Origin: Erysipelotrichaceae bacterium
GTDB lineage: Bacteria > Bacillota_I > Bacilli_A > Erysipelotrichales > Erysipelotrichaceae
Assembly (NCBI GenBank): GCA_017473335.1
Contig: JAFULN010000040.1
Coordinates: 1 to 64,000 of the forward strand
Direction: 5' to 3'
DNA: 64,000 nt
Shown: piece after piece, positions 1 through 64,000 of the stretch
How positions within the stretch are numbered: position 1 is the stretch's first letter
How the letters are laid out: each line of letters opens with the position of its first letter
Notes under the pieces: generated by a model
The model's database searches: none
The model's input: only the letters and a program-made list of their open reading frames with translations
Told to the model about the DNA's origin: nothing
Made by a program: the position numbers and the translations under genes

Positions 1-210
1 AGGAAAATAATCATTGGTATGATACAGACGTTTCATTTCTTTCTGAAGAGAATCAAAATCCCATAGTATCACTTGATACTTCAGAGTCAAGTATTTATAC
101 GCTTTATGAAGCATTTGGTTATATAGAAGGATATCATTTTTGATAGCTGATGCATTTTTTTCATTCAATTCACGATAATAGGAACGATTTGACAGAGTGA
201 CAGTTTTCAT
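1..210 (-). CDS. TnpB-like transposase, N-terminal part (runs off the window)
   Basis: About 70 codons are visible before the window ends. The ATG at 210 follows a strong AAGGAGGA ribosome site. The protein begins MKTVTLSNRSYYRELNEKNA and is helical; residues near 60-68 read LYHTNDYF. This spacing of a helical N-terminus followed by a short LN/TN-YF motif resembles the TnpB-related accessory proteins of IS200/IS605-type elements, but the RuvC and zinc-ribbon parts lie outside the window. The 255 bases upstream contain no gene, only the element at 361-455 that recurs near 58.1 kb. Function is inferred from a short N-terminus and could be wrong; the reading frame itself is well supported. Confidence 0.5.
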   Translation of the reverse strand, partial: MKTVTLSNRSYYRELNEKNASAIKNDILLYNQMLHKAYKYLTLKYQVILWDFDSLQKEMKRLYHTNDYFP

Positions 211-360
211 GAAATGATCCTCCTTCTTAGAAACAAAAAGAAGAAGCATTTAGCTGATTGAATTCATTCAATTTTACTACAAACTACTTCAACTGTCTAA
301 TACTTCTTCTTGATACGAACATATTATACACAATAAAATTATTCAAGTTAAGACTTGTCT

Positions 361-455
361 TTCTTTGTGAAATCTGTTTCCGTTATTATGCGAATTAGAT
401 ATTTTTAACTACTATCTACCACAGTTCTGATAGAACATTCCTAGTAAATAAAAAA
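361..455. repeat. Conserved 90-bp element, copy A
   Basis: This stretch upstream of the TnpB-like gene matches 58066-58153 at roughly three quarters of positions by eye. The shared parts include the small hairpin AGTTCTGATAGAAC, the block ATTATGC and the block TGTGAAA. It may be the left end of the insertion element whose gene starts at 210. The rest of 211-465 shows no other structure that I can name. Confidence 0.5.
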
Positions 456-483
456 AAAGACAGAATCAGATTCCTGCCTTTTT
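450..483 (-). terminator. Intrinsic terminator of murI
   Basis: Inverted repeat 454-463 / 474-483 (one mismatch), followed on the minus strand by a run of eight or more T. It overlaps the murI stop codon and closes the cvpA-to-murI gene cluster. Confidence 0.7.
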
Positions 484-1194
484 CGATTGAATTTTAAGAT
501 GAAACAAACGCTCACACTGCAAATCAAAGTATGATGGATCATCGGTTGTATAGAATTCTATCATGCCAGTACCCTGGGAAAAGCATTGTAGCTGGATACC
601 ATTTGAATCAAGAATTCTGCCAGGAAATATCTGTTCAAATAAAGCTCTTGCCAAAGGATAATGAGTACATCCTAATATCATTGCATCATAAGAAGACACT
701 TCCTTCAACGCATGTCTAAGCTTTTCTAAAACAATAGAAGAATCATTCATTTCTTCAATATCTCTGCAAAGAAAAGGAAGCGGCACTTCAACAATCTTCA
801 ATGCAGGACAAATTTTGTTTAAAACTGACTTATAGGCATGAGTTGCACAAGTAAATGGAGTCGCGCAAACAACTACACTTTTAACATCGATTGTTTCAAT
901 CTGTCTGCAAGTTGGTTCAATAATTCTCTGTATAGGAACTGAATCATCAATTTTATCAGGATTTAGACAGCTGATTGTGTTACATGCCATGAAGATAGAA
1001 TCCACCTGCTGCTGCTTAAGCCATGCGATATTACGATTCACAATATCAACCAGTTCTTCGTTTGTGCGTGAACCATAGGGTGAATTTTTCTGATCAGCAA
1101 GAAAGATAAAATCTTGTTCAGGATATCGTTTCCTTAAAGCCTGAAGCATAACCATCCCGCCAAGACCCGAATCAAGAACACCTATTCTTCCCAT
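466..1194 (-). CDS. murI: Glutamate racemase
   Basis: Interconverts L- and D-glutamate in the cytoplasm to supply D-Glu for peptidoglycan. The N-terminal DSGLGG phosphate/substrate loop is present, as are both catalytic cysteines, in ACNTIS (about residue 70) and LGCTHYPL (about residue 175). The loop normally reading DTARxPYG is DQKNSPYG here, so the protein is somewhat divergent from typical MurI. Start chosen at the ATG at 1194, which has AAGGAGA eight bases upstream; a longer frame to 1215 lacks a good site. The start overlaps the 3' end of the upstream VanY-like gene by 13 bases, suggesting translational coupling. In Bacillus the racemase gene racE also lies near gerE. Confidence 0.88.
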   Translation of the reverse strand: MGRIGVLDSGLGGMVMLQALRKRYPEQDFIFLADQKNSPYGSRTNEELVDIVNRNIAWLKQQQVDSIFMACNTISCLNPDKIDDSVPIQRIIEPTCRQIETIDVKSVVVCATPFTCATHAYKSVLNKICPALKIVEVPLPFLCRDIEEMNDSSIVLEKLRHALKEVSSYDAMILGCTHYPLARALFEQIFPGRILDSNGIQLQCFSQGTGMIEFYTTDDPSYFDLQCERLFHLKIQSKKAGI

Positions 1195-2180
1195 GAAATT
1201 GTCTCCTTCAGACAAAGAGAATTAAAATACATTTCAGCTGCCAGTTCGTGTCCTACATAGCGCCAGTGCCAAGGACGCGCAGCTTTTTCAGTAAGATCTT
1301 GCTTGTCAACAGTATAACTTTGTACAAATCCAAAACGATGTGCGTTTTCTTTCAGCCATTTATATTGTGCAGAATCTTCAAAATTCTCCTGTTTAAATCC
1401 ATTGACCGAAAAATCTATTGCCAGTCCAAGCTGATGCTCACTATGTCCAGGATAGTCACCATAAAATGATGCCTGGTCACCATACTGTTCAACCAGATCT
1501 AGATAAAGCATTTTTTGAGTTTCATAATCAATATATCCTGCATCTGCTACTAGTCCTCCACAGGTTTTCTTGTTACCAAGCTCTGTTTCAATTGCAGTAC
1601 ACATTGCTTTTAAAGGTTCCACAGCAGTTTTTGCCATCACTACATTTTCACTGCTTGAAGAAATCATAGTTAATGGTTCGTTTTCAAATAAAATACGTGT
1701 AGACACAGTATGTGTATTATCAACATATGCAATGATTTCATCCGGATTATCAATCAGAATTGAGTCTTTTGCATATTCATCACGATGCTTTAAATAGTGA
1801 AAAACAGTAATAGAATCATATTTAAGTAGCATGTTTGCAAGCTGATCCATACTCATTACATCACGTCCAAGTTCAACAATATTAACAACTTCTTCATCTG
1901 TTAAATACCAGATTTTATCACGAATAAAGTTGTAATCATCTGCATGATAAATACTGAATCCTTCATAAGTGACATATTTAATAAATGTACTAGGGGCAAT
2001 AGAATATTCAATCAAATATTCAATATCCTTATTTGAGAAATGCTTCTCAATAATAGCACGTGCTTCTGCATCCTGATAGGGATATCTAGACAAACGGTCA
2101 TAACGAATATTCATAATGCCAATACAAATCAGTGCAACTGCTGCAATGACACTGACAAACAACAATCTTTTGGATTTCAA
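1182..2180 (-). CDS. VanY-like (M15B) D,D-carboxypeptidase family protein with altered catalytic residues
   Basis: An N-terminal membrane anchor (about residues 3-22) precedes a long extracytoplasmic region and a C-terminal VanY domain. The zinc ligands are recognisable: SEHQLGLAID (His, Asp) and PWHW (His). Two residues that are otherwise nearly invariant in the family are replaced. The Arg of the GYRSYxxQ motif is Ile (GYIDYETQ), and the catalytic-base Glu of EPWHxRY is Arg (ARPWHWRY). These correspond to Arg71 and Glu181 of VanX. Start set at the TTG at 2180 because GAGGTGA lies six bases upstream and a -10 box lies just before it; the longer ATG frame to 2237 would run through that promoter. 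The enzyme may be inactive on D-Ala-D-Ala, or have a changed activity. Confidence 0.75.
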   Translation of the reverse strand: MKSKRLLFVSVIAAVALICIGIMNIRYDRLSRYPYQDAEARAIIEKHFSNKDIEYLIEYSIAPSTFIKYVTYEGFSIYHADDYNFIRDKIWYLTDEEVVNIVELGRDVMSMDQLANMLLKYDSITVFHYLKHRDEYAKDSILIDNPDEIIAYVDNTHTVSTRILFENEPLTMISSSSENVVMAKTAVEPLKAMCTAIETELGNKKTCGGLVADAGYIDYETQKMLYLDLVEQYGDQASFYGDYPGHSEHQLGLAIDFSVNGFKQENFEDSAQYKWLKENAHRFGFVQSYTVDKQDLTEKAARPWHWRYVGHELAAEMYFNSLCLKETISWEE

Positions 2181-2197
2181 AGGAATCACCTCATTTT

Positions 2198-2210
2198 GTA
2201 TTATAGCACA
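2198..2210 (-). promoter_or_regulatory. Extended -10 promoter of the vanY-like gene and murI
   Basis: TGCTATAAT on the minus strand (TATAAT at 2200-2205) lies about 20 bases upstream of the TTG start. No clear -35 hexamer is present, which is usual for extended -10 promoters. It sits just after the gerE terminator, so this pair of genes has its own promoter. Confidence 0.6.
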
Positions 2211-2236
2211 CTTCAATTGGATTGAATACCAAGGCA

Positions 2237-2265
2237 AAAAAGAAAAGAAGTCCTATGAAGGACTT
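2237..2265 (-). terminator. Terminator of the cvpA-mutS2-uvrC-gerE unit
   Basis: Perfect 6-bp stem AAGTCC/GGACTT (2248-2253, 2260-2265) followed on the minus strand by CTTTTCTTTTTT. It overlaps the gerE stop codon. Confidence 0.75.
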
Positions 2266-2467
2266 ACAATTCAATTTCTTTACATCTTAAAAGCTCTAGA
2301 ATAGCTTGAGAACGGCATTTAACATCCAGTTTTAAAATCACATTAGAGATATGATTTCGAACTGTCTTATCACTAATACCGAGCTCTTTAGCAATTTCCT
2401 GAGTTGTTTTGTTGGCTACCAGACCACGAAAAATCTGTGTTTCTCTTTTTGTCAGAATTTTCTTCAT
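2264..2467 (-). CDS. gerE: GerE-like LuxR-type DNA-binding protein
   Basis: A 67-residue protein consisting only of a LuxR-type helix-turn-helix. LTKRETQIF opens the domain, ISDKTVRNHISN is the recognition helix, and KCRSQAILELLRCKEIEL closes it. Both the length and the closing motif closely match Bacillus GerE (74 residues), the late mother-cell regulator of coat genes, and there is no receiver domain. Start at the second ATG (2467) because GAAAGG is correctly spaced for it and abuts the first ATG. It follows uvrC by 25 bases and precedes murI two genes on, mirroring the uvrC-gerE-racE neighbourhood in Bacillus. An alternative is a generic orphan LuxR-type regulator. Confidence 0.72.
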   Translation of the reverse strand: MKKILTKRETQIFRGLVANKTTQEIAKELGISDKTVRNHISNVILKLDVKCRSQAILELLRCKEIEL

Positions 2468-2492
2468 TTCCCGCATCCTTTCACAAGCTACT

Positions 2493-4274
2493 TTATTCTA
2501 TGAAAGAATTGTCTTCTTGTGACTGATGCAGTGTTTTGAATATCTCCTGTGCAACCGTGATGGGAACAATCTCAGATAACTGCTGTATTGTTGCCTCATT
2601 AATACGTTTAAAACTCTTGAAGTGCTTTAATAATGCTTTCTTTCGTTTAGGACCAACACCTTCAATTTCATCAAGTATAGATACAGTCATTGCCTTATCT
2701 CTTAATAATTTATGATAAGTAATCGCATAACGATGCACTTCATCCTGTAACTGCGTTAATAGAAAGAAACAGTCTGAACGACGATTCATTTCAATAATTT
2801 TACCTTGCTGAGACAACAAATTCGCTGTTTGATGTGCATCATCTTTTACAAGCCCTACAACTGGAATATCAAGATGAAGCATTTCTAATATTTCTAAGCA
2901 GGCATTCACCTGAGTTAATCCACCATCCATCACAATTAGATCAGGAGCCCGAAGCTGATCTTTTATCACACGGAAATAACGTCGATAAAGAACTTCTTTC
3001 ATTGAATCAACATCACTGTTTCCTGTAGATAAGCGATAACGTCGATAATCACTCTTTTTAAAGTGAAAATCTTCATAAACAATCATACCCGCAACAGTAT
3101 ATGATCCAGATGTATGTGAAATATCAAAAACTTCAATGCGATCAAGAACCTGCAGATTCAACATATTTTTTAACTGTGCTACAGCATTTTTATGAAATGT
3201 CGATTTCTGTTCAAGAACTTCAAACTGACGCTGCAGATTATTCTCTGCATTGACTTTCGCTAGATCTACCAGCTTTTTCATACGACCTCTTACAGGCTGT
3301 GTAACTGTACAATCTAAAAGCTCACATAATAATTCAATGGAACATTCCTGTGGTAAACAAATCTGCTTAGGTGTTGGATTTTTCATATAGTATTGAAGCA
3401 CAAAAGAAATAAATGTCTCTTCTGCATCATCAACCAGCGTTTCAATGACTAGTTCACGCTCAAGAACTTTCCCGCCTCGTACAAATAAGCCAAAAATTGC
3501 TATATAGCCATTCTGTACTGCAAAGTTGAAGTAATCTCGATCAATTCTTTCATCTTTATCCATGATTTGACTGTCAGCTATATGTTGAATGGATTGAATC
3601 AGTTCATATTTTTCCTGAGCTTTCTCAAATTCAAGATTGTCTGATGCTTCATTCATTTCTTGTTTTAGCTGTTCTAAAAGATCCTTTACATCGCCTTGAA
3701 GAAAACGAATCATTGAATTACGCAATTCTTTGTATGTTTCCTCAGGTATATCAAACTCACAAGGCCCTAGACACTGGCCAATATGATAATACAAACATAC
3801 CTTTTTTGGCATCACTTTACATTTTCTTAAAGGATAAAGTCGATTCAGAAGCTTTTGTGTCTGATAAGCAGCAGTTGCATCTGGATAAGGTCCAAAATAA
3901 CGTGCATTCTTCTGTTTCTTAAATTCACGCACAACCTGACAAGTAGGATACTTCTCAGTAGTAATTTTAATGTATGGATAGGACTTGTCATCCATAAACA
4001 TAATATTAAAACGTGGACGATGCTTCTTTATCAAATTAATTTCCAGAAGCAAAGCTTCTTTCTCACTTGATGTCACAATAATATCAAAATCTACTATCTG
4101 TGAAACCAGTTTAGTCGTCTTAAAGTTATGTGCACCCGTGAAATAACTATTCACTCTATTTTTAAGTTTTTTAGCCTTACCAACATAAATAATCTGACCA
4201 TGCTGATCTTTCATCAAATAACAGCCTGGCTCCATTGGCAAAGTGCTTAATTTTAACTTTAATGTTTCATTCAT
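2493..4274 (-). CDS. uvrC: Excinuclease ABC subunit C
   Basis: The dual-incision endonuclease of nucleotide excision repair, 593 residues, the usual length. Domains in order: the GIY-YIG nuclease (about residues 14-90, with GCYLMKD and IIYVGKAKKLKNRV), a cysteine cluster near 160-172, the UVR motif that contacts UvrB (about 200-235), the RNase H-like second nuclease domain (about 380-530), and C-terminal helix-hairpin-helix motifs (EGVGPKRKKALL). The start codon overlaps the mutS2 stop as ATGA, so the two repair genes are co-translated. Confidence 0.95.
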   Translation of the reverse strand: MNETLKLKLSTLPMEPGCYLMKDQHGQIIYVGKAKKLKNRVNSYFTGAHNFKTTKLVSQIVDFDIIVTSSEKEALLLEINLIKKHRPRFNIMFMDDKSYPYIKITTEKYPTCQVVREFKKQKNARYFGPYPDATAAYQTQKLLNRLYPLRKCKVMPKKVCLYYHIGQCLGPCEFDIPEETYKELRNSMIRFLQGDVKDLLEQLKQEMNEASDNLEFEKAQEKYELIQSIQHIADSQIMDKDERIDRDYFNFAVQNGYIAIFGLFVRGGKVLERELVIETLVDDAEETFISFVLQYYMKNPTPKQICLPQECSIELLCELLDCTVTQPVRGRMKKLVDLAKVNAENNLQRQFEVLEQKSTFHKNAVAQLKNMLNLQVLDRIEVFDISHTSGSYTVAGMIVYEDFHFKKSDYRRYRLSTGNSDVDSMKEVLYRRYFRVIKDQLRAPDLIVMDGGLTQVNACLEILEMLHLDIPVVGLVKDDAHQTANLLSQQGKIIEMNRRSDCFFLLTQLQDEVHRYAITYHKLLRDKAMTVSILDEIEGVGPKRKKALLKHFKSFKRINEATIQQLSEIVPITVAQEIFKTLHQSQEDNSFIE

Positions 4275-6589
4275 GATTTTGATACAAAGGTGACAACCGT
4301 CGCACCAACGCCGCCTTCCCCTTGTCCTCCTAATCGGAACGATACATCTTTTCTACGTCTAAGTTTTTCATGAACTGCATTACGCAATGCACCCGTACCT
4401 GCACCATGAATAATACGAACCGTACTCATATGATGGACAAGGGCATCATCAAGATATTTGTCCATAACTTCCATAGCTTCATACACATGAAGACCTATCA
4501 AATTGCATTCCATAGAGAAAGAAGTTGTCTTTTTTAATGGAATTCGTGCAGAAATAACTGTCTTTTTCTTCTTTTCTGGTGCTTTTGCAACATATCGAAG
4601 CTGATCTAATTTAGAACGAACACGAAGTCCTCCTAAAGAAATAGTGACATTGTTTCCACTGATGGATAAAATTGTCCCTATTTGTGAAGATCCTTTCATC
4701 ATTACAGAATCATTGACCACAAATTCATGATTCTGTTCGATTTCTTCTTCCTGTTCTACAGGATTAAGATCTCTGATTTTTTGATGAAACTGATTAATTT
4801 GATGCTGTTTTACTTCTTCTTTTGATTCTTTAAGTTCTTCCAAGAATATCTCAGCCTGAAGTTCAATTTCCTCCAGCATTTCTTTTGCCTTTGAACGAGC
4901 TTCATCCATAATAGTTTCACGTTTCGCATCAAGAAGACTCATTTCATGAGTTAACTGACGCTGTTTAGCTTCCAGTTCTTCTTTTAACAATGCTAGTTCA
5001 TTCTGTTCTACAGAAACTGCTTGTATTTTCTGATCCAATTTTTCAAGCAGTTCATCTTCCGTAGATTTACTGGAAGATAGAATCTGTTCAGCATGAGTTA
5101 AAATAGAATCTTTTAATCCAAAACGACGCGCAATCGAAAGTGCATTGGATTGACCAGAGATACCTTCAATATATCTAAAAGTTGGAGACATTGTTTTTAA
5201 ATCAAACTGTACAGAAGCTAACAGAACTTCTTCATGATTACGACCATAGACTTTGATACCACCATAATGACTTGTCGCAATCGTCATACAGCCTTTAAAG
5301 CGCAAATCATCAAGAACTGCTATAGCTAAAGCTTCACCTTCCTTAGGATCTGTACCAGAACCTAATTCATCCAAAAGAACCAGTGATTTCTTTGAAGCTT
5401 TTCGTGTAATTTCATTCAGTTTAGACAAATGTGCAGAAAAGGTTGACAAAGATGCTGTAATCGACTGATCATCCCCAATATCCACATATAAATCATCAAT
5501 CAATGGCAGCTCTGCTTCATCTGCAGTTACAGGAATACCGCACACGCTCATCAGTACAAACAAACCAATAATTTTTAATGAAACAGTTTTACCTCCAGTG
5601 TTTGGTCCGGTAATCAAAAGCATTTTCTGATCAGGCCCTAAATGATAGTTATTTGAAACTACCTTTTTAGGATCTATCAAAGGGTGTTTTCCCTGGTGAA
5701 TACGAATGACACGTTGTTCAGTCAATTCAGCAATCACACCATTACGCGCTCTTCCCCACTCTGCTTTTGCAAAACAAGCATCCAAAAGCGCTAGTGTTTC
5801 TAAATTGCTAAGCATTTCATTGGCATGAACTTTTACAACCTGTGAACATTCATAAAGAATACGCTCAATTTCTTCCTGTTCTGCAAATGCTAACGACTGA
5901 CGTCTATTATTCAGTTCAATCAAACAGCCTGGTTCTACATAAGCAGACTGTCCTGAAGAACTTTCTCCATACTGAATGCCTCCAAAACTATTTTTTTCTG
6001 AAATTTTGGCAATTACTACAACTCTGTCATTTCTCATTGTAATGATAGTATCTTGTAGTCTGGCAGAATTTTGAGACACAAAACGCTGTGCTTCTTTGTT
6101 CAATTCTGCTTCAGTCTGAATTCTTTGCTTACGAATAGACTTTAGTTTTGGGCTGGCAGAATCTAAAATATCTCCATATGGTCCAATAGAACTATCTATC
6201 TTATTTTGAACTTCCCCATGATAAACAAGTGATGAAGTCAATTCACGAATCGCTTCAAATCCAGATTCAGCTTTAGACATATAATGAAGTACAGAGGATA
6301 CACCACGATAATGATCAGCGCATGAAATTAATTCCTGAGCCGTTAAAGTACCATCCTTCAATGCAGCAGAACATGCCATACGAATATCTTTTACCCCATA
6401 AAAAGGCATAGGACCATATTTCACACAACATGTCAGTGCATCTTTACTTCTTCTATTTTCAGTCGTTGCATGCAATGTGCCAAACACTGGATGTAATTCT
6501 CTAATCAGTTCTTTCCCAAGAGAAAAAGAACAGTATTCAGCCACCTGATCCTTAATCTGTTTAAATTCCAATGCATTATATTCAATCAT
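4271..6589 (-). CDS. mutS2: MutS2 / RqcU endonuclease
   Basis: A 772-residue MutS-family ATPase without the mismatch-recognition domain. It has Walker A (TGPNTGGKTVSLK, about residue 330), Walker B (LLDELGSGTDPKEGEAL), a long coiled coil (about 515-620), a KOW-like segment, and a C-terminal Smr domain (HGAGTGALR) with endonuclease-like residues. Family members suppress recombination or, in Bacillus, resolve collided ribosomes. It lies three bases downstream of cvpA and overlaps uvrC by four bases. Confidence 0.94.
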   Translation of the reverse strand: MIEYNALEFKQIKDQVAEYCSFSLGKELIRELHPVFGTLHATTENRRSKDALTCCVKYGPMPFYGVKDIRMACSAALKDGTLTAQELISCADHYRGVSSVLHYMSKAESGFEAIRELTSSLVYHGEVQNKIDSSIGPYGDILDSASPKLKSIRKQRIQTEAELNKEAQRFVSQNSARLQDTIITMRNDRVVVIAKISEKNSFGGIQYGESSSGQSAYVEPGCLIELNNRRQSLAFAEQEEIERILYECSQVVKVHANEMLSNLETLALLDACFAKAEWGRARNGVIAELTEQRVIRIHQGKHPLIDPKKVVSNNYHLGPDQKMLLITGPNTGGKTVSLKIIGLFVLMSVCGIPVTADEAELPLIDDLYVDIGDDQSITASLSTFSAHLSKLNEITRKASKKSLVLLDELGSGTDPKEGEALAIAVLDDLRFKGCMTIATSHYGGIKVYGRNHEEVLLASVQFDLKTMSPTFRYIEGISGQSNALSIARRFGLKDSILTHAEQILSSSKSTEDELLEKLDQKIQAVSVEQNELALLKEELEAKQRQLTHEMSLLDAKRETIMDEARSKAKEMLEEIELQAEIFLEELKESKEEVKQHQINQFHQKIRDLNPVEQEEEIEQNHEFVVNDSVMMKGSSQIGTILSISGNNVTISLGGLRVRSKLDQLRYVAKAPEKKKKTVISARIPLKKTTSFSMECNLIGLHVYEAMEVMDKYLDDALVHHMSTVRIIHGAGTGALRNAVHEKLRRRKDVSFRLGGQGEGGVGATVVTFVSKS

Positions 6590-6592
6590 ACT

Positions 6593-7261
6593 TTACTCCA
6601 AATTCTCAAACATTCTATCAATCTGTGCTTGTGTTATTCCAAATTCTTCCAGTTTTTCACGAATTTCATTTACTGTCTCATCATCAAGATTTTTTATATT
6701 TTCAACCATCATCATCAGTTCATTAATATCTTCAGCACTTACATCGATCTGATCAGTAATAATATCTGTAACTAAAGAAGCACTTTTTAACAATGAACCA
6801 TCAATTACATCTTTCCCCCACTCAAATGCAGGAAGCTGTAGAACCATACAGATAATGCTTGTCCAAATCCACATGTTCACTATACCAAAGGCAGCACCAG
6901 CAACTTTATTAAAAAAACCTAGTACTGGAACATTGCAGAAAACTTTTGCAATTGGTTTCAAAAAAAGACATACCAGCTTTACAAATGCTGCAATCAATAC
7001 AAACCAGACCAGCTGGTTGAACATCTGCTGAAATACAGGCCCAAATGCAGTATCATTCATTGGCGTAAGCGCAAGTGGATACAATGTTAAAATACGAGAT
7101 GCAGCAGGTGAAAACATATACGCTGCCAAAAAAGCCGCAATCCACCCTACACAGTTAATCAAAGACAGAATCAAACCATTTTTATATCCAATCATCATCA
7201 AAACAATCATCAGAATTACAAAAGCAGCATTCGCAATTGTAATCATCATTGCTAACTCCAT
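6593..7261 (-). CDS. CvpA family membrane protein
   Basis: A 222-residue protein with four predicted membrane helices (about residues 5-25, 30-50, 75-100 and 115-140) followed by a charged C-terminal tail rich in Asp, Glu and Ile. It matches the CvpA (colicin V production) family; its exact role is not settled. The ATG at 7261 is used because AAAGGAG is nine bases upstream. Gene order cvpA-mutS2, with rnhC divergent, is common in Firmicutes. Confidence 0.82.
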   Translation of the reverse strand: MELAMMITIANAAFVILMIVLMMIGYKNGLILSLINCVGWIAAFLAAYMFSPAASRILTLYPLALTPMNDTAFGPVFQQMFNQLVWFVLIAAFVKLVCLFLKPIAKVFCNVPVLGFFNKVAGAAFGIVNMWIWTSIICMVLQLPAFEWGKDVIDGSLLKSASLVTDIITDQIDVSAEDINELMMMVENIKNLDDETVNEIREKLEEFGITQAQIDRMFENLE

Positions 7262-7286
7262 ATTTTCACTCTCCTTTGATTGTATT

Positions 7287-7315
7287 ATCATACATTTTTT
7301 TTCTCCTCTTTGCAA
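7287..7315 (-). promoter_or_regulatory. Sigma-A promoter of cvpA-mutS2-uvrC-gerE
   Basis: TTGCAA (7310-7315) and TATGAT (7287-7292) are separated by exactly 17 bases on the minus strand, 26 bases before the cvpA start. The 91-base gap shared with rnhC holds no clear plus-strand -35. Confidence 0.75.
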
Positions 7316-7352
7316 TTCTTGTGTTATCATAGCATGTGAAAGGAGAATTCCT

Positions 7353-8195
7353 GTGGCTACAATTACATTAACTCTTACTGATCAGCAAATTGATCAGCTT
7401 AAAAATACATGGAGTGATTCATTAGTGAAAGCACCTGCTTATGCAAGATATCAGCTTCGTGTTGAAAACTGTGTGATTACAGCTTATGAATCAAGAAAAG
7501 TTGTATTTCAGGGCAAAGATGCAGAAATCTATGCGTCCCCATTTCAGAAAGTAACAGACAGTTTCCATCAGGCAGGTTCTGATGAAGTTGGGACAGGAGA
7601 TTATTTTGGTCCTGTATGTGTCTGTGCCTGTGTCATTACTCCTGAAAGCTGGAAAATGATTGAACACTATTCTGTAAATGACTCAAAACAAATTACAGAT
7701 GAACAGATTTTAAAAACAGTTCCTGAACTAATGAAATACTTGGATTATTCACTATTAATACTAGAACCTGAAAAATACAATCAGATTCAACCATACAATA
7801 ATCTGAACCAAATCAAGGCAAAACTCCACAATCAAGCCTACCTGAATTTAATTCGCAAACAAGTTCAACTGCCTGAACTAAAGGTTATTGATCAATTTAC
7901 TCCTCCTCATTTGTATTATCGTTATTTGAGTACAGAACCTCATGTTATTACAGGTTTACATTTTGAAACAAAGGCAGAATCCAAATATCCAGCCGTTGCC
8001 TGTGCCAGCATGATTGCCAGATATGCCTTTTTAAAAACATGGGAAAAAATGGAACAGGATTATCAAATGACATTTCATAAAGGCAGTGGAGCACAAGCTG
8101 ATAAAAGCGCAAAGGAATTTGTAGAGAAATATGGATTTGACGCGCTCAAAAAAACCGCTAAATTACATTTCAAAAACACTGAAAAAATTAAATAG
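7353..8195 (+). CDS. rnhC: Ribonuclease HIII
   Basis: Degrades the RNA strand of RNA-DNA hybrids. 280 residues. An N-terminal TBP-like substrate-binding domain (about 1-80, ITLTLTDQQI) is followed by the catalytic core with GSDEVGTGDYFGP (first acidic residues, about 75-87) and the later conserved acidic and KAESKYPAVACASM motifs. GTG start with AAAGGAG upstream. Divergent from cvpA, followed within nine bases by the amidotransferase-like gene. Confidence 0.93.
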   Translation: MATITLTLTDQQIDQLKNTWSDSLVKAPAYARYQLRVENCVITAYESRKVVFQGKDAEIYASPFQKVTDSFHQAGSDEVGTGDYFGPVCVCACVITPESWKMIEHYSVNDSKQITDEQILKTVPELMKYLDYSLLILEPEKYNQIQPYNNLNQIKAKLHNQAYLNLIRKQVQLPELKVIDQFTPPHLYYRYLSTEPHVITGLHFETKAESKYPAVACASMIARYAFLKTWEKMEQDYQMTFHKGSGAQADKSAKEFVEKYGFDALKKTAKLHFKNTEKIK

Positions 8196-8203
8196 GAGTA
8201 ACT

Positions 8204-8905
8204 ATGAAACCAAAAATTGCATTAACTGCACGAGATACAATCATACGCAATACCCAAGGATACTACTTCCAGCAGTCTTATATGGATGCTGTTATTGCTG
8301 CAGGAGGTACTTATCTTGGTGTACTTCCCCTTCCAGATCACAATTATGATGACATCGCAGATTTATGTGATGGATTAATTGTAACAGGTGGAGGAGATAT
8401 TGATCCAAAGTATTTTAATGAACCATTGCATGAAACTGCAGGTTTAGTTAAGGAAAATATTGATGAAATGGACTTTAAACTTATTAAAGCCTTTCTAGAA
8501 AGAGATAAGCCTGTTTTAGGCATTTGTAGAGGACATCAAGTGTTAAATGTCTACTATGGCGGATCATTGATTCAAGACATTCCTACACAAGTCAAAACAA
8601 ACCTGATTCATTCACAATCTGAACATCGTCATGTAGGCACACATTCAATAACAATCACAAAAGACTGCTTTTTAGGTAAGAAAAATGATACCTATCTATG
8701 TAATTCTTTCCATCATCAGGCAATCAAGCAATTAGGATCTACTCTAGATATTGTTGCCATTTCAGAAGACGGTATCATTGAAGCTATTCAAAACGATAAA
8801 GTTTTAGGCGTACAATGGCATCCTGAATGCATGATTCAAGAGGATTATCATCTAAATGTCATTAAACAATTTATTGAACGCTGCAAGAAAAAGATTCGTG
8901 GTTAA
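8204..8905 (+). CDS. Peptidase C26 family gamma-glutamyl hydrolase (PuuD-like)
   Basis: A 233-residue class-I glutamine-amidotransferase-like hydrolase. The nucleophilic Cys is in GICRGHQVLN (about residue 107), the catalytic His/Glu in QWHPE (about residue 206), and the oxyanion loop GGGDIDP is near 65. Family members hydrolyse gamma-glutamyl bonds, for example gamma-glutamyl-GABA; the true substrate cannot be read from sequence. It follows rnhC closely and ends in a strong terminator. Confidence 0.85.
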   Translation: MKPKIALTARDTIIRNTQGYYFQQSYMDAVIAAGGTYLGVLPLPDHNYDDIADLCDGLIVTGGGDIDPKYFNEPLHETAGLVKENIDEMDFKLIKAFLERDKPVLGICRGHQVLNVYYGGSLIQDIPTQVKTNLIHSQSEHRHVGTHSITITKDCFLGKKNDTYLCNSFHHQAIKQLGSTLDIVAISEDGIIEAIQNDKVLGVQWHPECMIQEDYHLNVIKQFIERCKKKIRG

Positions 8906-8925
8906 TCCACGAATCTTTTTAATTA
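8888..8925. terminator. Bidirectional terminator
   Basis: A 12-bp perfect stem around GATTCGTGG/CCACGAATC flanked by A- and T-runs on both sides. It serves the convergent C26 peptidase gene and the dCMP deaminase gene, and both stop codons lie within it. Confidence 0.9.
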
Positions 8926-9401
8926 TTTTCAACTGTTACTTCAATATGAATCTTCTTATTAAGCTGAATGAGTTCTACACCCGCACTTCTAAGCATTTTC
9001 TTTGAAGCAATGACACTATCAGTATCAGCATATTTGTCACATTCATAAATAACACGACGAATACCAGACTGAATAATAGCTTTCGCACATTCATTGCAAG
9101 GAAACAAGGAAACATACAATGAACATCCATGCAATGAACGAGGAGAATTTAAAATTGCGTTTAATTCAGCATGAACAACAAATGCATATTTAGACTCCAG
9201 CATTCCACCTTCTCTACCCCACGGGAATTCATCATCACTGCATCCCATTGGAAGTCCATTGTAGCCAATGGAAACTACCTTGTTGTTTTCATCAACAATG
9301 CATGCACCAACCTGTGTGCTTGGATCTTTTGAACGTAGTGCTGAAAGATGGGCAAGTCCCATAAAATATTCATCCCAGCTTAATACTTTTTCGCGTTTCA
9401 T
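8919..9401 (-). CDS. Deoxycytidylate deaminase (ComEB family)
   Basis: Zinc-dependent deamination of dCMP to dUMP, feeding dTTP synthesis. 160 residues. The HAELNAI motif carries the zinc-binding His and catalytic Glu; FPCNECAK gives the two zinc-binding cysteines. It overlaps the upstream rhomboid gene by four bases (ATGA) and is last in the lspA operon. Confidence 0.92.
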   Translation of the reverse strand: MKREKVLSWDEYFMGLAHLSALRSKDPSTQVGACIVDENNKVVSIGYNGLPMGCSDDEFPWGREGGMLESKYAFVVHAELNAILNSPRSLHGCSLYVSLFPCNECAKAIIQSGIRRVIYECDKYADTDSVIASKKMLRSAGVELIQLNKKIHIEVTVENN

Positions 9402-10651
9402 TCGGATACCTCCTCAAATTCTAAATAATACTTAAATGTATTCGCCAGCAAATCATCGGCATATTGATTCCATCCAAAAGAACGATAAATATCTGCTGTC
9501 ATTAAATCAGTTTTTGGATAGATTGGTTTTAATTCTTTTTCCAGTGTAACTTTTACCCCTGAAAACAGCAGCAGTACAATTAGACATACAGCAGCATTCT
9601 GCTGTAGATTTTTGACTTTTAAATCACAGAATACAAGTCCACACAATAAACCAGATGCTAATCCTCCCAGATGTGCACTCACAGCAACACCTGGCATAAA
9701 GTTTAATAAGACATTAATAAAGATAATATTCAACAGCTGACGCATGAACAACTGTTGACGGAAATACCCTCTGGAATAAGAATATACAAGAAAAGCCCCT
9801 GTTAATCCATAGATTCCTGCTGAAATACCTAAACCAACAATATTAGGATTTGTCAGATGCATCATTGCGCTTCCTGCAAAGATAGAAGTAAACAGAATAA
9901 TCAGCATCTTTTTAGGTCCATAAACTTGTTCACAAAAACGCCCCAAACTAAATAACGACATGCAGTTCATCAACAAATGAAAATAATCTGTATGAACAAA
10001 ACCACAAGTAATAAGACGCCAGTAATCACCATTCAAGACCACAAACGCTTTATAGTAAGCCCCCAGTGCAATTGCACAAGAAATCGTATCTTCATGAGTC
10101 CTGTTCAAAAACAAGACTCCAAGAAATACAAGTACACAAATCGCAATCATTGAAATTGTAGCAAGCGGCCATTTCGATGAAAACAGTTTTTTCTTCTGTT
10201 GAGATTTTGACTTTTGATGAAGCTCAATCTCTTTTAAAATCATTGCATATTCAACCTGTGGATTATCAAATGGTGTTAAAGAACGCTGAATTCCAGGAAA
10301 AGCCTGATTCAAATCAAAACCAGTCATTGATTCACGATTCATTACTGTAATACGAATTTCTTCATCATTTTCAATTTCCTGTTCATCATTAACACATATC
10401 TGCAAAAGAATGCCCTCACGCTTAAAAACATGACAGATTGCAGAGTGTACCTGAAGCACACGATTACGATCAAAATAAAGTGCACCTGAATTCTGATAAG
10501 TCAAACGAATTACAGGAAATTCTGAATTTGAAGCATTGCCCAGCCAGATTTCATCCTCACTTTGCTGAACACTGACAAACTGATAGCTGTGATTCTTAAT
10601 TAAAAAGCCAGCTACCTGCATCAATCTTGTCTTATTGACATCAATGATCAC
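9398..10651 (-). CDS. Rhomboid family intramembrane serine protease
   Basis: 417 residues. A soluble N-terminal domain (about 1-165) ends with a basic segment, followed by at least seven membrane helices. The catalytic Ser is in LGISAGIYGLTG, where GxSxG is GISAG, and the catalytic His is in VSAHLGGLASG. The arrangement resembles GluP/YqgP but lacks a long C-terminal TPR tail. It overlaps rluD and the deaminase gene by four bases each. Substrates are unknown. Confidence 0.88.
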   Translation of the reverse strand: MIIDVNKTRLMQVAGFLIKNHSYQFVSVQQSEDEIWLGNASNSEFPVIRLTYQNSGALYFDRNRVLQVHSAICHVFKREGILLQICVNDEQEIENDEEIRITVMNRESMTGFDLNQAFPGIQRSLTPFDNPQVEYAMILKEIELHQKSKSQQKKKLFSSKWPLATISMIAICVLVFLGVLFLNRTHEDTISCAIALGAYYKAFVVLNGDYWRLITCGFVHTDYFHLLMNCMSLFSLGRFCEQVYGPKKMLIILFTSIFAGSAMMHLTNPNIVGLGISAGIYGLTGAFLVYSYSRGYFRQQLFMRQLLNIIFINVLLNFMPGVAVSAHLGGLASGLLCGLVFCDLKVKNLQQNAAVCLIVLLLFSGVKVTLEKELKPIYPKTDLMTADIYRSFGWNQYADDLLANTFKYYLEFEEVSE

Positions 10652-11574
10652 TTGACATCCCCCTTCTCTCTGAGTTCTTTTAATATCGTTTCATAATACT
10701 CAGGGAGCGGAGCATTCAAGGTCATCGTCTTTTGAGTAGATGGATGAACAAATGTCAATTCAAACGCATGAAGCATCTGTCCCTGAGTGTCTGTTCTAGT
10801 CTTACGAAGTGAATATTTAGGATCTCCAACAATTGGATAGCCAATGTACTGAAGATGTACACGAATCTGATGCGTTCTTCCTGTTTCCAATGAACATTCC
10901 ATCAATGTCATATCATGGAAACGTTCAAGTACGCGGAAGTGAGTTACTGCATTTTTTGAGTTTTTTGCAGTCACCGCCATCTTTTGGCGATCTTTTTCAT
11001 CTCTTCCAATCGGCGCATCAATTGTACCAAATTCATGTGGCATGACTCCATGTACTAAAGCCATATATTTACGAGATGCAGTTTTCATCATTAACTGTTC
11101 TGCCAAAGATTCATGAGATTTATCATTTTTACAGGCAATAATCAAACCAGTTGTATCTTTATCAATACGATGAACTATACCAGGACGTAATACACCATTG
11201 ATTCCAGAAAGATCTTTACAATGGTACAACAGCCCATTGACTAATGTTCCATCAGGATTTCCAGGACCTGGATGTACAACCATGCCTTTTGGTTTATTTA
11301 TCACAATGACATCACTATCCTCATAAACAACATCTAAATGTAAATTCTGAGGAACAGCCTCAATTTCTTCAGCTTCTTTTAATGTAATTTCAACAACATC
11401 ATTGACCTTACATTTAGTAGATGCTTTAGCAGCTTTGCCGTTTACAGTAATACGCTTTTCATCCATAAGAGTCTGAAGATAATTTCTAGAAAGATCTTCC
11501 AAGGCTTCACAGAGCACTTTGTCCAGACGCTTTGCAGCCATCTCTTCAGTAATTACAAGTTGAATTGGATTCAT
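10648..11574 (-). CDS. RluD/RluA-type pseudouridine synthase
   Basis: 308 residues. An N-terminal S4 RNA-binding domain (RLDKVLCEAL to ITVNGK, about 14-60) is followed by the synthase domain with the catalytic Asp in HRIDKDTTG (about residue 133). It modifies uridines in rRNA or tRNA; rluD itself is only one of several possible paralogues. Cotranscribed with lspA, with overlapping start and stop codons. Confidence 0.9.
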   Translation of the reverse strand: MNPIQLVITEEMAAKRLDKVLCEALEDLSRNYLQTLMDEKRITVNGKAAKASTKCKVNDVVEITLKEAEEIEAVPQNLHLDVVYEDSDVIVINKPKGMVVHPGPGNPDGTLVNGLLYHCKDLSGINGVLRPGIVHRIDKDTTGLIIACKNDKSHESLAEQLMMKTASRKYMALVHGVMPHEFGTIDAPIGRDEKDRQKMAVTAKNSKNAVTHFRVLERFHDMTLMECSLETGRTHQIRVHLQYIGYPIVGDPKYSLRKTRTDTQGQMLHAFELTFVHPSTQKTMTLNAPLPEYYETILKELREKGDVK

Positions 11575-12035
11575 AGTACACTTTCCTCCTTATCTAGAAA
11601 AGTTACCAGTGCCAGTAACCCGACACCAATACATAATGAAATATCAGCAACGTTGAAAATCGGAAAATCATATCCGAAAATCAAAAAATCAAGAAAATCA
11701 CGAACATAACCAAACATCACACGGTCTGTAAAATTACCAATTGCACCAGCCATAATGAGCGCAAAAGAAATTCTTGTAAAAGTACTTTCTTTTGGTGTTT
11801 TGATAAAAAGCCAGCACAATCCCATAAGCACTAATAATGTCAGGATAATAAAGAATCCCATTTGACCTTCCAGAACACTCCAGGCTGCTCCTGTATTTCT
11901 GGCATAAGTCAAAGAAAAGAAATGAGGGATTATTTCAAGTGATTCATAAAGCTGAAAGGCAGATTCAATCCAGCTTTTTGTTAGCTGATCTAATGCGATG
12001 ATCAGCACAATTAAACATATTTCTACTTTTTTCAT
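11571..12035 (-). CDS. lspA: Lipoprotein signal peptidase (signal peptidase II)
   Basis: 154 residues with four membrane helices. The two catalytic aspartates are seen in NFTDRV (about residue 102) and FNVADI (about residue 127), and the conserved YARNTGAAWS region is present. It cleaves the signal peptide of diacylglyceryl-modified prolipoproteins. First gene of the lspA-rluD-rhomboid-deaminase operon; the pairing with rluD is widespread in Firmicutes. Confidence 0.96.
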   Translation of the reverse strand: MKKVEICLIVLIIALDQLTKSWIESAFQLYESLEIIPHFFSLTYARNTGAAWSVLEGQMGFFIILTLLVLMGLCWLFIKTPKESTFTRISFALIMAGAIGNFTDRVMFGYVRDFLDFLIFGYDFPIFNVADISLCIGVGLLALVTFLDKEESVL

Positions 12036-12062
12036 TTTTTCACCATTTTCTGAATCTGAATT

Positions 12063-12071
12063 ATTATATCA
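12063..12071 (-). promoter_or_regulatory. Extended -10 promoter of lspA operon
   Basis: TGATATAAT on the minus strand (TATAAT at 12063-12068), about 30 bases upstream of lspA. The -35 region has no good match. Confidence 0.6.
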
Positions 12072-12083
12072 TGACCTGTAGAA

Positions 12084-12140
12084 AAAGAAAAAGAAAAACA
12101 AATCAGGACATTGTGAAAGTTCACATAAACACTGATTTGT
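12084..12140 (-). terminator. Terminator of the ABC-F gene
   Basis: A 9-bp perfect stem ACAAATCAG/CTGATTTGT (12098-12106, 12132-12140) encloses a second small hairpin (TGTGAA/TTCACA). On the minus strand it is followed by TTTTCTTTTTCTTTTTC. Confidence 0.8.
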
Positions 12141-12163
12141 CGTCTTATTTCACGAATTTACAC

Positions 12164-13891
12164 TCATCCTTCTGCTTTTTCAGACAATTCGAGCCACCTT
12201 AATGTCTTCATCTCTACAGACTGACGATTCATTTCCAGTTCATCTGAAATTTTCTTTATTTTAGAATAATCCGTACATTCGTTCATTTGAGCTTCTAATG
12301 TACTAATAATTTTTTCAAGATCTGGCAATAAATTTTCAAGTTCAGCAAGTTCTTTCTTTTCCATGTAGGTTAATCCTTTTGATTTTGGCTTACTTTCAAG
12401 TACGACAGCTTTTTCTTTTTTAACAGGTTCTAATGAAATCTTATCAATATTCTCACTAAAACTTCCTAAAGCTTCAGTTACACCAAAATCATTAAAAATC
12501 AGCACATGATCACAAATCTTATCTAAAAAGTATCGATCATGAGAAACTGTGATAACAGCCCCTTTAAACTCATCTAGAAATTCTTCCAAAACATTTAATG
12601 TATCAATATCCAAATCATTTGTAGGCTCATCCAGAAACAAAATATTTGGCTGTGTCATCAAGACTTTCAATAACGCCAGACGTCGGCGCTCGCCACCGGA
12701 ACAATGCGCTAATGTCAAATAATGCATACTTTTTGGAAAGAGAAAACGTTCCAGCATCGTTGAAGCATTTAATACTTCAAATTTCGTTTCAATTGCATCT
12801 GACTGCAAATAATCAATGACTCGTATCGATAAATCATCCATCTGAGGCTGTTGAAACAAAAAACCAACACGCACTGTATCCCCATGCTGAACCACGCCTT
12901 CATCAGGTTCCATGTATCGTGCTAAAACCTGCATCAAGGTACTCTTACCGCATCCATTAACACCAATGATTCCTAAACGATCTTCACGATCCACTAGATA
13001 ATTTAGATTTCGAAACAACTCTTTCGATCCCATTGTTTTTGAAATATTATATGCCTCAATTGTTTTGCCACCCAATCGTGCAGAATCAAAATGTAATTCG
13101 ACTTTCCCTGTTATTTCAGGTGCAGCCATAGCCTTTAACGCTTCATATCGTTCAATACGAGCACGGCTTTTGGTTGTTCGCGCCTGAACACCAGCACGTA
13201 TCCACTCTGTCTCTTTTCTTAAAAAACTTTGACGTTTTAAATACTGAGCTTCACGTTCCTCAAGACGCTTCTGTTTCAGTTCTAAATAAGCTGAATAATT
13301 TGCCTGAGTTACCATAAGTTCACCATGGTCCAGTTCCATCATCCTTGTACAAACTCGTTCCAAAAAATAACGATCATGTGTAACCATCATGACTGCACCC
13401 TTAAAACGCATCAAATACTTTTCCAGCCATACAATCATATGTGGGTCTAAATGATTGGTAGGTTCATCTAAAAGAAGCAAGTCACATGGTTCTGCCAATG
13501 CACAGGCCAAAGCCAGTCGTTTCTTTTCTCCGCCGGATAACCCCTGTACAAGACGATGCATATCTTCAAAACCTAATCGAGTTAAAATACTTTCAGCTTC
13601 ATAGCTCTGTTTTGACTCTTTTAAAGAATTCATCACAATTTGATGAACTGTTTTTGTTTCATCAAAATAATGATCCTGAAGACATATTCTCATCCTTAAG
13701 CCATTTTTACGAATAATCTCTCCTGAATCTGCATCATCAAGATGTGCTAAGATACGCATCAATGTACTTTTACCGCAGCCATTGCGTCCAATCAATCCAA
13801 TCTTATCATGATCTTCTATCGCAAAACTAATCTTGTCAAAACAGATTTTATCTCCATATCTTTTGGAGAGCTGATGAATACTCATCAACAT
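12164..13891 (-). CDS. ABC-F ATPase, Uup type
   Basis: 575 residues, two ABC domains and no membrane helices. Walker A motifs are GRNGCGKSTLMRIL and GVNGCGKSTLMQVL; signature motifs are LSGGEKKRLALA and CSGGERRRLALL; the Walker B sites read LLLDEPTNHLD and LFLDEPTNDLD. A linker of charged helices lies between the domains, and a C-terminal coiled coil (about 510-575, with LTYMEKKELAELE) is typical of Uup. Family members act on the ribosome or on branched DNA. It follows a gene of unknown function by nine bases and is the last gene of the exporter cluster. A resistance ABC-F is less likely because of the C-terminal domain. Confidence 0.85.
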   Translation of the reverse strand: MLMSIHQLSKRYGDKICFDKISFAIEDHDKIGLIGRNGCGKSTLMRILAHLDDADSGEIIRKNGLRMRICLQDHYFDETKTVHQIVMNSLKESKQSYEAESILTRLGFEDMHRLVQGLSGGEKKRLALACALAEPCDLLLLDEPTNHLDPHMIVWLEKYLMRFKGAVMMVTHDRYFLERVCTRMMELDHGELMVTQANYSAYLELKQKRLEEREAQYLKRQSFLRKETEWIRAGVQARTTKSRARIERYEALKAMAAPEITGKVELHFDSARLGGKTIEAYNISKTMGSKELFRNLNYLVDREDRLGIIGVNGCGKSTLMQVLARYMEPDEGVVQHGDTVRVGFLFQQPQMDDLSIRVIDYLQSDAIETKFEVLNASTMLERFLFPKSMHYLTLAHCSGGERRRLALLKVLMTQPNILFLDEPTNDLDIDTLNVLEEFLDEFKGAVITVSHDRYFLDKICDHVLIFNDFGVTEALGSFSENIDKISLEPVKKEKAVVLESKPKSKGLTYMEKKELAELENLLPDLEKIISTLEAQMNECTDYSKIKKISDELEMNRQSVEMKTLRWLELSEKAEG

Positions 13892-13899
13892 ACTTTCAC

Positions 13900-14370
13900 C
13901 TAAAACTTGATATGAAGATTTGTCAATTCTTCTAATTCAAAAGGCTCAAGAACAGAAATCTTCGCAATCTTCGCATCTACAACAGCTTCATCTTCATCTT
14001 TTACTGCTTCATGTAAAATCTCATAGATTTTTACAGAAGCTGATTTATTAGCTTCTGCACTACGCTTGACAACTTCATTGCCTGCATCATCAAACACATG
14101 AATCTCAAACTGATAATTCTGCATTGAAAGACAGCCATCATTGTCAGAAGTGACACAGAATACACAGTCACTGCTTTCAAGTCCTTCTTCAATCTGAACA
14201 ATAAACACAGGAAGATTTTCTTTTTGAACTAAAGAAATCATTCCTTTTTTCTTTTTCAAAAAACTTAATTCTTCTTTTGACCAGAAATCCTTAATCACAA
14301 ACATGAACTTCCCTTCAGCATAATCCATGACAATCCCCTGGTCCATTTCTTTCACAAAATCAAACTGCAT
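13900..14370 (-). CDS. Protein of unknown function
   Basis: 156 residues, acidic and apparently soluble, with no signal peptide or membrane helix. It shows alternating beta-like stretches (FMFVIKDF, FEIHVFDDAGNEVV) and an acidic, helical stretch near 115-135. I do not recognise the family. The ATG at 14370 follows AGGGG by ten bases; a TTG at 14376 is the alternative. The gene overlaps the 3' end of the ABC exporter gene by 11 bases and ends nine bases before the ABC-F gene, so it is expressed with them. Confidence 0.7.
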   Translation of the reverse strand: MQFDFVKEMDQGIVMDYAEGKFMFVIKDFWSKEELSFLKKKKGMISLVQKENLPVFIVQIEEGLESSDCVFCVTSDNDGCLSMQNYQFEIHVFDDAGNEVVKRSAEANKSASVKIYEILHEAVKDEDEAVVDAKIAKISVLEPFELEELTNLHIKF

Positions 14371-16210
14371 GTACAATATCCCCTTTCAATAGTTCTTTTT
14401 CAAGATCCTCTTTAAACTGATTTGTATATAATCGATAATAATATCCCTTTAGATCCATCAGCTGCTTATGAGTACCATCTTCAATGATTTTACCCTTTTT
14501 AATCACCAGAATACGATCTGCTGAAACAATCGTACTTAAACGATGAGCAACGACAAAACTAGTCTTGTCACTCATTGTATGTTCAATTGCATTCTGTAGA
14601 ATCTTTTCAGTTTCTGTATCAATTGAAGCTGTCGCTTCATCAAGTACATAAAATGCAGGATTTGCCAAAACAGCACGTGCAAATGAAATCAGCTGTTTTT
14701 GACCTGTCGATAAACGTGAACCAGATTCACCAACTTCTGTGTCATACCCTTCATCAAAAGAAGTAATAAATTCATGAGCATGTACAATTTTTGCTGCATT
14801 CATAATTTCTTCATCTGTCGCATCCAGCTTGCCAAATCGAATATTTTCTTTAATCGTTCCAGAAAACAAATGAGGAGCCTGTAAAACATAACCCAGCTGA
14901 GAATGAAGCCATCCTGTAGAACGCTGACGATAATCAACACCATCAATTAAAATACGTCCTCTTTTAGGCTCATAGAATCTGCAAATAAGATTAATAATCG
15001 TACTTTTCCCTGAACCAGTTTCACCAACTAATGCAATCGTTTGTCCTGCTTTTACCGTTAAATTAAAATCATTCAATACAGGTTCAGCTTCATTGTACCA
15101 GAAATCAACATGTTCAAACGTAACATTTCCTTGAATTCTTTCATAATTTTCACTTTTAGGGGCAAATACAGTCCCATATTTCTGTTTTACTTCAGGTGTA
15201 TCGTCAAGTTCAACTTCACTTTCCAACAGTGAAATCACACGTTCTGCACTTGCCTGAGCCAGCTGAAATTCCGCAATCAAACGAGCGATTTGGCGAAGCG
15301 GTTCAAAAAACTGTGTAGCATACTGAGTAAACATCAAAAGTGTACCAAATTCAATCATACCCAAAAGTACTTGATTTCCACCAGCCCATAGAATTGAAGC
15401 AGTAGAGATAGACCCCAAACCCACAACAATAGGCATAAAAATTGCAGACAATGTTGCAGCATGAATGCTAGACTGTCTCATATCATGTGTATGCTTCTTA
15501 AATTCTTCCAGGTTATCATCTTCTAGTACAAGAGTCTTTGTTGTTTTCGCTCCCATAATGCCTTCCGAAAATCCGCTTGTAATCTTTGAATTAGCTTTGC
15601 GAACTTCACGATAGCTTTTTAAAATACGTGTCTGAAAATAAACACTGATCACTGCCAGAAAAGGTACAATCATCAAGACAAGCATAGCTAATTTCCAGTT
15701 AACTGAAAGCATCATCACAGTCGTAAAGATCATTACACTTACACCCCAGAATAGATCCATCATACTCCAAGAGACAATTTCTGATAATCGTGCAACATCA
15801 CTAGTCATGCGGGCAATAATCCATCCCTGCGGTGTTTTATCAAAATAACTAAAAGAAAGTTCATTCAGTTTATGAAAGCATTCTTTTCTTAACTTGTAGC
15901 TAAACTTCATTTCAATGCGTCCCGCAATCCAGAAAAAACCATAAACATTAAATGCCTGAATTACAATCCCGACAAAATACAAAATCCCAAAACGAATAAA
16001 CTCAGATTCTACAAATGTTCCCGTAGCAAATGTATCAATAGCCATCTTATTTAAAAATGGAAATAATGTATCAAATCCTGCAATAATTACATTCAAAATC
16101 AAAAGTGCAGCAATCAAACCACGATATGGAATAATCATTAATATGACCTTTTTCCATGTTTTCATATCAAAAGATGTACTTTGATAATCTTTTTCTTCAT
16201 ATGGATTCAT
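14360..16210 (-). CDS. ABC exporter half-transporter, catalytically complete Walker B
   Basis: 616 residues. Six membrane helices (about 20-320) precede an ABC domain with Walker A GETGSGKSTIINLI, a non-canonical signature LSTGQKQ, and Walker B YVLDEATASID with the catalytic Glu. It pairs with the upstream subunit (TAATG junction). Such heterodimers (BmrCD, YheHI, TM287/288) have one degenerate and one consensus ATP site: here the Glu is in this subunit and LSGGQ in the other, giving one complete composite site. Likely drug or lipid/peptide export; substrate unknown. Confidence 0.9.
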   Translation of the reverse strand: MNPYEEKDYQSTSFDMKTWKKVILMIIPYRGLIAALLILNVIIAGFDTLFPFLNKMAIDTFATGTFVESEFIRFGILYFVGIVIQAFNVYGFFWIAGRIEMKFSYKLRKECFHKLNELSFSYFDKTPQGWIIARMTSDVARLSEIVSWSMMDLFWGVSVMIFTTVMMLSVNWKLAMLVLMIVPFLAVISVYFQTRILKSYREVRKANSKITSGFSEGIMGAKTTKTLVLEDDNLEEFKKHTHDMRQSSIHAATLSAIFMPIVVGLGSISTASILWAGGNQVLLGMIEFGTLLMFTQYATQFFEPLRQIARLIAEFQLAQASAERVISLLESEVELDDTPEVKQKYGTVFAPKSENYERIQGNVTFEHVDFWYNEAEPVLNDFNLTVKAGQTIALVGETGSGKSTIINLICRFYEPKRGRILIDGVDYRQRSTGWLHSQLGYVLQAPHLFSGTIKENIRFGKLDATDEEIMNAAKIVHAHEFITSFDEGYDTEVGESGSRLSTGQKQLISFARAVLANPAFYVLDEATASIDTETEKILQNAIEHTMSDKTSFVVAHRLSTIVSADRILVIKKGKIIEDGTHKQLMDLKGYYYRLYTNQFKEDLEKELLKGDIVHAV

Positions 16211-17985
16211 TATTCCACCTCCAATTCACTTTGAATCTGTGCAACACGCTGATATAGTCCATCTTCCTTGATTAACTGTTCATGTGTTCCACACTGAGTA
16301 ATCTGTCCCTTTTCAAGAACTAGAATTAAATCTGCATCTTTTGCAGAATGAATACGCTGAGTAATAATAATTGTTGTACATTTTGAAGATACCTGTTTCA
16401 ACGCAGTACGAATTGCAGCATCCGTTTCAGTATCTACAGCAGACAAAGAATCATCAAAAATTAAAATAGGCGTCGGATTAATAATTGTGCGCGCAATCGC
16501 TACACGCTGTTTTTGTCCACCTGATAGTGTTACACCTTTTTCTCCAATGAAAGTATCATATCCTTTTTCAAAATCTTCAATCACTTCATGAACAGAAGCA
16601 ATCTTTGCAGCTTCTACAATTTCTTGAAAACTAGCATCTTTTCTTGCAATGGAAATATTGTCATGAATCGTTTTAGAAAACAGGAAAGGCTCTTGCAGTA
16701 CAAGACCCACATTTTTTCTTAAATGACGTTTCTCAATTTTAGTCGTAGGTATATCATCAATCAGAATTTCTCCTTCAGAAGGATCATACAAACGACTGAT
16801 ACAATGAATCAAAGAACTCTTTCCAGATCCCGTAGGACCTAAAATCGCAGCAGTTTGACCTGCTTTTATTTTAAAAGAAACATGATTCAGTACATAAGGC
16901 TGATTGTCATAATGAAAAGATACATCTTTAAACTCAATTTGACCTTTTATCTCTGGCATTAATCCCTCTTTAGATTCCATTGGTACTTCTAAAATCTCTA
17001 ATAAACGATCAATAGAAACACTTACTTTACCTAAATCTGCCAAGATGCGTCCCAAGTTTCGAATTGGCCACAGAATCATACTTTCATAGGAAATAAACAC
17101 AAATAAATTCCCTACACTGAGTTCTCCTCGATGAGCCATGATGGTTCCTGTCAATACAATTATCAAAATTTGAATATAACAAATCAAATCCGAAAAGCTC
17201 CAATATAACCCCAGCTGTTTCAACAGTTCAAAAGTTTTATTTAAATAGTCAACGTTTTTCTCATCATAGCGTTCAATTTCATACACTTCACGATGAAAAG
17301 CTTTAATAACACGTATCCCTGAAATGCTTTCTGTCAGTTTATCAGTCAAAGCCCCTTCAGATTCATCAGATAATCTAAATATTTTCTGTGCATTAGTAAA
17401 AAACCAGTAGGCAAAGACAATCAGAATCGGCATAGTGATAACCGCTAATTTTGCAAGTGAGGCATTGATTGAAAACAATAAAACTGAAGCAATCAATGCA
17501 GTACATACTGAATAAATCATTTCTGAATACTGTGAAGCAAGAAAACGACGGACCTGATCTACATCACTTGTACAACGCTGAATCAAATCACCAGACTTGT
17601 TTAAAACATGATAACTGTAATGTGTATTGCTTAAATGATTGTACAGTTCTTCACGCATATTCTTTGCAGTATTTTCAGAAACTACAGAATTCAATCTTCC
17701 ACGAAGATACTGAAAGAAACAAACAAAAGAATACACAAACAATATCATGACAAATCCAGTCCATAAGTTCTTTTTGAGTACTTCAGTTCCACCAGCTGCA
17801 TGACAAATCATTTGAAAAAAGACATTTTTAATCGGTTCATTCCCAAGTACATTATCAATATAAAAACTAAATATCAAAGGTGATAGTAGATTAAGTACAG
17901 TATAAATCATTACCACAAATGCAATCAAAACCAATCTGCCATGCACATTTTCAGATGCATGCCAAATATACTTTATTTGTTTCAT
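16210..17985 (-). CDS. ABC exporter half-transporter, degenerate Walker B
   Basis: 591 residues. A six-helix membrane domain (about 15-315) precedes an ABC domain with Walker A GPTGSGKSSLIHCI, canonical signature LSGGQKQRVAIAR, and Walker B LIFDDSLSAVD, where Asp replaces the catalytic Glu. This identifies the degenerate partner of a heterodimeric exporter. AAAGGGG lies upstream of the ATG. The gene starts only about 15 bases after the T-run of a terminator that overlaps a small upstream ORF, so transcription into the exporter must pass that terminator. Confidence 0.9.
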   Translation of the reverse strand: MKQIKYIWHASENVHGRLVLIAFVVMIYTVLNLLSPLIFSFYIDNVLGNEPIKNVFFQMICHAAGGTEVLKKNLWTGFVMILFVYSFVCFFQYLRGRLNSVVSENTAKNMREELYNHLSNTHYSYHVLNKSGDLIQRCTSDVDQVRRFLASQYSEMIYSVCTALIASVLLFSINASLAKLAVITMPILIVFAYWFFTNAQKIFRLSDESEGALTDKLTESISGIRVIKAFHREVYEIERYDEKNVDYLNKTFELLKQLGLYWSFSDLICYIQILIIVLTGTIMAHRGELSVGNLFVFISYESMILWPIRNLGRILADLGKVSVSIDRLLEILEVPMESKEGLMPEIKGQIEFKDVSFHYDNQPYVLNHVSFKIKAGQTAAILGPTGSGKSSLIHCISRLYDPSEGEILIDDIPTTKIEKRHLRKNVGLVLQEPFLFSKTIHDNISIARKDASFQEIVEAAKIASVHEVIEDFEKGYDTFIGEKGVTLSGGQKQRVAIARTIINPTPILIFDDSLSAVDTETDAAIRTALKQVSSKCTTIIITQRIHSAKDADLILVLEKGQITQCGTHEQLIKEDGLYQRVAQIQSELEVE

Positions 17986-17999
17986 AAATACCCCTTTCC

Positions 18000-18033
18000 A
18001 TAAAACAGAAAAAGCACATTATCCTGTGCTTTT
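18000..18033 (-). terminator. Terminator/attenuator between the small ORF and the ABC exporter genes
   Basis: Perfect 8-bp stem AAAGCACA/TGTGCTTT (18011-18018, 18025-18032), then TTTTTCTGTTTT on the minus strand. The stop codon of the 45-residue ORF lies in the hairpin, and the exporter gene begins right after it. Confidence 0.75.
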
Positions 18034-18156
18034 GTCCTTTGAAACTATCCAATACCACAACAAATGCGATCCACGTATCTGGGTCATCTTCTCAATAATA
18101 TCAAGTTCAATCCCAATATCATACATCGCAAGCGCAATATCTATCTGTTTATTCAT
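18019..18156 (-). CDS. 45-residue small protein, possible leader peptide of the exporter operon
   Basis: ATG at 18156 with GGGTGAG four bases upstream, 45 codons, stop TAA at 18019. It begins MNKQIDIALAMYDIGIELDI and ends WIVSKDKSTG, with two Trp codons three apart near residues 34-36. The first half looks like a short helix-turn-helix similar to the C-terminal segment of some PD-(D/E)XK proteins. Position and structure recall BmrB, the leader peptide of the Bacillus bmrCD exporter: a short ORF, a terminator on its stop codon, then a heterodimeric ABC exporter. Whether it acts as a protein or only by being translated is not known. Confidence 0.6.
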   Translation of the reverse strand: MNKQIDIALAMYDIGIELDIIEKMTQIRGSHLLWYWIVSKDKSTG

Positions 18157-18161
18157 GCATC

Positions 18162-18180
18162 TCACCCACTCTTAGGGTGA
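18162..18180 (-). promoter_or_regulatory. Hairpin covering the ribosome site of the small ORF
   Basis: TCACCC/GGGTGA (6-bp perfect stem, 7-base loop) includes the GGGTGA of the ribosome-binding site for the 45-residue ORF. There is no T-run, so it is not a terminator. Confidence 0.45.
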
Positions 18181-18205
18181 TTTTATGTTGCACGATTATT
18201 CCAGA

Positions 18206-18460
18206 TTAAAGATTAAAATGCTGAATCAATGCCTGAGCAATCTGATCAGGACAGCTCGTAGGCTTTGCACCACAGCGATTTCCATTGAATACTTCAACGA
18301 CTTCTTCGACAGTCTTTCCTCTTAAAATTTTTGAAATTCCAAGTAGATTACCAGCACAACCGCCCACAATCTGGACGTTTTTGATGATATTCCCTTCTAC
18401 TTCAAATGTCATGCTTCTAGCACAAACTCCCTTTGGAATATATGTAAATTTTTCGCTCAT
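18206..18460 (-). CDS. TSCPD domain protein (TIGR03905 type)
   Basis: 84 residues containing the namesake TSCPDQIAQAL near the C-terminus and conserved cysteines (GVCAR, GGCAGN, NRCGAKPTSC). This is the stand-alone form of a domain also found at the end of some ribonucleotide reductases; its role is not established. AGGAG lies upstream of the ATG. It is followed by the small ORF and the exporter genes in the same direction. Confidence 0.85.
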   Translation of the reverse strand: MSEKFTYIPKGVCARSMTFEVEGNIIKNVQIVGGCAGNLLGISKILRGKTVEEVVEVFNGNRCGAKPTSCPDQIAQALIQHFNL

Positions 18461-18479
18461 GATGCACTCTCCTATTCTG

Positions 18480-18735
18480 CTACAGTGATTCTATCTTTTC
18501 AATCTCTTTCTTGCCTGCAATCACCATCAATGAATCATCATACTTTAAAAATCATCTGAAAAAGGTGAAATGGACAACTTATCATACGGGTTTTTACGAA
18601 TCCCTAAAACGTTTATACCATACTGATTATGCAAATTCAATTCTTTCAGTGCTTTTTTACCCATTTTCTAGAACATTTTATATCAATAGTGCTTATCTTT
18701 TCATCTAATACAATAAAGCCTAATAAATACTTTGA
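18480..18735 (-). pseudogene. Decayed 3' end of a KtrA/TrkA-type potassium uptake regulator
   Basis: Minus-strand translation gives about 85 residues of a TrkA C-terminal (RCK_C) domain in two frames. The first part reads LLGFIVLDEKIS, then KWVKKALKELNLHNQYGINV and GIRKNPYDKLSISPFSDD. It then hits a TAA, and the next frame continues KYDDSLMVIAGKKEIEKIE to a TAG at 18480. The pattern (basic helix, ELNLRxKYGINV, final DDxLxVIG and exxIEK) is characteristic of KtrA. One frameshift and loss of the whole N-terminal Rossmann domain make it a remnant. The rest of 18736-18900 contains only a short inverted repeat (18783-18797). Confidence 0.72.
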
Positions 18736-18901
18736 ACTTCGTTTTCTTACCGTTCTTTACAACATTTCTTTTTTATACAGAAGGCACATCTTGTGCCGAC
18801 TTTGAAGTGCTAAACAGTCATATTGCCTTCAGTTATTAAATCATGAATATTTTTTCACATGAATTGATTGCAATTTTTGTTTTCTGAAAAGAATTACGTG
18901 G

Positions 18902-18907
18902 TAAAAT
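18902..18907 (+). promoter_or_regulatory. Extended -10 of the lipid kinase gene
   Basis: TGGTAAAAT (TAAAAT at 18902-18907) lies 23 bases before the ATG. The -35 is poor. Confidence 0.45.
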
Positions 18908-18929
18908 AGTCACATATTGGGGAATAAGT

Positions 18930-19820
18930 ATGAAATATGTATTTTTAGTAAATCCTTTTTCAGGAAAGAAACAAGGGAAAGCTGCAGCAGAAATCATTGA
19001 TAAATGCTGTAAAGAAAGAAATCTTGATTATCAAATCATCATGACAGAATATCCAAACCATGCCACTGAACTAGCACAAACCTACTCAAATGCAGACACC
19101 GTTATTATTTCTGTAGGCGGTGATGGAACAGCACTTGAAACGGCAAAGGGAATAAAAGATGGTACAATGGCTATTCTTCCATGTGGTACTGGTAATGACT
19201 ATTACAAAATGATTGCTCCTTATCATTCACTTGAGGAAACTCTCAATAAAACACTTGATGGTAAAATTGTGCAGGTTGATTTAGGAGAGACACATCGTGG
19301 TACTTTTTTGAATTGTCTGTCACTAGGCCTTGATGCACAAGTCAATCATATAGTGTCCAATAAAATGAGAAATAATCCTCTTCCTGGAAGCATAAAGTAT
19401 GTAATCGCAGCTTTTCGTGAACTACTTCGTCCTGAACAGCCTCAAATTACACTCATCGCAGATGGAGAAAAGATTGAACAAACTGTCACATTAGCTGCTG
19501 TCATGCTGGGAAATTGTTATGGAGGAGGCTTCCACCCTACTCCACGTGCAGATCTTCAGGATGGTATGTTTGATCTGTGTATTGTACAAGCTCTACCAAG
19601 AAGAAGAATGCTTCAGCTGATTCTTAAATATAAGGCAGGCAAACATGAACATCTGAAAGAAGTACAAATGCTTAAGGCGAAAGAAGTCACTATCATTTCT
19701 AAAGAACCTGTTATTTTTCAATATGATGGAGAAAGCTTCATTGATACACAAGTCACAATGAAGTGTCATACTCATCGAATTCAAATGCTTGTCCCAAAAG
19801 AATCACTCCTTCATGAGTGA
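18930..19820 (+). CDS. DagK/YegS-type lipid kinase
   Basis: 296 residues of the diacylglycerol-kinase catalytic family. The N-terminal NPFSGKKQGK and the ATP-binding VGGDGTALE (about residue 60) are both present, followed by CGTGNDYYK. Likely phosphorylates diacylglycerol to phosphatidate, returning lipid released by lipoteichoic-acid synthesis; other lipid substrates are possible. Monocistronic: own promoter and a strong terminator that overlaps its stop codon. Confidence 0.88.
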   Translation: MKYVFLVNPFSGKKQGKAAAEIIDKCCKERNLDYQIIMTEYPNHATELAQTYSNADTVIISVGGDGTALETAKGIKDGTMAILPCGTGNDYYKMIAPYHSLEETLNKTLDGKIVQVDLGETHRGTFLNCLSLGLDAQVNHIVSNKMRNNPLPGSIKYVIAAFRELLRPEQPQITLIADGEKIEQTVTLAAVMLGNCYGGGFHPTPRADLQDGMFDLCIVQALPRRRMLQLILKYKAGKHEHLKEVQMLKAKEVTIISKEPVIFQYDGESFIDTQVTMKCHTHRIQMLVPKESLLHE

Positions 19821-19831
19821 TTCTTTTATTT
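19797..19831 (+). terminator. Terminator of the lipid kinase gene
   Basis: Perfect 10-bp stem AGAATCACTC/GAGTGATTCT followed by TTTATTT. Confidence 0.9.
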
Positions 19832-19867
19832 ACTTTTTATAAAAAATAAGGTATCCTACATGCGGAA

Positions 19868-21664
19868 ATGAGTGAGATTATGACATTTAGTGAATTAAAC
19901 TTAAGTGCACCTATTATACGTGCACTAGAAGAAATCGGATATGAAACACCCACTGAAATTCAAAAACAATGCATTCCAGTATTACTGGAACATCATGATT
20001 TATTAGGACAGTCACAAACAGGTACAGGAAAAACCGCTGCCTTTGCTTTGCCTGTTTTGATGAAACTTGAACCTGTAGAGAAAAAACGTCCACAAGTACT
20101 GATTCTCTGTCCTACAAGGGAACTGTGTCTTCAAGTAGGTGCAGAAATTCGTAAATATGCAAAATATATTGAAGGATATCGTACGGTTTGTATTTATGGC
20201 GGTGAACCTATAAACCACCAGATTCTTGATTTAAAAAAAGGTGGAGATATCATTGTCGGTACGCCCGGAAGAGTATTAGATCACATTAGAAGAAAAACCT
20301 TACGCTTCAGCAATCTGCATACTTTTATTCTTGATGAAGCTGATGAAATGCTCAACATGGGATTCATTGATGATATTTTAGAAGTATGTAATGCTTTGCC
20401 AGAAGATAGACAAACAGTACTGTTCAGTGCAACCATGCCTAAAGAAATACTTCATGTAGCGAAAACAATACAAAGAAATCCAGTTGAAATTCGTCTAAAA
20501 GAAAAAACTCTAACTGTAGAAGCTATCGAACAGAGGTACTATGAATGTTCCCCTACTGATAAGAAAAATCTGCTTATGCAGTGCATTCAGATGATGAATC
20601 CATCACAAGCAATGATTTTCTGTAATACAAAGAAAACTGTTGATGATTTATGTGCAGAACTTGTTGCTCAGCATTATCCTGCTGCTGCAATTCATGGTGA
20701 TATGAAACAGGAATCACGCACAAAAGTCATGGATAACTTTAAAGCTAAGAAACTGAATTTTCTGATTGCGACAGATGTTGCCGCACGAGGCATTGATGTA
20801 TCGAACATGGATGTTGTATTTAATTATGATTTGCCTCAGGAAGCAGAATATTATGTTCATCGTATAGGAAGAACAGGAAGAGCCGGAAATACTGGATTAG
20901 CAGTTACCTTTATTACACCACGTCAAAGAAACAAACTGCATGATATTGAAGTTCTCACACGTAGTAAACTGACTAAAATGGAACTGCCAAGTGAAAGAGA
21001 AATGAAACAGCTTCAGATCAATCAAATTCGCATGCAAATGAATGAGATGCTTAGTAAACCTGTTGCACCAGCCATTACCGCGCTATTAGAAGAAATGATG
21101 TTTGAAGGATACAGCTATAAACAAATCGCTGAAGCACTTGCTTCAGGAATGTTGAAACAATCGTCTTTAGAAACTCTCGCAAAAGCACCTGAAGAAAATT
21201 CTCTAGTCATCAAAAGTGATGCAACCAGCTGGATAGTAATCAATGTAGGACATGATCAGGATATCAACGCAGCCCATGTTGTGAGTGCTATTGCAGAAGT
21301 CAGTGGTCTTTCCGGAACAAACATTGGAAAAATCAAGATTGATCAGGATGAAACCTTTGTTGAAATCCCAAAAGAAGTTGATAAAAAGATTATCAAAGCA
21401 TTAAAGAAACAAACCATTAAAGGATATCCAATCCAAGTCACACTATTAAATGAAGCACCTGGTTTTTTAAGAAAATACAGAAAAACAGATGTAGAAGAAA
21501 AGAAGCAAGAAAAAGTTTCAAAAACTGATAAACCAGCTAAAACTGAAAAAAAAGCTTCAAAAGCTAAACCTAAAAAAGTAAAACCAAACTGTCACAAAGA
21601 TAAAAAGAAGAAAGAAATCAGAAAAAAGGCTGAACCTCGCTCAAATCGCGGAAGACGCAGATAA
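19868..21664 (+). CDS. DEAD-box RNA helicase with C-terminal RNA-binding domain
   Basis: About 598 residues. Helicase core: Q motif with PTEIQKQCIP, Walker A SQTGTGKT, PTREL, GTPGR, DEAD (LDEADEML), SAT, and the C-terminal HRIGRTGRAG. A DbpA/CsdA-type RNA-binding domain lies near 445-530, then a lysine-rich tail. It resembles CshA/DeaD helicases involved in ribosome assembly and mRNA decay in the cold. The ATG at 19880 (MTFSELNLS, the typical family start) may be the true start; neither site has a strong ribosome-binding sequence. Confidence 0.92.
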   Translation: MSEIMTFSELNLSAPIIRALEEIGYETPTEIQKQCIPVLLEHHDLLGQSQTGTGKTAAFALPVLMKLEPVEKKRPQVLILCPTRELCLQVGAEIRKYAKYIEGYRTVCIYGGEPINHQILDLKKGGDIIVGTPGRVLDHIRRKTLRFSNLHTFILDEADEMLNMGFIDDILEVCNALPEDRQTVLFSATMPKEILHVAKTIQRNPVEIRLKEKTLTVEAIEQRYYECSPTDKKNLLMQCIQMMNPSQAMIFCNTKKTVDDLCAELVAQHYPAAAIHGDMKQESRTKVMDNFKAKKLNFLIATDVAARGIDVSNMDVVFNYDLPQEAEYYVHRIGRTGRAGNTGLAVTFITPRQRNKLHDIEVLTRSKLTKMELPSEREMKQLQINQIRMQMNEMLSKPVAPAITALLEEMMFEGYSYKQIAEALASGMLKQSSLETLAKAPEENSLVIKSDATSWIVINVGHDQDINAAHVVSAIAEVSGLSGTNIGKIKIDQDETFVEIPKEVDKKIIKALKKQTIKGYPIQVTLLNEAPGFLRKYRKTDVEEKKQEKVSKTDKPAKTEKKASKAKPKKVKPNCHKDKKKKEIRKKAEPRSNRGRRR

Positions 21665-21667
21665 AGA

Positions 21668-21706
21668 AAAAACGTGTGCAAATTAATGCACACGTTTGTT
21701 TTTTTA
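21668..21706. terminator. Terminator after the helicase gene
   Basis: An 11-bp perfect stem AAACGTGTGCA/TGCACACGTTT with GTTTTTTT on the plus strand. The A-rich left flank could also serve the convergent rubrerythrin gene. Confidence 0.9.
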
Positions 21707-21709
21707 GAA

Positions 21710-22255
21710 TTAATAGTTTGATGGTTGAATCATGAAGTAAGCTCTTGGATGATTGCAGACTGGACATACTTCTGGAGCTTCTTTTCCATAGTGCAGATGT
21801 CCACAGTTACGGCATTCCCAAACAACTTCTTCTGGTCTTTCAAACACTTTGTTTTCTTTCAGATTTCTCAAAAGAGCCAAATAACGAGCTTCATGAGCAG
21901 CTTCAACCTTTGCAACGCCTTCCATTACTTCAGCGATTTCATCAAAGCCTTCTTCACGTGCTTCCTGTGCCATACGTGCATACATATCTGTCCATTCAAA
22001 ATTTTCACCTGCAGCTGCATCTTCAAGATTTATTTCAGTAGTAGGCACTTTGCCGCCATGCAGATATTTAAACCACAGCTTAGCATGTTCTTTTTCATTT
22101 GCTGCTGTATCTTCAAAGAAGGCTGCAATCTGCTGATAGCCATCTTTTTTAGCCTGAGATGCATAGAAAGTATACTTGTTGCGAGCCTGACTTTCCCCTG
22201 CAAATGCTTCCATTAAATTCTTTTCCGTTTTTGTTCCTTTTAAATCTTTCATCAT
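21710..22255 (-). CDS. rbr: Rubrerythrin
   Basis: A diiron peroxidase that reduces hydrogen peroxide in anaerobes. 181 residues (or 180 from the second ATG). The ferritin-like four-helix domain shows the carboxylate ligands in AFAGESQARNKY, NEKEHAK and KVEAAHEARY; the C-terminal rubredoxin-like domain has CRNCGHLHYG and CPVCNHP. AAAGGAGGA ribosome site. It lies 23 bases downstream of the ZIP transporter gene and is likely cotranscribed. It fits an anaerobic host that must handle oxidative stress and metal supply together. Confidence 0.95.
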   Translation of the reverse strand: MMKDLKGTKTEKNLMEAFAGESQARNKYTFYASQAKKDGYQQIAAFFEDTAANEKEHAKLWFKYLHGGKVPTTEINLEDAAAGENFEWTDMYARMAQEAREEGFDEIAEVMEGVAKVEAAHEARYLALLRNLKENKVFERPEEVVWECRNCGHLHYGKEAPEVCPVCNHPRAYFMIQPSNY

Positions 22256-22278
22256 TTTATCCTCCTTTATATGATGAT

Positions 22279-23076
22279 TTATCCTAAAGCAACATCAAGT
22301 ATCATCATAACGACAAATCCCAAAATACATCCAACTGTCGAAAGATGAGTTGCTTCATGATCTCCATTTTGAGCTTCTGGAATCAATTCCTCCACTACAA
22401 CATATATCATTGCACCTGCCGCAAAAGCAAGCGCATATGGAAGTACAGGTTTCATAATTGTTACCAAGGCTGCGCCTAATAAAGCTGAGAAAGGTTCAAC
22501 CATACCTGATGCCTGTCCATAAAGAAAGCTCTTAAATCGGCTAAGTCCTTCCTTGCGCAAAGGAATGGATACAGCAGCCCCTTCTGGAAAATTCTGAATT
22601 CCAATACCAAGGGCAACAGCAAACGCAGCCATCAAAGAACCAGTCGTCCCTAAAGAACCAAAGGCAACACCAACCGCAAGCCCCTCAGGAATATTATGCA
22701 ACGTAATCGACAAGACAAGAAGTATACTGCGCTTTAAGTTCGTCTTTGGTCCTTCTGTTTCTTGAGCTCCTAAATGAAGATGTGGAACCAAATGGTCAAA
22801 CCCCCACAAAAAGCCGGCACCTAAAAGAAAACCAATCGAAACAACAGCCCAGCCCGGTACATTCCCTTCTTCTGCAGCTTCAATTGCCGGCAACAAAAGA
22901 GAGAAAAAGCTTGCCGCAATCATTACCCCTGAGGCAAAACCCAGCATCATATTTAAAAATTTAGGTTTAATCTCTTTGAAAAAGAAGACTAGACCAGCAC
23001 CTAACGCTGTCATAAACCAAGTAAAACAAGTTGCCAATACAGCAAGAAGAACAGGATTAGACAAAACAGAATTCAT
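22279..23076 (-). CDS. ZIP family metal transporter
   Basis: 265 residues with about eight membrane helices. The metal-binding transmembrane motifs are HNIPEG (about residue 128) and NFPEG (about residue 167), and there is a short His-rich loop (HLVPHLHLG). It likely imports zinc or other divalent metal. The third ATG (23076) is chosen because AAGGAGG is nine bases upstream. Followed by rubrerythrin. Confidence 0.9.
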
Positions 23077-23100
23077 TGTCATCATCCTCCTTTCTCATTT

Positions 23101-23129
23101 ACTATATCGAATTCACGGTCATTTTACAA
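23101..23129 (-). promoter_or_regulatory. Sigma-A promoter of the ZIP-rubrerythrin pair
   Basis: TTGTAA (23124-23129) and TATAGT (23101-23106), spacing 17. The spacer holds GTGAATTC, also found upstream of the response-regulator gene. The -35 overlaps the stop codon of the histidine kinase gene. Confidence 0.7.
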
Positions 23130-24581
23130 GCTATTTGAGTTTTCAAGTTCAAACCAGAAGATTGTTCCTTTCTTTTGTTTAGAAATAACACCGTATTCAG
23201 CATGATGCAATTTCAAAATCTCTTTACAGATACTCAATCCAATTCCACTTCCAGAATGAGCTCTTACATGTTCCTTATCAATTTTATAGTATCTTTCCCA
23301 GATTGAATCCAGTTTATCCTCTGGTATTCCTTCTCCATAATCTTGAACTTCAACACGAACATTTTTATTTTTATTCAATGCGCGTATTTCTATTTTCTGC
23401 ACATCGCCTGAATATTGAATCGCATTATTGATAAAATTATACACTACCTGCTCAATACGGTTTTTATCTGCCAGCACATAAAGATTCTCTTCAACATTAA
23501 GGTGAATTTCAAATCCCTGCGATTCCATATATTTCTGATAACGATCCACAATACTGTGTAAAACAGCTGTAATATTCATTTTCTCAATACGAAGTTCAAT
23601 TTTATTTTCCTGAAGCTTGCTTAAATCAAGTAAATCATTGACTAAAAGTGTTAAACGATGAGCTTCATCAATAATCACCTGCGCATTTTCAGGAGTATTT
23701 TCACCAGGCAAATCACGCATCATTTCGCTGTAACCTTCTATCATTGTAAGTGGTGTCCTTAAATCATGAGAAACATTTGAGAGTAAATCACGGCGCATCT
23801 GATCAACTTGTTTTAATTTTAAAGCTGCAGTATTCATTGTTTCATTCAATTCATCAATTTCCTGATATCCAGATGCATTAAACTGAACATCATAATTCCC
23901 AGTCCCTAAAATACGTGCTGCTTTATTGATTTCTTCCAAAGGCCTAGTCACCTTCAAAGTCATAAAAGCAGCCAGAAGCACTGCCATAAGACAAATAATA
24001 GCAGTAATTACAATCAGCTGGAAACGAAGTGTCTCAACAGTAGAACTCACTGGAGAAAGACGAGAACTTACTAAAACCAGTCCGTCCAACCCCTGAACAC
24101 CTAAGGCTTTAGCCAAAACAATATCTTGATTGCCAGTCTGTTTATATGTAATCTTCCCACCAATTATATTTCCAACTGGAATGACTTCAACAGTTTCTGA
24201 AACATACATCCCCTGATTCTCTCTAGCTTTTTGCCAGTAATTCAATACCTGTTCATCCGTTAATCGTGCAACTGCACAAGCAGAACGTTCATGTGTCAAA
24301 TACTGAACATTGCCAGGAATCGCATCCTGATTAATCAGCTGAATGACACGTATGCATACTTCATGTTCAGAACTCAATGTATCAATACTTTGCTGAAGTC
24401 CATCTGAAGATAAATCATTTTCAATTTGTGATGCAACAAAACTAATATTTCTTGTCTTGATAGATTTATAAAAACTGTCTAAAAAGACAGTCTGAAAAAG
24501 CCAGATTAAGGAAATCATGGCAAATACAAATGTAAGCAGATAAATCAAAATCTTCCAGCGAAGACTAAATTGTCTTTTCAA
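23124..24581 (-). CDS. Membrane sensor histidine kinase
   Basis: About 485 residues. Two membrane helices (about 10-30 and 190-212) flank an extracytoplasmic sensor of roughly 160 residues. Then follow HAMP, the HisKA domain with the phosphoacceptor in NVSHDLRTPLT (about residue 280), and a HATPase domain (NFINNAIQYSG, DYGEGIPEDKL, GSGIGLSIC). Start placed at the TTG at 24581: AGAGGGG is about 11 bases upstream, whereas the first in-frame TTG (24593) touches it. It overlaps the response-regulator gene by 17 bases. The signal is unknown. Confidence 0.92.
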   Translation of the reverse strand: MKRQFSLRWKILIYLLTFVFAMISLIWLFQTVFLDSFYKSIKTRNISFVASQIENDLSSDGLQQSIDTLSSEHEVCIRVIQLINQDAIPGNVQYLTHERSACAVARLTDEQVLNYWQKARENQGMYVSETVEVIPVGNIIGGKITYKQTGNQDIVLAKALGVQGLDGLVLVSSRLSPVSSTVETLRFQLIVITAIICLMAVLLAAFMTLKVTRPLEEINKAARILGTGNYDVQFNASGYQEIDELNETMNTAALKLKQVDQMRRDLLSNVSHDLRTPLTMIEGYSEMMRDLPGENTPENAQVIIDEAHRLTLLVNDLLDLSKLQENKIELRIEKMNITAVLHSIVDRYQKYMESQGFEIHLNVEENLYVLADKNRIEQVVYNFINNAIQYSGDVQKIEIRALNKNKNVRVEVQDYGEGIPEDKLDSIWERYYKIDKEHVRAHSGSGIGLSICKEILKLHHAEYGVISKQKKGTIFWFELENSNSL

Positions 24582-25233
24582 AACGATAGCCAACCCCTCT
24601 TAATGTAACAATGAATTTACTGTAATCCTTTAAATTGCGGCGAAGCAGTTTAATATGCGTGTCTAATGTACGATCATCACCAAAAAAATCATATCCCCAA
24701 ACAATCTGAAGAAGCTTTTCTCGTGTCATCGCAATCCCTCGATTGTTCACAAGTGTACACAACAAATCATATTCTTTAGGAGAAAGCTGTACAATTTCTC
24801 CATCCACAAATACCTGGTGTGCAGAAAAATCAATTTTAAGTCCTTCTATTTCAAAAGTATCATTTTCCTGTATTTTTGAACGCTTTAAAATTGCCTTGAT
24901 GCGCATCATCAGCTCTTTCGGTGAAAAAGGTTTAACCACATAATCATCCACACCCAAATCAAAACCATGAATCTTGTCATACTCTTCACCAAGTGCAGAC
25001 AACATTAAAATAGGTACATTTTTTTCTTTACGAATCTGACGACAAGCAGAAAAGCCATCCAATTCAGGCATCATAATATCCATGACAATACAGTCAAAAT
25101 CATTTGATAATGCCATATCAACAGCTTCTATGCCATTGCATGCCTCTTGTGTAAAAAAGCCTTCATACTGAGCATATTTACGTATCATTTCACGAATCTT
25201 GATTTCATCATCTACAATCAAAATCTTTATCAT
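24565..25233 (-). CDS. OmpR/PhoB-type response regulator
   Basis: 222 residues. A receiver domain (VDDE; phosphoacceptor Asp in MDIMMPELDG; Lys in VVKPFSP) is joined to a winged-helix output domain (SPKEYDLLC, TLDTHIKLLRRNL, RGVGYRF). The ATG at 25233 has GGTGAT upstream; the longer frame to 25254 is less likely. Transcribed with its kinase. A direct repeat upstream (25265-25281) is a candidate binding site. Confidence 0.93.
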   Translation of the reverse strand: MIKILIVDDEIKIREMIRKYAQYEGFFTQEACNGIEAVDMALSNDFDCIVMDIMMPELDGFSACRQIRKEKNVPILMLSALGEEYDKIHGFDLGVDDYVVKPFSPKELMMRIKAILKRSKIQENDTFEIEGLKIDFSAHQVFVDGEIVQLSPKEYDLLCTLVNNRGIAMTREKLLQIVWGYDFFGDDRTLDTHIKLLRRNLKDYSKFIVTLRGVGYRFEKTI

Positions 25234-25264
25234 TTTCATCACCAGCTTCATCATACAAGTACAC

Positions 25265-25299
25265 TGTGAATTCCATGTGAACCTGTCTTTATTTTACCA
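25265..25299 (-). promoter_or_regulatory. Promoter and direct-repeat operator of the two-component operon
   Basis: TGGTAAAAT forms an extended -10 (TAAAAT at 25291-25296). Just downstream, TGTGAA occurs twice on the plus strand at 25265 and 25276, an 11-base period as for OmpR-family tandem sites. Confidence 0.45.
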
Positions 25300-25318
25300 C
25301 AACTGTGACATGCTTTCA

Positions 25319-25830
25319 CCACTTATAGAAGTGGGGGTTCTCAGTCAAGGAATTTTTATTCCAGGCTCTTTGAGCTATCACTGTATGTCCTGCAGTTCTT
25401 AAGGTTTATTTACTCCACTACAAATTGCATTCCTTCTTTTTTGATGTTCTGTGCTGCATTTTGATTGCGATCATGAACAGGATGACATGTTGGACATTGC
25501 CACTGTTTTATCACGAAAGAAATTCTTATATGCATTATCTAAGTGCCTGTGTGCCTGTTGTAAAGCGATACTATTCACTTCTTTAAAAAAATCTTTTTCT
25601 TTCATGAGCTTTACCAGATTAGAAGCACATTCCGTATAAGACAGTGATTTCTTATTTTCTTCATATCTTTTAGTTTTTACATCCAAATAATGATTATAGA
25701 CAAGACGCACATAGCCAAAAGTCTTGGCAAGCAGAACTTTCTGTGATTCTTTTGGAAAGATTCTGAATTTATACGCTTTATATCTTGTACTTATGATTGC
25801 CTCTACATCCAAAGTGGAGCCATTTATCAT
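25319..25830 (-). mobile_element. Internally deleted IS200/IS605-type element
   Basis: Contains both ends of a tnpB gene and a right-end-like hairpin (CCACTT/AAGTGG at 25319-25334) about 75 bases after the stop codon, the usual position of such hairpins in TnpB elements. No tnpA and no complete left end were recognised; 25831-26007 shows nothing else. Confidence 0.65.
25410..25830 (-). pseudogene. tnpB remnant with a large internal deletion
   Basis: The N-terminal 110 residues are TnpB-like (YKAYKFRIFPKESQKVLLAK, FGYVRLVYNHYL, DNAYKNFF). Around 25515 the frame breaks. The next frame immediately continues with the C-terminal half zinc ribbon and last catalytic Asp (KQWQCPTCHPVHDRNQNAAQ) to a TAA at 25410. 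A normal TnpB has about 370-400 residues, so some 220-250 codons, including two of three RuvC acidic residues, are gone. It cannot be an active nuclease. The ATG at 25830 may not be the original start. Confidence 0.8.
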
Positions 25831-26007
25831 GTATCACAGTACATTTAAACTATTTGACACTGGCTTGATTATTATTTTTGTCATCACATAAATGAAAGAG
25901 AAAATCCAATTTCAAAAACCTTTAAAATCAATAGATTTTCTTAAGAAAACCAATTCATCTCACCACATGATAGAAGATAGCAGCTTTCTTGCTTCCGGTA
26001 TTTGATA

Positions 26008-26037
26008 AATAATAAAACGGACAAATCATGTCCGTCT
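26008..26037 (-). terminator. Terminator of mrp
   Basis: ACGGACA/TGTCCGT 7-bp stem (26017-26035) followed on the minus strand by TTTATTATTT. Confidence 0.8.
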
Positions 26038-26855
26038 TATAAAGATTTAATTTTATCGACTGCTTTAGAAAGTACAGATGTATCTGCCAGCTCAATGTTC
26101 CCTTCATCCACTAAACTTGCAGTTAATGGATCCAATGGAATCTGTGCAAGTAATTCAAGACCATATTTATCACAGATTTCCTGTGCATGACTCTCTCCAA
26201 ATACATATAGTTTCTTTTCACAGTCAGGACACTGTACATAACTCATATTTTCAACAATCCCTAATACAGGAACATTCATCATATTGGCCATGACAATTGC
26301 TTTTTCAACAATCATTCCAACCAGTTCCTGAGGTGTTGTGACAATAATGATACCATCCACTGGAAGCTGCTGAAACACTGTCAGTGCAACATCTCCAGTT
26401 CCTGGAGGCATATCTACAAACATGTAGTCAACATCAGTCCACACTACATCTGTATAAAACTGTGCAACCATAGAACCAATAATTGGCCCTCTTAATAAAA
26501 CAGGCTGAGTTTCCTGTTCCAGAAGAAGATTTGTAGAAATCATCTGAATACCAGTATCGGTAACAGCAGGATACATTCCCTGATCATTACCACCAATTGC
26601 AGTATGAACACCAAAAGACTTAGGGATAGAAGGACCCGTAATGTCACCATCCAAAATCGCTACCTGTTTCTTTTCTTTCTGCATGGCAACAGCCATCAAA
26701 GAAGTAACTAAAGACTTCCCTACACCACCTTTGCCGCTAATTACGCCAATCACCTTGTTGACTTTACTATAAGGATTTAGCTGAGCTTTCTGAATTCCTT
26801 TTCTTTCTGAACAATTTTTACTGCAGCTGGCACAGTTGTGATCGCATTCACTCAT
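26037..26855 (-). CDS. mrp: Mrp/NBP35-type iron-sulfur carrier ATPase
   Basis: 272 residues. The N-terminal cysteine cluster CDHNCASCSKNC is followed by the deviant Walker A GKGGVGKS (about residue 43), GDITGPS, DMPPGTGD and the C-terminal CPDCEKK that bridges the dimer Fe-S cluster. It transfers iron-sulfur clusters to target proteins. The ATG at 26855 follows AGGAG by eight bases. An extended -10 (TGCTAAAAT, TAAAAT at 26888-26893) lies upstream. Confidence 0.92.
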   Translation of the reverse strand: MSECDHNCASCSKNCSERKGIQKAQLNPYSKVNKVIGVISGKGGVGKSLVTSLMAVAMQKEKKQVAILDGDITGPSIPKSFGVHTAIGGNDQGMYPAVTDTGIQMISTNLLLEQETQPVLLRGPIIGSMVAQFYTDVVWTDVDYMFVDMPPGTGDVALTVFQQLPVDGIIIVTTPQELVGMIVEKAIVMANMMNVPVLGIVENMSYVQCPDCEKKLYVFGESHAQEICDKYGLELLAQIPLDPLTASLVDEGNIELADTSVLSKAVDKIKSL

Positions 26856-26956
26856 TGTTTCATCTCCTAACTTAAACTTACTAGAGTATTTTAGCACACT
26901 TTTCATTAAAAGCATAATTATATCTTTATCACCTTTACCTGATTCTAAAACACAAT

Positions 26957-26962
26957 TATAAT
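26957..26962 (+). promoter_or_regulatory. -10 of the small plus-strand operon
   Basis: TATAAT at 26957-26962 with TTTACC 17 bases upstream (26934-26939). Divergent from the mrp promoter. Confidence 0.5.
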
Positions 26963-26981
26963 ATGTACAGGAGTGAAAGCT

Positions 26982-27290
26982 ATGATTCTGTTTATTTTTT
27001 CAATTTTATCTTGTTGTTTTATATTTCTTTCATGGAGGACATATCATTCAGTTACACCTGTGAATCTATGGGCTAACGATACAACTGAAATCAAAGTGAA
27101 AGATGTACAAAAATACAATCATTCCTGCAGTAAACTATTATTAGGATATGCATTTTCACTATTCATTTCAGGCATAATGACACAAACTCAAAACATTTTG
27201 ATGATTATCATAGCTATACTGCTTATTGTCTTTTCATCTTTACTACTTATGATTCTTTATACAAATATTGAAGGAAAATATAGACTATGA
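26982..27290 (+). CDS. Small membrane protein of unknown function
   Basis: About 102 residues with an N-terminal helix (1-20), a polar loop containing NLWANDTTEIKVKDV, and two further hydrophobic helices (about 52-72 and 75-95). ATG at 26982 with AGGAG eight bases upstream. It overlaps the next gene by four bases (ATGA). I do not recognise the family. Confidence 0.75.
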   Translation: MILFIFSILSCCFIFLSWRTYHSVTPVNLWANDTTEIKVKDVQKYNHSCSKLLLGYAFSLFISGIMTQTQNILMIIIAILLIVFSSLLLMILYTNIEGKYRL

Positions 27291-27835
27291 AACTTATATT
27301 TTTATTTGGTGATGCAGCTGTAGGTAAAATGACAGTCGGACAAGAACTTACAAAAATTACTAATCTAAAGCTATTTCATAATCACATGATGATAGAACCT
27401 GTTTTAGAAATATTTGGAACATTTCATAGCGAAGCAATCAAGCGTCTTCGTGATGTCATTTTTGAAGAATTCGCAAAGACACAAAATGAAGGAATGATTT
27501 TTACATTCATGTGGGCATTTGATCAGCCTTCTGACTGGGAATATGTAGAACATGTCAGAAAATTGTTCGGTTCAAACACTGAATTTTATTATGTAGAACT
27601 CATTGCTGACCAGCAAGTTCGCATTGAAAGAAATAAAACTGAAAACAGATTAAACCATAAAGCGTCAAAACGTGATTTAAAAGCTTCAGAGAAACGATTA
27701 ATTGAAGATGACAAAAATTATCGATGTATATCAAATCCTGGTGAAATACCATTTAAAAACTATCTGAGAATCGATAATACACATCTAGCTGCACAAACAG
27801 CTGCAAATCTTATCAAAGAAACATTTCATCTATAG
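27287..27835 (+). CDS. P-loop kinase-like protein
   Basis: 182 residues with a Walker A motif GDAAVGKMT (about 8-16), resembling shikimate/adenylate-type kinases. FTFMWAFDQP may be the Walker B strand region, and the lid-like basic segment RIERNKTENRLNHKASKRD follows. Substrate cannot be assigned. Translation is coupled to the upstream membrane protein; a strong terminator follows. Confidence 0.75.
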   Translation: MKLIFLFGDAAVGKMTVGQELTKITNLKLFHNHMMIEPVLEIFGTFHSEAIKRLRDVIFEEFAKTQNEGMIFTFMWAFDQPSDWEYVEHVRKLFGSNTEFYYVELIADQQVRIERNKTENRLNHKASKRDLKASEKRLIEDDKNYRCISNPGEIPFKNYLRIDNTHLAAQTAANLIKETFHL

Positions 27836-27865
27836 AAATAGCGGACAGTAAGTCCGCTATTTTAA
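27836..27865 (+). terminator. Terminator of the P-loop operon
   Basis: AATAGCGGAC/GTCCGCTATT perfect stem followed by TT then A-run. It is convergent with the small RNA terminator next to it. Confidence 0.85.
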
Positions 27866-28001
27866 AAAAAACATCATGCGATGTTCAAATAATCATAGTT
27901 TGGGGGAAAAGGTTTACTTGTAGCCCGCTATCAGCCAGCGGCTAGAAACATGTCAGCATTCTTTTGACAACTATACAAGCAAAGCAGTCTTACGACTACT
28001 T
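27864..28001 (-). ncRNA. Candidate C-rich small RNA 1
   Basis: A gene-free interval with its own promoter (28006-28033) and a terminator, ACATC/GATGT then eight T (27884 to 27864, minus strand). Folding by eye: a 5' hairpin AAGUAGUC-GUAA-GACUGCUU (8 bp with a GNRA loop), a UGUCA/UGACA hairpin, a UAGCC/GGCUA hairpin, then a single-stranded stretch with CCUUUUCCCCCA, then the terminator. C-rich unpaired loops are used by Firmicute small RNAs such as RsaE/RoxS to pair with Shine-Dalgarno sequences. I do not recognise a known family. Confidence 0.6.
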
Positions 28002-28005
28002 CTAT

Positions 28006-28033
28006 ATAATACCACTTGTGATTTATTTTGCAA
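28006..28033 (-). promoter_or_regulatory. Promoter of small RNA 1
   Basis: TTGCAA (28028-28033), 16-base spacer, TATTAT (28006-28011) with an extended TGG just before it. Confidence 0.65.
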
Positions 28034-28049
28034 GCGGTTTCTTTTAAAA

Positions 28050-28077
28050 AATCAAAAAAAGAGCATTGCTCTTTTTT
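28050..28077 (-). terminator. Terminator of scpA-scpB
   Basis: AAAAGAGC/GCTCTTTT stem followed by TTTGATTTTTT on the minus strand; it overlaps the scpB stop. Confidence 0.85.
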
Positions 28078-28615
28078 AATCAAATAAATTTTCACTCTGC
28101 TGTTCAGAAAAGTTTGGAAGCTCAGGAAGCTCATCCAAAGACAAGAGTTTGAAGCTATCCATAAACTCATCAGTCACACCATACAAAATAGGTCTTCCCG
28201 GTGCTTCAGAACGTCCTACTTCCATAATCAGATTCCTTGCTTGAAGCTTACGCAGCATCATATCACATCCAACCCCGCGAATCTCTTCAATCTCAACGCG
28301 AGTAATAGGCTGTTTATATGCAACAATCGCAAGTGTCTCCAATGCGCTTTGCGACAGTGCAGTAGATTTTGTATTTTGGAACAGACGCTGTGCATAAGGG
28401 TGAACCACAGCTTTGGAAACAAACTTCCAAACTCCGCCATAACATACAATTTCCATTCCAAAACCATCATCCTGGTATTTTTTCTGAAGCTGATCTAAAA
28501 GTGTATGGGCAGTTTCTTCACTGCATTCCAATGAACTTGCCATTAATTCATCCGTAATGCCTTCATCTCCAACTAGAAACAATAGACCTTCTGCAATTGG
28601 AAGTATATTTTCCAT
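28076..28615 (-). CDS. scpB: Chromosome segregation and condensation protein ScpB
   Basis: 179 residues with two winged-helix domains: AEGLLFLVGDEGIT in the first, and SALETLAIVAYKQPITRVEI followed by RGVG in the second, the family signature. With ScpA it bridges the SMC head domains. It starts on the last base of scpA (one-base overlap). Confidence 0.95.
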   Translation of the reverse strand: MENILPIAEGLLFLVGDEGITDELMASSLECSEETAHTLLDQLQKKYQDDGFGMEIVCYGGVWKFVSKAVVHPYAQRLFQNTKSTALSQSALETLAIVAYKQPITRVEIEEIRGVGCDMMLRKLQARNLIMEVGRSEAPGRPILYGVTDEFMDSFKLLSLDELPELPNFSEQQSENLFD

Positions 28616-29343
28616 TACCCATTCCCCCTTTCAAACCAAATCGTATCATGTTCATCGACACTGAAAATCAAAATTTGATTTTTTGCCAGTTCAAGCACCG
28701 CAAGAAAAGTCACAATTGATTCATGCATGCTTTCACAGTCCTCTAAAAGATTTTCAAATGTAAATGTTTTTGGAAGAACACTCAAACGTGCCGTAATCTG
28801 AAGTTTACGATCATCTACAGAGAGTTCTTTTTTTGTATAGCGTGTTTCAATAGGCTTTGACAACTGTGCCCTTCTTAGACATTTCATCATTGCCTTTACT
28901 AAATCATATGGATTGCCATCCAGTTTCTCATAAATTTCCTGCTGTGACCACTGCTCACTTTCAAGTGATAACGGACGAGACAGATGAAGCTGACGTTCTT
29001 GATGTAAATCATTCAATGCAGCTGAAACTTCTTTAAACTGCTGATATTCCATCAATCTGCGTACCAGTCGTTCTTTAGGATCTTCTTCATATTCGTCCTG
29101 CAGCTGAGAATCATCTTTAGGCAAAAGCTTGCGACTTTTATATTCAATTAAAGTTGCAAGTTCTACAAGGTATTCACTTTCAGCTTCCAGATGAAGAAAA
29201 TCCATCTGATTAAGATAATTCAAATACTGATCAGCAAGGACACTGATGTCCAAATCAAACAAATCCAGTTCATGTTCCTTGATAAGATGCAGCATCAAAT
29301 CCAATGGACCTTCAAATTGTACTGTATTTACCTGAAAAGCCAA
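28615..29343 (-). CDS. scpA: Chromosome segregation and condensation protein ScpA
   Basis: 242 residues. The N-terminal FEGPLDLMLHLIKEHELDL is the kleisin signature; SKIDV-like middle helices and a C-terminal winged helix contact SMC. TTG start with GAGGTGA upstream. It forms the SMC-ScpA-ScpB condensin with the following gene. Confidence 0.95.
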   Translation of the reverse strand: MAFQVNTVQFEGPLDLMLHLIKEHELDLFDLDISVLADQYLNYLNQMDFLHLEAESEYLVELATLIEYKSRKLLPKDDSQLQDEYEEDPKERLVRRLMEYQQFKEVSAALNDLHQERQLHLSRPLSLESEQWSQQEIYEKLDGNPYDLVKAMMKCLRRAQLSKPIETRYTKKELSVDDRKLQITARLSVLPKTFTFENLLEDCESMHESIVTFLAVLELAKNQILIFSVDEHDTIWFERGNG

Positions 29344-29362
29344 AACAAATCACCTCTGCATG

Positions 29363-29371
29363 ATTATATCA
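29363..29371 (-). promoter_or_regulatory. Extended -10 promoter of scpAB
   Basis: TGATATAAT (TATAAT at 29363-29368) lies 20 bases upstream of the TTG start, right after the spoVAF terminator. The -35 is weak. Confidence 0.5.
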
Positions 29372-29398
29372 AAGAAGAAGTGAACTTGTCACTTCTTT
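29370..29398 (-). terminator. Terminator of spoVAF
   Basis: GAAGTGA/TCACTTC 7-bp stem (29377-29383, 29389-29395) followed on the minus strand by TTCTTTG. It overlaps the spoVAF stop. Confidence 0.65.
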
Positions 29399-30702
29399 TT
29401 TCCTTTTAGAATTCTAAGACACTCTTTAGAGTCAAAAGGAATCAAAGGATATAGATAACAAACAGGACCAGTATCTGTACTCATCAAAATCAATACAGTA
29501 ATAAATACTCCTATCGCAAATCCAGCACGCTGATAAAACAGCGTACATAAAACAAGAAAGAAACGAGTCAATTTATTTGCCATGGACAGTTCATAACTAG
29601 AGGTTACAAAGTTACCAACATTGCATATAGCCACTAAAATAAGCATTTCCTGAGTATATGCTCCAAAATTAACTGCCGTTTCCCCTAAGATGAACACCGC
29701 AATCAAACCAAGCATGCTAGACAAAATAGAGGGGGAATGAATTAAAGAAAGTCTCACCCATTCAATGATTCCATCCACTGCCATAACCTGTAAAACAAAC
29801 ACAAATAGTCCCTGAAAACTATTAAATTCAAGAGTACATATCCATACAGGAAGTAAAAACACACTAATCAGTAACCCTAACGAACGCAGAAGACGAAGCA
29901 TCATGGAAACTAATAAAGGCTGGGTAACTTCTTCAATTTGAGATGTACATTGAAATAAAGTGGTAGGAAGAAGCATTGCGGTTGGACAATGATCCACCAA
30001 TATCGCAATCTGTCCCTGCAAAAGATGAATACAGACAAGATCAGGTCGTTCAGTAAATCTGACATGAGGATATGGATTATACCATTGATGATACAGTAAA
30101 TCTGCAAGTTCCCTTTCTGATTGAAGATTTACACTTTTATTGATGCGATCCAATCGTCCTATTAAATCATCTAAAACATCTCTTTGAACAACAGAATCAA
30201 TATAAAAAATCGCTATATCAGTATTTGTATGCTTACCAAAAGTCATATTCTTAATACACAAATCAAAGGCTTTAATGCGTTTTCGAATAAGTCCCAAATT
30301 TACAATCAAATGTTCAACAAACCCATCACGAGAACCTCGTATACTTTTTTCTACGGTAGGCTCACTTGTACTTCTTCCAGGAAGTGCACGAGTATCAGCA
30401 ACAAAACAAAACGGTGAATTTAAACGAAAGATGACAGTTTGACCTTGAAGCATCATTGTATAAGCCTCTTCTAAGGTAGTTGCACTTGTTACACTGGCAT
30501 TTAAAAAGATCATTGAATCGGGATCAGTTGCCAAACCTTGAAGTACAGGCTGCACACTTGCTGATACTGTAATTCCCCCAAGAAACAACAAATAATAAGT
30601 TTGATTCCGATTACATACAGAACGTATTGATAAATCATAACAGCGACAATTCTTTTTAAACCACTCAATGTTTTCATCTGTGTTTACATAAATATTTGTC
30701 AT
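29389..30702 (-). CDS. spoVAF: Stage V sporulation protein AF (GerA-family)
   Basis: 437 residues. A soluble N-terminal half carries the family motif GRSTSEPTVEKSIRGSRDGF (about residues 108-127), followed by five or so membrane helices (about 265-425) as in GerA-type germinant receptor A subunits and SpoVAF. In Bacillus SpoVAF assists dipicolinate release in germination. It overlaps spoVAE by four bases and ends the operon. Confidence 0.92.
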   Translation of the reverse strand: MTNIYVNTDENIEWFKKNCRCYDLSIRSVCNRNQTYYLLFLGGITVSASVQPVLQGLATDPDSMIFLNASVTSATTLEEAYTMMLQGQTVIFRLNSPFCFVADTRALPGRSTSEPTVEKSIRGSRDGFVEHLIVNLGLIRKRIKAFDLCIKNMTFGKHTNTDIAIFYIDSVVQRDVLDDLIGRLDRINKSVNLQSERELADLLYHQWYNPYPHVRFTERPDLVCIHLLQGQIAILVDHCPTAMLLPTTLFQCTSQIEEVTQPLLVSMMLRLLRSLGLLISVFLLPVWICTLEFNSFQGLFVFVLQVMAVDGIIEWVRLSLIHSPSILSSMLGLIAVFILGETAVNFGAYTQEMLILVAICNVGNFVTSSYELSMANKLTRFFLVLCTLFYQRAGFAIGVFITVLILMSTDTGPVCYLYPLIPFDSKECLRILKGKKK

Positions 30703-31049
30703 AGTTTAGGCTTAAATACCAGTGCGATAAAAAACGCACATGTAATCGCTGTAGTTATGCCTGCACTAGTAGTACTTAACATATTTCCAACAAGACCTAA
30801 AAAGCCATTTTGCGAGGCCCCCTGCATGGCAGCATGCATGAGTGTGTGTCCAAAAGAAGTAATTGGAAGCAGCGCTCCAGCTCCTGCAAAAGAAACAAGA
30901 CGATCATACAAGTCAAAGAAATCCAGAATTCCCCCAAGCACAACAAACAATGATGTAATATGCCCTGCAGTAAAGTTTGTGTGATCAAAAAGCAACTGTC
31001 CCAATGTACAGATAGCTCCACAAGTGATAAAAGCGTAAAGATAAATCAT
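30699..31049 (-). CDS. spoVAE: Stage V sporulation protein AE (SpoVAEb type)
   Basis: 116 residues with three to four membrane helices and the conserved LPITSFGHTLMHAAMQGA segment. With SpoVAC and SpoVAD it forms the channel for calcium-dipicolinate in the spore inner membrane. Overlaps spoVAD and spoVAF by four bases each. Confidence 0.92.
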   Translation of the reverse strand: MIYLYAFITCGAICTLGQLLFDHTNFTAGHITSLFVVLGGILDFFDLYDRLVSFAGAGALLPITSFGHTLMHAAMQGASQNGFLGLVGNMLSTTSAGITTAITCAFFIALVFKPKL

Positions 31050-32041
31050 ACACTCACCCTTTCATAGACAACACAATGAGAAATACAAGGAATAGAGTCC
31101 TTCTGCTGAACCAATACGGGTGATAGTAAAGCCCCAGTTGCAGCAACTAACACTCTATGTATGTTTCCCTCTTTAATTTTAGGAAACAAAGAGGCAATCG
31201 TTCCTAATGCACTGCAAGCACACCCGCTTCCGCCTGAAAAAACAGGCTGATCCATTAGGTTGTAAACTATCAAGCCACAGTCTGCAAGTCGTTTATCTGT
31301 GTCTATTCCCTCATTTTCAAACAAATCAAAAAGAACTGTAAGACCAACTTTTGATAAATCACCAGTAACAACTAAATCATAATCCTTAAAAGATGTATTT
31401 GTATTTTTAAAATGCGTCATGATTGTATCAAATGCAGCAGGCGCCATTGCTGAACCCATGTCATTGACATTCTTAAAGCCAAAATCAACGACTTTTCCAA
31501 TCGTCGCTGAAACAAGTCTTATCTCACTTTTTTGTCGAGAGAAACAAATTGCACCAGCACCCGTTACAGTAAATGTGGTTGTATCAGGCTTTTGAACACC
31601 ATATTCATTTGGATATCGGAATTGTCTTTCTGCAGTTGCGTTATGAGAACTCACAAAAGCACAAGCTTTTTCAGCATATCCAGCATCGATCATCATCCCG
31701 CAAATAGCTGATGCCAATGTTGAAGCACTGCAGGCAGCATAAACACCTAGAAAAGACTGAGCAATGTGTTTCATGAAATAATGGGCTGTCCCTAATTGAT
31801 TAATTAAATCAGAACCAACATAACAATCAATATCCTCTGCTTTCAAATCGCCATTTTTCAGCATTGCTTCTATTGCACATGAAAGCAGTTTTCTTTCCGC
31901 CATTTCATATGTTTTCTCACCACAGTAAACATCATCAAAGGCTACATCCAAATGTGAGCCAAGAAGCCCTTGTTTTTCCATTGGCCCTCCAGCTGCACCA
32001 TATGAATGTACATAGACATTTTTGAACTGTATTGTCTTCAT
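31046..32041 (-). CDS. spoVAD: Stage V sporulation protein AD
   Basis: 331 residues, thiolase/FabH-like fold. Conserved segments include YVHSYGAAGGPMEKQG near the N-terminus, SDLINQ, and VYAACSASTLA. In Bacillus it binds dipicolinic acid. Overlapping starts on both sides place it in the spoVAC-D-E-F unit. Confidence 0.94.
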   Translation of the reverse strand: MKTIQFKNVYVHSYGAAGGPMEKQGLLGSHLDVAFDDVYCGEKTYEMAERKLLSCAIEAMLKNGDLKAEDIDCYVGSDLINQLGTAHYFMKHIAQSFLGVYAACSASTLASAICGMMIDAGYAEKACAFVSSHNATAERQFRYPNEYGVQKPDTTTFTVTGAGAICFSRQKSEIRLVSATIGKVVDFGFKNVNDMGSAMAPAAFDTIMTHFKNTNTSFKDYDLVVTGDLSKVGLTVLFDLFENEGIDTDKRLADCGLIVYNLMDQPVFSGGSGCACSALGTIASLFPKIKEGNIHRVLVAATGALLSPVLVQQKDSIPCISHCVVYERVSV

Positions 32042-32481
32042 AGTCCTATCAGCATCCTTATTGTCCCTAACACATAAGCAGTCACAATCCCATAAGTCAG
32101 CACTGATCCAGCAAGCTTAAACATATTTGAACCTATTCCATAAATGAGTCCTTCTGACTTTGATTCAAGTGCACACGATGTTAAAGAATTTGAAAATCCG
32201 GTAATAGGAATAAACAGTCCTGCCCCTGCATGCTGCGCCAGTCGATCATAAATGCCAAATCCTGTAAGTAAAGCTGCAGTTGTAATAAACACCATTAAAG
32301 TAGGACCTGTTGCCTGCTGTACAGATAAATTTAAAGCATTCATAAATCCCTCCAGTACAAGCTGTCCTGCTAGGCCAATGCAGCCTCCCCAGACAAAAGC
32401 CATGATTAGATTTTTAAGTTTAGCTTTTTTAGGAGCTCTTTTCTGTATCGATTGTTCAATTTGATTTATATCCATCATCAT
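32038..32481 (-). CDS. spoVAC: Stage V sporulation protein AC
   Basis: 147 residues (145 if the third ATG at 32475 is used, which is better spaced from GGAGG). A charged N-terminus is followed by four membrane helices, and the family segment FIPITGFSNSLTSCALE is present. In Bacillus SpoVAC behaves as a mechanosensitive channel. First gene of the operon; spoVAA and spoVAB are absent, as in many clostridial-type operons. Confidence 0.93.
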   Translation of the reverse strand: MMMDINQIEQSIQKRAPKKAKLKNLIMAFVWGGCIGLAGQLVLEGFMNALNLSVQQATGPTLMVFITTAALLTGFGIYDRLAQHAGAGLFIPITGFSNSLTSCALESKSEGLIYGIGSNMFKLAGSVLTYGIVTAYVLGTIRMLIGL

Positions 32482-32494
32482 TTACCTCCACCGT

Positions 32495-32523
32495 TATTAT
32501 GGGAAGATACACATAAGATAAAC
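32495..32523 (-). promoter_or_regulatory. Candidate forespore (sigma-G/F) promoter of spoVA
   Basis: GTTTA (32519-32523), 17-base spacer, CATAATA (32495-32501) on the minus strand. The -10 fits the sigma-G consensus CATNHTA, and the -35 fits the relaxed GYWTA of sigma-F. It lies just after the symporter terminator. Confidence 0.5.
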
Positions 32524-32524
32524 C

Positions 32525-32552
32525 AAAAAGAAAACGACACATGTAGTGTCGT
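32525..32552 (-). terminator. Terminator of the symporter gene
   Basis: ACGACAC/GTGTCGT stem (32534-32540, 32546-32552) followed by TTTCTTTTT on the minus strand. It separates the symporter from spoVAC. Confidence 0.8.
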
Positions 32553-32578
32553 CATACTCAACGTAAATCATTTAATAA

Positions 32579-33913
32579 TTATTGAACATCTTTATGATAA
32601 AGTTCAGTATTTAATGCATTTTCACTGTTGGCAACAATGAGTGCAGTTGAACCATCACCAACAACATTTAAACTCGTTACTAGCATTTCAATAGGACGAT
32701 TAATCGCAAGAATCAATGAGTATGCCATTAAAGCTGCATCACTTGTATATCCCATACCAGATAAAATTGTAAACAAGATAACAGCTCCAGCTCCTGGTGC
32801 AGCAGGTGTTCCAATAGAAGCCACCAATGCAAGAATGCCAATTACAAGAATGTTCACAAATGTAATCTCATATCCTGCACATCCTGCAATAAAAACAGAG
32901 GCAATGACCTGCATAATTGCAGTTCCATCCATATTAATGGTCATACCCAAAGGAAGCACAAAACTAGCAATATCTTCATGAACACCTAGTTCTTCAGTCG
33001 TCGTTTTCAAATTCATAGGAAGTGCTGCAGCACTAGATGAAGTTGAAAAGGCAAAGACTGCAACTTTCACAATTTTCTTAACAAATGGAATTGGATTCAT
33101 TTTTCCTAAAAACTTGATATATAATGGGTACCCTACGCACAAATATACTAATAATGCCAATGCAACAGTAATCACATAGGCCATTGCAGGAAGCAAATGA
33201 TTAATTCCATAAATCGCAAATGTTCTGCTTAATAAACAGAAAATCGCAATTGGTCCAAATTTATTCACGATAAAGCTTAAAAACACAGTAATAATTTCAT
33301 TAACTTCTTCACAAAGTTTTTTTAGAGTACTTTCTTTTCCAATCTGATTGATTGCCAAGCCAACACAAACTGCAATAAACACAATGGAAAGAACACGACC
33401 ATTTGTAGAAAAAACAGTCATAATATTGTTTGGAATGATTTGCAGAAAGATATTCAAAGGATTACTTCCGGTAGTTCCTGTTGAGGCAGACAACCCTTCA
33501 ACATTAACGTTAAAAGCCCCTAAATGATAGACAAACATCCCCACAATTCCTGCAAACAAAAGACCAACACATGTTGTCATCATAAAAATACCAATGGTCT
33601 TAAAAGAGATTCGACCAAGCTTTTTTGTATCAGAAATACGACACATAGCTATCACGATGCTTGTAAAGACCATAGGCACAATCACAAGCTGCAGTGAATT
33701 GACAAACAGCTGGCCAATCACATAAAACAAGCCAATTGCTTGAGTCCCTTCAGGAGCTGTGATGTCCTGAAATAGTAATTGATGAATGAGATTCCAAAGT
33801 TCAGTTTGATTTGTGGATGTCAAATGCTGACGAAGTAGAAGAAACATTACACCACATGCAATACCTAAGACCATGGACAGTGTCATTTTACCTGCTAGAT
33901 GATTCTTTTTCAT
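32579..33913 (-). CDS. Dicarboxylate/amino acid:cation symporter (DAACS), PyrR-controlled
   Basis: 444 residues with about eight membrane helices and two re-entrant loops. The family motifs STSSSAAALP (HP1) and NMDGTA are present, as is a Gly/Pro/Ala-rich HP2 (GTPAAPGAGAV). In the last helix the GltPh pattern D390-D394-R397-N401 is Asn-Glu-Val-Asn here (INRPIEMLVTSLNVVGD). The arginine that binds an acidic side chain is therefore absent. Neutral amino acids, or another carboxylate such as orotate, are possible substrates. The gene carries its own strong promoter, a PyrR attenuator and a terminator, and sits between sigF and spoVAC. Confidence 0.85.
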   Translation of the reverse strand: MKKNHLAGKMTLSMVLGIACGVMFLLLRQHLTSTNQTELWNLIHQLLFQDITAPEGTQAIGLFYVIGQLFVNSLQLVIVPMVFTSIVIAMCRISDTKKLGRISFKTIGIFMMTTCVGLLFAGIVGMFVYHLGAFNVNVEGLSASTGTTGSNPLNIFLQIIPNNIMTVFSTNGRVLSIVFIAVCVGLAINQIGKESTLKKLCEEVNEIITVFLSFIVNKFGPIAIFCLLSRTFAIYGINHLLPAMAYVITVALALLVYLCVGYPLYIKFLGKMNPIPFVKKIVKVAVFAFSTSSSAAALPMNLKTTTEELGVHEDIASFVLPLGMTINMDGTAIMQVIASVFIAGCAGYEITFVNILVIGILALVASIGTPAAPGAGAVILFTILSGMGYTSDAALMAYSLILAINRPIEMLVTSLNVVGDGSTALIVANSENALNTELYHKDVQ

Positions 33914-34031
33914 ATTTATACTCTCCCTTCACAGCCTAGAAAAAAGGGTCTTTTTCGCACGGAAAAAGACCCTGATGATACTTAATTCTTTTTCCTTTCT
34001 GACCTCTCTGGATCAGATTAAAGGCTGCCGA
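33914..34031 (-). promoter_or_regulatory. PyrR-type transcription attenuator
   Basis: A PyrR binding hairpin (33994-34024) has lower stem CCUUU/AAAGG, upper stem CUGAUC/GGUCAG and hexaloop CAGAGA, matching the CNGNGA consensus. The antiterminator is GGAAAAAGA paired with UCUUUUUCC. A terminator stem (33946-33972, GGGUCUUUUUC/GAAAAAGACCC) with six U follows. The three structures are mutually exclusive in the way known for Bacillus pyr operons, where PyrR with UMP favours termination. Confidence 0.9.
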
Positions 34032-34035
34032 AGAA

Positions 34036-34064
34036 ATTATATTCATTTCAAACAATAAAGTCAA
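34036..34064 (-). promoter_or_regulatory. Sigma-A promoter of the symporter gene
   Basis: TTGACT (34059-34064), spacing 17, TATAAT (34036-34041). The -35 overlaps the sigF stop codon. Confidence 0.85.
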
Positions 34065-34774
34065 TCTAAAAGTTTCTTTTTTAATTTTTCATAAATTTTC
34101 TTCTCTAAACGAGATACCTGAACTTGTGAGATGTTCAGTTTCTCTGCAATCGCCTGTTGATTTAATTCTTTATGATAACGATAATATAGAATCAACTGTT
34201 CTCTTGCATCCAAATGTTCAATTTCCATTTCTAACGCAATTTTCATCTCTATATCCTGCGATTTTCCTGTATTCAGTCTTTCTTCCATTTTCAATTCAGA
34301 TCCATCTTTTCCAGTAGAGAAACTATCCAAAGAAGTTAAGTGCTGATTCGCATCAATAGCTAAAATCACATCCCCCTCTTCTAACTGACACATTTGTGCA
34401 ATTTCTTTGACTGTTGGTTCTTTTTCAGTGCTTTGTTCCAATACTTCTTTGGCTTTGAGTATTTTTAGATAATTCTCTTTTAATGAACGTGATACTTTCA
34501 TTTGTCCTTCATCACGAAAATAACGTTTGATTTCTCCTAAAATAATCGGAACTGCATAAGTTGAAAACATAACCTGATAAGAAGGATCGAAATTTAAAAT
34601 TGCTTTCATTAATCCAATACACCCAATCTGATTCAAATCCTGATAACTGCTGTGATTTCTAAAACGTCCAGTTATTGAATACACAAGTCCCATGTTGTCA
34701 TTCATGAGTTTTTCTTTTGACTGCATATCTCCTTTTTGAGCACATTTTAGAAGTTCAATCCAGTTTTCATCCAT
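34061..34774 (-). CDS. sigF: RNA polymerase sigma-F factor (forespore)
   Basis: 237 residues. Region 2 motifs include DLNQIGCIGLMKAILNFD and FSTYAVPIILGEIKRYFRDE; region 4 carries the helix-turn-helix LNISQVQVSRLEKKI. This is the layout of the sporulation sigma factors F/G, and position after spoIIAB assigns it as sigma-F. The start overlaps spoIIAB by eight bases. Confidence 0.95.
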   Translation of the reverse strand: MDENWIELLKCAQKGDMQSKEKLMNDNMGLVYSITGRFRNHSSYQDLNQIGCIGLMKAILNFDPSYQVMFSTYAVPIILGEIKRYFRDEGQMKVSRSLKENYLKILKAKEVLEQSTEKEPTVKEIAQMCQLEEGDVILAIDANQHLTSLDSFSTGKDGSELKMEERLNTGKSQDIEMKIALEMEIEHLDAREQLILYYRYHKELNQQAIAEKLNISQVQVSRLEKKIYEKLKKKLLD

Positions 34775-35195
34775 ATGTTTTCAGTTGTTTCCTTCCAATG
34801 ATTCTGCAACCCTCTCCCTTTTTCGAATGAACTTCTAATGCATCCAGAAAAGTATCCATAATCGTAAATCCCATACCAGATCGTTCTAAATCTTGACGTG
34901 TTGTATACATAGGTGTCATTGCCAGTACAACATCATCAATGCCTACGCCATGATCTTCTATCATAATTGTTAGAAGCTGCTGATCATCTACACTCATCTC
35001 AAGTTTGATTTTTCCTTCCTGCCTGTTTTGATAACCATGCAAGATAGCATTCACAATCCCCTCTGCCAGCACAGTTTTAATCTCCATCATCATCTCTACA
35101 GAAAGATTCCATGGCATCAAAAATGCAATACCACTTGTTCTGGCAAAGCTCTCATTCTCACTTTTTGCATCAAATATCAAAGTCATCTGATTCAT
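34767..35195 (-). CDS. spoIIAB: Anti-sigma F factor / serine kinase SpoIIAB
   Basis: 142 residues of the GHKL ATPase fold: N-box EGIVNAILHGYQ, G1 EDHGVGIDD and G2 SGMGFTIM. It binds and inactivates sigma-F and phosphorylates SpoIIAA. Overlaps spoIIAA by four bases. Confidence 0.95.
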   Translation of the reverse strand: MNQMTLIFDAKSENESFARTSGIAFLMPWNLSVEMMMEIKTVLAEGIVNAILHGYQNRQEGKIKLEMSVDDQQLLTIMIEDHGVGIDDVVLAMTPMYTTRQDLERSGMGFTIMDTFLDALEVHSKKGEGCRIIGRKQLKTYG

Positions 35196-35521
35196 CGAAG
35201 CACCCCATTTCTTAAATCATCATTCTCTACTTTCATAATCTGAAAGATACCTGATATCGCCAATATTTTACGTACGAACGGTGTTACATTCTTTAAAATC
35301 AGTTCCCCTTTATATGCATTAATTTGATTATATCGAGCTAAAATAAACCCAATTCCTGTTGAATCAATGAAAGTGACATCCTTAAAATCAAATTGAACAA
35401 CTGGACATTTGTACTGATCTATTAATTGAATCACTACATTTTTTAAATGACTGATTCTAAGATTGTCCATTTCCCCAGAAAATTCAAATGTATGTACATT
35501 TTTACTTACAATACTTCTCAT
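35192..35521 (-). CDS. spoIIAA: Anti-anti-sigma factor SpoIIAA
   Basis: 109 residues, STAS fold. The phosphorylated Ser lies in FIDSTGIGF (about residue 57). The ATG at 35521 has AGGAGG upstream; an in-frame extension to 35551 is not supported. It starts the spoIIA operon, which is separated from dacF by a terminator, so it must have its own promoter in 35522-35634. I saw no convincing sigma-H consensus there. Confidence 0.94.
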   Translation of the reverse strand: MRSIVSKNVHTFEFSGEMDNLRISHLKNVVIQLIDQYKCPVVQFDFKDVTFIDSTGIGFILARYNQINAYKGELILKNVTPFVRKILAISGIFQIMKVENDDLRNGVLR

Positions 35522-35634
35522 ACATAAACCTCCTGATTCCAGTGTAAACAATTTATTAAATCAGCAGTTGATAATCGACAAGAACACTCAATCTTCTTTA
35601 TAAAATGTCATTGTAGTATTTTATCGATTTACGC

Positions 35635-35660
35635 AAAAAGGGCTGTTTACAGCCCTTTTT
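35635..35660. terminator. Terminator of dacF
   Basis: An 11-bp perfect stem AAAAAGGGCTG/CAGCCCTTTTT. It separates dacF from spoIIAA, unlike a single dacF-spoIIA transcription unit. Confidence 0.88.
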
Positions 35661-35684
35661 AACGATTGAACATGTCGAAATACC

Positions 35685-36830
35685 TCAAAATAATAAACGA
35701 TTCATACAATTTCTGAAAATTGCCCAGAAGGATAATCTTTCTGAAGATTCACAAGCAATTAAATTAGTACTCAAGATACTCCCATCAGCAAACTTAATCA
35801 TCATATGACCAACTATATCTCCCTTGTGAACTGGAGCTATTATATCATTAAGCAATATACTTCTTTCTAATTCCTGTTTTTGTACGCCAATTTGTGCTGT
35901 ATAGCCAAGCTGACTATCATTTGTAATCTTGATTGTATCAGGAAACCCTTTATCAATTCGTATCATTTCAGAGTACTCTTGTTGATCCATGACGTTTACT
36001 TTCTGATAACGGGCAAATCCATAATCAAGCAATGCAGCAGCATCCTTACTTCTAGATGCCTTATCTGGTTCATGCATGACAACTGCAATCAATCTCATCC
36101 CATTTCTTTGCGCAGTCACAGTAATACAATACATGCTTTGTGAAGTATAGCCCGTCTTTAAACCATCCATTCCCGGATAGCTTCTTAACATCTTATTGGT
36201 ATTAACCAGCCAGAATTTATGATCAGTATCCTCACGAATATAATCCTCCATCAGTGATGTATACTGCAGCAGTTCTTCATTGCCTTCGTCAATTAAATTT
36301 TTAGCAATAATGGCCATGTCATATGCACTTGATACATGTTTATCATCATGAAGCCCTGTAGGATTGACAAAATGAGTATTTTTACATCCAAATGAAGATG
36401 CAGTATCATTCATCATTCGTACAAATTCAGCTTCTGAACCTGCCACTTTTTCTGCCAGAGCAGTCACTGCATCATTGGCACTGGCAACTGTACTTGCCTT
36501 AAACAAATCAAGTACACTCATACGTTCTCCAGGTTCAAGATAAATCTGGCTTCCACCTAAAGAGGCTGCATGCTCAGAAGCAACTACAATATCATCCCAT
36601 CCAAATGCACCTTGATGAATCGACTTTAACACAAGATATAAACTCATCATTTTCGTCATAGATGCAGGATACAAAGGTTCATGCATGTTCTTCTCATAGA
36701 GTACAGAAGCACTTTCTGCATCCATTAAAATAGCTGAAGAACTCGTTGGTGCTAAATCAGTTTCTGAATAAACTGGACATAGATTTATCACAAATAAGCA
36801 GCAGCACAGGATCAAGAACTTAACTTTCAT
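35685..36830 (-). CDS. dacF: D-alanyl-D-alanine carboxypeptidase (DacF-like PBP)
   Basis: 381 residues with a signal peptide (about 1-22). Penicillin-binding motifs: SxxK in PASMTKMM (about residue 58), SxN in ASANDAV (about residue 115) and KTG in GLKTGYT (about residue 216), then a C-terminal PBP5-type domain and a short amphipathic tail. It trims peptidoglycan stem peptides, in Bacillus during spore cortex formation. The ATG at 36830 is preceded by GAGGTG, which lies inside the terminator hairpin of the upstream glycoside hydrolase gene. Confidence 0.9.
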   Translation of the reverse strand: MKVKFLILCCCLFVINLCPVYSETDLAPTSSSAILMDAESASVLYEKNMHEPLYPASMTKMMSLYLVLKSIHQGAFGWDDIVVASEHAASLGGSQIYLEPGERMSVLDLFKASTVASANDAVTALAEKVAGSEAEFVRMMNDTASSFGCKNTHFVNPTGLHDDKHVSSAYDMAIIAKNLIDEGNEELLQYTSLMEDYIREDTDHKFWLVNTNKMLRSYPGMDGLKTGYTSQSMYCITVTAQRNGMRLIAVVMHEPDKASRSKDAAALLDYGFARYQKVNVMDQQEYSEMIRIDKGFPDTIKITNDSQLGYTAQIGVQKQELERSILLNDIIAPVHKGDIVGHMMIKFADGSILSTNLIACESSERLSFWAIFRNCMNRLLF

Positions 36831-36864
36831 AAAAAACACCTCAGTACATTGTACTCAGGTGTTT
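36830..36864 (-). terminator. Terminator of the GH2 gene, overlapping the dacF ribosome site
   Basis: AAACACCT-C-AGTAC / GTACT-C-AGGTGTTT (one C-C mismatch on the plus strand) followed by six T and then directly the dacF ATG. The AGGTG of the dacF ribosome site is the 3' arm of the stem. Confidence 0.75.
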
Positions 36865-36874
36865 AACTTTTATT

Positions 36875-38569
36875 CTAATAAAGCTGACGATTCAGTTTCA
36901 TCATCACGTCAGGATTAATTTTTAAAACATGACGATCATAAGTCATAAGACCATTGACTTCACGTTCAACATCTGTCAGCTGTGTAAAGACACTGGCAGA
37001 CAAGCCAAGTTCTTTTGCAGGTATGATTTGATGCTCATACAGCTCTTTTAGCTCATTTTCAAGATGGGTGCTGTCTTTGATATCTTTGTAGCCATAAGGA
37101 TCTTCATTCACTAGATGCCCCTCAACAGGAAGCTGATAGCCTCCAAATTCACTCAAAAGAACACATCTTCCCAAAGGATCTTTTTTAAATTTATACGGTC
37201 TGAAGTACACATGCCAGCTGCGTATATTCCCAATTTTCTGATCATGCCAGCCACTGCAAGGAATCACAGTACGTGTTTTATCTAATGAACAAACAAGTTC
37301 ATATGCTTTTGAAACATCAAACTGACCCCAGCCTTCATTGAAAATAACCCACATCGCAATAGATGGAACATTATACAAGTGATCAATCATTCCTTTTAAG
37401 TCACGAATAAATTTTTCTCTTTCCATCAATGAAGAACGCCCAAACAGCCAGTAAATATTATCCTTGTAATGAATATCAGTAAACAATGGAAGATTAATTG
37501 TGAATTTGTTGTAAGGTCCCCCACCGCTGACCATATCCTGCCATACAAGCATACCTAAGCGATCACAATGATAATACCAGCGCAAAGGTTCAACTTTTAT
37601 ATGTTTTCTCAGCATATTGAATCCCATTGATTTAGCCGTCATGATATCATCAATCATTGCCTGATCACAAGGCCAGCTCATCAATGTATCACTCATATAT
37701 CCCTGATCAAGCACCCCTGTATGGAAATACGGCTTATTGTTAAGGAAAAGTCGCTTAATGCCCTGCTCATCTTCTTCAATGCTGAACTTGCGCATACCAA
37801 AATACGATTCAATACTATCTTGTTCAAAATGTATCTTTAAATCATAAAGATATGGATCTTCAACAGACCAAGGATGTACATGATCTAGTACAAGAAAAGA
37901 CGGTAAACCAACAGAACATTCAATTGTTTGTCCATCACACTCAACAAGTGCAGTACCACTGTGATTTGTGCGAACTAAAATTTCAACTTGATGTTCATCA
38001 TAATGAGGTGTCAGTTTAATCGATTCAATATAATGTTCAGGTACACTCTCCAGCCATACCGTCTGCCACAGTCCACTTTGTGCAGTATACCAAATCCCCT
38101 TAGGAGAAGAAGACTGTTTGCCGCGAGGCTGTCCTCCAGCTTCTGTTGGATCACGAATGATAATTTTTAAGTGATTGACATCTTCCAAAGCTTTTGTAAT
38201 ATCACAAATCACTGGTAAATAACCGCAGTCTCCAGTGCCCACACTTTGACCATTGACAAAAACATCACATGACGCATCACAGCCATCCAGATGAAGCAAA
38301 ACTCTGCCCTGATTGAATAAATCAGGCAAAACAAATTCACGCTCCATAATTAATAATTCGTTTTTCTTTAAGGGATCAATACCACCGCCAAGTTCAGACT
38401 CTAAAGAAAATGGAACTAAAGCATTCCCTGAAAGTGTTCTATCTTTCCCTTTAATTAAATAAGTCCAAGTTCCATTCAGACATAAATAACTCTCACGTCT
38501 CATCTGAGGACGCGGATATTCACTCATAGGGCACTCATAGTTGATATGGTCATGATACTTGCTGAACAT
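36875..38569 (-). CDS. Glycoside hydrolase family 2 protein
   Basis: 564 residues, no signal peptide. A jelly-roll sugar-binding domain (about 30-170, with HLDGCDASCDVFVNG) is followed by an Ig-like domain and a TIM barrel. The catalytic acid/base is in IFNEGWGQFD (about residue 415), with a nucleophile candidate in LLSEFGGYQ. Activity could be beta-galactosidase, beta-glucuronidase or similar; the lack of later C-terminal domains makes it a short member. AGGTGA ribosome site. Monocistronic, ending in the terminator that overlaps the dacF start. Confidence 0.85.
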   Translation of the reverse strand: MFSKYHDHINYECPMSEYPRPQMRRESYLCLNGTWTYLIKGKDRTLSGNALVPFSLESELGGGIDPLKKNELLIMEREFVLPDLFNQGRVLLHLDGCDASCDVFVNGQSVGTGDCGYLPVICDITKALEDVNHLKIIIRDPTEAGGQPRGKQSSSPKGIWYTAQSGLWQTVWLESVPEHYIESIKLTPHYDEHQVEILVRTNHSGTALVECDGQTIECSVGLPSFLVLDHVHPWSVEDPYLYDLKIHFEQDSIESYFGMRKFSIEEDEQGIKRLFLNNKPYFHTGVLDQGYMSDTLMSWPCDQAMIDDIMTAKSMGFNMLRKHIKVEPLRWYYHCDRLGMLVWQDMVSGGGPYNKFTINLPLFTDIHYKDNIYWLFGRSSLMEREKFIRDLKGMIDHLYNVPSIAMWVIFNEGWGQFDVSKAYELVCSLDKTRTVIPCSGWHDQKIGNIRSWHVYFRPYKFKKDPLGRCVLLSEFGGYQLPVEGHLVNEDPYGYKDIKDSTHLENELKELYEHQIIPAKELGLSASVFTQLTDVEREVNGLMTYDRHVLKINPDVMMKLNRQLY

Positions 38570-38603
38570 ATTATCACCTCATAAAATGATTTTAGCACAA
38601 TTT

Positions 38604-38644
38604 AGAAAGAAAAAGAAAAAGTGTCATGATTTTCACGACACTTT
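38604..38644 (-). terminator. Terminator of leuS
   Basis: AAAGTGTC/GACACTTT perfect 8-bp stem, then TTCTTTTTCTTTC on the minus strand. Confidence 0.8.
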
Positions 38645-38652
38645 CATCTTAT

Positions 38653-41049
38653 TTAGTTCGCAACAATATTCACCAGTTTGTTTTTAACAACAATCACTTT
38701 GCGAATCGTCTTACCTTCAAGCTGTGCAGCAACTGCTTCTTTTGCCTTCGCTTCAAGTTCAGCATTATCTGCATCTTTAGCATACTGGAATTTAGCACGC
38801 AGCTTACCATTGACCTGAACAACAATTTCCACATTGTTTAAAACAAGTTTCTGCGGATCATAAGTAGGCCATGCAGCATATGCTAATGTTTCTTCACCAG
38901 TTAAAGCCTGATGCATCTCTTCACAGATATGAGGTGCAATTGGACTCAACAGACGAACAAAGCCAATCAGCATATCTTTGTTGATCTTTTCCTGTTTGTA
39001 GCAGTCATTGATGAAAATCATCATCTGAGAAATTGCAGTATTAAAATTCAGTGATTCATAGTCTTCTGAAACTTTCTTTACAGTATAGTTATAACTGTAA
39101 TCCAGTGCAGGAGTTGCTTCAGATGTCTGCTTTTCTGTAGTTTCCATAATTAAGCGCCATACACGTTCCAGCCACTTTCTGCTGCCGTCAACACCCTGAT
39201 CACTCCATGGTTTTGATGCTTCAAGCGGACCCATAAACATTTCATAGACACGCATTGTATCAGCACCGTATTTCATAACGATTGTATTTGGATCAACAAC
39301 ATATTCAGGGAAACGTTTACCCATCTTAATGCCATTTGAGCCTAAAATCATTCCCTGGTGAACAAGTTTCTTAAATGGTTCTTTAACAGGAACAGCACCC
39401 ATGTCATACAGGAAATTATTCCACATACGACTATACAGCAAATGACCCACTGCATGTTCAGGACCACCAATATACAAATCAACAGGCAGCCAATGCTTCA
39501 AAAGTTCTGGATCTGCCAGAGTGTTTTCATTATGTGGATCAATATATCTTAAGAAATACCAGCTGCTTCCAGCTGAACCAGGCATTGTACTTGTTTCACG
39601 TTTGCCCTTAACACCATCGATTGTCACATTCACCCAGTCTTCAGCTTTTTCAAGCGGAGAAGCACCTGTTTTAGATGGTGAATAATCTTCTACATCAGGC
39701 AAAATCAGTGGAAGCTGATCATCTGACAAAGCGATAGTATCTCCATTTTCAAGATAAACAACAGGAATAGGCTCACCCCAGTAACGCTGACGTGCAAAGA
39801 TCCATTCTCTTAAACGATAGTTTGTTTTTGCCTGGCCGCACCCCTGTTCTTCAAGCCACTTAATCATTGCATTGATCGCATCCTGCTTATTCATACCATC
39901 CATAAATCCCGAATTGATATGAATGCCATCCTGAGTCCAAGCTTCCTTAGTGATATCGCCGCCTTCTAAAACCTGAATGATTTCAATCCCAAACTTTTTA
40001 GCGAATTCATAGTCACGATCATCATGTGCAGGAACTGCCATGATAGCACCAGTACCATATGTTGCCAAAACATAGTCAGAGATCCAGATAGGAATCTTCT
40101 TTCCATTGACAGGATTAATCGCATAAGCTCCTGTAAATACACCTGTCTTTTCTTTATTCAATTCAGTGCGTTCCAGATCGCTCTTTGTAGCACATGCCTT
40201 TTTATAAGCTTCTACTGCTTCTTTAGCATCTTGTGTTGTGATAATATCAATCAAACGATGTTCAGGTGCTAAAACACAGTATGTAGCCCCAAATAGTGTA
40301 TCACAGCGAGTTGTAAAGACAGTAAACTTGTCGTCATGACCATCCACTTTAAAATCTACATGAGCACCCAATGACTTTCCAATCCAGTTGCGCTGCATTT
40401 CTTTAGTAGATTCAGGCCAGTCAATTTCTTCAAGACCTTCCAGTAAACGTTCTGCATATTTAACAATATCAATGACCCACTGACGCATATTTTTACGAAC
40501 AACAGGATATCCTCCACGTTCAGATTTACCGTCAATAACTTCATCATTTGCTAAAACTGTCCCCAATTCTTCACACCAGTTCACTGGCATTTCAACACAT
40601 TTCGCCAACCCCTGTTCAAACAGCTGCTTAAAAATCCACTGTGTCCATTTGTAAAAGCTTGGATCACATGTAGATACCTGCTTATCCCAGTCATAGCTGA
40701 ATCCAAGCATTTTCAGCTGATTTGTGAATGTTTCAATATTATGAAGTGTAAATCCATTTGGATTGTTTCCAGTCTGAATGGCATACTGTTCTGCAGGCAA
40801 ACCGAAACTGTCAAATCCCATTGGATGCAGAACATTGTATCCCTGCATTCTCTTCATACGGCATACGATATCAGTTGCAGTATATCCTTCTGGATGCCCT
40901 GCGTGCAGACCTACACCTGATGGATATGGAAACATATCCAGTGCATAGTATTTTGGTTTTGAAAAATCATGGGTATCGGTATGGAAAGTATCATGTTCTT
41001 CCCAGTACGTCTGCCATTTCTTTTCAATGTCAAGATGCTGATAACTCAT
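38653..41049 (-). CDS. leuS: Leucyl-tRNA synthetase
   Basis: 798 residues, class Ia. The HIGH motif occurs as HAGH ([13 protein letters not shown], about residues 40-52). A CP1 editing domain (about 220-420) contains [10 protein letters not shown]. The KMSKS loop reads KMGKR ([13 protein letters not shown]), with Gly for Ser, followed by the anticodon-binding domain and a C-terminal domain (NKLVNIVAN). It charges tRNA-Leu and is regulated by the T-box upstream. AGGAGGAATTCTT precedes the ATG. Confidence 0.96.
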
Positions 41050-41063
41050 AAGAATTCCTCCTA

Positions 41064-41272
41064 AAAATAAAAAATCGTCCTTCTCTAAGGACGTAAATTA
41101 CGCGGTACCACCTTAGTTCATGTTTTGAAACATGCCCTTTCTCTCTTTAACGCAGAGTTACGGAATGGATTAGATTCTGCTCCAAGACGAGTTCATCAAT
41201 TTGAACGACTGATTTTCACCAACCATCAGCTCTCTAAACGCTTCATCTTTGACTACTACTTCTCTTCAACAC
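41064..41272 (-). promoter_or_regulatory. Leucine T-box leader of leuS
   Basis: The conserved T-box AAGGTGGTACCGCG (minus strand, about 41101-41116) lies before a terminator GTCCTT/AAGGAC with ATTTTTTATTTTT (about 41069-41092). Stem I contains GATGAACTCGTC; its CTC matches a leucine codon placed as a specifier. Uncharged tRNA-Leu would stabilise the antiterminator and allow leuS transcription. Confidence 0.92.
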
Positions 41273-41278
41273 TTCTAT

Positions 41279-41307
41279 ACTATAGCTGATTTATGTACAA
41301 AAGTCAA
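41279..41307 (-). promoter_or_regulatory. Sigma-A promoter of leuS
   Basis: TTGACT (41302-41307), spacing 17, TATAGT (41279-41284), just ahead of the T-box. Confidence 0.85.
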
Positions 41308-41373
41308 TTTTGATTTAAGACAAGAAAAATGTACTTCTCGAAAATCATTAGAGTTTTTTTGTCTTTAGCATGT

Positions 41374-41398
41374 TATAATTTATATAATTAAATTATAT
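41374..41398 (+). promoter_or_regulatory. Promoter and palindrome upstream of degV
   Basis: TGTTATAAT (TATAAT at 41374-41379) is followed at 41382-41398 by a perfect palindrome ATATAATT-A-AATTATAT that would cover the transcription start, a candidate operator. Confidence 0.45.
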
Positions 41399-41421
41399 GC
41401 ATGATAAAGGAGATTAACAAT

Positions 41422-42255
41422 ATGATTCGTATTCTTGCAGATTCATCAACAATGTACACAAAAGAGGAAGCAAAAAAGCTTCATGTAGATATTTCACCAT
41501 TAAGTGTAACCATCAATGGAAAGTCTTATCGTGAATATGAAGAAATCACAGATAATGAATTCTATGATATCATAAAGCAAGGTCATAACCCAACTTCATC
41601 ACAGCCTCCAATTGGAGAATATATGGAATATTTTGAAAAATATGCCGATGATGATATTTTAGTTCTTCCTATGGCAGATGGTCTATCAGGCTCATATCAG
41701 TCTTGTATGAGTGCAAGAAATGCTCAGGAAAGAGAGAATATTGAGGTCATTGATACAAAGACACTGTGCGGACCTCATCGTTATCTTCTACAGTTAGCAG
41801 TTAAGCTGAGAGATGAAGGCAAATCACTTAAAGAAATTAAAGCTGTCCTTGATCAGAAAGCAGCAACTTCATGGTCTTATCTAATGCCTCAGGATTTCAA
41901 TTATCTGATGCGCGGAGGACGCTTAACACCACTTGCAGCAAAAGTCAGCGGCTATCTAAAAATTCAGCCAATCATGACATTGACAGAAGATAAAAAACGT
42001 CTGGAATCTCAAGGTATTGCCCGTAACTTTGATATCGCCATCAATAAAGTGATTAAAGTACTGAAAGAAAATGGCGTAGATTGTACTCATAAATTCTTTA
42101 TCTCTCATGCTTTTGTTGAAGAACAGGCTGAAAAAACAAAAGCTAAACTCATTAAAGCATTTGGTGATATTGATATTGAAATCCATCGACTATCTTGTGC
42201 ATTTATCACACAGGGCGGTCCACTGTGCTTAACTGTACAAACGATTGAAAAATAA
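41422..42255 (+). CDS. DegV family fatty-acid-binding protein
   Basis: 277 residues. It starts MIRILADSST, and the hallmark of bound-lipid recognition (TSSQPPIGEY, SGSYQS) is present. DegV/FakB proteins bind a fatty acid and present it to the kinase FakA for phosphorylation; fakA is not in this window. ATG at 41422 with AAAGGAG upstream; the frame extends to 41401 without a ribosome site. Confidence 0.9.
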   Translation: MIRILADSSTMYTKEEAKKLHVDISPLSVTINGKSYREYEEITDNEFYDIIKQGHNPTSSQPPIGEYMEYFEKYADDDILVLPMADGLSGSYQSCMSARNAQERENIEVIDTKTLCGPHRYLLQLAVKLRDEGKSLKEIKAVLDQKAATSWSYLMPQDFNYLMRGGRLTPLAAKVSGYLKIQPIMTLTEDKKRLESQGIARNFDIAINKVIKVLKENGVDCTHKFFISHAFVEEQAEKTKAKLIKAFGDIDIEIHRLSCAFITQGGPLCLTVQTIEK

Positions 42256-42256
42256 A

Positions 42257-42281
42257 ACAAGGTGTCTATGACACCTTTTCT
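42257..42281 (+). terminator. Hairpin terminator after degV
   Basis: AAGGTGTC/GACACCTT with TTTTC. It is short, so some read-through into ytqA is possible. Confidence 0.6.
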
Positions 42282-42293
42282 AAAGGAGGTACT

Positions 42294-43232
42294 ATGAATA
42301 ACCCTTATCCATATTCCCTAGACAACAAACGTTATACAACATGGAACTATTATTTAAAAACACATTATGGTACAAAAGTCTGTAAAGTACCCCTAAATGC
42401 AGGATTCACCTGTCCCAATCGTGATGGTTCAAAATCAACTGGAGGATGTACATTCTGCAGCTCACTAGGTTCTGGAGAATTTCAAGGAGTTACAAAGCAG
42501 TCATTAATTGAACAATTTGAACAAGGTGCTAAAGTCATGCATAGAAAATGGCCAAATGCAAAACTAATGGCCTACTTTCAGTCTTTTACAAACACTTATG
42601 GACCACTTGATAAAATAAAGAACTGTGTTGAACCATTTATGCAGCGTAATGATGTGATTGGCATCTGCATTGCAACACGTGCAGACTGTTTAAGTGATGA
42701 GGTCATCGAATATTTGGAAGAATGTGCTCAAACAAAAGATATCTGGGTTGAATTAGGTCTGCAAAGTATTCATGATAAAACAGCACTTACTATCAACCGA
42801 GCACATACCTATCAAGAATTTAAAGATATGGTCATAAAACTTTCAGCAACTCATCTAAAAATCTGTGTTCATCTGATGAACTCTCTTCCAGATGAAACCA
42901 AAGAAATGATGATTGAATCCGCAAAACAAATTGGAAAATTACCAATTCACGCAGTAAAAATTCATATGCTTCATCTTATCAAAGGCACAAAGATGGAACA
43001 AGAGTGGCAAAAAAAGCCTTTTCCTCTACTTACACAAGAAGAATATGTAGAATTGGTGGTTGAACAGCTTCGCGTTTTGCCTGCACACATCATCATTCAG
43101 CGTGTTACAGGAGATGGGATAAAAGATTCACTGACAGCTCCTGTTTGGACGCTAAACAAAACACAAGTAACAAATGACATTGATAAACTGATGGCAAAAT
43201 TAAATATCATGCAGGGAGATTTATATGAATAA
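42294..43232 (+). CDS. ytqA: Radical SAM protein YtqA (TIGR01212)
   Basis: 312 residues. The radical-SAM cysteines occur in FTCPNRDGS and GGCTFCSSLGSGEF (CxxxxxxxxxCxxC spacing typical of this family). AAAGGAGG precedes the ATG. Its stop overlaps ytqB by eight bases. In Bacillus the same pair is linked to late steps of xnm5U34 tRNA modification; the assignment here rests on family and context. Confidence 0.88.
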   Translation: MNNPYPYSLDNKRYTTWNYYLKTHYGTKVCKVPLNAGFTCPNRDGSKSTGGCTFCSSLGSGEFQGVTKQSLIEQFEQGAKVMHRKWPNAKLMAYFQSFTNTYGPLDKIKNCVEPFMQRNDVIGICIATRADCLSDEVIEYLEECAQTKDIWVELGLQSIHDKTALTINRAHTYQEFKDMVIKLSATHLKICVHLMNSLPDETKEMMIESAKQIGKLPIHAVKIHMLHLIKGTKMEQEWQKKPFPLLTQEEYVELVVEQLRVLPAHIIIQRVTGDGIKDSLTAPVWTLNKTQVTNDIDKLMAKLNIMQGDLYE

Positions 43233-43758
43233 AGACAACATCAATACAGTTGCGCATCGCTATCTTGCAAACTATCTGAAAAGTGAATTTACTGCAGTTG
43301 ATGCAACCTGCGGCAATGGCAATGATACTTTATTTCTTGCAAAGCGCTGCAAAAAAGTGATTGGCTTTGATATTCAATCACAAGCCATTGAAAACACAAA
43401 AAAACGCTGTTCAGGATTCAACAATATCGAACTTCATCAGATTTCTCACGCACAAATGAAAGAAGTTATCCATAAACAAGTCGATTGTGTCATCTTCAAT
43501 TTTGGTTATCTTCCTAAAGCTGATCCATCTATCATCACACAGCCTGAATCTAGTTTAACTGCAGTAAAAGCTGCCTGGGACTTATTAAAAAAAGATGGTA
43601 TTTTAGTCTTATGCTGCTATGTTGGCCATCCAGGAGGACAGGAAGAAACTGACGTACTCTTACAGTGGATCAATGATATACACGCTCATGAAGAACTAGC
43701 CTATCGTCAAGATCGTCCATCATCACCTATTTTGAAAATTTTAAAAAAGACGCCTTAG
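43225..43758 (+). CDS. mnmM: tRNA 5-aminomethyl-uridine methyltransferase MnmM (YtqB)
   Basis: 177 residues, class I methyltransferase: SAM loop AVDATCGNGNDTLFLA (about 24-40), VIGFDIQ acidic loop, VIFNFGYLPKAD catalytic region. Homologue of Bacillus YtqB, reported to convert nm5U34 to mnm5U34 in tRNA. Translationally coupled to ytqA. Confidence 0.85.
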   Translation: MNKDNINTVAHRYLANYLKSEFTAVDATCGNGNDTLFLAKRCKKVIGFDIQSQAIENTKKRCSGFNNIELHQISHAQMKEVIHKQVDCVIFNFGYLPKADPSIITQPESSLTAVKAAWDLLKKDGILVLCCYVGHPGGQEETDVLLQWINDIHAHEELAYRQDRPSSPILKILKKTP

Positions 43759-43770
43759 CGTCTTTTGTTT
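43741..43770. terminator. Bidirectional terminator shared by ytqB and small RNA 2
   Basis: AAAGACGC/GCGTCTTT 8-bp stem with T-rich tract on the plus strand (TTTTGTTTTG) and TTTTTTAA on the minus strand. Confidence 0.88.
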
Positions 43771-43862
43771 TGTGTGTGACTTCATGTTTTTGGGGAATCT
43801 TTACTGTTTCAATGGGTGGGGGAATCACAGTAAAGATGAAATCACTTCACTTGTCTATTGAC
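43743..43862 (-). ncRNA. Candidate C-rich small RNA 2
   Basis: About 120 bases with a promoter (43869-43897) and the shared terminator. A 10-bp helix GUGAUUUCAU/AUGAAGUCAC (43836-43845 with 43776-43785) stacks on a 9-bp helix CUUUACUGU/ACAGUAAAG (43827-43835 with 43799-43807). The apical loop holds UUCCCCCACCC and a one-sided bulge holds UUCCCC. A G-U pair in the long helix would be an A-C mismatch on the other strand, which supports minus-strand transcription. Twin UUCCCC loops resemble Shine-Dalgarno-targeting RNAs. Confidence 0.7.
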
Positions 43863-43868
43863 ATAATT

Positions 43869-43897
43869 ATCATAACAAAGAATGAATCAAGATTCAA
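43869..43897 (-). promoter_or_regulatory. Promoter and palindrome of small RNA 2
   Basis: TTGAAT (43892-43897), spacing 17, TATGAT (43869-43874) with TG two bases before the -10. The palindrome GAATC-AA-GATTC (43884-43895) overlaps the -35 and may be an operator. Confidence 0.65.
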
Positions 43898-43914
43898 GAA
43901 AAAAATGAAATCGC

Positions 43915-44706
43915 TTACATCCCTTCTTTATTATCAAGCTGTTCTAAAATATGTAAAAGCTCTAGCAAATCTTCAGCAACTAAATCAGGTACTATTCCTG
44001 TTTTTTCAATATCTTTACGATGACTGAGCCCAGTTAATACAAGTGCCGTCTGTATCTTCGAATGAATGCCACAAAGAATATCTGTTTCCAGATTATCACC
44101 AACAATCAAGACATCCTCTTTCTTCCATCCTGTATATTTTAATGCACCTTCAAGAATAACACTGGATGGCTTCCCTATTTTAAGACTCTGTGTTTGAGTA
44201 CAGTATTCCATCATATGTACGATACTTCCATTACCAACATTAGCCCCTTCTTCAGAAGGCAAGATACGATCATCATTAGTACCTATTAAAATGGCTCCGT
44301 TTAATATTTGACGAATCGCTAAAGAGTAATCTTTATAGTAGGCATTTCGATCAAGCCCAACAAAGACAAAATCTGCATTTTCAGTAACAATTTCAAAACC
44401 ATTTTGAATCAGTGCTTCTCTGATACCTTCTTCTCCAATCACAAATGCTCTTCTTTGAGTATAATGAGACGCTGCATAATCTACAGCAGCCATGGCAGAT
44501 GTATAGAACTGCATAGGCTCAATCTTTTCATATCCCATCATTGACATATGATTAGCAGCCTGTGTTTGTGTACGTGCAGCATTGTTGGTAAGAAATAAAT
44601 AGTCAATCCCTCTTTGATTCAGTTCATTTAAAAACTGCACAGCACTTTCTATACGTCTTGTCCCATGATACATTGTTCCATCTAAGTCAAGAAGCAGTTT
44701 TTTCAT
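43915..44706 (-). CDS. HAD-superfamily IIA phosphatase (NagD-like)
   Basis: 263 residues. Motif I LLLDLDGTMYHG with the nucleophilic Asp, motif II FLTNNAAR, and motif III/IV KIGKPS and VGDNLETDI. It dephosphorylates small phosphate esters; the substrate is unknown. The ATG at 44706 has GAGGTGA upstream. It lies 28 bases after the MFS gene in the same direction. No terminator is visible before small RNA 2, so its transcript may run through it. Confidence 0.88.
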   Translation of the reverse strand: MKKLLLDLDGTMYHGTRRIESAVQFLNELNQRGIDYLFLTNNAARTQTQAANHMSMMGYEKIEPMQFYTSAMAAVDYAASHYTQRRAFVIGEEGIREALIQNGFEIVTENADFVFVGLDRNAYYKDYSLAIRQILNGAILIGTNDDRILPSEEGANVGNGSIVHMMEYCTQTQSLKIGKPSSVILEGALKYTGWKKEDVLIVGDNLETDILCGIHSKIQTALVLTGLSHRKDIEKTGIVPDLVAEDLLELLHILEQLDNKEGM

Positions 44707-44734
44707 TTTATCACCTCTAAACAGTATGATTATA

Positions 44735-45868
44735 TCATGAGATGATTTTCTTGTATCTGAAAATAAGCAAAAGTCCAACTAAAGAAAAACCTGTTACAAC
44801 AAGTAATGCACCATCTATTGACAAAGCATTAGAAAGCCAGCTTGTCAACACTGGCATCACAAGAAGTGAAACTCCCATATAGATGCTGGCTCCTGCCAAT
44901 TGCCCCGTCGATTTTATTTCTGTACTTGTACATCGATCAATCCCTATTTTCGTGCAGTAAATAGCGATTGGAAAAGTAACACTTTGCATTAAAGCTGCCG
45001 CAACTATCCACCATACATTCTGAAGAAAACTGTAGATCATAAATCTAAGACCAAACATGATGGTTGAAAAGATTAATAAAGGAATCATTTTAAAGCGCTC
45101 GAGCAATTTATCTGAAAACAGAAAAACTGGTGCTTCTGCCAATGACTGTATTCCCCATTTTAAACCAATATGAAAGCTGTTCCCTCCAAGAGATATGGTT
45201 TTATCCACCACAAGATAAATATCCGCACAGCCCATCGCAAACAGCACAAGCATGATTAATATTAAAATAACATATTCCTGATTGGATATGAGTTCTTTTA
45301 ATTGAGACCATTTCATTGTAGAAGACCTGTGGCCATCTTTTGTCTTCCATGCAAAAAAAATAGCGATAAAAGAAATGAAAAGACTTATTAGTGCCAATAA
45401 ATAAAAAGTTCCCCATGAACAGATTAGTGCAGCTGCCCAGGCACCAAGTGCCCATCCTACAGAACCTATAGCCTTGTCCTTTTCAAATTCTCCCTTTTCT
45501 TGATCACACTGCATCACCCATGTATCCATCATCGTTTGATAACATCTGCAGGCCCCGCCAATTCCGCCAACCAGTAAAAACACAAGCCAGAATTCTTGAA
45601 ATGTATTCATATAAAGGATTCCAGTTAATCCAGTACAACACAGAAATAAAACAAGAAAATAAGGCTTCATCTTCCCTGTTTTATCTGACAGTATTCCAAA
45701 GCCAATTTGTAGAAAAATAGTAAACAAAGCAATAGATGCAAGTAAAAATCCCTGCTGAGTTTCATTAAATCCACAGTGTTTGATCAATGGTATTGTCTGT
45801 GTCGTACTTAAGGCTCCAAAAGCATAAACAAGAATAAAAAGTTTTTTCCAATATTGATTGCGCTTCAT
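44735..45868 (-). CDS. MFS transporter
   Basis: 377 residues with about twelve membrane helices; conserved cytoplasmic loop GILSDKTGKMKPY after helix 2. It resembles the LacY/nucleoside-symporter-like MFS group. ATG at 45868 with AAGGGTGAT upstream; a longer frame to 46105 runs into the divergent gene and is rejected. Substrate unknown. Confidence 0.82.
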   Translation of the reverse strand: MKRNQYWKKLFILVYAFGALSTTQTIPLIKHCGFNETQQGFLLASIALFTIFLQIGFGILSDKTGKMKPYFLVLFLCCTGLTGILYMNTFQEFWLVFLLVGGIGGACRCYQTMMDTWVMQCDQEKGEFEKDKAIGSVGWALGAWAAALICSWGTFYLLALISLFISFIAIFFAWKTKDGHRSSTMKWSQLKELISNQEYVILILIMLVLFAMGCADIYLVVDKTISLGGNSFHIGLKWGIQSLAEAPVFLFSDKLLERFKMIPLLIFSTIMFGLRFMIYSFLQNVWWIVAAALMQSVTFPIAIYCTKIGIDRCTSTEIKSTGQLAGASIYMGVSLLVMPVLTSWLSNALSIDGALLVVTGFSLVGLLLIFRYKKIIS

Positions 45869-45947
45869 ATCATCACCCTTCTTCATCTTCGACAACTTTT
45901 CATTTCTTAAACATGATGATTTATGATAGAATGTTATAGGTGATACA

Positions 45948-46802
45948 ATGAACAAAACAAAAAAAATACTGATTGTCTTCATCAGTATAGTATTTATTCT
46001 CTTATTTGGCTTCATGCACTCTGTCATGATTGCCCCCAGAAAACTGAATGTACGTACAGAAACAATCATGTCTAATAAGATACCCGGATCAATGAATGAT
46101 TTCAAGATTGTTTTCTTCAGTGATGTACACTTTAATGGCTATGTTGATGAAGAACGTTTTACAGATATCGTTGAGCTGATTAACCGTCAGAATCCAGATG
46201 TTGTATTATTTGGCGGAGATTTATTTGATCATCCATCCAATAAAATTCCTGGTGAAATCACACAGCAAATCGCCACAAATCTGATGAATAACATCAAAGC
46301 AGAAAAAGGCAAGTTTGCGGTCTTAGGCAACCACGATTTGGAATCATCATCGACACGCGATATGGTAGAAACAATTCTATACAACGCAGGCTTTGAAGTA
46401 TTAAATAATCAATCCCTTCGTCTTCGTAATGACAACAGCGGATCAATTGTATTAACAGGTCTTGAAAGCAGTCTTTTAGGACATCCAGATCCAGTAACCC
46501 CTTTTGAATCCATTTCAACCGAAGACTACTCGTTAATTTTATGCCATACTCCTGATACAGCTCTAGAAGTTACTACCTCTAAAGCAGATTTGTTTCTAGC
46601 AGGACATGGTCATGGGGGGCAGATTTATATTCCTTTGTTTGGTGCTATTTATCGTCCACCTTATGCCCAGGAGTATTATAGAGGAACACATGAACTTGAA
46701 AATATGACATTGGATGTTACCAATGGATGTGGAACAACTAAAGCAGATGTACGCTTTTTGGCAGATGCAGAAATTGTTGTTTATATACTAAAATCAAAAT
46801 AA
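45948..46802 (+). CDS. Membrane-anchored metallophosphoesterase (YkuE-like)
   Basis: 284 residues. N-terminal membrane segment (about 7-27). Metal ligands: FFSDVHFNG, GGDLFDH, GNHDLE, LCHTPD and GHGHGGQ, the full calcineurin-like set. YkuE-type proteins are cell-wall or membrane-linked phosphoesterases. AGGTGAT ribosome site. Its 3' end overlaps the convergent acetyltransferase gene by nine bases. Confidence 0.88.
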   Translation: MNKTKKILIVFISIVFILLFGFMHSVMIAPRKLNVRTETIMSNKIPGSMNDFKIVFFSDVHFNGYVDEERFTDIVELINRQNPDVVLFGGDLFDHPSNKIPGEITQQIATNLMNNIKAEKGKFAVLGNHDLESSSTRDMVETILYNAGFEVLNNQSLRLRNDNSGSIVLTGLESSLLGHPDPVTPFESISTEDYSLILCHTPDTALEVTTSKADLFLAGHGHGGQIYIPLFGAIYRPPYAQEYYRGTHELENMTLDVTNGCGTTKADVRFLADAEIVVYILKSK

Positions 46803-47285
46803 GAGCTCATAAGCAATACGAGGATTCCCATCTTTCAAATAGATAATACCTCTTTCTTCAAACTGATTCTTATTCAGAAAACGTCGCATTCTGACGTTTT
46901 TTTCATGTGTATCAATACGTAAACTGTTAAGATTTAATGATTTTGCCATCTTAACTGCTTCTGAAATCAAAAATGAAGCACAACCTTTGCGCTGAACATC
47001 ACTGTGAACCGCAAAACGATGTATGACCATATATTCTTTCTCAATCCAAGTATTTAATGGATTATATGTCGTTTCATCATTTACTGAGCAAACCATTAGT
47101 CCAATCACACTATCATCTTCCAAAACATATGCTTTGTTAAATTCAATATCTTTCATCAAAACTTCTTTATTAGGATAGCCATTTTGCCATTGATCAACAT
47201 TCATTTGTTTTAAATCTGACTGTGCCTGTCGAACAATCACCATCATTTCATCCAAATCACTGTATTTTGCTTTACGTACAATCAT
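46794..47285 (-). CDS. GNAT family N-acetyltransferase
   Basis: 163 residues. The acetyl-CoA loop is VHSDVQRKGCASFLISEA (Q/RxxGxA) with the preceding beta strand HRFAVH. MIVRKAKYSDLDEMM is the typical GNAT start. Substrate unknown. The final residues overlap the convergent phosphoesterase gene. Confidence 0.85.
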   Translation of the reverse strand: MIVRKAKYSDLDEMMVIVRQAQSDLKQMNVDQWQNGYPNKEVLMKDIEFNKAYVLEDDSVIGLMVCSVNDETTYNPLNTWIEKEYMVIHRFAVHSDVQRKGCASFLISEAVKMAKSLNLNSLRIDTHEKNVRMRRFLNKNQFEERGIIYLKDGNPRIAYELLF

Positions 47286-47299
47286 ATAAACCTCCGTAT

Positions 47300-47326
47300 A
47301 TAGAAAAAGGAAGATGAACTTCCTTA
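47300..47326 (-). terminator. Terminator of the yitT-like gene
   Basis: AAGGAAG/CTTCCTT perfect stem followed by TTTCTATA on the minus strand; it overlaps the stop codon. Confidence 0.75.
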
Positions 47327-48181
47327 ATCAAATGGTACTTGATAATAATTACCTACAATCTGATCTGATTTCATTATCGTAATAAATACTTTTGGATCAG
47401 CTGCCTTGATACTCTTAATAATGTCACGAACCTGATAATCATTGGCAGTCATGTATAACAAGCTTTTATGTGACCTTGAATACATACCTTCTGCATTGAT
47501 TCTTGTAATGCCATGACGACATGTCTTAAATACTGCATCACACACTTCATCAGGATGTTCTGTCACAATAAAGAATGATTTTAATTTATAGCGCTTATGC
47601 AGCGTCTTTACTGTCTGATTGCTGCAAAACTGATAAATAATGGAATAAAGCGACTGTTCCCATGAAAACAGAAGACCTGCAATCACTAAAATACAAGCAT
47701 TAACAGCCATCACATAACTCCAGGTTTCCTTATTAAAACGATTGGAGAAAAAGATAGCCAAAAAATCCATACCACCAGTACTTGCATCAGCCATAAGTGC
47801 TACAGATACCGCAAAGCCCCCAACAATACCACCAAACACTGCAATCAGAAGCATATCATTGGTTAACGGAATCGACGGCATAAATTCTGTCAGTAAACTT
47901 GTAAGTGAATACTGCAAAACAGAATAAAAAGTAAATCGATGTCCCACATAATGATAAACAAGAATCGTTGGTCCTACATTAAGGATAAAATAAATAATCC
48001 CAAAAGGAACATTGATATCAGCATATTCTGCCAAACAACGTGTAATCAATGTAGATATTCCCGCAAAACCTGCAGGAAACAAATTCCCTGCATTGACAAA
48101 CGCCTTCATCGCAAAGGAGTAAAACAATGCAGAAATTGTAACCATAACAATGGCCTTAAAGTCCTTTTTTGTAAGTTTCAT
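47324..48181 (-). CDS. YitT family membrane protein
   Basis: 285 residues. Five or six membrane helices (about 8-205) are followed by a soluble DUF2179 domain (about 210-285, ending MKSDQIVGNYYQ). Family members are common in Firmicutes, often in several copies, and are of unsettled function. The ATG at 48181 is preferred: it begins MKLTKKDFKAIVMV, typical of the family. Confidence 0.85.
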   Translation of the reverse strand: MKLTKKDFKAIVMVTISALFYSFAMKAFVNAGNLFPAGFAGISTLITRCLAEYADINVPFGIIYFILNVGPTILVYHYVGHRFTFYSVLQYSLTSLLTEFMPSIPLTNDMLLIAVFGGIVGGFAVSVALMADASTGGMDFLAIFFSNRFNKETWSYVMAVNACILVIAGLLFSWEQSLYSIIYQFCSNQTVKTLHKRYKLKSFFIVTEHPDEVCDAVFKTCRHGITRINAEGMYSRSHKSLLYMTANDYQVRDIIKSIKAADPKVFITIMKSDQIVGNYYQVPFD

Positions 48182-48240
48182 ACAAATAACCCCTATATCC
48201 CTTAAAAATAATGATATCACTTTCTTAAGTTCTGACAAGT

Positions 48241-49392
48241 TTATTTATCGACATTCTTTTCAAGCTCTGACAAATCAACTGCATCGATCTGCTGGAATCG
48301 ACGCATAATTTTATCAGCAGTAATATCAATATTTCTCATGTCTGCATTTAGCTTTTCAAAATCCTTGCTGATAAGCTGCCAGCGCTGAACAAAGCGTTCA
48401 AATTCCTTTGATAATTTCGCATATTCATGTTGAATCTGAACGACTTTTTCAGAACGTTCCTGATTCAAATAGAACGCTTTAATGGCGCTAAGATATGCCA
48501 TCATCGTTGTTGGTGATACAAGGTATACTTTTCTTTGATAAGAAAACTGAACCAAATCATCAAAATGTGCAACAATTTCTGCAAACACTGCCTCTGCAGG
48601 AATAAACATACAGGCAAATTCTGCAGTTTCTCCTGGAATTAAATATTTGTCTGCAATAGCTTGAATATGTCCCTTAACATCTCTGCGAAATTCTAAAGAA
48701 GCTTTTTTTCTCTCTTCTAAACTCAGTGATGCATTGATCATTCGATTATAGTTTTCTAATGGAAATTTTGAGTCAATGACAAGATTTCCTAATGGAGAAG
48801 GAGCTTTCAATAGACAATCTGCAATCGCTCCATTAGAAAGCTTTACTTGTTTAAGATAACGCATTCCTTCAAGGCCAAACACATTTTCTAAAAGTGAATA
48901 AAGTTCGATTTCTCCAAATGTTCCTCTTGTCTTCTTATCTGTTAATATACTTTCTAAAGAAATAATATTCTCGGACAGATGCTTTAAATTCTTCTGTGCT
49001 TCATCAATTCTTGCCATCTGTTCAGCAAATGACTGAAAAGACTGACTTGTCTGATCAAACCCTTTCATTAGAGAATCAGATACAGAAAGCTCAATACGAT
49101 TCAGCTTTCTATACGTTGATTCATTCAGTACATTCATATCTTCACGAAAAGAATGAAGCACTGAATTCTGAAACACAAGCAAATCATGATTCATGCGATC
49201 TTTCAGATCATTCATATCATCTTGAAGCTGGTTTTTCATTTCATCCATTTCTCTGCGCTTTGCACGTTCAGAATCCATCATAAAAGCCCTTATTGAAGCT
49301 TCTGACGATGATTTATTCACCAGAACTAAAACGATAAGTACTATTAAAAGTACCGCAATAAGACCCGCAAAAATCAAAATGTACATTTCCAT
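48241..49392 (-). CDS. rmuC: DNA recombination protein RmuC
   Basis: 383 residues. N-terminal membrane helix (about 4-25), a long coiled coil (about 35-140), then the RmuC nuclease-like core with TRGTFGEIELYSLLE and DSKFPLENYNRM, where the PD-(D/E)xK-like Asp and Lys lie. It limits inversions at short repeats in E. coli. The ATG at 49392 has AAAGGAG upstream. It follows the ComK-like gene by 13 bases. Confidence 0.92.
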   Translation of the reverse strand: MEMYILIFAGLIAVLLIVLIVLVLVNKSSSEASIRAFMMDSERAKRREMDEMKNQLQDDMNDLKDRMNHDLLVFQNSVLHSFREDMNVLNESTYRKLNRIELSVSDSLMKGFDQTSQSFQSFAEQMARIDEAQKNLKHLSENIISLESILTDKKTRGTFGEIELYSLLENVFGLEGMRYLKQVKLSNGAIADCLLKAPSPLGNLVIDSKFPLENYNRMINASLSLEERKKASLEFRRDVKGHIQAIADKYLIPGETAEFACMFIPAEAVFAEIVAHFDDLVQFSYQRKVYLVSPTTMMAYLSAIKAFYLNQERSEKVVQIQHEYAKLSKEFERFVQRWQLISKDFEKLNADMRNIDITADKIMRRFQQIDAVDLSELEKNVDK

Positions 49393-49405
49393 AATTTTGC
49401 TCCTT

Positions 49406-49873
49406 TTACTCTTCAATCAGAGTAACATTCATCATTTCATAAGGATTCCCTAAACTATTCAGCACCATACGGCAGCGTTTCATCTGACCACGAACAGACC
49501 TAATCGTACAACTCACTTCAATTTCATGACCTGATTTAAATAAAATACGGCAATGACTATTCTCAAAGGAATGAACAGAATGAATTCTTCCATAATTAAC
49601 CCAAACACACAAATGATTCATCGATGCATGAGTTGGAAAAAAGATTTCTTCTTTATCAGGATCTACAAGTACGCCTAGTTTCTGATGTCCTTGAGTAGCC
49701 TTAGCAAACAGTAGTTTAGATCCGCTTACATGACGCCCATTGGCTTCGCATAGAATCATCAGTACTTCATCAACTGTTTTCTCTATTCCATACAATTGAC
49801 CTTTATATCCAATAATTGCAGTGTGGTTCTTATGATTTCCATAAAGAAAATCAATACCTGTTAGTAACTTCAT
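49406..49873 (-). CDS. ComK-like competence transcription factor
   Basis: 155 residues. The central part matches the ComK core: VDPDKEEIFFPTHAS, then CVWVNYGRI, then ILFKSGHEIEVSCTIRSV and QMKRCRM. These correspond to VDPxxxIxxFPTxS, the CxW pair and FxxGxxxxxxxSxxSxxxQxxR in Bacillus ComK. It is shorter than ComK (192 residues) and lacks the long C-terminal tail. AAGGGG precedes the ATG at 49873. It is transcribed ahead of rmuC, a DNA-processing gene. Function as a competence regulator is inferred. Confidence 0.72.
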   Translation of the reverse strand: MKLLTGIDFLYGNHKNHTAIIGYKGQLYGIEKTVDEVLMILCEANGRHVSGSKLLFAKATQGHQKLGVLVDPDKEEIFFPTHASMNHLCVWVNYGRIHSVHSFENSHCRILFKSGHEIEVSCTIRSVRGQMKRCRMVLNSLGNPYEMMNVTLIEE

Positions 49874-49903
49874 GTTATTTCCCCTTAACAAAAAGCGGCG
49901 GGT

Positions 49904-50389
49904 CTACTGACCGCAGCCGCAATCTCCTTCACAGCATTCAGATCCACAGCCATTGCTGCCAGAGCAGCCGCCACACCCCTGTGACATCTGACGTTCATAT
50001 GCAAGTGTATCCAGTACAAGACATTCGATTTCAACCTTTGCACCCTTTGGCAAAGCTGCAACCTGAACGCAGGATCTTGCAGGATATGGATAACGTTCAT
50101 CAAAATAAGATGCATAAACTGCATTCATCTGATTAAATTCACCCAAATCAGTAACAAAGACTGTTGTCTTTACGATATGACGAAGTTCAAGTCCAAGCTC
50201 ACTCAGCAGACCTTCAATATTCTGCATAACCTGAGCTGTCTGCTCCTCAATCGTTTCAGGCATTTCTCCACTTACTGGATTCACTGGAATCTGTCCAGAA
50301 AGGTAAACAAAGTCACCCAGTTTTACTCCCGGACTATAAGGACCAATCGCTTTTGGAGCCTTATTTGATTCAATTCTCTGTAAAAACAT
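49904..50389 (-). CDS. RidA family enamine/imine deaminase with cysteine-rich tail
   Basis: 161 residues. The first 127 residues are a complete RidA protein: APKAIGPYSPGV, GDFVYLSGQIP, and the catalytic Arg in PYPARSCVQVAALP. The last 25 residues are an added tail of Gly, Ser and seven cysteines (QGCGGCSGSNGCG then SECCEGDCGCGQ). RidA normally ends near residue 128. The tail looks like a metal-binding or adhesive appendage. The ATG at 50389 follows AAGGAGGG. Confidence 0.88.
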   Translation of the reverse strand: MFLQRIESNKAPKAIGPYSPGVKLGDFVYLSGQIPVNPVSGEMPETIEEQTAQVMQNIEGLLSELGLELRHIVKTTVFVTDLGEFNQMNAVYASYFDERYPYPARSCVQVAALPKGAKVEIECLVLDTLAYERQMSQGCGGCSGSNGCGSECCEGDCGCGQ

Positions 50390-50403
50390 ATACAACCCTC
50401 CTT

Positions 50404-50574
50404 TTATTCATCTTCATCATCTTGGTCATCACTGTCCTGATAGTAATAATATTCCTCTTCAATGTGTTTGCGGACACGTGAACGATTAAAACTTTGAAAA
50501 AGTCCATACACAATCAAAAGAAGAATGAACGTTAATGATGCAATTGATAAAAAATCATTGATGTTCTCTATCAT
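50404..50574 (-). CDS. Small membrane protein with acidic tail
   Basis: 56 residues: one membrane helix (about 8-30), a basic stretch (NRSRVRKH), then an acidic tail (EEEYYYYQDSDDQDDEDE). ATG at 50574 with GAGGTGA upstream; a longer frame would run through the promoter. Family not recognised. Fourteen bases separate it from ridA, in the same direction. Confidence 0.7.
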   Translation of the reverse strand: MIENINDFLSIASLTFILLLIVYGLFQSFNRSRVRKHIEEEYYYYQDSDDQDDEDE

Positions 50575-50592
50575 TTCAGTCACCTCGTATTT

Positions 50593-50621
50593 ATTATACA
50601 CAATTTCATGTTCCATCTCAA
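50593..50621 (-). promoter_or_regulatory. Sigma-A promoter of the small membrane protein, ridA, comK-like and rmuC genes
   Basis: TTGAGA (50616-50621), spacing 17, TATAAT (50593-50598). No terminator is seen between these genes. Confidence 0.75.
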
Positions 50622-50731
50622 ATCACTTGCTTTAGTTTTCATCATTCTTACTTATATATTCCAGATATTCCCTGATGGATTATGCATAGTGTACTTCATT
50701 ATGTTCAAAATAGTATCAGGAGGCGATAAAA

Positions 50732-50980
50732 ATGGCTAAAAAAGAAAAGTCTTCACAGATGGAACGCTTTGTAGCTGTCCGTAAAAACAAGGATGGATCT
50801 TTAAGTGAATTTAAATCAAATTCAGGCAAGATCTATGATTACGAAATGGCCGTCGAAGCTGTAGAAGCTGGAAAGATTGAAAATGCAATGCTGTTTACTG
50901 GAAGAGATGGAAAACAGTATATTCGTTCTAAGAACGATGGCGATCCAAACACAAAATTCAGTGAATTAAAAGAATTTTAA
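50732..50980 (+). CDS. DUF3892 domain protein
   Basis: 82 residues. The DUF3892 pattern is visible: FVAVRKNKDGSLSEFKSNSG, AVEAVEAGKIENA, and DGKQYIRSKNDG. Members are small and of unknown role, some associated with DNA or spores. AGGAGG precedes the ATG. Monocistronic, followed by a terminator. Confidence 0.8.
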   Translation: MAKKEKSSQMERFVAVRKNKDGSLSEFKSNSGKIYDYEMAVEAVEAGKIENAMLFTGRDGKQYIRSKNDGDPNTKFSELKEF

Positions 50981-50983
50981 AGC

Positions 50984-51011
50984 AAAAGGACGGGACTTCC
51001 CGCCCTTTTCA
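50984..51011 (+). terminator. Terminator of the DUF3892 gene
   Basis: AAAGGaCGGG/CCCGcCCTTT stem (one mismatch) followed by TCATT. The tail is short. Confidence 0.6.
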
Positions 51012-51569
51012 TTATTTCTTAAACAAGCACAAAACTGCATTCATTAAAAAACACATCAATATCATCGCAATTGCAAAATATTGACCAACCAATGCTCCCG
51101 TTCTTAAATGTGCAAATCCAGCTTCAGTAGTAAGCTGAATTGAAGCTAAAAATAAAAACAGAGTATAAACCAGAAATGAAATCAATAATATAATAAACAG
51201 CGCTCCTGTAAAAATACGCATCATATAGACATATTCTGAATTAGAGGACTGTAATAAAATCATCAATGTCATGGTCACTATAAGCACATCAACAACACTC
51301 AGACTTTTAAAGAAAATCCAGACTATTCCTTTACCTGCATACAAATACTGCATGGCATTTAAAATGATTCTTCCTAAAAAGAAAGAAGAAACACGTACAT
51401 CTTCAAAAAGTCTTGAGTAACTCTGTGGACTTGCATATTTCAAAATCGCAGAACTGCATCTTAACATTTGAACTGCAACAATTGCAAACAATATCGATGT
51501 CAGTAAAAACGAAAGAATACATCGAAGTTTTGATCGAGTTAAAGCAGTATCCAGATTATTCATAATCAT
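51012..51569 (-). CDS. Membrane protein of unknown function
   Basis: 185 residues with four membrane helices (about 18-38, 88-108, 117-140, 160-182). Family not recognised. It overlaps the trmL stop by 14 bases and is the last gene of the radical-SAM/rdgB/lit/trmL operon. Confidence 0.75.
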   Translation of the reverse strand: MIMNNLDTALTRSKLRCILSFLLTSILFAIVAVQMLRCSSAILKYASPQSYSRLFEDVRVSSFFLGRIILNAMQYLYAGKGIVWIFFKSLSVVDVLIVTMTLMILLQSSNSEYVYMMRIFTGALFIILLISFLVYTLFLFLASIQLTTEAGFAHLRTGALVGQYFAIAMILMCFLMNAVLCLFKK

Positions 51570-52068
51570 CTAGAAAATTCGCCCCTTTCAGTTCTTCATT
51601 TGCGCTTAAAGATTCATAATTTCGCTGACGAAGAACTTCATAAACTGCTATTGCAACTGTATTGCTTAAATTCAAAGAACGCGCTGATGCAACCATTGGT
51701 AAACGTGCACATTCATCCAGATGATCCTTTAGAATATGCTTGTCAATTCCTGTACTTTCTTTTCCAAAAACAAGATAAATATCTTGTTTTTCGGTCGAAA
51801 AATCAAACTGTGAAGGAGCTTTATGACCATAACGTGTTAAAAATAAATATCTTCCAGGATTTTTTGATATAAAGTCATCCCAGTTTTTATGCACATACAT
51901 CACTAAATCTTTGCGATAATCCATGCCTGATCTTCGAATTGCACGTTCACTGATATCAAAGCCTAACGGTTCAATCAAATGTAGAACACTGCCTGTGGCA
52001 ACGCATGTACGCATGATATTCCCGGTATTTTGTGGAATTTCAGGCTCAAAAAGAACTACATGAATCAT
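51556..52068 (-). CDS. trmL: tRNA (cytidine/uridine-34-2'-O)-methyltransferase
   Basis: 170 residues of the SPOUT family. Motifs: IPQNTGNIMRTC, YLVFGKESTGID and MVASARSLNLSNTVAIAVYE, which form the trefoil knot and SAM site. It methylates the wobble base of tRNA-Leu isoacceptors. Overlaps the lit gene by four bases. Confidence 0.94.
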   Translation of the reverse strand: MIHVVLFEPEIPQNTGNIMRTCVATGSVLHLIEPLGFDISERAIRRSGMDYRKDLVMYVHKNWDDFISKNPGRYLFLTRYGHKAPSQFDFSTEKQDIYLVFGKESTGIDKHILKDHLDECARLPMVASARSLNLSNTVAIAVYEVLRQRNYESLSANEELKGANFLDDYE

Positions 52069-52745
52069 ACTCTCATCACCTTTCTTAAAACCAAAAGAAA
52101 ACCTGTTGAAATCAACGCTAGTGAGGCAATAAAAATCACAACAATCTTTGCCACAAGATCAAAGAAAAACTGCAAAGGAACCATATTGATAAGTACACTT
52201 ATATTAGGATCCAACAACCACAGATCATTGGTAAACACAATACGATGAAACAAACGCCAAAGTGCATCAAAATCAATTGCAGCACTTATCAATACAGCAG
52301 CACAAATCATCATAAAAAGACCTAAAGCCTTATAAAATGAGCTGGCAAGTGTAACAAAAAACTCTTTTTTCAGTATTATCGCATTCCATCCAACTATGAA
52401 CATACCTAAAATGAAAGATACAGTTCTTACCATCATTGCATTTTGATAAAGCACCTTTACATCAACCATATGCATTGTATCACGCTCATCAAATACATTT
52501 CTATTCACTCCAGCAATGACTGCACTTATTTTTAATGCTTCTTCTTTATCCTGCAAATAATCAAGAAGATGATTTGTGACTCGCATTAATTCATCTTCAG
52601 AAATATCAATCACTTCTGCAGTCTCATTCTTAGCATATTCTTTTCTATAAAAGCTGCGATCAAAGCAGCATACATCCAGAATTGTTAGAAACAGCGAGGC
52701 AATCAAAAGAATCCACGCCAAAGATAAAAACTTAGCTTTCTTCAT
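52065..52745 (-). CDS. lit: Lit-type lipoprotein intramolecular transacylase (TIGR01906/DUF1461)
   Basis: 226 residues with four to five membrane helices. The DUF1461 features are present: CCFDRSFYRKEYAKN after the first helix, a conserved His in ERDTMHMVDVKVLY, and a second His in LFHRIVFTNDLWLLDP. In Enterococcus and Bacillus, Lit moves an acyl chain from the lipid moiety to the N-terminal Cys, making lyso-form lipoproteins. Overlaps rdgB by 14 bases. lspA is elsewhere in the window. Confidence 0.78.
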   Translation of the reverse strand: MKKAKFLSLAWILLIASLFLTILDVCCFDRSFYRKEYAKNETAEVIDISEDELMRVTNHLLDYLQDKEEALKISAVIAGVNRNVFDERDTMHMVDVKVLYQNAMMVRTVSFILGMFIVGWNAIILKKEFFVTLASSFYKALGLFMMICAAVLISAAIDFDALWRLFHRIVFTNDLWLLDPNISVLINMVPLQFFFDLVAKIVVIFIASLALISTGFLLVLRKVMRV

Positions 52746-53328
52746 GATTCAAATACTCCATCAGTTTTTTCAGGGCATTGCCTCGATGAGACACAGAATT
52801 CTTCATTTCTTCAGATACATTGGCAGTTGTTGTTTTAAATGGAGGATAATAGAAAATTGGATCATATCCAAATCCATTTTCTCCTTCAATCCTATCATGT
52901 ATATATCCTTCAATCGTACCCGTAAATGTCATCTGACGTCCATCAGGATAAACTAAACCAATTGCACATACAAAACGTGCAGAACGAGCTTCTCCTGTTA
53001 CATCTTCCATACGGCTTAAAATGATAGTATTTTTTGTCTTGTAATCTGTGTCATATCCAAGAAATCGTGCAGAATGAACGCCAGGAGCTCCATTCATCGC
53101 ATCAATTACTAAACCCGAATCATCAGAAATCACCGGCATATGCAATACATCACAAATACTTTTTGCCTTAATTAGTGCATTTTCTTCAAATGTAGCGCCA
53201 TTTTCTTCAATTTCAATCTTTTCATCCAAATCCAAAAGAGATTTCACAACAATCCCTCTTGGTTCCAGCATTTTCTTGAATTCTTCAACTTTATGAGCAT
53301 TGCTGGTCGCAATCATTAATTCTTTCAT
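52732..53328 (-). CDS. rdgB: XTP/dITP diphosphatase (RdgB/HAM1)
   Basis: 198 residues. Motifs: ATSNAHKVEEF, SDDSGLVIDA, GENGFGYDPIF and the C-terminal SHRGNAL. It removes non-canonical purine nucleotides. Its start overlaps the radical-SAM gene by four bases. Confidence 0.95.
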   Translation of the reverse strand: MKELMIATSNAHKVEEFKKMLEPRGIVVKSLLDLDEKIEIEENGATFEENALIKAKSICDVLHMPVISDDSGLVIDAMNGAPGVHSARFLGYDTDYKTKNTIILSRMEDVTGEARSARFVCAIGLVYPDGRQMTFTGTIEGYIHDRIEGENGFGYDPIFYYPPFKTTTANVSEEMKNSVSHRGNALKKLMEYLNHEES

Positions 53329-54983
53329 TTTGATTCCTCCTCAATTACATCTTTATTCTGTGTAATCCATATTCTTTTTGGTTTTTGATGCTGTGCATTA
53401 TATACCAGCATCTGTACAGCAATTTCACCTTGATAATACCCTGCACAACAACTAGTATAATGAGAAAGCATATCTTCGTCAAAGCCCATTTCTTCAGACA
53501 AAAAATGAATCAGTTCTTTTCTTGCAGGAAGATTTTGTAACTGAAATATCTTTGGAGGACGCTGTTTAAACTGCATCATATAATCATTCAATAAAACGGC
53601 TTCTACAAGTTTTTCATCATGATGACTTAAACACTCTTTTACCATAAGGTAGTAATCTGTCAGCTGCATTGGACGATTCATCTGCTGCATGCACTGTCCG
53701 CACTGAACCATAAAATCAAACGCTGAATCAATCATTCCAATCGATACAAAAGTACGAATAGAATGATTCAAACGGCCACTGTTTAACAGTTTTTCAGTTG
53801 CATGATACGCTCCATGTATCTTTATCATTTCATCTTTTGTCAGCCATGCTGTCTGTATAACATCATATGGAGGTTTAAAATCCGCAATTAGCCCAGTTTC
53901 CTTAGCATCCTGACGAATGGATGTACCTTTTAATAGTTTTAAAATACCTAATTGTATTTCAGTAACTTCTGTTTGAAAAAGCTGATCATAGCTGTCTTTA
54001 AATGAGGCATAATCTTCAAAAGGCAGACCAGCAATCAAATCTGCATGAATAATATATCCTTCTTTTGACAACAGATGCAGTACTTCTTTCAGTTTTTTAT
54101 TATTCTGAATTCTTCCTACTGCTTTTAATGTCTTTTCATTAAAAGACTGTACACCAGCTTCAAAACGATAACGTGACTTATTTGCATCATGAAGAAGAAA
54201 ATGCATCATTTGATCATTTAATCGATCCGCAACAATTTCAAACTGAAATGTCGTATTCAAATCTAAACGTTCTATCAGCTGAGCAATCCATAAACTAAAC
54301 TTAGGATTAGCATTAAAAGTGCGATCTAAAAACTTCACTTGTTTAACTGGTACTTCTTTCAGTCTAGTCAATTGTGTTTCAATGTATTCTTTTGAAAAGA
54401 AACGTACTTCATCATCCAAAGAGCTTAAACAATAACTGCAGCGATAAGGACAACCTCTGCTTGTTTCAAAGTAAAAATAGCGATGTGCTGAATCTTTCAG
54501 ATCAAACTCTAAAAAATAAGGGCTTTCCAGTGTTTCCAACCAGCTTAAATCTACTTTTGCATATTCAATATCAGAGACAACTTCCTTGGAGGCATAACCA
54601 TCAATATCCTGTTCTTTGCGAATTGCCTGCCATAATGACTTCTCCCCTTCTCCTCTTAAAACAGCTTCAATTGGAAGATTTAGCCATTCTTCATACTCAT
54701 AGCTAACTTCAGGTCCACCTACAAATATACGCAGATCAGGATTCAGTTGTTTTAAAATGAGAATGTATTTCTTAATAATTTCACTTGACCATATATATGT
54801 ACTAATGGCAACTACATCGGGATTTTTTTCCAGTGTTTTAATAGCACACTGTTGAACATCATCTTTTAATGTAAATTCAACAATCTCAGTATCCATACTT
54901 AAATCACGCGCAACAAAAAGCCAGCGCAGCGACAGCGCTTTATGAATGTATTTAGCATTAAATGCACACAGTAATACTTTCAT
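53325..54983 (-). CDS. B12-binding-domain radical SAM protein (DUF4080 type)
   Basis: 552 residues. An N-terminal B12-binding-like Rossmann domain (about 1-125, with GGPEVSYEYE) precedes the radical SAM core with RGCPYRCSYCLSS (about residue 185). A C-terminal DUF4080 domain follows. The substrate is unknown; the arrangement is common in anaerobes. First gene of a tight operon with rdgB, lit and trmL. Confidence 0.88.
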   Translation of the reverse strand: MKVLLCAFNAKYIHKALSLRWLFVARDLSMDTEIVEFTLKDDVQQCAIKTLEKNPDVVAISTYIWSSEIIKKYILILKQLNPDLRIFVGGPEVSYEYEEWLNLPIEAVLRGEGEKSLWQAIRKEQDIDGYASKEVVSDIEYAKVDLSWLETLESPYFLEFDLKDSAHRYFYFETSRGCPYRCSYCLSSLDDEVRFFSKEYIETQLTRLKEVPVKQVKFLDRTFNANPKFSLWIAQLIERLDLNTTFQFEIVADRLNDQMMHFLLHDANKSRYRFEAGVQSFNEKTLKAVGRIQNNKKLKEVLHLLSKEGYIIHADLIAGLPFEDYASFKDSYDQLFQTEVTEIQLGILKLLKGTSIRQDAKETGLIADFKPPYDVIQTAWLTKDEMIKIHGAYHATEKLLNSGRLNHSIRTFVSIGMIDSAFDFMVQCGQCMQQMNRPMQLTDYYLMVKECLSHHDEKLVEAVLLNDYMMQFKQRPPKIFQLQNLPARKELIHFLSEEMGFDEDMLSHYTSCCAGYYQGEIAVQMLVYNAQHQKPKRIWITQNKDVIEEESK

Positions 54984-55026
54984 TTTCTCACCTGTTTTAT
55001 CATATCAGATTTCATCAATGAATCAA

Positions 55027-55056
55027 AGAGACAGCACACCATTAAGGTATGCTGTC
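55027..55056 (-). terminator. Hairpin after the DUF1887 gene
   Basis: A 10-bp stem ACAGCAUACC/GGUGUGCUGU (one G-U pair on the minus strand), followed only by CTCTTTG. A weak terminator; some read-through to the radical-SAM operon is likely. Confidence 0.5.
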
Positions 55057-55058
55057 AT

Positions 55059-56198
55059 TTATGATTTTAAAAATTCAACTAGTGTTTCTGCGATTTTATC
55101 CTGTTCTATTTCTTTAGAACCAATGATCTTAATACCTAGTTCCTGTGCTTTTAAATATAAAGGCTGACCAGGTCTCAATGCAAATGCTTTAGAAATGACA
55201 GCAGCCTTTCCTAAAGTACCACCAAGTTTTTGTGACAGCAGCTTTACTTCATATAAATCCAATGCAGAACATTTATTCATTTTGCAGGATACAAAAGCAG
55301 GTATGCAATTACGAATAACAATCAAATCAACTTCACAAGTCGGATCATTTTTATTCGTACTATCAATGTTCCAATCTACAACTGTACTAATTCTTACATC
55401 ATCAAACAAATGAGATTGCTGACATTCAAGATATGCCTGATATTCTAGCCAAGCGCCAGAATCCGCAAACATTTTCATAAGTGTACGATTCTTAAAAGCT
55501 AGGCACATTTCATGACCATCACAAGCAAGCTGAAGAATTTGTTTTTCTTCAAGCTGACGAAGTAGTCTCAATTGTCCTTTTTCGGATGGTTTAGAAATCC
55601 ACACATCACAATTCTGTGGATTTTGATTTCTCAGTTCTTTTGCAAGATTTCCTAAAAGACGTGTCCATGCAGATGAATTTGTATTCATAATTTGAATAAC
55701 ATTTTTCATATCATTTTCCATCTCTTCACTCATCAAAGGCAAAGCATGGCCTGTCTTTAAGATTTCACCTGAAGAAAGTGAGATAACATCTTCAATCATT
55801 AAATGAGGAACACGAAATCCTGTTTTCATATCACTGCATCCATGTAAGTCATTAAATTGTTTTCTCTGGAAATTCAGCGTATAGCATTTTTGATTGGTCT
55901 TCTGACAATACTGTGCCATCTTTACAAGTAATGTTCTGCTGCCGTTAGAACAATTAAATACAGCATCCGGATATTTTCTAGTCAGTGACTCAAATACATA
56001 TTCTGCATCTTCTTTGACTAAAAGGAATTCTACATTATGCACACCCTTTTTAGCTAACAAATTATGCAGAGTTTTTCTTTTCCTTTGATAATCATGATTC
56101 TGATCATAAAGATAAATAATATGATCAAATCCAAAGATAAGTGGACTAATGATATTTTCTGTTTGTTCAAAGTCTAATATTTCAATCAAAGTGTTCAT
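55059..56198 (-). CDS. DUF1887 CARF-nuclease (Card1/Can2-like), CRISPR-independent locus
   Basis: 379 residues. A CARF-like N-terminal domain (about 1-150) starts with TLIEILDFEQTENI, and its ligand loop reads NCSNGSRTLLVKMA (residues about 82-95). In Card1/Can2 that loop is N-x-TGGTK. The C-terminal PD-(D/E)xK domain has WLEYQAYLE, CEVDLIVI, FVSCK, and LGGTLGKAAVIS, so acidic and Lys residues are kept. Homologues degrade nucleic acid on binding cyclic oligoadenylate. No type III cas gene or array is visible. GAGGTGAT ribosome site; TATAAT 20 bases upstream. Divergent from gltX. Confidence 0.8.
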   Translation of the reverse strand: MNTLIEILDFEQTENIISPLIFGFDHIIYLYDQNHDYQRKRKTLHNLLAKKGVHNVEFLLVKEDAEYVFESLTRKYPDAVFNCSNGSRTLLVKMAQYCQKTNQKCYTLNFQRKQFNDLHGCSDMKTGFRVPHLMIEDVISLSSGEILKTGHALPLMSEEMENDMKNVIQIMNTNSSAWTRLLGNLAKELRNQNPQNCDVWISKPSEKGQLRLLRQLEEKQILQLACDGHEMCLAFKNRTLMKMFADSGAWLEYQAYLECQQSHLFDDVRISTVVDWNIDSTNKNDPTCEVDLIVIRNCIPAFVSCKMNKCSALDLYEVKLLSQKLGGTLGKAAVISKAFALRPGQPLYLKAQELGIKIIGSKEIEQDKIAETLVEFLKS

Positions 56199-56257
56199 GG
56201 AATCACCTCATTAAATATATTATACTCTAAAAACCGTTGACATGAATACTTTTAAGA

Positions 56258-56286
56258 TTGAAACCTTTTCAGAAAAACGCTATAAT
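56258..56286 (+). promoter_or_regulatory. Sigma-A promoter of gltX
   Basis: TTGAAA (56258-56263), spacing 17, TATAAT (56281-56286), 23 bases before the ATG. Confidence 0.75.
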
Positions 56287-56309
56287 GTTTCAGTGAAAGA
56301 AGGGAAATT

Positions 56310-57767
56310 ATGAGTAAAGTAAGAACGCGTTTTGCGCCATCCCCTACAGGTTACATGCATATCGGAAATCTTAGAACTGCATTGTATGAATACCTGGTTG
56401 CAAAAAAAGAAGAAGACGGTGTATTCATTCTGCGTATTGAAGATACCGATCAGGGACGTCTTGTTGAAGGGGCAACAGACATTATTTATGAAACAATGAA
56501 ACAGTGCGGTCTTCAGCATGATGAAGGACCAGACATTGGTGGAGATTATGGATCTTATGTTCAGTCAGAACGTATGGCATCTGGTATCTATAAAGAATAT
56601 GCTTGGAAGCTAGTTGAACTAGGTGCTGCGCATGTTTGCTTCTGTTCAGAAGAAGACATTGAAGCTGAACGCCAGCTGGCAAGTGCCAAGGGAATCGGTT
56701 TCAAATATGATGACCCTTGTAAATATTTAAGCAAGGAAGAAGTTGATGCACGTGTTGCTGCTGGTGAAAAATATGTTATTCGCCAGAATATTAATCCAGT
56801 GGGTACTACATCATTTGATGATGAAGTTTATGGTACAATTACTGTTGAAAACAGCACTCTTGATGAACAGATTCTGTTGAAGTCAGATGGCTTCCCTACT
56901 TATAACTTTGCAAATGTTATCGATGACCATATGATGGATATTACACATGTTGTACGTGGAAACGAATATCTGTCAAGTACACCTAAGTATAACCTGCTGT
57001 ACGATGCATTTGGCTGGAAAAAGCCAATCTATGTTCACTGTCCTCCAGTTATGAAGGATGAACATCATAAGCTTTCAAAGAGAAATGGCGATGCATCTTT
57101 CCAGGATTTGGTCGCAAAGGGATACCTGCCACAGGCAATCATCAACTACATTGCGCTGCTTGGATGGGCACCTGAAACTGAACAGGAAATCTTCTCACTG
57201 GAAGAATTGAAAAAAGCATTCAATGTTAAGAGAATTGGAACTTCAGGATCTATCTTTGATATCGAAAAACTGAAGTGGATGAATGGTGTATATCTGAGAA
57301 ATATGACACCTGAACAGTATCATGAACTGGTACTCCCATATATCAAAGATGCTGTAAAGAGCGATTATGACACAAAGCAGATTGCAGAAATTCTGCATCA
57401 GCGCGTATCTGTTTTAGGAGAAATCAAAGAAATGCTAGATTTCTTTGACAACTATCCTGAATATTCAAATGATTTGTACATCAACAAAAAGATGAAGACA
57501 AATCCAGAAATCGCATTGAATTCATTGAAAGCTGCAAGAGAAACTCTTTCAAAAACTGAAGACTGGTCACAGGCAAATCTGCATGATGTTTTAATGAACC
57601 TTGTTCAGACACTGGGAATCAAAAATGGTCAGCTGCTGTTCCCTGTTCGTATTGCATTGACAGGTAAAGCATTTACACCAGGTGGAGCTATTGAAATCGC
57701 TGCAATCTTAGGCAAAGAAGAAAGCTTGAAGCGTTTGGACAGTTCTATTGCACAGCTGGAAGCTTAA
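56310..57767 (+). CDS. gltX: Glutamyl-tRNA synthetase
   Basis: 485 residues, class Ib. HIGH motif as FAPSPTGYMHIGNLR; KMSKS as HHKLSKRNGDASF (about residue 253). The C-terminal anticodon-binding domain is all-helical. In organisms without GlnRS it also charges tRNA-Gln. AAGGGAAATT precedes the ATG. Monocistronic. Confidence 0.96.
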   Translation: MSKVRTRFAPSPTGYMHIGNLRTALYEYLVAKKEEDGVFILRIEDTDQGRLVEGATDIIYETMKQCGLQHDEGPDIGGDYGSYVQSERMASGIYKEYAWKLVELGAAHVCFCSEEDIEAERQLASAKGIGFKYDDPCKYLSKEEVDARVAAGEKYVIRQNINPVGTTSFDDEVYGTITVENSTLDEQILLKSDGFPTYNFANVIDDHMMDITHVVRGNEYLSSTPKYNLLYDAFGWKKPIYVHCPPVMKDEHHKLSKRNGDASFQDLVAKGYLPQAIINYIALLGWAPETEQEIFSLEELKKAFNVKRIGTSGSIFDIEKLKWMNGVYLRNMTPEQYHELVLPYIKDAVKSDYDTKQIAEILHQRVSVLGEIKEMLDFFDNYPEYSNDLYINKKMKTNPEIALNSLKAARETLSKTEDWSQANLHDVLMNLVQTLGIKNGQLLFPVRIALTGKAFTPGGAIEIAAILGKEESLKRLDSSIAQLEA

Positions 57768-57775
57768 TCATAAAA

Positions 57776-57826
57776 CGGGCTGTTAAAAAATAGATTTTAA
57801 TAATCTATGGCTTAACAGCCTTTTGT
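57776..57826 (+). terminator. Terminator of gltX
   Basis: GGCTGTTAA/TTAACAGCC stem (57778-57786, 57812-57820) with an inner ATAGATT/AATCTAT hairpin, then TTTTGTTAT. Confidence 0.85.
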
Positions 57827-57842
57827 TATGTCTAAAAACAGA

Positions 57843-57879
57843 AAAAGCGCTCAAGGATTCTAACCTATTCGGCGCTTTT
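57843..57879. terminator. Second hairpin, terminator for minus-strand transcription
   Basis: AAAAGCGC/GCGCTTTT with a 21-base loop. On the minus strand it is followed by TTCTGTTTTT, on the plus by CTTTAATT. It implies transcription entering from 57890-58150. Confidence 0.65.
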
Positions 57880-58065
57880 CTTTAATTATTGCTATGTTTT
57901 TAATAAAGCAGATACTCTATTTTCACACAAATTTGGATAGAACTTTTTTCCTTTTTGCAATTTACGGAGGAAAAGAAAATAGTGAAGAATAATGCTGTCT
58001 AATTTGGCAATTCTGAATATAAAAATAGTATAATCAGTGCCATTTTGGTTAATCTATTCTTGTAT

Positions 58066-58153
58066 TTATCTGTGAAAACTGTATCTATCATTATGCAAAC
58101 CAAACAATGTTACTTCCTATTTACTACAGTTCTGATAGAACTATCCTATTAAA
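58066..58153. repeat. Conserved 90-bp element, copy B
   Basis: Matches the element at 361-455, including the hairpin AGTTCTGATAGAACT (58128-58142). No transposase gene is next to it. The remaining part of 57880-58065 holds no gene that I can support; an AGGAGG-like GGAGGAAAA at 57966 is not followed by a long frame. Confidence 0.5.
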
Positions 58154-58181
58154 CAAAAAACGACCAGTAAATGGTCGTTTT
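58154..58181 (-). terminator. Terminator of infC-rpmI-rplT
   Basis: AAACGACC/GGTCGTTT stem with TTTTTG on the minus strand. Confidence 0.85.
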
Positions 58182-58202
58182 ATAGTTACTATACGATATA
58201 AA

Positions 58203-58559
58203 TTAAGCGTTAAGAGCCTTCTTAGCTACTTCAACAATTGCTGCGAATCCCTGTGCATCATGGATAGCGATTTCAGACAGCATCTTTCTGTTAACAGTTA
58301 CGTTAGCCAGTTTCAGACCGTGCATCAGCTTAGAATAGCTGATGTCATGCATTCTTGCTGCAGCATTGATACGAGCGATCCACAGCTTGCGCATTTCACG
58401 CTTAGTCTGCTTACGGCCGATGTAGCTGTAACGCAGTGAACGCATTACCTGTTCATGTGCAGTTCTATAAAGCAGGTGCTTTGAGCCAAAATAACCCTTA
58501 GCCAGCTTCAGCACTTTCTTATGACGTGCTCTAGTTACCTTACCAGTTTTTACTCTCAT
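58203..58559 (-). CDS. rplT: Ribosomal protein L20
   Basis: 118 residues, basic. Starts [17 protein letters not shown] and contains [12 protein letters not shown], the L20 signature. It binds 23S rRNA early in 50S assembly and, in Bacillus, represses its own operon through the infC leader. Confidence 0.97.
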
Positions 58560-58577
58560 TGTAATTTCCTCCTTCGA

Positions 58578-58772
58578 TTAGTCCTGAATCAGCAGTTTGA
58601 TACGCTTCATATCGCTCTTGGAAACCAAGGCAGACTTTCTCAGCTGAACTTTCTGCTTATGTGTTTTGTTGGCAGCAAAATGAGATACGTATGCATGACC
58701 TCTCTTCAGCTGTCCTGATCCTGTTCTTTTTACACGCTTAGCGAGCGCTCTTTTTGTTTTCATTTTAGGCAT
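58578..58772 (-). CDS. rpmI: Ribosomal protein L35
   Basis: 64 residues, highly basic: [20 protein letters not shown] followed by [19 protein letters not shown]. Sits between infC and rplT, the universal order. AAAGGAG ribosome site. Confidence 0.97.
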
Positions 58773-58791
58773 AATCTTTACTCTCCTTTAC

Positions 58792-59316
58792 CTATTTTTT
58801 CTTTGGCGTCAATACTACTGACAATGTATTTCCTTCCATTGCCGGCTGCTTGTCGATGCCAGCTACATCTGACATCTGTTCAATGAACTGATTCATGACT
58901 TGTTTTCCGACATCCTGACGAGTGATCATACGTCCACGGAATCTCATGTCAACCTTGATCTTCATTCCGTCTTCTGCCCAGCCTCTTGCCTGACGCAGTT
59001 TTGTTTCAAAGTCATGAGTATCGATGACCGGAGACAAACGAAGCGGTTTTACTTCAGTAACGTGCTGCTTCTTCTTTGCTTCCTTTGCTTTCTTCTGCTG
59101 TTCAAAGCGATAACGTCCATAATCCAGAATCTTACATACTGGCGGATTACCGTTTGGTGCTACGCACAGCAGATCCAGATTTGATTCATATGCTCTTTCC
59201 AGAGCTTCGCGGCGCATCATAACGCCCAGCTGCTGACCAGTTTCAGAAATGACCATGACTTCCTTAAAACGGATATTCTCATTGACCAATTCTTCAGTTC
59301 CATGTTTCTTGCTAAT
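58792..59316 (-). CDS. infC: Translation initiation factor IF-3, AUU start
   Basis: 174 residues. N-domain (ELVNENIRFKEVMVIS, LDLLCVAPNGNPPVCKILDYG), lysine-rich linker (QQKKAKEAKKK) and C-domain (EGMKIK-like EDGMKIKVDMRFRGR). Start set at the ATT at 59316: AGAGGTG lies seven bases upstream, and the next residues SKKHGTEELVNENIR fit the family N-terminus. The ATG-initiated frame to 59361 would run through the leader terminator. An AUU start is the conserved device by which IF-3 represses its own translation. Confidence 0.93.
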   Translation of the reverse strand: MSKKHGTEELVNENIRFKEVMVISETGQQLGVMMRREALERAYESNLDLLCVAPNGNPPVCKILDYGRYRFEQQKKAKEAKKKQHVTEVKPLRLSPVIDTHDFETKLRQARGWAEDGMKIKVDMRFRGRMITRQDVGKQVMNQFIEQMSDVAGIDKQPAMEGNTLSVVLTPKKK

Positions 59317-59468
59317 AAAAGACACCTCTTTCCAATTCATCAAAAAAAGCAGGACAGACACATTCTTCCCGCTTCAAACTTATCCTAATCAAGTCTTTCT
59401 GCAGCTTTGACCCAACTCCTTTGGAATTCGGGTGAGAAGAATCTTCTACTTTCCACATCTTTAATTGC
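59317..59468 (-). promoter_or_regulatory. L20-type leader of infC-rpmI-rplT with attenuator
   Basis: The transcript begins near 59468 and contains CUCACCCGAAUUCC, AAAGGAGUUGGGUC (an L20-binding 23S mimic in Bacillus) and a terminator (59342-59374): AAGCGGGA/UCCUGCUU plus seven U. It stops about 25 bases before the AUU start. Confidence 0.75.
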
Positions 59469-59474
59469 TCAAAT

Positions 59475-59503
59475 AGAATAACACAACTTTATCGTTGCGT
59501 CAA
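59475..59503 (-). promoter_or_regulatory. Sigma-A promoter of infC operon
   Basis: TTGACG (59498-59503), spacing 17, TATTCT (59475-59480). Confidence 0.8.
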
Positions 59504-59509
59504 TAGTTT

Positions 59510-59833
59510 TTAAAATACAAATCCAGAAATTTTTACATCTACAGATCCGCATTTCAGATTAGTCATCAACTGAATATTCTGTGTAATACGATCCTGAATA
59601 TCTTCACAAGTGCGATTTACGTTCACACCATATTTTACTTTAGCTTCAACATTTACATGCAAACGATTATTTATAATTTTGCATACAACTGCCTTCTTAC
59701 TATTATCCACAAGAAAACATCCTTCTACTTCTTCTACAGAAATTTTCGCAATGCTTTCAAAAACACTCTTAGAAAGAGCGATTAATCCAGACTGTTCAGT
59801 CTTTTCTTTAATGACAATATATTCCTGTGCCAT
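59510..59833 (-). CDS. Asp23/Gls24 family protein (YqhY-like)
   Basis: 107 residues. The Asp23/Gls24 pattern is visible: SVFESIAKISVEEVEGCF, then HVNVEAKVKYGVNV and the final VDVKISGFVF. In Bacillus YqhY follows the spoIIIA operon and accB-accC and affects fatty-acid synthesis; here the gene directly follows the spoIIIAH-like gene, a shortened version of that order. ATG at 59833 with GAGGTGG. Its own extended -10 (TGATATAAT) is at 59859-59867. Confidence 0.82.
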   Translation of the reverse strand: MAQEYIVIKEKTEQSGLIALSKSVFESIAKISVEEVEGCFLVDNSKKAVVCKIINNRLHVNVEAKVKYGVNVNRTCEDIQDRITQNIQLMTNLKCGSVDVKISGFVF

Positions 59834-59858
59834 AAATTCCACCTCACTGTATGAGTGT

Positions 59859-59867
59859 ATTATATCA
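59859..59867 (-). promoter_or_regulatory. Extended -10 promoter of the Gls24-type gene
   Basis: TGATATAAT (TATAAT at 59859-59864), 26 bases before the ATG. Confidence 0.5.
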
Positions 59868-59897
59868 GATATTTTTAGAATTTGAAATCACTTCTTA

Positions 59898-60365
59898 TCA
59901 TTCAAATGAAACTTCAACAAAAACATTTTCATCGCTGATTTCATGAATCAACTGAATCACTTTTAATGCATTCTGCTGAGAATTAAACTCACTGGGTAAA
60001 ACAACTCTTACAATTTCATTGTTTTTCTCAATGAAACAAGATTCAAACCCATTTTCTTTCAAATGATCTTGGACAAGATTTTCAAACACTGCAACTGCAT
60101 CCATAAGTGAATTTTGAGACAATGCCTCTAATTTTTCTTCGCTGGTTGCTGTACTGCTTGAAATTACCTGTTCATTTTGATTTCTCTTCTCTTCTTCCTG
60201 CTTCTGTTTTTCTGTTTTATAATATTCAAAAGGATCTGTTTCAGTAGTTACAATCAAATCATTAGCATCAAGTTTTTTAGTTTCTACCGGTAAAGTCACA
60301 TAATACACTGCAAGCATCATCATAAGTGTAAACAAAGTCAAAAAAGTAAAAGCCTGCTTATTCAT
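59898..60365 (-). CDS. spoIIIAH: SpoIIIAH-like stage III sporulation protein
   Basis: 155 residues. An N-terminal membrane helix (KQAFTFLTLFTLMMMLAVYYV) is typical of SpoIIIAH. An acidic linker with EEEKRNQNE follows, then a C-terminal YscJ/FliF-like domain (about 75-155). SpoIIIAH in the mother cell pairs with forespore SpoIIQ to form the feeding-channel complex. The other spoIIIA genes are not adjacent. The start codon lies in a perfect inverted repeat with the upstream -10. Confidence 0.78.
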   Translation of the reverse strand: MNKQAFTFLTLFTLMMMLAVYYVTLPVETKKLDANDLIVTTETDPFEYYKTEKQKQEEEKRNQNEQVISSSTATSEEKLEALSQNSLMDAVAVFENLVQDHLKENGFESCFIEKNNEIVRVVLPSEFNSQQNALKVIQLIHEISDENVFVEVSFE

Positions 60366-60415
60366 AGAATTTCCTCCACTTCAGTAAATTCTATGTTGAA
60401 ACAGGCAATATATGA
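60363..60415 (-). promoter_or_regulatory. Candidate sigma-E promoter and start-codon hairpin of spoIIIAH
   Basis: TCATATA (60409-60415), spacing 13, CATAGAAT (60388-60395): close to the sigma-E pattern KMATATT / CATACAMT. CATAGAATTT (60386-60395) and AAATTCTATG (60363-60372) form a perfect 10-bp inverted repeat that includes the ATG and brackets GTGGAGG. Confidence 0.5.
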
Positions 60416-61786
60416 CTAGTAAATACTTCTTAATTTACGTTCCAAGTGCATTAGCGAATCCGGAAGCAGCGTTTCTAGCTGTTCATCATCTGTACAAAAA
60501 CTCGATAATGCATCAACGTGTTTTCTAAACACTTGCATAATTTTAAACAACTTATCTTCAAAGATGATTTCTATTTTTCCACAACTAATCATCGATTTGG
60601 CGACACACTGCACAAGAGCATCTTTGGCCATTTGTCCTACAAGAGTTGAACAAGAATTAAAGACTTCATCAAACCATCTGCGCTCAATAATTAGATTGCG
60701 GAGTATTTCAATAAACTTGCGGAAATCTTCTAAATTGTTATCTGGTTCAACTGCAAATAGCATCACAAAAAAGACATGCCATTCATAATCAACATTCAAT
60801 ACAGACTGCCAGTATTTCCCAAGCTCATCACAGAATGGGTCAGAATGTTCAAAATCCTTTTCCAGATATATAGGCTGAGTAAAATCAATTTCTGATATTT
60901 TCAACAAATTAAAATGCTCAAAATAATCAATCATTCGAATTTGAGGATTGTCCGAATTGAGAAAATCCTTAATATAAATATACTGACTTAAAATTGCACT
61001 GCACTTTTTGAAATCAGTTGTAAAACCAAGTGAATCAACCATTTTCAAAGAGTATATATCATTGATAGAACGAGCTAAATAGGATTTAAATCCTTGCTCA
61101 CTCATTCCAAAATCTGTATTCTGAGCGCTTTGAGCAAGCATCTGTTCATAAACAATCTGAAGCTGATGATCAACAACTTCTAAAGAATCATAAATAGATG
61201 ACAAAACCGATTTCATAAAGATATCATTAAAAATGATATGTGGATTTTTATATACAACCTGATGCTCAATCTCTGACCAGAAGCGATGCACAAGAGCTTT
61301 AATTTGGAACTCAAAATTTACTCGTTCACCTTCATGCATATAATAACCGTCAATACGATACAATGTAAAACCATTTCTCTGTGTTTGAGGCTGAGGCATG
61401 CTTAGATTCAAAAATACATTTGAGTCACTAATACACTGCGCGTATTCATTATAACTAGGCTTAAAATGCTTCAGCAGCTGTTTGTATATCTTATTTTCAT
61501 CAGTAATAAATCTGCATTCAACTTTAACACCTATCAAATCAGGAAGCAGTTCGAGTACTTCCAGTGCAGTTTTACATGTTAAATAATATTTATTTCGAAT
61601 CATCTTTTCTTTTAAAGATTTCGCAGATTTGATACGAGATGTAAACGCAATAGAGTCAACATCTTCACCTTCCAGCATCTGCTTAAACAATCCAACAACC
61701 TTCTCTTCAACAAGCTCAAAAATCGGCTGTTTCTGCTGAAGCAGCGCTGTACTTTCGTCTACTAGGTCAAATAGCTGTAAACGCAT
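60416..61786 (-). CDS. Divergent RelA/SpoT-domain protein with long C-terminal region
   Basis: 456 residues. Residues about 45-200 match a RelA/SpoT nucleotidyltransferase domain: RIKSAKSLKEK, LLPDLIGVKVECRF, GFTLYRIDG and FEFQIKALVHRFWSEIEHQV. The catalytic Asp (DLIGVKV) and Glu (EFQIK) are kept. The GYxSLH-type motif is GFTLYRI, so the nucleotide-binding Tyr/His set is altered. The last 230 residues are helical and unfamiliar. It may be a small alarmone synthetase variant or an inactive relative. It lies nine bases after rsmF and directly before spoIIIAH. Confidence 0.72.
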   Translation of the reverse strand: MRLQLFDLVDESTALLQQKQPIFELVEEKVVGLFKQMLEGEDVDSIAFTSRIKSAKSLKEKMIRNKYYLTCKTALEVLELLPDLIGVKVECRFITDENKIYKQLLKHFKPSYNEYAQCISDSNVFLNLSMPQPQTQRNGFTLYRIDGYYMHEGERVNFEFQIKALVHRFWSEIEHQVVYKNPHIIFNDIFMKSVLSSIYDSLEVVDHQLQIVYEQMLAQSAQNTDFGMSEQGFKSYLARSINDIYSLKMVDSLGFTTDFKKCSAILSQYIYIKDFLNSDNPQIRMIDYFEHFNLLKISEIDFTQPIYLEKDFEHSDPFCDELGKYWQSVLNVDYEWHVFFVMLFAVEPDNNLEDFRKFIEILRNLIIERRWFDEVFNSCSTLVGQMAKDALVQCVAKSMISCGKIEIIFEDKLFKIMQVFRKHVDALSSFCTDDEQLETLLPDSLMHLERKLRSIY

Positions 61787-61795
61787 GAAAATCTC

Positions 61796-63115
61796 CTATC
61801 TTTGTCTTAACCCCTTTGGTAATTTATTTTTGATTGTTTGTCCATCTGACTTTCCAAAGCCAATAATATGTTCATTCCAAACTAAACCAATATATCCTTT
61901 TGGTGCAGGATGTGTTAAAACCTCTCCCTGCATATATCGTACCATTTCATCATGGGAACATGATGTGATTTTCAGAAAATATGGACGCAGAAAAGCACTG
62001 GAATAAAAATGCTGATGTGGTTCAAATCGTTCCTTGATGATTTCACCTGCGAGAATTCCCTGACGCAATACACGGACTTTTCCCAAATCATAAAATGCAT
62101 CTGCAAGATATACTTTCTCTTTCACCATATATACGTTCAATGGAATAGATGATAACTGATCCTTTAAAAATATATTTACTGATTTGTGAGGCTGATTAGA
62201 CTTAATTCTCTTAAGTTCCTTAAAAGTTCCTTGTTTTTTTCTTAGTTTCGCAACAAAATGTCCTTCTCCGCCATCCATCAGAAAAATTCTACGAACTTTT
62301 GACCCATCACACAGCCCAACATCATAACCTGGCCTTCCAAATTGTGTAGTTGTAGGCATCAGCTCTAAATCTGGATAAGTCTGCAAAAGATAATCAATCA
62401 CTTCTTCATTTTCTTCAACAGAATATGTACACGTAGAATAAACCATGATTCCACCTGGTTTTAAAACAGTTACAGCTTGGTCTACAATTCTTTTTTGACG
62501 CTGAGCACACGCTTTGACATGCGCTTCACTCCAATCATCCATAGCTTTAGAATGTTTTCTAAACATTCCTTCACCGCTGCATGGAGCATCCACTAATACT
62601 TTATCCATACATCCAACAAGTTGAGGACATAATATTTCTGGTGCACTGTTTGTAATAATTGCGTTGCTGATACCGCAGCGTTCACAATTACTCAGAAGAA
62701 CTTGAGCACGTTGTGCATCTATTTCATTAGTAATCAACAAACCCTGATGATTCAGTTTCATTGCAATCTGTGTACTTTTCCCGCCAGGAGCAGCACATAA
62801 ATCAAGCACAAAATCACCTGGAAGAGGATTCAAAATTTCAACTGCAGAACATGCACTGACTTCTTGAAGATAAAATAATCCTTGATGATGTTCAACTGTT
62901 TTTCCCAATTTAACGTCTTCTGGTATTTCAAAAATATGATCACTTAAAGGTGTTTCTTTCCAGCTACATAAACCACTGTCTTTAAACGACTGTGCATCCC
63001 ATTTTAAAGTATTTATACGCAATCCTTTGTGCATAGGATCATCAAGTGCCTTTAAATAGTCATCAAACTCATCCTGAAGCATATTTTTCATTCGTTCAAG
63101 AAAAACTTCATTCAT
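61796..63115 (-). CDS. rsmF: RsmF/RsmB-type rRNA cytosine-C5 methyltransferase
   Basis: 439 residues. SAM-binding VLDLCAAPGGKSTQIA, catalytic Cys motifs DAPCSGEGMFRK (about residue 180) and YSTCTYSVEENEE (about 235), with a C-terminal PUA-like RsmF extension (about 290-439). It methylates a cytosine of 16S rRNA. Overlaps ribF by four bases (ATGA). Confidence 0.92.
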   Translation of the reverse strand: MNEVFLERMKNMLQDEFDDYLKALDDPMHKGLRINTLKWDAQSFKDSGLCSWKETPLSDHIFEIPEDVKLGKTVEHHQGLFYLQEVSACSAVEILNPLPGDFVLDLCAAPGGKSTQIAMKLNHQGLLITNEIDAQRAQVLLSNCERCGISNAIITNSAPEILCPQLVGCMDKVLVDAPCSGEGMFRKHSKAMDDWSEAHVKACAQRQKRIVDQAVTVLKPGGIMVYSTCTYSVEENEEVIDYLLQTYPDLELMPTTTQFGRPGYDVGLCDGSKVRRIFLMDGGEGHFVAKLRKKQGTFKELKRIKSNQPHKSVNIFLKDQLSSIPLNVYMVKEKVYLADAFYDLGKVRVLRQGILAGEIIKERFEPHQHFYSSAFLRPYFLKITSCSHDEMVRYMQGEVLTHPAPKGYIGLVWNEHIIGFGKSDGQTIKNKLPKGLRQR

Positions 63116-64000
63116 ACAAAATACTCCCGTGTCGCTTGTACATCACGATTTAATTGCGAAATTAATTCATCAATTGACGAAAATTTCTTTTCATCTCTTA
63201 TCTTTCGATAAAATGAAACATCTACATTCTTTCCATAGATATCTCCATGAAAATCAAGTAAATGAGCCTCAATAGATAAGACTCTTCGTTTATTAAATGT
63301 AGGATTAAACCCAATATTTATCATAGCAGGATAATCACATTCATCAAAAGACACTTTACCAACATAAACCCCACGGTTAGGAATCAAAAATTCACGTTCA
63401 GCTTTAATATTAGCTGTAGGAAAACCAATGCCAGTTCCCTTCGCATTTCCATGAATTACACTTCCTTCAATCGTATACGCATAACCAAGAAGTGCAGCAG
63501 CTTCCTCCATACGACCTTCATCTATGCATTCACATATACGTGTAGAACTGATTTTTCCTTTTTCATCATTCACAGAATCAACGCAAACAACTTCAAAACC
63601 ATGATTAGCTAAAGTTTGAGCATTTCCGGAACCTCTAGAAGCATAATGAAAATCAAATCCGCAGATCATTGCTTTAAGATTAAAGTTTTTCAACAATAAT
63701 TCAACAAAATCATACTCACTCAGATTTGACATTTCCTTCGTAAAATCCAGTACAATAAAATGTTCAATACCTGCTTTTTCAGCTAATTCTTGACGCTGTT
63801 TCATTGTTGTTAAATGCTGTACATCCTGAGCTTGTTTAATAATCACCCATGGATCCGGATCAAAGGTAATAATTGCACTTTCAGCACTCAATTCTGCTGC
63901 TTTGCTTAAAGTATTGTTAACCAAAGCCATATGTCCAAGATGAAGTCCATCAAAATATCCAATACAGGCAACAACAGGAGTATCAATTAAATGTTCACTT
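63112..64000 (-). CDS. ribF: Bifunctional riboflavin kinase/FAD synthetase, 5' end outside the window
   Basis: The frame is open to the window edge; the visible start of the protein includes GYFDGLHLGHMALVN, the FAD-synthetase signature GxFDGxHxGH, so the true start is beyond 64000. The FAD-synthetase half (to about residue 170) and the riboflavin-kinase half (GNAKGTGIGFPTANI, RGVYVGKV, INIGFNPTF) are both complete. It makes FMN and FAD. First visible gene of ribF-rsmF-relA-like. Confidence 0.95.
   Translation of the reverse strand, partial: SEHLIDTPVVACIGYFDGLHLGHMALVNNTLSKAAELSAESAIITFDPDPWVIIKQAQDVQHLTTMKQRQELAEKAGIEHFIVLDFTKEMSNLSEYDFVELLLKNFNLKAMICGFDFHYASRGSGNAQTLANHGFEVVCVDSVNDEKGKISSTRICECIDEGRMEEAAALLGYAYTIEGSVIHGNAKGTGIGFPTANIKAEREFLIPNRGVYVGKVSFDECDYPAMINIGFNPTFNKRRVLSIEAHLLDFHGDIYGKNVDVSFYRKIRDEKKFSSIDELISQLNRDVQATREYFV

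Follow-up and report, generated by a model that had tools for sequence, protein, structure and literature searches.

The symporter gene examined here lies in a 64,000-nucleotide stretch of the genome of a gut-dwelling Erysipelotrichaceae bacterium (the window) and is preceded by a predicted PyrR attenuator; the encoded transporter probably imports orotate, and possibly also dihydroorotate. Control of the gene by PyrR is, judging from the leader and its relatives, almost certain. The assignment of orotate or dihydroorotate as the substrate, which draws on operons and gene losses in related genomes, is likely. The analysis itself establishes the leader elements with their conservation and covariation, the presence of PyrR, the operons and gene losses in relatives, and the fixed pocket motif; from these we infer the binding of PyrR, the response to UMP, the direction of transport, the substrate and the coupling ion. 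The protein is probably an unrecognised orotate importer, because relatives keep the transporter beside the enzymes that lead from orotate to UMP.

The attenuator and its genomic setting

The elements of the leader are collected in Table 1. The promoter of consensus type that had been predicted here is present. The proposed PyrR-binding hairpin has a lower stem CCUUU/AAAGG, an upper stem of six pairs and the hexaloop CAGAGA. A cmscan search matched the Rfam PyrR family, RF00515, at positions 33,938–34,028 with 50.9 bits, covering the full model; the gathering score of the family is 54. This match tops the whole 2.42 Mb genome (E 4.4e-6), and the second-ranked match is the box before pyrB, with no other convincing one. 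A local covariance model, R1, scores the symporter box at 44.2 bits. The original prediction of a full PyrR box is thus borne out by an RF00515 match that is the best in the genome.

Table 1. Predicted features of the symporter gene and its leader, in window coordinates
Feature	Position	Strand	Basis or remark
Leader			between sigF (34774-34061, minus) and the symporter gene (33913-32579, minus)
Sigma-A type promoter TTGACT-17-TATAAT	34036..34064	-	11/12 consensus positions (consensus scan)
Promoter -35		-	overlaps 3′ end of sigF
PyrR-binding hairpin (anti-antiterminator), predicted	33994..34024	-	RF00515, R1 model, covariation
Antiterminator 5′ arm, GGAAAAAGA	33987..33995	-	pairs with 33969-33961
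Antiterminator 3′ arm, UCUUUUUCC	33961..33969	-	doubles as part of terminator 5′ arm
Intrinsic terminator	33945..33973	-	12 pairs plus U run
Ribosome-binding site, GAAGGGAGAG	33921..33930	-	inferred from placement 5′ of ATG
Symporter gene	32579..33913	-	444 aa, DAACS/SDF
Terminator 3′ of symporter gene	32533..32553	-	separates symporter gene from spoVAC

The antiterminator and terminator were likewise found as predicted, with complementary arms for the former and a paired stem for the latter. The further claim that all of these structures are mutually exclusive holds in part. The antiterminator is incompatible with the terminator and with the lower stem of the hairpin, but not with the upper stem, because antiterminator and hairpin overlap by just two G's (33,995–33,994). 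The switch would therefore act through the lower stem. Evaluated energies were −9.9 kcal/mol for the hairpin, −15.0 kcal/mol for the upper stem with the antiterminator, and −22.0 kcal/mol for the hairpin with the terminator.

Under the proposed mechanism, UMP-bound PyrR would hold the hairpin at 34,024–33,994 when UMP is plentiful. The 3′ GG of the held hairpin would be denied to the antiterminator, the terminator at 33,973–33,945 would form, and no transporter would be made. When UMP is low, PyrR would release the RNA, the 9-bp antiterminator would form, and transcription would read through. The symporter would then import orotate, to be converted to UMP by PyrE and PyrF.

An additional helix of 7–10 bp can be drawn between the stretch just 5′ of the PyrR box and a post-terminator stretch near the ribosome-binding site. 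It shows compensatory changes and was seen in leaders L182, L184 and L211, and weakly in the window (34,029–33,931). As it was significant in only 3 of 34 leaders, it was rejected as a general feature.

PyrR is encoded in the same genome (C61; 54% identity to a B. subtilis-like query), and a complete pyrB-C-carA-carB-K-D-F-E operon lies behind the only other convincing PyrR box. UraA was not found in this genome in a search at E 1e-30. The symporter gene is probably transcribed alone, because a terminator follows it. It sits between spoIIAA-AB-sigF and spoVAC-AD (29,389–34,774); the stretch from sigF to spoVAC is usually a continuous sporulation region. In the sister species G002 (L015) the symporter gene also follows sigF, and a hydrolase gene and then spoVAC come after it. 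Elsewhere in the window, an ordinary T-box leader (RF00230, 131.3 bits, 41,084–41,278, minus strand) lies upstream of a leucyl-tRNA synthetase gene.

Conservation of the PyrR box at orthologues

A lack of conservation of the box upstream of orthologues had been named in advance as an observation that would speak against PyrR control; the box proved to be conserved. Orthologue coordinates were crossed with RF00515 coordinates in each genome, and the leaders were then read; R1 was built from 23 leaders of relatives. By the tally of the model's match tables, the orthologue is preceded by an R1 box in 44 of the 48 genomes examined, spread over four Bacilli families (f1, 36/40; f9, 2/2; f13, 5/5; f18, 1/1). 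One of the 36 boxes in f1 precedes an operon of uraA followed by the symporter orthologue (SYM). R1 found no box at the orthologue in G078, G178, G260 and the distant G014. In L187 (G301, family f13) the symporter gene occurs twice in tandem.

RF00515 alone missed variant boxes in G061, G035, G149 and G070. In about half of the leaders the loop is shortened to C-GAGA, and RF00515 gives such boxes low scores. Leaders L202, L167, L166, L164, L029, L207 and L211 carry variant boxes with the stem AUAGUA, mostly with the C-GAGA loop. A strict DNA motif scan also undercounted boxes, because many relatives have the loop variant, and R1 was used in its place. Rfam's tally of PyrR targets in this order may be too low.

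The slightly sub-threshold Rfam score weighs against the PyrR reading and could suggest that the box resembles a PyrR site by coincidence or is a vestige, with the gene outside PyrR control. This explanation is extremely improbable in view of four observations. First, the position of the box is conserved. Second, covariation in the upper stem across the 23 leaders was greater than in any of the 500 shuffles and in any slid control, with compensatory changes from C-G to A-U, G-C to A-U and A-U to U-A. Third, a scan of related loci totalling 0.94 Mb with R1 gave 65 matches; the ones traced so far sit directly upstream of the symporter gene, uraA or pyrB, and as far as traced none was found elsewhere in these loci. 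Fourth, in family f2, where the orthologue is present and PyrR was not found in the sampled genomes, R1 found no box before the orthologue. The R1 scan also found no box at orthologues in Clostridia metagenome-assembled genomes. One genome counts against the PyrR reading: G009 (99% complete, one contig; L022, L130, L152) has boxes before pyrB and the symporter gene, and no PyrR protein was found there down to E 0.001.

Operons and gene losses in relatives

Evidence for the substrate comes from relatives in which SYM is the first gene of a box-SYM-pyrF-pyrE or box-SYM-pyrK-pyrD(-pyrF-pyrE) operon. SYM is directly followed by pyrF-pyrE in L050/L189, L055/L166, L059/L161, L172, L182, L184 and L199, by pyrK-pyrD, in some cases with pyrF-pyrE after them, in L029, L169, L170, L198 and L200, and by pyrE-pyrK-pyrD in L070; it adjoins uraA in L188 and L197. 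The original proposal was that the symporter serves pyrimidine supply under PyrR. These operons with pyrF, pyrE, pyrK, pyrD or uraA, together with a box that is kept across four families and absent from f2, argue for it. An Rfam scan of the orthologue loci found no element pointing to another substrate.

Pathway genes were searched for with queries of joined pyr proteins against the genomes of relatives. PyrR and pyrE were detected in G084 (95% complete) and G333 (85%), where pyrF was read from the operon as the neighbour of pyrE; pyrB, pyrC, carA and pyrD were not detected in either. G116 (99% complete, 9 contigs) has detectable PyrR, pyrD and pyrE, and G134, G217 and G232 have detectable pyrD and pyrE; pyrB, carA and an intact pyrC were not detected in these four genomes, G217 having a pyrC-like fragment (31%). 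Matches resembling pyrB in the genomes that lack the early genes were partial only, at 31–36%, as might be expected for ornithine carbamoyltransferase. The substrate of PyrE is orotate. Given that G084 and G333 have pyrE without detectable early genes, the substrate of PyrE would have to come from outside, as orotate. A transporter that heads an operon with pyrE would most simply supply orotate or, in operons that include pyrKD, dihydroorotate. In some relatives the symporter would be the only visible feed for PyrE, and in the window genome orotate import would supplement a complete de novo pathway. Most of the genomes in which pyrB or pyrC went undetected are incompletely assembled, which tempers the argument for orotate.

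Import of dihydroorotate rather than orotate is rather unlikely. It would suit the five loci in which pyrK-pyrD directly follows SYM, and also G116, which has only the half of the pathway from dihydroorotate to UMP. Dihydroorotate would, however, be useless in G084 and G333, where pyrD is undetectable.

A different pyrimidine (uracil, cytosine or uridine), taken up by the symporter in place of UraA, is a very unlikely substrate. Within one genus, G003 (L135) and G001 (L139) have a boxed uraA without the symporter, and G000 and G002 have the symporter without a uraA match, a pattern of replacement. This either-or pattern of boxed symporter and UraA breaks down in the family, where many members have both genes, adjacent in some, and it was no longer used as a leading argument. 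The symporter also travels with pyrE and pyrF, which are dispensable for the salvage of uracil and nucleosides.

The binding pocket

The symporter fold is clear from sequence: the Pfam model PF00375 (SDF) matches residues 8–429 with 319.6 bits. The NCBIfam DctA model gives 140.4 bits against a cut-off of 513, and the GltP model scores far below its cut-off. In the tree the protein falls in a clade of its own (support 100/100, branch 3.7), apart from DctA, GltP, GltTk and the other DAACS paralogues of the order.

The pocket is nearly fixed in 96 relatives, with HP1 FSTSSSAA, HP2 GTPAAPGAG and TM8 NRPIEMLVTSLN (consensus N-R-P-[IV]-E-M-L-V-T-[SA]-L-N). The roles of the pocket ligands are taken from the established GltPh and GltTk structures. 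Sites for the first carboxylate of the substrate are retained. Val412 replaces the TM8 arginine for the second carboxylate; 90 of the 96 relatives have valine, and no arginine is among the listed residues. Glu409 stands where GltTk and the 9bgz aspartate transporter have aspartate. This pocket would suit a compound that combines a single carboxylate with NH donors, as orotate does, better than aspartate or carbamoyl-aspartate. The name "dicarboxylate" symporter used in the original prediction is right for the family, but the window protein itself probably does not carry dicarboxylates. Among the substrates first proposed, orotate (or dihydroorotate) fits best. Carbamoyl-aspartate fits less well, as does aspartate, because of Val412 and because genomes lacking aspartate transcarbamoylase keep the box-SYM operon.

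The same evidence bears on the idea that what the symporter brings in is an amino acid used in de novo synthesis, either aspartate or glutamine, with co-regulation explained by the pathway's consumption of it. Acidic or neutral amino acids are common substrates of DAACS proteins, the closest relative with a solved structure transports aspartate, and the window genome has the full de novo pathway. The idea is nonetheless unlikely to be correct. The change from arginine to valine in nearly all relatives counts against aspartate, and genomes without detectable pyrB, pyrC or carA, which could not use aspartate or glutamine for pyrimidines, keep box-SYM-pyrF-pyrE or box-SYM-pyrK-pyrD-pyrF-pyrE. One observation on the pocket weighs against the orotate reading: Clostridia and f2 orthologues have the same motif but lack the box and are not flanked by pyr genes, so the substrate could also serve something other than pyrimidine supply.

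Comparison with known systems

The leader has the same promoter, hairpin, antiterminator and terminator as the PyrR attenuators of B. subtilis and S. pneumoniae (RF00515), which act on pyr operons and pyrP/uraA and likewise govern how pyrimidines are made and transported. The PyrR boxes of S. pneumoniae lie before pyrF/pyrE, pyrR-pyrB-carAB and a putative uracil transporter (PMC10942264). The known transporter target of PyrR is the NCS2 protein UraA, whereas here it is a DAACS symporter. The known loop is CNGNGA, to which the window box conforms, in contrast to the C-GAGA of many relatives.

Orotate import has a precedent in the superfamily. E. coli and Salmonella take up orotate through DctA, which is a DAACS protein (Baker 1996, as cited in PMC13328217), and the MG1655 annotation also gives DctA as an orotate importer. 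DctA is a C4-dicarboxylate/orotate:H+ symporter through which orotate is taken in as a pyrimidine source. This parallel is limited, and counts against the orotate reading, in that DctA keeps the TM8 arginine and shares only 23% identity with the window symporter. DctA also belongs to a separate branch and is not known to be PyrR-regulated or to lie in a pyr operon. GltTk and 9bgz are closer (32–38% identity) and share the fold family and the cation-site motifs NMDGT (TM7) and N...D (TM8). They differ in the pocket region, where aspartate has become glutamate, arginine valine and tyrosine methionine in the window symporter, and in HP2, which is GTAGVPGAG in GltTk and 9bgz. Dedicated orotate import in a Gram-positive is likewise known from lactococcal OroP, which belongs to a transporter family other than DAACS (TC 2.A.7.21.4; PMC12802215).

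Implications

The original prediction knew of no described PyrR-controlled DAACS protein, and our search of freely accessible main texts also found none. In an extensive survey of regulons under RNA motifs (PMC3766115), PyrR is mentioned solely in connection with pyrimidine metabolism, and the main text does not name a symporter. Here a familiar RNA switch is coupled to a transporter subfamily that is new. The PyrR regulon thereby gains a transporter family, and many genes annotated merely as dicarboxylate or glutamate symporters gain a concrete, testable substrate. The chances seem evenly balanced that this is a DAACS subfamily of dedicated, PyrR-controlled orotate importers, and that some gut Bacilli, having lost the early pyrimidine genes, live on orotate from their neighbours or host. 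If true, orotate would be a nutrient exchanged among gut Bacilli, and several lineages would have pared their pyrimidine pathway down to the final two or four reactions.
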